From Afipia sp. (GTDB taxonomy: Bacteria; Pseudomonadota; Alphaproteobacteria; Rhizobiales; Xanthobacteraceae): 13,801 nt of DNA. The DNA lies in NCBI GenBank assembly GCA_020056155.1, contig JAGVII010000179.1, positions 1 to 13,801 of the forward strand, in the 5' to 3' direction. The notes under the pieces were generated by a model. The model saw nothing but the letters and a program-made list of their open reading frames with translations. It ran no database searches and was not told the DNA's origin. Below are positions 1 through 13,801 of the stretch, in pieces. Made by a program: the position numbers and the translations under genes. The stretch's first letter is position 1, and every line of letters starts with the position of its first letter.

Positions 1-1
1 C

Positions 2-895
2 AATGCGCCGACCCGCCGCTTCTTCGTTGCCGACCGCCAGAGTGGTCCGGTGCTGCTCAAATACGCCAATGAGCGGATCAAGATGGACATCGTGCCGCGG
101 ATCTGCCGCGGCGAGGTCTGCTTTGCGATCGGCATGAGCGAACCGAATTCCGGCTCCGACCTGTTTGCCGCCAAGACCAAGGCCACCAAAACAGATGGCG
201 GCTGGCTCATCAACGGCACCAAGATCTGGACCACATCGGCGCACATGGCCGACTATATGCTGGCGATTTTCCGCACCTCGCCGCCGACCAAGGAGAATCG
301 CCGCCACGGCCTGACCCAGTTTCTGGTCGACATGAAAACGCCCGGCATCACCGTCAATCCGATTGAGCAGATCAGCGGACTGAAGGAATTCAACGAGGTC
401 GTGTTCCAGGATGCGTTCATGCCGGACGACCACGTGCTCGGCGAAATCGACGGCGCGTGGAAGCAGGCGACCAGCGAACTGGCCTATGAGCGCAGCGGAC
501 CCGAACGGTTTCTCGAGACTTATTATGTGCTGACCGAACTCGTTCGCGCGCTTGGCTCAAACCCCGATACCCGCGGCGCGGAAGGCATCGGCCGCCTCGT
601 CGCCCAGCTTCACACCATGCGCCGCATGTCGGTGTCGGTCGCGGGCATGCTGCAGGCCGGCAAGGAACCGGTTGTCGAGGCGTCCATCGTCAAGGACATC
701 GGCACCATCTGGGAGCAGCAGCTGCCGCACCGGGTGCGCGACCTTGCCGCCTTTATCGATTCCGATGCGTCCAATCATCACACGCTGGAAGACCAGCTTG
801 CCTTCGCCATCAAGATCGCACCCAAGCTCACCATCCAGGGCGGCACCACCGAAGTCCTGCGCGGCATCATCGCGCGCGGACTTGGGCTACGCTGA
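2..895 (+). CDS. Acyl-CoA dehydrogenase, C-terminal 297 residues (5' end outside window)
   Basis: FAD-dependent alpha,beta-dehydrogenation of an acyl-CoA thioester, with electrons presumably passed to ETF. The frame is open from base 2, so the gene starts left of the window; about 100 N-terminal residues are missing compared with the usual 380-400. Visible family marks are the FAD/substrate signature CFAIGMSEPNSGSDL, the middle beta-domain stretch GGWLINGTKIWTTSAH, and the C-terminal IQGGTTEVLRGIIARGLGL. The position that carries the catalytic glutamate in medium-chain enzymes (E in xYEGT) is glycine here (IQGGT). The glutamate in LAYERSGPERF could be the base instead, as in isovaleryl- and long-chain-type enzymes; this is inference. 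A crotonase-fold gene follows after 28 bases, so the two probably share a transcript and act on the same acyl-CoA. The substrate cannot be read from the sequence. Confidence 0.93.
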   Translation, partial: NAPTRRFFVADRQSGPVLLKYANERIKMDIVPRICRGEVCFAIGMSEPNSGSDLFAAKTKATKTDGGWLINGTKIWTTSAHMADYMLAIFRTSPPTKENRRHGLTQFLVDMKTPGITVNPIEQISGLKEFNEVVFQDAFMPDDHVLGEIDGAWKQATSELAYERSGPERFLETYYVLTELVRALGSNPDTRGAEGIGRLVAQLHTMRRMSVSVAGMLQAGKEPVVEASIVKDIGTIWEQQLPHRVRDLAAFIDSDASNHHTLEDQLAFAIKIAPKLTIQGGTTEVLRGIIARGLGLR

Positions 896-923
896 GACAA
901 CAAGCATCGAACGAGGAACACCA

Positions 924-1709
924 ATGAGCGGCTTCACCGATATCGGCGTCGAGAAACATGGCCACGTCACGCTGATCGAAATTCGCCGGCCGCCGTTGAA
1001 TTTTTTCGATCTCTCCCTGATCCGCCAGATCGCCGATGCGCTCGGACAGATCGACAACGACATGGATAGCCGCGCCGTGGTGCTCGCCTCGCAGGGCAAA
1101 GCGTTCTGCGCAGGCGCGAATTTCAACCGGCCGGCGGGTTTTGATGGAGACGCCGCTTCCGGCGACGGAACCACCGGTGATCTTTATCGCGAAGCCGTAC
1201 GCATTTTCAGCAACAAGAAGCCGATCGTCGCCGCGGTTCAGGGCGCGGCCATCGGCGGCGGACTGGGTCTTGCCGTCTCGGCGGATTTCCGCGTCACCTG
1301 CCCCGAGGCGCGCTTCGCCGCGAATTTCACCAAGCTTGGATTTCATCCCGGCTTCGGATTGACCGTGACGCTGCCCGAAGTGATCGGAAAGAACAACGCC
1401 GCGCTGATGTTTTATACCAGCCGCCGCGTCACCGGCGAGGAGGCCTTCCATATGGGGCTCGCCAACGTGCTGGTGCCGCAGGATCAGGTGCGGGCCGAAG
1501 CTTTCAAGCTCGCGCACGAGATCGCCGAAAACTCGCCGCTGGGCTTGATGTCGACGCGCGCGACCATGCGTGTGGGGCTGGCCGATCGCGTCAAGGCGCA
1601 AACCGACCACGAACTCGCGGAGCAAACATGGCTGCGCGAAACCGAGGACTTTCAGGAAGGCATCAAGGCGACTGCGGAGCGCCGCGCCGGCAACTTCAAG
1701 GGGCGCTAG
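924..1709 (+). CDS. Enoyl-CoA hydratase/isomerase (crotonase) family protein with atypical active site
   Basis: 261-residue crotonase-fold protein. The ATG at 924 follows a purine-rich ribosome site (acgagga, 911-917) and gives a normal family length; the frame stays open upstream into the preceding gene, but that part is only its shadow. The oxyanion-hole segments are present: GKAFCAGANF (about residues 58-67) and VQGAAIGGGLGL (105-116). The two glutamates of classical hydratases (E144 and E164 in rat mitochondrial enzyme) align with G115 and F135 (GGGLGL and FAANFTKLG), so ordinary water addition to an enoyl-CoA is doubtful. It may be an isomerase, a decarboxylase, a thioesterase or a branch with other catalytic residues. 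Its position 28 bases after an acyl-CoA dehydrogenase gene points to a shared acyl-CoA pathway. The fold is certain; the reaction is not. Confidence 0.9.
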   Translation: MSGFTDIGVEKHGHVTLIEIRRPPLNFFDLSLIRQIADALGQIDNDMDSRAVVLASQGKAFCAGANFNRPAGFDGDAASGDGTTGDLYREAVRIFSNKKPIVAAVQGAAIGGGLGLAVSADFRVTCPEARFAANFTKLGFHPGFGLTVTLPEVIGKNNAALMFYTSRRVTGEEAFHMGLANVLVPQDQVRAEAFKLAHEIAENSPLGLMSTRATMRVGLADRVKAQTDHELAEQTWLRETEDFQEGIKATAERRAGNFKGR

Positions 1710-1815
1710 CCGGCCTTGCAACCCCGCAGTGCAGACAAGCGCAAACTCAGCAGGCGGTCGTGACTAACGCATCGTAAACGTCGGTGATCGCGGCCCGCTG
1801 CGGTTACGGTCTCTC

Positions 1816-1842
1816 AACGCTAAATCACAAAGTGTGAGCGTT
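1816..1842. repeat. Imperfect inverted repeat in the gap before the GGDEF-EAL gene
   Basis: Outer arms AACGCT and AGCGTT enclose inner arms TCACA and TGTGA around AAG; the left side has three extra bases (AAA) between outer and inner arm. It lies about 105 bases after the crotonase stop and about 80 bases before the start of the cyclic-di-GMP gene. It could be a regulator site or a weak bulged hairpin. Only TTT follows, so a strong intrinsic terminator is unlikely. The rest of 1710-1919 shows nothing I can name. Confidence 0.3.
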
Positions 1843-1919
1843 TCGCCCGCACATAGGCACTGCCAAACTCCGCATTAATGCTGACCTCGCTACCGTCGCG
1901 GCAGGGGTCAAACACGACA

Positions 1920-4019
1920 ATGCCGCAAGACAGCACCTTTGTGTTTTTCTACCACCACGTTCTTGTCGCCATGGCCGGAGCCGTGTGCCTGTTCGGAACC
2001 TGGGTCGGAATGCGGCATTTCGCGCGCGCCCGGGCGACCGAAGGGCTGACACGTTACGGCTGGCTCTTTATGGCGTCGGTCGGCACCGGCGCAGCGCTGT
2101 GGGCCTCGACGTTCATTTCTATTCTGGCATTGGCTCCAATGCAGGCGAGCGCCTTCGAACTCGGGCCGATTGCTGGGGCGTTGCTGATTGCGATCGTCGC
2201 CTGCCTTCTCGGATTTGAAATCGGCAGCCGTCACACCCCCCATCTCGCGCCCGAGCTTGGCGGTCTTGTGATGGGCATCGGCATTCTGATGATGCATTAT
2301 GTCGGGCTTAATGCCTGGCGAACCGGCGGGACCATTTCATGGAACTCGTATGGGCTGGCTGCAACTCTCGTTCTTGGCCTCGGGCTTAGTGCCCTTTCCG
2401 TGAATCGCGCTAACCGCCCGGTGACGCGTTACTGCCGTCATGGCGCCGCCATCGTGATGACATTCATGATCTGCGTGATGCATTACACGCTGAGCTACTC
2501 GTTGAGTATCGCGCCGGATAGCTCGGTCGTTCTGTCGCCCGAGCTAATGCCCGCGACAATGCTTGGAGCCGGCGTCGTGGGCGCCGTCCTCCTGGTCATG
2601 GGCAGCGGCTTCTCCTCCTATATCATCGACCTGCGCTCGCGCACGGAATCCGCCGACCGCATCCATCAACTCTCATTCAATGACACGATGACGGGATTGC
2701 CGAACCGCATCGCATTTAACGAGAGGCTGGCGTTCGATGTCGCGGATGCCCACGAGCAGGCGCACAAGGTCGCGGCGTTTTCGATCGATCTCGACGGGTT
2801 CAAGGATGTCAACGACGTGTTCGGACACAGCGCTGGCGATCTGTTGCTGATCGACGTTGCCGAGCGCATGCGCCAGTCGATCGGACCCGGAGAATTCCTG
2901 GCGCGGCAAAGCGGCGATGAATTTCTGGGACTGCGCGTCTCGGGTAACCACCCGGAAGATGCCGAGGATTTTGCGAGACGGATCGCGCAGGTTTTTCAAA
3001 ACCCGTTTCAGGTCCACGGTCAACCGGTCACCCTGACCGCGTCCATCGGTTTTGCGATCTTCCCGACCGATACGCCGGAGCGCGATCAACTTCTCAGCAA
3101 TGCCAAGCTTGCGATGCATCGGGGTAAGAGCAGGCAACGCGGGACGATCTCCAAGTATCACCGGGAAATGGACGATGCAGCGCGGACGCGGCGTGCGCTT
3201 GCCCGTGACCTGCAGACCGCCGTTGAGCGCGACGAACTCGAATTGCACTATCAGCTGCAGACGTCGCTTTCCGACGGCGCTATCTGCGGGGCAGAGGCCC
3301 TCATGCGCTGGCGGCATCCGGTTCGCGGACTGGTGTCTCCGGCGGAGTTCATTCCGCTCGCCGAGGAAACCGAAGCGATTATTCCGATGGGCGAATGGGC
3401 TCTGCAAACGGCCTGCCGCGACGCGGCCGACGGCAAAATTCCCGGTACGGTGGCCGTCAACCTGTCGCCCATTCAATTCAGCCGGGAGGATCTGGCTGAA
3501 CGGATATGGAGCATTCTGCTGGAAACCGGATTGTCGCCATCACGACTCGAGATCGAGGTAACCGAGTCGACGCTGATGACCGACACCAATCACGGCCTGC
3601 GTATCCTGCGTAAGCTGAAATCGATGGGCATGTCCGTGGCGCTCGACGATTTCGGCACCGGTTACTCATCGCTGGCGATGCTGCATTCCTTTCCGTTCGA
3701 CAAGATCAAACTTGACCAATCGTTCGTGAAACGTCTGCCGAGCGATGCTGCCGCAGCGGCAATCGTTCGCACCGTGCTGGCGCTTGGGAAGAGCCTTGGC
3801 ATTCCAGTTCTCGCGGAAGGCATAGAAACAGCCGCGCAGTGGCGTTTCCTTGCAAACGAAGGCTGCGAAAAGGGTCAGGGGTATTTGTTCGCGAGACCTG
3901 TACCGCTGGGCAAACTGCCCGAGGCAATACGCGGCGCTCAGTCCGTCGATGCAAATCAGCCGTCTGCCGCCAGTTCGCATCAGGCCGCAGGCTATGTTCA
4001 GCTTTCTCTGGCTGTCTGA
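1920..4019 (+). CDS. Membrane MHYT-GGDEF-EAL protein, cyclic-di-GMP turnover
   Basis: 699 residues from the ATG at 1920, which has AGGGG (1903-1907) ahead of it. An in-frame ATG at 1878 would add 14 residues but lacks a ribosome site. Residues about 1-235 are a multi-helix membrane MHYT sensor: MHYVGL (125-130) and MHYT (187-190) are clear, while the first repeat is degenerate (WASTFI at 61-66). The GGDEF domain (about 250-415) carries SGDEF at 331-335 with an intact nucleotide-site aspartate in SIDLDGF; no RxxD inhibitory site sits just before it. The EAL domain (about 425-675) keeps the known metal and catalytic residues: E459 (EAL), N514 (NLSP), E546 (EVTE), D576-D577 (DDFGTGYSS), K597, E633 and Q653. 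Phosphodiesterase activity is therefore likely; cyclase activity is possible because SGDEF is a tolerated variant. It is a single gene, convergent with the polysaccharide gene. Confidence 0.95.
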   Translation: MPQDSTFVFFYHHVLVAMAGAVCLFGTWVGMRHFARARATEGLTRYGWLFMASVGTGAALWASTFISILALAPMQASAFELGPIAGALLIAIVACLLGFEIGSRHTPHLAPELGGLVMGIGILMMHYVGLNAWRTGGTISWNSYGLAATLVLGLGLSALSVNRANRPVTRYCRHGAAIVMTFMICVMHYTLSYSLSIAPDSSVVLSPELMPATMLGAGVVGAVLLVMGSGFSSYIIDLRSRTESADRIHQLSFNDTMTGLPNRIAFNERLAFDVADAHEQAHKVAAFSIDLDGFKDVNDVFGHSAGDLLLIDVAERMRQSIGPGEFLARQSGDEFLGLRVSGNHPEDAEDFARRIAQVFQNPFQVHGQPVTLTASIGFAIFPTDTPERDQLLSNAKLAMHRGKSRQRGTISKYHREMDDAARTRRALARDLQTAVERDELELHYQLQTSLSDGAICGAEALMRWRHPVRGLVSPAEFIPLAEETEAIIPMGEWALQTACRDAADGKIPGTVAVNLSPIQFSREDLAERIWSILLETGLSPSRLEIEVTESTLMTDTNHGLRILRKLKSMGMSVALDDFGTGYSSLAMLHSFPFDKIKLDQSFVKRLPSDAAAAAIVRTVLALGKSLGIPVLAEGIETAAQWRFLANEGCEKGQGYLFARPVPLGKLPEAIRGAQSVDANQPSAASSHQAAGYVQLSLAV

Positions 4020-4026
4020 CGCAGCG

Positions 4027-5445
4027 TCAATGACCCGGCGTGTCCAGTCCGGACGCAACCGCCTTTTCCTCGTCCATCAATTCCAGCAGCCACGCCAGGC
4101 TGACGCCGAGGCCCAACCCGATCAGCAAGCTGGTCAGCAACACACCTAAGGGGAATGTTCCGCTTGGCTCGAGCGGTGCTGTCGCCCGGCTGAGTATCCG
4201 GGCAATCGAACCGTCTGATCCAGATTGTTCGCCAAGGTCGCGGGACCGGGCCAGCACAGCCTGATAGGCAACCCGGCTCGCCTCCACGTCACGTTCGAGC
4301 TCCCTGAGACGTGTGACCGTTTCGTTGGACTTCATCATATCCTGTTTGGACGTCTCAAGGCGGCTTTTGAGCTGCGTGACCGACGCGCGCGCACGCTCCA
4401 GCTCGCTTGTGGCTGACTGAATAGCTCCCTGGATCGATTGATCAAGCAGCCGTTTCGCTTCGGTAGCCCGCATCCGCGCGATGACGAGATCGGGATGACG
4501 GGGGCCAAGAGTCTGGGCGAGGTCGAGTTCAAGCCGCCTTGCCGCTGCGTAGCGGTTTCCGAGCACCCTGGTACTTCCTCCGCGAGCCGCATCGGGAATG
4601 CCTCCAGCTTCGAGAGTCTTTCTGGCACGCTGAAGCAGGTTGAGCGTCGATCGCAGACCGGCGACTTTGGCCTCGGCAGCGCTCATCTGGCCGGAAATCT
4701 CATTTACCTGCTTCTCGGCATCGGATGGACCGTTCGCGACAGCCGTCAGGTTCTCGCGGCGAAATATTTCATAGCGCTGTTCTGCGTTCCGCACGCGGGA
4801 CTGAAGTGTTTCCAGCCGTGGACCGAGAGACGCGGCAGCGCTCGGTGATACTCCCTTGCGCGCCTGCGCCTGTTCCTCGACGTACCCATCCATCACGGCA
4901 TTGGCGACACGAGCCGACGTCTCGCGGTCCGGTGTGACGACCTTGACGTCGACGGTATGAGAGCCGGGATTGCGCACGATGCTGACGGCGCGGTTGAGTT
5001 GACGCAGCGCCATCGCATGCCGATCGACGGCAGGAGCAAGCCCGACGCCGGTCAGAAGCGCGGAGAGAATGCCCTTCGATTTGCCGCCAAAGAACGGATC
5101 GGTTTCGAGTTTCTCCTGCGCGATGACCCGGTCGTAAACACTGCGCGACGTCATGACATAGATCTGGTTTTCAACGCCTGTCTTGTCGGCGTCACCCGCT
5201 ACGGCCGGAACCGCGCCAGCACTAGCCTGAGTTCCCGGCAGATCGAGCAAAATCCTGCCCAATGCCGCATATTTAGGAGCCGACAGAAGAATCCAGGCAA
5301 GGCAAATACCCGCGCATGCAAGCGTCACGGCCGCAATGAATGCTGCCCTGCGGCGCAACATCGCCGCAATGCCATCCACATCCAGGACGGGCGCCTGAAT
5401 GCGCGGCAGGTACGCATCGTGCCTGTCGCTTTCGGAAATCGCCAT
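4027..5445 (-). CDS. Wzz/GumC-type polysaccharide co-polymerase without kinase domain
   Basis: Inner-membrane protein that governs chain length or export of surface polysaccharide. From the ATG at 5445 it has 472 residues: an N-terminal Wzz segment (VDGIAAMLRRRAAF), a first membrane helix at about 35-55, a long periplasmic part rich in heptad-like helix (about 190-390), a GNVR-type stretch (RELERDVEASRVAYQAVLAR), the proline-containing ATAPLEPSGTFP and a second helix at about 431-456. It ends 16 residues after that helix, so the BY-kinase domain of fused GumC/ExoP proteins is absent and no separate kinase is in the window. An in-frame ATG at 5511 is less likely: it has no ribosome site, whereas AGGG stands 8 bases before 5445, and the palindrome at 5513-5533 would abut the upstream start. 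No glycosyltransferase gene is adjacent, so the polymer is unknown. Confidence 0.88.
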   Translation of the reverse strand: MAISESDRHDAYLPRIQAPVLDVDGIAAMLRRRAAFIAAVTLACAGICLAWILLSAPKYAALGRILLDLPGTQASAGAVPAVAGDADKTGVENQIYVMTSRSVYDRVIAQEKLETDPFFGGKSKGILSALLTGVGLAPAVDRHAMALRQLNRAVSIVRNPGSHTVDVKVVTPDRETSARVANAVMDGYVEEQAQARKGVSPSAAASLGPRLETLQSRVRNAEQRYEIFRRENLTAVANGPSDAEKQVNEISGQMSAAEAKVAGLRSTLNLLQRARKTLEAGGIPDAARGGSTRVLGNRYAAARRLELDLAQTLGPRHPDLVIARMRATEAKRLLDQSIQGAIQSATSELERARASVTQLKSRLETSKQDMMKSNETVTRLRELERDVEASRVAYQAVLARSRDLGEQSGSDGSIARILSRATAPLEPSGTFPLGVLLTSLLIGLGLGVSLAWLLELMDEEKAVASGLDTPGH

Positions 5446-5512
5446 GTCACCGGCCCTACGCGAGGTAATCCGGGGCAGTTTAGACCTTCTCCGGGTTTCC
5501 TGGGGAGACATC

Positions 5513-5533
5513 TTTGTTCAATCGTTGAACAAA
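5513..5533. promoter_or_regulatory. Perfect 9+3+9 palindrome upstream of the Wzz/GumC-type gene, probable operator
   Basis: Arms TTTGTTCAA and TTGAACAAA flank TCG with no mismatch. It lies 67 bases upstream of the preferred start of the polysaccharide gene, in the 163-base gap after the phosphoesterase gene. It is AT-rich and no T-run follows in either direction, so an operator fits better than a terminator. Its inner TGTTC and GAACA words are also the arms of the palindrome at 10738-10751, though spaced 7 bases apart instead of 4. I find no convincing -35/-10 pair next to it. Confidence 0.55.
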
Positions 5534-5608
5534 TCTGCCCTCGGACCGGACTGTCGGGCGACTGAGCCAAGGGCTGAAGCCCCAAAACGTCGCGAAAGCC
5601 GGGTCGCC

Positions 5609-6445
5609 TCAATCCGCGAGTTCGATAAAGATCGGCTGGTGGTCGGACGCCGAGGTCTTGGTATCCACCTCGACATGGCGAATCCGGTCACTCAAATCTT
5701 CGCTCGCGAATATGAAATCGCGGCAGTCCGGACCATCCGACCACTGTACGCGGTCATGCAGCCCGCACGTCAGTGCGTGAGGCTGTCCGGGACGACACAT
5801 CGACCAGGCATCGCGATAGTTCAATCCCGGACGAACTGATTCATGGACCAGCCCGTGCTGCGGGTCCGAGACGTCGAAATTGAAATCGCCGCAAAGCAGG
5901 CTCGATGCCGCCAGCGTCTGGGCCGCGTAGGGCTCGTTGTGTGTGCCGCTTGCCTTGGCGCTCGCCGAGGCCTCTTCCTGAAGATCGAGCAATCGCATGA
6001 TCTGCGCTTTGCGCTGATCGGCCGAATGATACTCGAGATGAGTGTTGACGACGCGCAGCGCGCCGAATGCAGCCTGAACCGTCACATCGAGCGCGTGACG
6101 CCGCATGCTGCGGACAGAACCGGCTCCCGGCCACGGCAGCAGATGATTGGAAATCTGCATCACCGGCAAGCGCGACAATGTCATGTTTCCGAACCGGTGC
6201 ATTCGTCCACCGCCATCGATGGCTTCAATGGCCGGACGGAACACCGGCACATATCCGGGCAGCAGCGACGCCAGTTGCGCGCTCTGGTCGGTGCCACCGT
6301 CAAGGCTGGAAAAATTGTCGGAGACTTCCTGAAAACAGTAGACGTCCGCGTCAGCCATCTCCCTCGCGACCGAGACGATGCGCGCAAGATCGGTCACACC
6401 ATCGCAGCCCTTGCCGCACTGAATATTCCAGGTCAGCAACCGCAT
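5609..6445 (-). CDS. Endonuclease/exonuclease/phosphatase (DNase I-fold) family phosphoesterase, last gene of the Ugp-type operon
   Basis: 278-residue metal-dependent phosphoesterase. The frame continues far upstream, but the start at 6445 gives the family's N-terminus (MRLLTWNIQCGKG) and overlaps the permease stop as TGATG. All the usual EEP-fold active-site motifs can be seen: N7 (TWNIQ), E40 (CFQE), H136 (NTHLEYHS), D187/N189 (GDFNFD), D243 (CRDFIF) and D268/H269 (SDHQP). There is no signal peptide, so it should act in the cytoplasm. The family hydrolyses DNA, phosphoinositides, sphingomyelin or other phosphodiesters, so sequence alone does not fix the substrate. Tight coupling to a glycerol-3-phosphate-type transporter and a GlpR-like regulator suggests that it cleaves an imported phosphodiester, in the place UgpQ takes in the E. 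coli ugp operon; that is inference. Confidence 0.92.
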   Translation of the reverse strand: MRLLTWNIQCGKGCDGVTDLARIVSVAREMADADVYCFQEVSDNFSSLDGGTDQSAQLASLLPGYVPVFRPAIEAIDGGGRMHRFGNMTLSRLPVMQISNHLLPWPGAGSVRSMRRHALDVTVQAAFGALRVVNTHLEYHSADQRKAQIMRLLDLQEEASASAKASGTHNEPYAAQTLAASSLLCGDFNFDVSDPQHGLVHESVRPGLNYRDAWSMCRPGQPHALTCGLHDRVQWSDGPDCRDFIFASEDLSDRIRHVEVDTKTSASDHQPIFIELAD

Positions 6446-7254
6446 CAGCGAATGCCTGCGCGCATGAAGGACTGCACGAACTGCCGCTGGAACAGCAGGA
6501 ACGCGATCAGCAACGGCCCCATCGTCATCACCGTCGCAGCCGTAATGATCGACCAGTCCACGCCGGTCTCGGGAGCACCGAAGACGGCAAGGCCGACGGT
6601 GAGCGGCCGGCTTTCCACCGAATTCGTCACGATCAAAGGCCACAGGAAGTTGTTCCAGTGATAGCTGACCGAGACAAGGCCAAAGGCCACGTAAGTCGGC
6701 CGCGCCAGCGGAACGTAGACTTTCCAGAGGATTTGCAGCGGCCCCGCCCCTTCGACACGAGCGGCTTCCACCAGTTCCTGCGGCACGCTCTTGAATGTCT
6801 GCCGCAACAGGAAGATGCCGAATGCGCTTGCGAGGTATGGCAGCGCAATCGCGGGGATCGTATCGAGCAACCCGAGCTTGCCGATCATGCGATAGTTCTC
6901 GACGATCAGCACGTCCGGCATAATCATCAACTGCAACAGCACCAGCGCGAACGCGATCCCGCTTCCACGGAACGTGAACCGCGCGAAAGCGTAGGCCGCG
7001 AGTGTCGAAAGAATGAGCTGCCCGATCAGGATAATGACGACCAGCACGACCGTGTTGATGTAATACCGCCCGAACGGCGCCTGATTCCACGCGCGCGCGA
7101 AATTTTCCAATGTCCACGGCGCGGACAGACTGAACGACGTCGCATAGGCGGCCGGATGCAGGGCGCTCCAGAATGCGTACGCCAGCGGCGCGAGCCACAG
7201 CAGCGCCAGCAGCCACGCGGCAATCGCCTCAAGGGGATGCGTGCGGCCGTTCAT
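6445..7254 (-). CDS. ABC transporter permease, UgpE/MalG type
   Basis: 269-residue inner-membrane permease of a CUT1-family importer. It shows about six hydrophobic helices (first at about 10-30, then 68-90, 100-118, 133-150, 188-205 and a last one near 243-258) and the cytoplasmic EAA loop EAARVEGA at 163-170, followed by LWKVYVPLARP, which contacts the ATPase. Its ATG overlaps the stop of the preceding permease as ATGA, and its stop overlaps the start of the phosphoesterase as TGATG, both signs of translational coupling. It pairs with the upstream UgpA/MalF-type permease to form the channel. Sugar and glycerol-phosphate transporters of this family have similar permeases, so the substrate call rests on the binding protein and the regulator. 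Confidence 0.94.
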   Translation of the reverse strand: MNGRTHPLEAIAAWLLALLWLAPLAYAFWSALHPAAYATSFSLSAPWTLENFARAWNQAPFGRYYINTVVLVVIILIGQLILSTLAAYAFARFTFRGSGIAFALVLLQLMIMPDVLIVENYRMIGKLGLLDTIPAIALPYLASAFGIFLLRQTFKSVPQELVEAARVEGAGPLQILWKVYVPLARPTYVAFGLVSVSYHWNNFLWPLIVTNSVESRPLTVGLAVFGAPETGVDWSIITAATVMTMGPLLIAFLLFQRQFVQSFMRAGIR

Positions 7255-8171
7255 TGATAATGTATCCTGCGATCGAGGTAGCCGAACTTGATCAATGCGA
7301 CCGTGCTGAGCAGGATCAGAAGCACCACCGTCAGTGTGGCCGCGTAGGCAGAATCCTGGAACGTGAAGGCAACTTCATAGATGTAATACAGCAGCAGCGT
7401 ACTGGCATTGTTCGGACCGCCCTTGGTCATGATGACGAGATGGTCAACGAGCTTGAACGAATTGATCACCGCGTTGATCGTCACAAATAACGTCGTCGGC
7501 ATCAGCAAGGGAAAGGTAATCCGCCGGAATGTGTACCAGCGGCTTGCGCCTTCGACCGCAGCCGCCTCCTCCAGATCGGGTGACAGTTGCTGAAGCGCGG
7601 CCAGATAGAAGATCATGAAGAATCCGGCCTCTTTCCAGACCACCATCACAACCAGACAGTTCATCACCGTGCTCGGGTCGCCCAGCCAGTTCCAGCCCGC
7701 CAGCCCGAAAACCCCGCGCAGCTGATCGAGCAGCCCATAATCCGGCGTGTAGAAAAACAGCCAGATGTTCGCGACCGCGATCATCGGCAACACGGTCGGC
7801 GTGAAAAAGGCAAGCCGCAGAAAGCCGCGGCCGCGTATGTTGCGGTTAACCCAGATCGCCATCAGCAAGGCCAGGGCAATCGACGTCGGAATGGTCCCCA
7901 GCGCAAACCAGAAATTATTGACCAGCGCCTTCCAGAAAATCGGGTCGGCAGCCATCGCATGATAGCTCTCCAGGCCGACGAAAACTTCCGCGCCGTTCCG
8001 GCGCGTGATGAAGAACGAATGCCGGATGGTCGCCAGGATCGGGTAATGCGTGAACGCGATCAACAGCACCGCCGCAGGCAATAGCAGCAACCACGCGTTC
8101 ACGGCATTCCACCACGCATGCGACTTCGGCCTGCGCGCGGCAACTGGCATTGTGGCGGCTTGATCTGTCAT
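7251..8171 (-). CDS. ABC transporter permease, UgpA/MalF type
   Basis: 306-residue inner-membrane permease, partner of the UgpE-type subunit. The first helix is at about 25-45, then helices near 83-107, 118-141, 168-192, 224-240 and 275-298. The EAA loop EEAAAVEGA (201-209) followed by RRITFPLLMP marks the ATPase contact. The start is uncertain: ATG at 8171 (chosen), GTG at 8204, which would sit 12 bases after the binding-protein stop and add 11 residues, or ATG at 8150. None has a strong ribosome site. The 3' end overlaps the next permease by the ATGA arrangement. Second product class after the binding protein in the operon, as in many CUT1 systems. Confidence 0.92.
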   Translation of the reverse strand: MTDQAATMPVAARRPKSHAWWNAVNAWLLLLPAAVLLIAFTHYPILATIRHSFFITRRNGAEVFVGLESYHAMAADPIFWKALVNNFWFALGTIPTSIALALLMAIWVNRNIRGRGFLRLAFFTPTVLPMIAVANIWLFFYTPDYGLLDQLRGVFGLAGWNWLGDPSTVMNCLVVMVVWKEAGFFMIFYLAALQQLSPDLEEAAAVEGASRWYTFRRITFPLLMPTTLFVTINAVINSFKLVDHLVIMTKGGPNNASTLLLYYIYEVAFTFQDSAYAATLTVVLLILLSTVALIKFGYLDRRIHYQ

Positions 8172-8216
8172 CGGACGATGGGCCGGATGGCGGCGAACCG
8201 CCACCCGGCGTTTTCT

Positions 8217-9494
8217 TTACTTGTACGCGCGCAGCACGCGGTCTGCCTGCTGTTGCGCCGCCGCAAGGGCTTCCGACGGCTTCTGCGAGCCCGTCACCGC
8301 CGCCTGAACAGCATCACCGACGAACTTGTAGATGCGTCCGTTTTCGTGAACGGACAGTTCTGGTACCGCGTGTTCAAGCTGATCACGCGCGACGAGGGCA
8401 GCTGGAAAGCCCTTCGCATAGGCTTCCATCGCCGGGGTCTTGTACGCCGCCGGAGACACCGCGACATAACCCGTCTTGATGCTCCATTCGGCTGCACGCT
8501 CTGGCGCGGTCATCCACTGAATGAACTTCACGGCCGCCTTCTGCTGCTCGGGTGACGCGCTCTTGAAGATGTAGAAGCTGCCGCCACCGGTCGGCGACCC
8601 GCGGCGCTCCTTGGCAGGCAGCATGGCGACGCCGAAGTTGAACTTCGCGCCATCCTTCACCGCGGTCAGATTGCCCGTGGTGTGCCACATCATCGCGGTC
8701 TTGCCTTCGAGGAAGTCGGTGCGCAGCGTTGCCCAGTCGACGCTGCCCGTGGGCATCACCGCGTGCTTTCGCGACAGATCCACCCAGTAATCCAGCGCTC
8801 CGACGGTCTTCGGCGCGGTGAGATAGACTTCGTTGCCCGGCTCGTTCATCAGCTTCTGACCGTTCTCGATCGCCAGTGCCTGCAGCATCCAGTAGGCGTA
8901 TCCAGTGATGGGGATCTCAACGCCCCAGCGGGTGGTGTTGCCCGAAGCGTCCTTCTTGACGAGCTTCTTGCCCATCTCGGTCATTTCGTCCCAGGTCGCG
9001 GGCGCCTTCTCCGGATCAAGGCCCGCTTCCTTGAAAGCATCCTTGTTCCAGTACAGCACAATCGTGGAACGCTGGAACGGAATGCTCCAGGTCTTGCCGT
9101 CGATCTGCCCGTTCGCCATGAACGCGGGATAGAACTCCTTGAACCACGACTTGTCGGCGACGAGACTATCCATCGGCACGATGGCGTTCTCATCCATCAG
9201 CGTGAAAACGTCGGTCGAGAGCAACACAGACAACTGCGGCGGCTGGCCGCCCTTCATCGCCGTCATCGCCTTGGTCATCGTGTCGGTGTAGTTGCCGGCA
9301 TACACCGCCGTCACCTTGATGTCCGCGTTTTCCTTCTGGAAACGCGCCACCATATCATCGATGATCTTGGTCACCGGACCACCGACCGCGACCGGATAAT
9401 ACATCGTGAGATCAACCGCAGCCGCAGGCCGCGGGCTGAAAGACATAGCCGCAAGCGCGGCCGCCGCAAGCATCGTTCGTCCAAGGAATTTCAT
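8217..9494 (-). CDS. Extracellular solute-binding protein, UgpB-like
   Basis: 425-residue periplasmic binding protein of the ABC importer. A Sec signal peptide covers about residues 1-26 (MKFLGRTMLAAAALAAMSFS, cut probably after PAAA, before VDLTMYY). The mature part shows family-1 binding-protein marks that I recognise from E. coli UgpB: VYAGNYTDTM near the N-terminus, IPFQRSTIVLYWNKDAFKEA with GLDPEKAPATWDEM after it, FNFGVAMLPA, GGGSFYIF, and AAEWSIKTGYVAVSP. This supports glycerol-3-phosphate or a glycerophosphodiester as ligand, although paralogues with other ligands exist. The start is well set by AAAGGGGAG (complement of 9501-9509). It is the second gene of the operon, 47 bases after the ATPase gene, and is probably the most highly translated. 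Confidence 0.94.
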   Translation of the reverse strand: MKFLGRTMLAAAALAAMSFSPRPAAAVDLTMYYPVAVGGPVTKIIDDMVARFQKENADIKVTAVYAGNYTDTMTKAMTAMKGGQPPQLSVLLSTDVFTLMDENAIVPMDSLVADKSWFKEFYPAFMANGQIDGKTWSIPFQRSTIVLYWNKDAFKEAGLDPEKAPATWDEMTEMGKKLVKKDASGNTTRWGVEIPITGYAYWMLQALAIENGQKLMNEPGNEVYLTAPKTVGALDYWVDLSRKHAVMPTGSVDWATLRTDFLEGKTAMMWHTTGNLTAVKDGAKFNFGVAMLPAKERRGSPTGGGSFYIFKSASPEQQKAAVKFIQWMTAPERAAEWSIKTGYVAVSPAAYKTPAMEAYAKGFPAALVARDQLEHAVPELSVHENGRIYKFVGDAVQAAVTGSQKPSEALAAAQQQADRVLRAYK

Positions 9495-9541
9495 ATCATT
9501 CTCCCCTTTGTGACTGATCAGTTGCCGATTCCGTTACGGTC

Positions 9542-10558
9542 TCAGACAACAGCAACTCTCTTCGCCTCACCGGCGACGGATTCCATCCGCCGCTCCGATG
9601 TCTTGTCGAACTGGTGTTCGAAACCTGCATCCCACGCGAGCCGGATGTCATCGCCCGGCAGTGACTTGCTGAAACCGTCCTGCCGCACTGAGACCGGCTG
9701 TCCATCGACTTCGCAAAGAATGATGCTGTCGGCTCCGAGATGCTCGACCGCCTTTACGCGCGCCGGATGACCGTCATGCGACACGACGCGAATATGTTCC
9801 GGACGAACGCCGAGCAACCGGTCGCCTCGCGCGATCAGGTTCATGGGCGGCGTTCCGATGAAGCGCGCCGTGAAAGCGGTTGCAGGCCGATTGTAGAGCT
9901 CTTCCGGCGTGCCATTCTGTTCGATGCGGCCGTCACGCATCAGCACTACACGATCCGCCATGGTCATGGCTTCGGTCTGATCGTGAGTCACATAAACCAT
10001 CGTCATTCCGAGACGCTGCTGAAGCGAGCGAATTTCGGTACGCATTTCGTGACGAAGCTTGGCATCGAGATTGGAAAGCGGCTCGTCCATCAGGCAGACT
10101 TTGGCCTCGGCGATAATGGCGCGGCCGAGTGCCACGCGCTGACGCTGGCCACCGGATAGTTGCGAGGGTTTGCGCTCCAGCAGATGGCCGAGACCGACGA
10201 TGTCCGCGACGCGCTTGAGCCGCGCATCACGCTCCGCGCGCGACACGCGGCGCACGCGCAGACCAAATACGATGTTTTCCCCGACGCTCAGATGGGGAAA
10301 CAGGGCGTACGACTGAAACACCATCGAGATCTTGCGCAGAGCCGGCGTCAGATTCGTGACGTCCGTCCCGCCGATTGTAATGGTGCCGCCGTCCGGCTGC
10401 TCAAGGCCGGCGATCAACCGCAACGTTGTGGATTTGCCGCAACCCGACGGCCCCAGAAGAACCAGCAGCGAGCCCTGCTCTGCCGTGAGACTGACGTCGT
10501 CAACGGCGCGCATCGGGCCCCAGTTCTTGGAGATATGATCGAGTGTGATCGCCGACAT
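9542..10558 (-). CDS. ABC transporter ATP-binding protein, UgpC/MalK type
   Basis: 338-residue ATPase that powers the importer from the cytoplasmic side. It shows Walker A GPSGCGKST (36-44), Q-loop Q82 (VFQSYALFPH), signature LSGGQ (134-138), Walker B VCLMDEP (154-160), the D-loop SNLDAKLR and switch H192 (VTHDQTEAMT). It continues into a C-terminal TOBE region beginning about RFIGTPPMNLI (232-242), a stretch characteristic of UgpC/MalK. The frame is open to 10657, but the family N-terminus (MSAITLDHISKNWG) sets the ATG at 10558. First gene of the operon, divergent from the GlpR-like regulator. The C-terminal domain is a little shorter than in typical 350-370 residue members. Confidence 0.94.
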   Translation of the reverse strand: MSAITLDHISKNWGPMRAVDDVSLTAEQGSLLVLLGPSGCGKSTTLRLIAGLEQPDGGTITIGGTDVTNLTPALRKISMVFQSYALFPHLSVGENIVFGLRVRRVSRAERDARLKRVADIVGLGHLLERKPSQLSGGQRQRVALGRAIIAEAKVCLMDEPLSNLDAKLRHEMRTEIRSLQQRLGMTMVYVTHDQTEAMTMADRVVLMRDGRIEQNGTPEELYNRPATAFTARFIGTPPMNLIARGDRLLGVRPEHIRVVSHDGHPARVKAVEHLGADSIILCEVDGQPVSVRQDGFSKSLPGDDIRLAWDAGFEHQFDKTSERRMESVAGEAKRVAVV

Positions 10559-10733
10559 GACCGCCCCAGTTATGACGTTTGCAATCGCAGAAACCCTGGA
10601 GGGCGTCCCGATCCGTCTCTCAGTCCCCGGCCCGGCGGACAAGGCGAAGGACGGCATCGGCCAGCTCCGGCTCTGCCATTACAGACGCCGCAATCCGCCG
10701 AAGAGACCCGTCTGGCGGCGGGATGCGTGTTTT

Positions 10734-10739
10734 ATTATG
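10734..10739 (-). promoter_or_regulatory. Candidate -10 box for the transporter operon
   Basis: On the minus strand this reads CATAAT (five of six to TATAAT) inside an AT-rich patch. No good -35 box stands 16-18 bases upstream, so activity is uncertain. Its upstream edge overlaps the palindrome at 10738-10751, which would suit repression. The implied leader before the ATPase start would be about 165 bases. Confidence 0.35.
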
Positions 10740-10751
10740 TTCATATGAACA
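10738..10751. promoter_or_regulatory. Perfect palindrome TGTTCATATGAACA, probable operator of the GlpR-like regulator
   Basis: TGTTCAT and ATGAACA are exact inverted copies, in the 268-base gap between the divergent operon and regulator genes. E. coli GlpR operators, as I remember them, have arms of the type ATGTTCG and CGAACAT; the arms here (ATGTTCA and TGAACA) are close but nearer together. A second imperfect copy, ACATGAAACA, starts 21 bases after ATATGAACA, about two helical turns, and TTCGAA stands at 10792-10797. The rest of 10559-10826 shows nothing I can name. Confidence 0.55.
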
Positions 10752-10826
10752 CAGTATATGCGCACATGAAACAGCAATTGCTCGTGTACCGTTCGAATGA
10801 TAAGTTTTTGTGACAAACGGGGATCT

Positions 10827-11615
10827 ATGCTCAAAATAGTCAGTCAACGACACGCCCGTATCCTGGAGATCGTCCGTGAAGCGGGCTTCGCATCGATCGA
10901 ATATCTCGCGAGACATTTCGAGGTGACGCAACAAACGATCCGCCGGATCGTGAACCAACTGTGCGATCAGGGTTTGTTGCGCCGCGTCCATGGCGGCGTA
11001 AGCCTTCCTGTCCAGAATCCAAATCTCGCCTATGGAAGCCGGCAGGGGCTCAATCCCGATGCCAAGCGGCGTATCGGTCAGGCCGTTTCCGATTTCATTC
11101 CTGACGGCGCATCATTGATGATCGGGCTCGGCACGACGCCTGAATATGTGGCGCAGGCACTGTCTCATCGTCAGAATTTGCGGATCATCACCAACAATCT
11201 GAACGTGGCCGCGGCCTTCGCGCGCAATCCCGATGTGGAAATCACCATGGCGGGCGGTACGCTTCGCCCTTTTGACCGGGACATCATCGGCGACACTGCC
11301 GTTCGTTTCTTTTCCGACTTCAAGGCGGATATCGGAATTTTCGGCGTCGGCGGCATTGATGACGACGGCGCGCTACTCGATTTTTATGTTGGCGAGGTTC
11401 AGGCGCGTCAGGCCATCGCCGCCAATTGCCGGACGTCCCTGCTGGTTGCGGATGAAAGCAAATTTGGCCGCAACGCAACGGTGCGCGGCGGCCATTTCGG
11501 GGATTGCCATTACTTTTTCACGGACAAAGCGATCCCGGAGAGTTTCCGCCACCTCGCGGACCAATATGCAGAGAGAATTCGTGTTGCGCGGGATGGCCGC
11601 GTACAGGCCGCATAG
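10827..11615 (+). CDS. DeoR-family transcriptional regulator, GlpR-like
   Basis: 262-residue repressor-type regulator. The ATG at 10827 gives the family N-terminus (MLKIVSQRHARILEIV); an in-frame ATG at 10797 would add ten unlikely residues. Residues 1-58 form the DeoR winged helix (SIEYLARHFEVTQQTIRR), ending in LRRVHGGV. The usual aspartate of TIRRDL is isoleucine here (I41). Residues about 75-250 are the DeoR sugar-phosphate sensor and resemble E. coli GlpR segment by segment: GLGTTPEYVAQAL, LRIITNNLNVA, AGGTLRPFDRDIIGD, FGVGGIDDDGALLDF and ADESKFGRNA. GlpR senses glycerol-3-phosphate, so this protein may sense the product of the imported compound. Its divergent position over a shared palindrome suggests that it controls the transporter operon and itself. 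Confidence 0.93.
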   Translation: MLKIVSQRHARILEIVREAGFASIEYLARHFEVTQQTIRRIVNQLCDQGLLRRVHGGVSLPVQNPNLAYGSRQGLNPDAKRRIGQAVSDFIPDGASLMIGLGTTPEYVAQALSHRQNLRIITNNLNVAAAFARNPDVEITMAGGTLRPFDRDIIGDTAVRFFSDFKADIGIFGVGGIDDDGALLDFYVGEVQARQAIAANCRTSLLVADESKFGRNATVRGGHFGDCHYFFTDKAIPESFRHLADQYAERIRVARDGRVQAA

Positions 11616-11619
11616 GCTC

Positions 11620-11632
11620 GCGGCCTTGCCGC
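11620..11632. terminator. Short GC hairpin between convergent regulator and reductase genes
   Basis: GCGGC, loop CTT, GCCGC lies in the 24-base gap between the stop codons at 11615 and 11640. The stem is perfect but only five pairs, and just two T residues follow on the plus strand; no T-run exists on the minus strand. A weak two-way terminator is possible. An alternative pairing uses GGCCG (11606-11610) with CGGCC (11621-11625). Confidence 0.25.
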
Positions 11633-11639
11633 TTCAGAA

Positions 11640-12413
11640 CTAGCGTTCGACGAACGCCTTCTCGATTACGAACTCGCCCGGCTCGCCGTGATTGCCTTCG
11701 GTGAAGCCTTTGTCGAGCAGCAGCGTGCGGGTGTCCTGCAACAATGCGGGGCTGCCGCAGATCATGACCCGGTCATGCGCGGCATCGAGGGGAGCGAGAC
11801 CCGCATCGCTGAACAGTTTTCCTGACGTCATCAAATCGGTGATCCGTCCACGGTTGCGAAACGGGTCGCGGGTGACCGTCGGATAATAGATCAGCTGGTT
11901 GCGGACCAGTTCGCCGATCAGGTCGTCCTTCGGGAGGTGCTCATTGATCATCTCGCCATAGGCAAGCTCCGCGACATGGCGGCAACCATGCAGCAGCACG
12001 ACTTTTTCGAAGCGATCGTAGGTTTCCGGATCCTTGATGACACTTAGGAACGGCGCGAGGCCGGTTCCCGTGCCGACCAGATAGAGATTCCGGCCGTTCT
12101 TCAGATTATCGATGACAAGTGTGCCGGTCGCCTTGCGGCTAACGATGATCTCGTCGCCTTCCTTGAGATGCTGAAGACGCGAGGTCAGCGGCCCGTCCGG
12201 CACCTTGATCGAAAAGAATTCGAGCCGGTCTTCGTAATTGGCGCTTGCCACGCTGTAGGCACGCAGCAGCGGCTTCTGGCCGACCTTCAGGCCGATCATG
12301 GTGAATTCGCCGTTTCGGAAGCGGAACGACGGATCGCGCGTGGTGGTGAAGCTGAACAGCGTGTCGGTCCAGTGATGGACGCTGAGGACACTTTCCTGAT
12401 TGAAGTTGCTCAT
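11640..12413 (-). CDS. fpr: Ferredoxin-NADP(+) reductase, bacterial Fpr type
   Basis: 257-residue flavoenzyme moving electrons between NADPH and ferredoxin or flavodoxin in the cytoplasm. It shows the FAD motif RAYSVAS (51-57), SRKATGTL, the NADP motif GTGTGLAPF (114-122), HGCRHVAELAY, VMICGSPALL near the C-terminus, and the end EFVIEKAFVER with a short aromatic-containing tail typical of bacterial enzymes. The length is normal for the family. The gene is divergent from the enamidase-like gene with a 172-base promoter region between them, and convergent with the GlpR-like gene. Such enzymes often serve redox balance or oxidative-stress defence. A role in feeding reduced ferredoxin to a ring reductase is possible given the neighbour, but this is inference. 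Confidence 0.95.
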   Translation of the reverse strand: MSNFNQESVLSVHHWTDTLFSFTTTRDPSFRFRNGEFTMIGLKVGQKPLLRAYSVASANYEDRLEFFSIKVPDGPLTSRLQHLKEGDEIIVSRKATGTLVIDNLKNGRNLYLVGTGTGLAPFLSVIKDPETYDRFEKVVLLHGCRHVAELAYGEMINEHLPKDDLIGELVRNQLIYYPTVTRDPFRNRGRITDLMTSGKLFSDAGLAPLDAAHDRVMICGSPALLQDTRTLLLDKGFTEGNHGEPGEFVIEKAFVER

Positions 12414-12482
12414 GTCGCTCGATCCGTTGTGCGGGTCAGGTAGCGGGCAAGATCAGAAACGCGGAGACAGATTGCCTCGCCA

Positions 12483-12504
12483 ATTCATTTGTGTACTAAT
12501 GAAT
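12483..12504. promoter_or_regulatory. Inverted repeat with nested GntR-like site between fpr and the enamidase-like gene
   Basis: Perfect 7-base arms ATTCATT and AATGAAT flank an 8-base centre, TGTGTACT. The centre with its borders reads TTGTGTACTA, which fits the loose TNGT-NN-ACNA pattern of FadR-subfamily GntR regulators. It lies 82 bases before the enamidase-like start and 70 bases from the fpr start, so it could act on either promoter. No GntR gene is in the window. Confidence 0.4.
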
Positions 12505-12585
12505 ATTCCGGCTTGAACCTGCCGTCAACCCGGGCTCAAGTTGGAGCCGACCTGCCGAAAAGGCATTGCACGGAAGGAAGAAACC

Positions 12586-13785
12586 ATGTCCCACGACGCG
12601 CCCCAGGGCACCACCGGTCCGACCAAGCTGGTGATCCGCAACATCGGTCTGATCCTGAGCGGGGCGATGGAAAAGCCGATCCTGGACGCCGACACCATCG
12701 TCGCGGAAAACGGCAAGATCACCGCGATCGGCCGGGCCAAGGAGATCGATGCCGAAGGCGCGACCACCACCATCGATGCCAACGGCACGACGGTGACCCC
12801 CGGTCTGATCGACAGTCACGTTCATCCCGTGGCCGGCGACTGGACGCCGCGGCAGAATCAGATCGGCTGGATCGACAGTTTTCTGAACGGCGGCGTCACG
12901 ACCATGATCTCGGCGGGCGAGGTTCACATGCCCGGGCGTCCGCGCGACGTTGTCGGCGTCAAGGCCATGGCAATCTTCGCCCAGCGTGCGTTCGATAATC
13001 TGCGCCCCGGCGGCGTCAAGGTTCACGCAGGAGCCCCGGTCATCGAACCGGGGATGACAGAGGAAGACTTCAAGGAATTGGCCACAGCCGGCGTCAGATT
13101 GCTCGGCGAAGTCGGTCTCGGCGGCGTCAAGGACGGCCCCACCGCGCGCAAAATGGTGGCGTGGGCGCGCAAATACGGCATTCAAAGCACTATCCATACC
13201 GGCGGCCCGTCGATTCCGGGGTCCGGCCTGATCGATGCCGACGTCGTGCTGGAAGCCGACACCGACGTCATCGGTCACATCAACGGCGGCCACACCGCCC
13301 TGCCCGATGGACAGATCCGTTGCATCTGCGAAGGCTGCAAGCGCGGCCTCGAACTGGTTCACAACGGCAACGAGCGCGCCGCGCTCTATACACTGCGGAT
13401 TGCCCGCGAGATGAAAGAGCTGAACCGGGTCATTCTCGGCACCGACGCGCCAGCGGGTTCAGGCGTGCAGCCGCTCGGTATTCTGCGCATGGTGTCGCTG
13501 CTGTCGTCGCTTGGCGACGTCCCGGCTGAAATCGCGTTCTGCTTTGCGACGGGCAACACCGCGCGGATGCGCGCGCTGGATTGCGGCATGATCGAAGTCG
13601 GCCGCGCCGCAGACTTCGTCATCATGGACAGGGCGCAGCACTCGGCCGGGAAAAACATTCTGGAGAGTGTTCAACTCGGCGACCTGCCTGGCATCGGCAT
13701 GACCATCATCGACGGTATCGTCCGCACCCAGCGCAGCCGTAACACGCCGCCTGCGACCAAGGTGCCGGAGATCGTCGGACATTGA
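12586..13785 (+). CDS. Enamidase-like amidohydrolase (metal-dependent cyclic amide hydrolase)
   Basis: 399-residue amidohydrolase-superfamily protein, start set by AAGGAAG a few bases before the ATG at 12586. The expected metal ligands are present: H78 and H80 (DSHVHPVAGD), E175 (GEVGLGG), H204 (STIHTGG), H231 (GHINGG) and D287 (GTDAPAG). It closely resembles the enamidase of Eubacterium barkeri as I remember it: TTMISAG, PGRPRD, PGGVKVHAGA, HTGGPSIPGS, GHINGG and the C-terminal RSRNTPPA. The six ligand positions recalled for that enzyme (67, 69, 164, 193, 220, 276) all map here at a constant +11. That enzyme opens the ring of 6-oxo-1,4,5,6-tetrahydronicotinate to 2-formylglutarate and ammonia. 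The same or a related lactam reaction is likely here. No other nicotinate gene is visible before the window ends. Confidence 0.9.
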   Translation: MSHDAPQGTTGPTKLVIRNIGLILSGAMEKPILDADTIVAENGKITAIGRAKEIDAEGATTTIDANGTTVTPGLIDSHVHPVAGDWTPRQNQIGWIDSFLNGGVTTMISAGEVHMPGRPRDVVGVKAMAIFAQRAFDNLRPGGVKVHAGAPVIEPGMTEEDFKELATAGVRLLGEVGLGGVKDGPTARKMVAWARKYGIQSTIHTGGPSIPGSGLIDADVVLEADTDVIGHINGGHTALPDGQIRCICEGCKRGLELVHNGNERAALYTLRIAREMKELNRVILGTDAPAGSGVQPLGILRMVSLLSSLGDVPAEIAFCFATGNTARMRALDCGMIEVGRAADFVIMDRAQHSAGKNILESVQLGDLPGIGMTIIDGIVRTQRSRNTPPATKVPEIVGH

Positions 13786-13801
13786 ATTCGTCATTCCGGG
13801 G
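13786..13801 (+). repeat. Possible start of a dispersed palindromic repeat (cut by window end)
   Basis: The last 16 bases, directly after the amidohydrolase stop, read attcgtcattccgggg. I remember intergenic palindromic repeats in Bradyrhizobium and Rhodopseudomonas genomes that begin with gtcattccggggc and continue into a hairpin. The matching second arm would lie beyond the window, so this cannot be confirmed here. Confidence 0.4.

Follow-up and report, generated by a model that had tools for sequence, protein, structure and literature searches.

The window (the whole stretch of Afipia sp. DNA that was analyzed, 13,801 nt in length) carries five minus-strand genes in the order ugpC-B-A-E-EEP, together with a divergent regulator gene and a palindrome:

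5609..6445, minus strand: EEP-fold phosphodiesterase (by family), 278 aa, with residues invariant across 47 aligned relatives
6445..7254, minus strand: UgpE-like CUT1 permease (PF00528; UgpE model NF008210, 137 bits, below the cut-off of 297)
7251..8171, minus strand: UgpA-like CUT1 permease (PF00528; UgpA model NF007852, 117 bits, below the cut-off of 335)
8217..9494, minus strand: periplasmic binding protein, related to UgpB but in a subfamily of its own, here called "UgpB2" (signature PFQRST; PF13416/PF01547; UgpB model NF008211, 182.3 bits, below the cut-off of 411; pocket comparison)
9542..10558, minus strand: UgpC-like ATPase with a TOBE domain (PF00005, PF08402; UgpC model NF008653, 400.6 bits against a cut-off of 432)
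10738..10751: TGTTCATATGAACA, a perfect palindrome ~75 nt ahead of glpR and ~180 nt ahead of ugpC, and putative operator for the divergent regulator
10827..11615, plus strand: divergent DeoR/GlpR-type regulator (PF00455, PF08220; GlpR equivalog NF008154, 239.4 bits, below the cut-off of 331)

All six genes named in the original prediction are present, at the positions and on the strands proposed for them. The stop-start coupling claimed for the last three was likewise seen: ugpA and ugpE overlap by 4 nt (ATGA), and ugpE and the EEP gene by 1 nt (TGATG). An alternative ATG of the regulator gene is located at 10797, 30 nt upstream of the start at 10827.

Ugp models were the top NCBIfam match for all four transport subunits. 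According to the part of PMC12718374 that was available, the glycerol-phosphate site of UgpB comprises Y64, E88, S143, W188, W191, S266, G303, Y342 and R393 (Phaeobacter numbering), of which E88, W191 and R393 contact the glycerol part. The window protein keeps Y64, S143, W188, G303 and Y342, and has Thr in place of S266; E88, W191 and R393 are replaced by Ser, Glu and Tyr, respectively, and the full nine-residue site is not present. The residues assigned to the phosphate side in the same partial source (Y64, S143, S/T266 and Y342) are kept in every aligned subfamily row, and the PFQRST signature, with an extra Arg, was found in 50 of 51 rows. The sequence indicates that this is not a true UgpB. 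Because of the low UgpB score (182 bits against 411) and the loss of three glycerol contacts, the term "Ugp-type" used in the original prediction fits the architecture of the importer, and does not amount to proof of its ligand.

The enzyme encoded at the end of the operon belongs to the EEP superfamily (PF03372, 48.6 bits against a cut-off of 24.5), with which its catalytic residues and fold also agree, and falls outside exonuclease III (xth equivalog, 27.5 bits against 99.05). Its active-site residues N7, E40, H136, D187, N189, D243, D268 and H269, at aligned positions that we take to be catalytic, are invariant among the 47 relatives. No signal peptide was recognized by eye (N-terminus MRLLTWNIQ), and the protein is probably cytoplasmic. 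A fold search returned mixed structural neighbours that gave no clue to the substrate; Bt3783, an EEP sugar phosphatase, was among the nearest. A GDPD-fold UgpQ is missing from the operon, which has the EEP enzyme instead, and the single GDPD match in this genome lies elsewhere, on contig C389.

Linkage between the EEP gene and this transporter, on which the original prediction depended, proved to be common. The whole C-B-A-E-EEP order occurs in 30 of the 35 public loci found with EEP alone as query (L002-L036, a set that by its selection says nothing about how often such operons lack an EEP), which argues that the arrangement is more than chance; in L029 the UgpE-EEP pair is broken, and this transporter is missing from L009, L032, L035 and L036. 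In L009, a close EEP gene lies beside that of a different binding protein (365 bits with the UgpB model, below the cut-off).

Within the genus, the EEP is present in 15 of 29 genomes, and the binding protein in exactly those 15. In the class sample, the transporter subfamily is present in 36 of 386 genomes, including all 11 that have a close EEP (hypergeometric 9.8e-13, without correction for kinship). A close EEP was defined by E <= 1e-46 (next best 3e-33), a cut chosen after viewing the list that coincides with the clade of the window in the EEP tree; this tree contains the window, L009 and six of the Afipia/Bradyrhizobium-type loci, not all of them. In its second clade, 23 of the 30 rows are without transporter linkage by our criteria.

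Among 38 orthologous operons of the class sample (including the window and two of G191), the last gene encodes an EEP in 9 and a calcineurin-like phosphoesterase in 4, while neither enzyme is found directly downstream in the other 25, which means that the transporter can exist without one. All 25 were tested by tblastn with EEP and calcineurin-like queries and part of them by Pfam scans, 10 having no scan or one of a later gene only (L166, L168, L173, L175, L178, L180, L181, L186/L226, and the immediate opposite-strand genes of L162 and L176). The survey of downstream genes leaves out those of G029, G050, G055 and G060, and counts once the binding protein of G307, which is split at contig ends (L186, L226).

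The genes following ugpE in the scanned EEP-free operons (carbonic anhydrase, dehydrogenases, MFS, EamA, histidine kinase, AIM24, TPR, RTX-repeat, RecQ, amidohydrolase or unmatched) are in our judgement unrelated neighbours. In L169, a PhoX phosphatase gene is located 125 nt downstream.

The calcineurin-like enzymes of L161 and L184, two that were set against solved structures, have GpdQ, a glycerophosphodiesterase, as their best match (147 and 93 bits), followed by Rv0805 (94 and 80 bits); the structures 2zo9 and 2dxn are assigned to Enterobacter aerogenes GpdQ in the available parts of PMC6205647 and PMC4528799. Together with those of L183, L188 and L200, they show 28-34% identity, over at least 198 residues, to the GpdQ-like protein of L203, an operon carried by an E. 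coli IncF plasmid; that protein matches GpdQ over its full length (604 bits). The L203 operon resembles that of the window in having a glycerophosphodiesterase gene within it, and its binding protein belongs to the same wider family (37% identity to that of the window, 26% to a true UgpB). It differs in its enzyme (calcineurin-like, not EEP), in its gene order (permease-permease-GpdQ-ATPase-binding protein) and in having no GlpR annotated in the stretch examined. For the enzymes of L161, L183, L184 and L188, the best NCBIfam model was SpdA (a 2',3'-cyclic nucleotide phosphodiesterase), with scores under its cut-off; the Pantoea-type enzyme (L192) gave no match to GpdQ.

Among 51 rows of a tree, in which the long rows L203, L188 and L192 are of unsure placement, we counted 8 label changes for EEP and 5 for calcineurin-like enzymes, gain and loss not being separable. 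The raw tally (EEP 41, calcineurin-like 7, none 29) covers mixed, partly redundant loci and is not a rate; L009 and L029, with no binding-protein match, were dropped from it.

In some relatives the EEP gene has glycerol-3-phosphate dehydrogenase (GlpD) and HAD phosphatase genes as neighbours. GlpD follows it in L094, L095, L125 and L104; of the first three, L095 and L125 were scanned, and both exceed the NCBIfam cut-off. In L103, GlpD lies at the opposite end of the ugp operon. A HAD phosphatase is encoded near the EEP in L034, L094, L095, L101 and L125; that of L034 had no match in the PDB at 1e-6. Neither GlpD nor HAD is encoded in the window, and most EEP operons likewise lack them.

EEP relatives also occur beside bona fide ugp operons (L102-L105 and L120), whose binding proteins exceed the UgpB cut-off in 5 of 5 cases. 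The EEP gene is convergent to the operon in three of the five (L102, L103, L105) and separated from it by ~1.9 kb in L120. In L104 it directly follows ugpC, the position of ugpQ in E. coli, with glpD next; unlike the window, L104 has a UgpB that scores above the model cut-off and keeps the nine ligand residues in full, and an EEP of the second clade.

The divergent regulator is a member of the DeoR/GlpR family (HTH_DeoR 52.5 bits, DeoRC 144.3 bits, both over the cut-off). The palindrome TGTTCATATGAACA has an expectation of 0 in shuffles and is conserved together with glpR in relatives. At <=1 mismatch it is the sole copy in the genome (84.55% complete), so a genome-wide regulon sharing this operator was rejected; no copy was found near either glpD-like gene of this genome. 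A second GlpR-like regulator, adjoining glpD, scores 246 bits against 239 for that of the window, both below the cut-off of 331. Since the palindrome occurs once and another GlpR-like regulator stands beside glpD, the divergent regulator looks dedicated to this operon.

A PhoB box was searched for with the consensus sequence. At <=3 mismatches no site near the operon matched, a result still compatible with PhoB control, and the one match in the window, at position 2435, is at chance level. Context supports the GlpR-type regulator of the original prediction, together with a conserved operator.

Taken together, the operon probably specifies a phosphodiester importer of the CUT1 ABC type and a cytoplasmic EEP diesterase, with GlpR-type control at TGTTCATATGAACA. 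The importer would take up a most likely glycerophosphodiester-like compound, e.g. pieces of membrane lipids, which the EEP would cleave to glycerol-3-phosphate, or to glycerol and a phosphorylated partner, as sources of carbon and phosphorus. The regulator would act at the palindrome, probably repressing until a phosphorylated product relieves it. Substrate class, products and inducer are what we infer from this context. It is also context that favours the predicted replacement of UgpQ by an EEP in a Ugp-like phosphodiester system: the linkage, the GpdQ-type enzymes in the same slot, the GlpD and HAD neighbours of some loci and the EEP genes beside true ugp. An unusual head group (glycerophospho-sugar or -inositol), as suggested originally, would be a guess.

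Alternatively, the operon may scavenge a sugar phosphodiester of the agrocinopine/xanthosan kind, which the EEP would split into sugar and sugar phosphate, the latter being dephosphorylated by HAD in some relatives. The pocket, with its glycerol contacts gone, phosphate contacts retained and extra Arg, would suit such a ligand; the HAD-IIB phosphatases resemble, below cut-offs, sugar-phosphate/phosphoglycolate phosphatases, Bt3783 is a near fold, and scavenging of this kind by another diesterase fold is known from the available part of PMC12807533. However, the GlpR-type regulator and the GlpD of several operons point to glycerol-3-phosphate, and GpdQ-like enzymes occupy the same slot, which makes this explanation unlikely.

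CUT1 transporters are mainly sugar-specific, and the 25 operons with neither diesterase would fit a plain sugar or polyol importer with the EEP gene as a passenger; the co-inheritance, the 1-nt gene overlap, the other phosphoesterase in the same slot and the kept phosphate-side residues render this quite improbable. We give least credence to an importer of dinucleotides or cyclic nucleotides cleaved by a nuclease-fold EEP: many EEP members are nucleases, in Bradyrhizobium sp. 195 the EEP gene is followed by one for a NUDIX protein, the best models for the swapped-in enzymes, though below cut-off, are the cyclic-nucleotide phosphodiesterases SpdA and CpdA, and a UgpB relative from Thermus (presumably that of structures 7c0f-7c1b) binds dinucleotides according to work cited in the available part of PMC12718374, but GlpD and GlpR recur, the exonuclease III score is low, EEP relatives accompany true UgpB, and an incidental look at the operons noticed no nucleoside or base catabolic genes.

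The preferred reading, a glycerophosphodiester-like importer with its own diesterase, shares the five-part logic of E. coli ugpBAECQ (binding protein, two permeases, ATPase and intracellular phosphodiesterase). The window differs in its order C-B-A-E-enzyme, in an EEP instead of the GDPD-fold UgpQ, in a binding protein without the full glycerol site, and in a divergent GlpR-type regulator with its own palindrome, whereas in E. coli phosphate depletion induces ugp (PMC5438359, available part). The Rhizobium leguminosarum glpR-glpSTPQUV system likewise has a GlpR-type repressor beside an ABC importer, but its ligand is glycerol and glpD/glpK are attached (PMC7912956, available part). Elsewhere in the genome of the window (L224) there is a glpR-glpD stretch with two ATPase-like matches. 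No description of an EEP enzyme within a ugp-type operon was found in the literature searched, most subscription journals being outside its reach.

Tentatively, the transporter-linked EEP clade could be a further, undescribed intracellular glycerophosphodiesterase-type family, and the PFQRST transporter a phosphodiester importer whose enzyme slot is modular across Proteobacteria (filled by an EEP, by either of two calcineurin-like families and possibly, in L218 and L219, by a TIM barrel resembling xylose isomerase). GDPD-family (PF03009) genes can be used to screen genomes for glycerophosphodiester use (PMC5438359, available part); if our reading is true, EEP- and GpdQ-based systems of Bradyrhizobium, Afipia and further Proteobacteria escape screens of this kind. 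Genes annotated only as "endonuclease/exonuclease/phosphatase family protein" would then gain a testable function, and the fact that unrelated phosphoesterases recur behind a single importer would make it a clear example of non-homologous replacement.

All six genes of the original prediction were confirmed in the draft genome (4.56 Mb in 909 contigs, 84.55% complete), at the following positions:
9542-10558, minus strand, ATPase (ugpC)
8217-9494, minus strand, binding protein (ugpB)
7251-8171, minus strand, UgpA-like permease
6445-7254, minus strand, UgpE-like permease
5609-6445, minus strand, EEP protein
10827-11615, plus strand, divergent DeoR/GlpR-type regulator (glpR)

UgpA and UgpE overlap by 4 nt, and UgpE and EEP by 1 nt. 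The closest named relatives of the EEP protein come from Afipia, followed by Bradyrhizobium. Elsewhere, the genome carries two glpD-like genes and one GDPD match. The operon is adjoined in the window by cyclic-di-GMP and polysaccharide genes (1878-5442), encoding an MHYT-GGDEF-EAL protein (1878-4019) and a Wzz/EpsF-like chain-length protein (4027-5442).

The predicted linkage of EEP and transporter was borne out by a neighbourhood check, in which a scan of genome contigs with the EEP protein recovered 35 loci: the complete ugpC-B-A-E-EEP order was present in 30, L029 retained a broken UgpE-EEP pair, and four loci (L009, L032, L035 and L036) lacked this operon. Among 61 relatives (own genome counted; cut-offs E <= 0.001 for EEP and E <= 1e-100 for the binding protein), each protein was found in 21 genomes. 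Within the genus the two sets were identical (15 of 29 genomes); outside it they differed, with (i) distant EEP matches and no binding protein in G038, G040 and G059, (ii) the binding protein without EEP in G029, G050, G055 and G060, (iii) both in G042 and G047, and (iv) in G054, EEP and two permeases encoded on one short contig.

In a class-wide sample of 387 genomes, the window's included, 11 genomes besides the window's encode an EEP relative passing E <= 1e-46, with 36-49% identity; this cut was chosen after a gap had been seen (next match 3e-33), and agrees with the clade to which the tree of EEP proteins assigns the window. All 11 carry the transporter subfamily, recognised by a binding protein of >= 44% identity, versus 36 of the 386 other genomes overall (hypergeometric 9.8e-13, kinship ignored). 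EEP lay directly beside the transporter in eight of the 11; about 7 kb separates it from ugpB in G212, and the two are on different contigs in G228 and G307. At L187 (4758-12612), MacB-like and outer-membrane efflux genes lie between the EEP gene and the transporter, as if an operon had been split by insertion.

A tree of 57 chosen EEP proteins revealed two clades. That of the window (27 rows) contains 21 proteins labelled as adjacent to this transporter, five that are not, and L009, whose EEP adjoins another binding protein, scoring 365 bits with the UgpB model (cut-off 411). The second (30 rows) includes five EEP genes next to a ugp operon (L102-L105 and L120) and two next to a different CUT1 transporter; the remaining 23 showed no transporter link by the criteria used. 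The binding proteins of these five loci all exceed the UgpB cut-off. L104 has the single-strand order ugpB-A-E-C-EEP-glpD, in which EEP occupies the position of ugpQ in the E. coli ugp operon; EEP is convergent to the operon in L102, L103 and L105, and separated from it by a gap of about 1.9 kb in L120. A Phyllobacterium plasmid (L201:769-7577) carries in series a MurR/RpiR regulator, another CUT1 importer, EEP and a HAD-IA phosphatase.

The intergenic region between glpR and ugpC contains a palindrome, with none expected from shuffling:
10738-10751, palindrome TGTTCATATGAACA

Its half-site resembles the E. coli GlpR operator, and the site is unique in the draft genome at <=1 mismatch. TGTTC-N4-GAACA is present in 20 of the 23 Afipia/Bradyrhizobium-type loci having glpR beside the operon and TTCATATGAA is kept in the remaining three; five loci without glpR (L008, L013, L014, L023 and L026) have neither. 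More distant operons (L097, L098 and L125), which carry a more distant GlpR, instead have ATGTAA...TTACAT ahead of ugpC, another palindrome and a possible operator of that clade. Because another GlpR homologue adjoins glpD in the window's genome (L224), the regulator encoded in the window is likely to be a dedicated paralogue; the two score 246 and 239 bits, respectively, with the GlpR model (cut-off 331). No PhoB-box match was found near the operon at <=3 mismatches to the consensus; PhoB control of the operon may still apply.

A study of Phaeobacter UgpB names nine ligand contacts (PMC12718374), all of which landed at the expected positions in the alignment. The window's binding protein keeps Y64, S143, W188, G303 and Y342 (Phaeobacter numbering), with S266 replaced by Thr, E88 by Ser, W191 by Glu and R393 by Tyr. 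Across 31 subfamily rows (window in, L203 out), four contacts never vary (Y64, S143, G303 and Y342) and two are missing throughout (E88 and W191). Ser and Thr both occur at position 266, and Trp and Tyr at position 188; at position 393 some rows retain Arg, the rest carrying Tyr, Thr or Lys. L203 has the same contact pattern. The five true UgpB proteins beside EEP genes keep all nine contacts and read PFNSST or PFNSSS where 50 of the 51 subfamily members used for the tree (exception L203) have PFQRST. Judged by these residues, the window's protein is assigned to a subfamily separate from true UgpB, for which phosphate binding is likely and glycerol binding uncertain.

The neighbourhoods of orthologous binding proteins were searched after ugpE for EEP and calcineurin-like genes, and many downstream genes were scanned with Pfam. 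Of 38 class-sample operons (window and both G191 operons counted, G307 counted once), nine end in EEP, four in a calcineurin-like metallophosphoesterase (PF00149; L161, L183, L184 and L188) and 25 in neither. Further calcineurin-like cases occur on plasmids of Nitratireductor (L200) and Pantoea (L192), and at L213-L215 in a phylum sample (binding-protein match at 1e-90 in 25 of 396 genomes). Among solved structures, the L161 and L184 enzymes are closest to 2dxl/2dxn/2zo9/2zoa/3d03; PMC6205647 and PMC4528799 identify 2zo9 and 2dxn, respectively, as GpdQ of Enterobacter aerogenes, a glycerophosphodiesterase. Of the NCBIfam models, by contrast, the L161 and L184 enzymes score best with SpdA, a cyclic-nucleotide phosphodiesterase, though under its cut-off. 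A second calcineurin-like family comprises L192 and L213-L215 (54-74% identical to L192); the solved structure closest to the L192 enzyme is 2nxf, a dimetal phosphatase, and GpdQ is absent from its matches among solved structures. Other contents of the slot, and the E. coli plasmid operon, are:
L218:5749-6567 and L219:8376-9194, xylose-isomerase-like TIM barrel directly after ugpE
L203:2252-7224, importer operon with a GpdQ-like glycerophosphodiesterase, E. coli IncF plasmid

The TIM barrel starts 16-19 nt after ugpE, in the slot held elsewhere by EEP or GpdQ-like enzymes, and has weak similarity to the phosphodiesterase CbiR (under cut-off) and also to epimerases. The L203 enzyme, encoded between the permease and ATPase genes, aligns with GpdQ from end to end (604 bits). 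The importer's binding protein shares 37% identity with that of the window and 26% with a true UgpB. Escherichia accounts for 195 of the 256 plasmid records matching the binding protein at 1e-60, the operon having been read in one.

On the product side, GlpD follows EEP in L094, L095, L125 and L104, and lies at the opposite end of the ugp operon in L103; the two proteins scanned (L095 and L125) exceed the NCBIfam cut-off. A HAD-IIB phosphatase follows EEP in L034, L094, L095, L101 and L125. Both genes are absent from the window.

The original prediction of a Ugp-like system under GlpR-type control, with EEP standing in for UgpQ, must be amended in that the binding protein is not a true UgpB, but it is better supported than before, above all because GpdQ-like enzymes fill the EEP slot in some orthologous operons.
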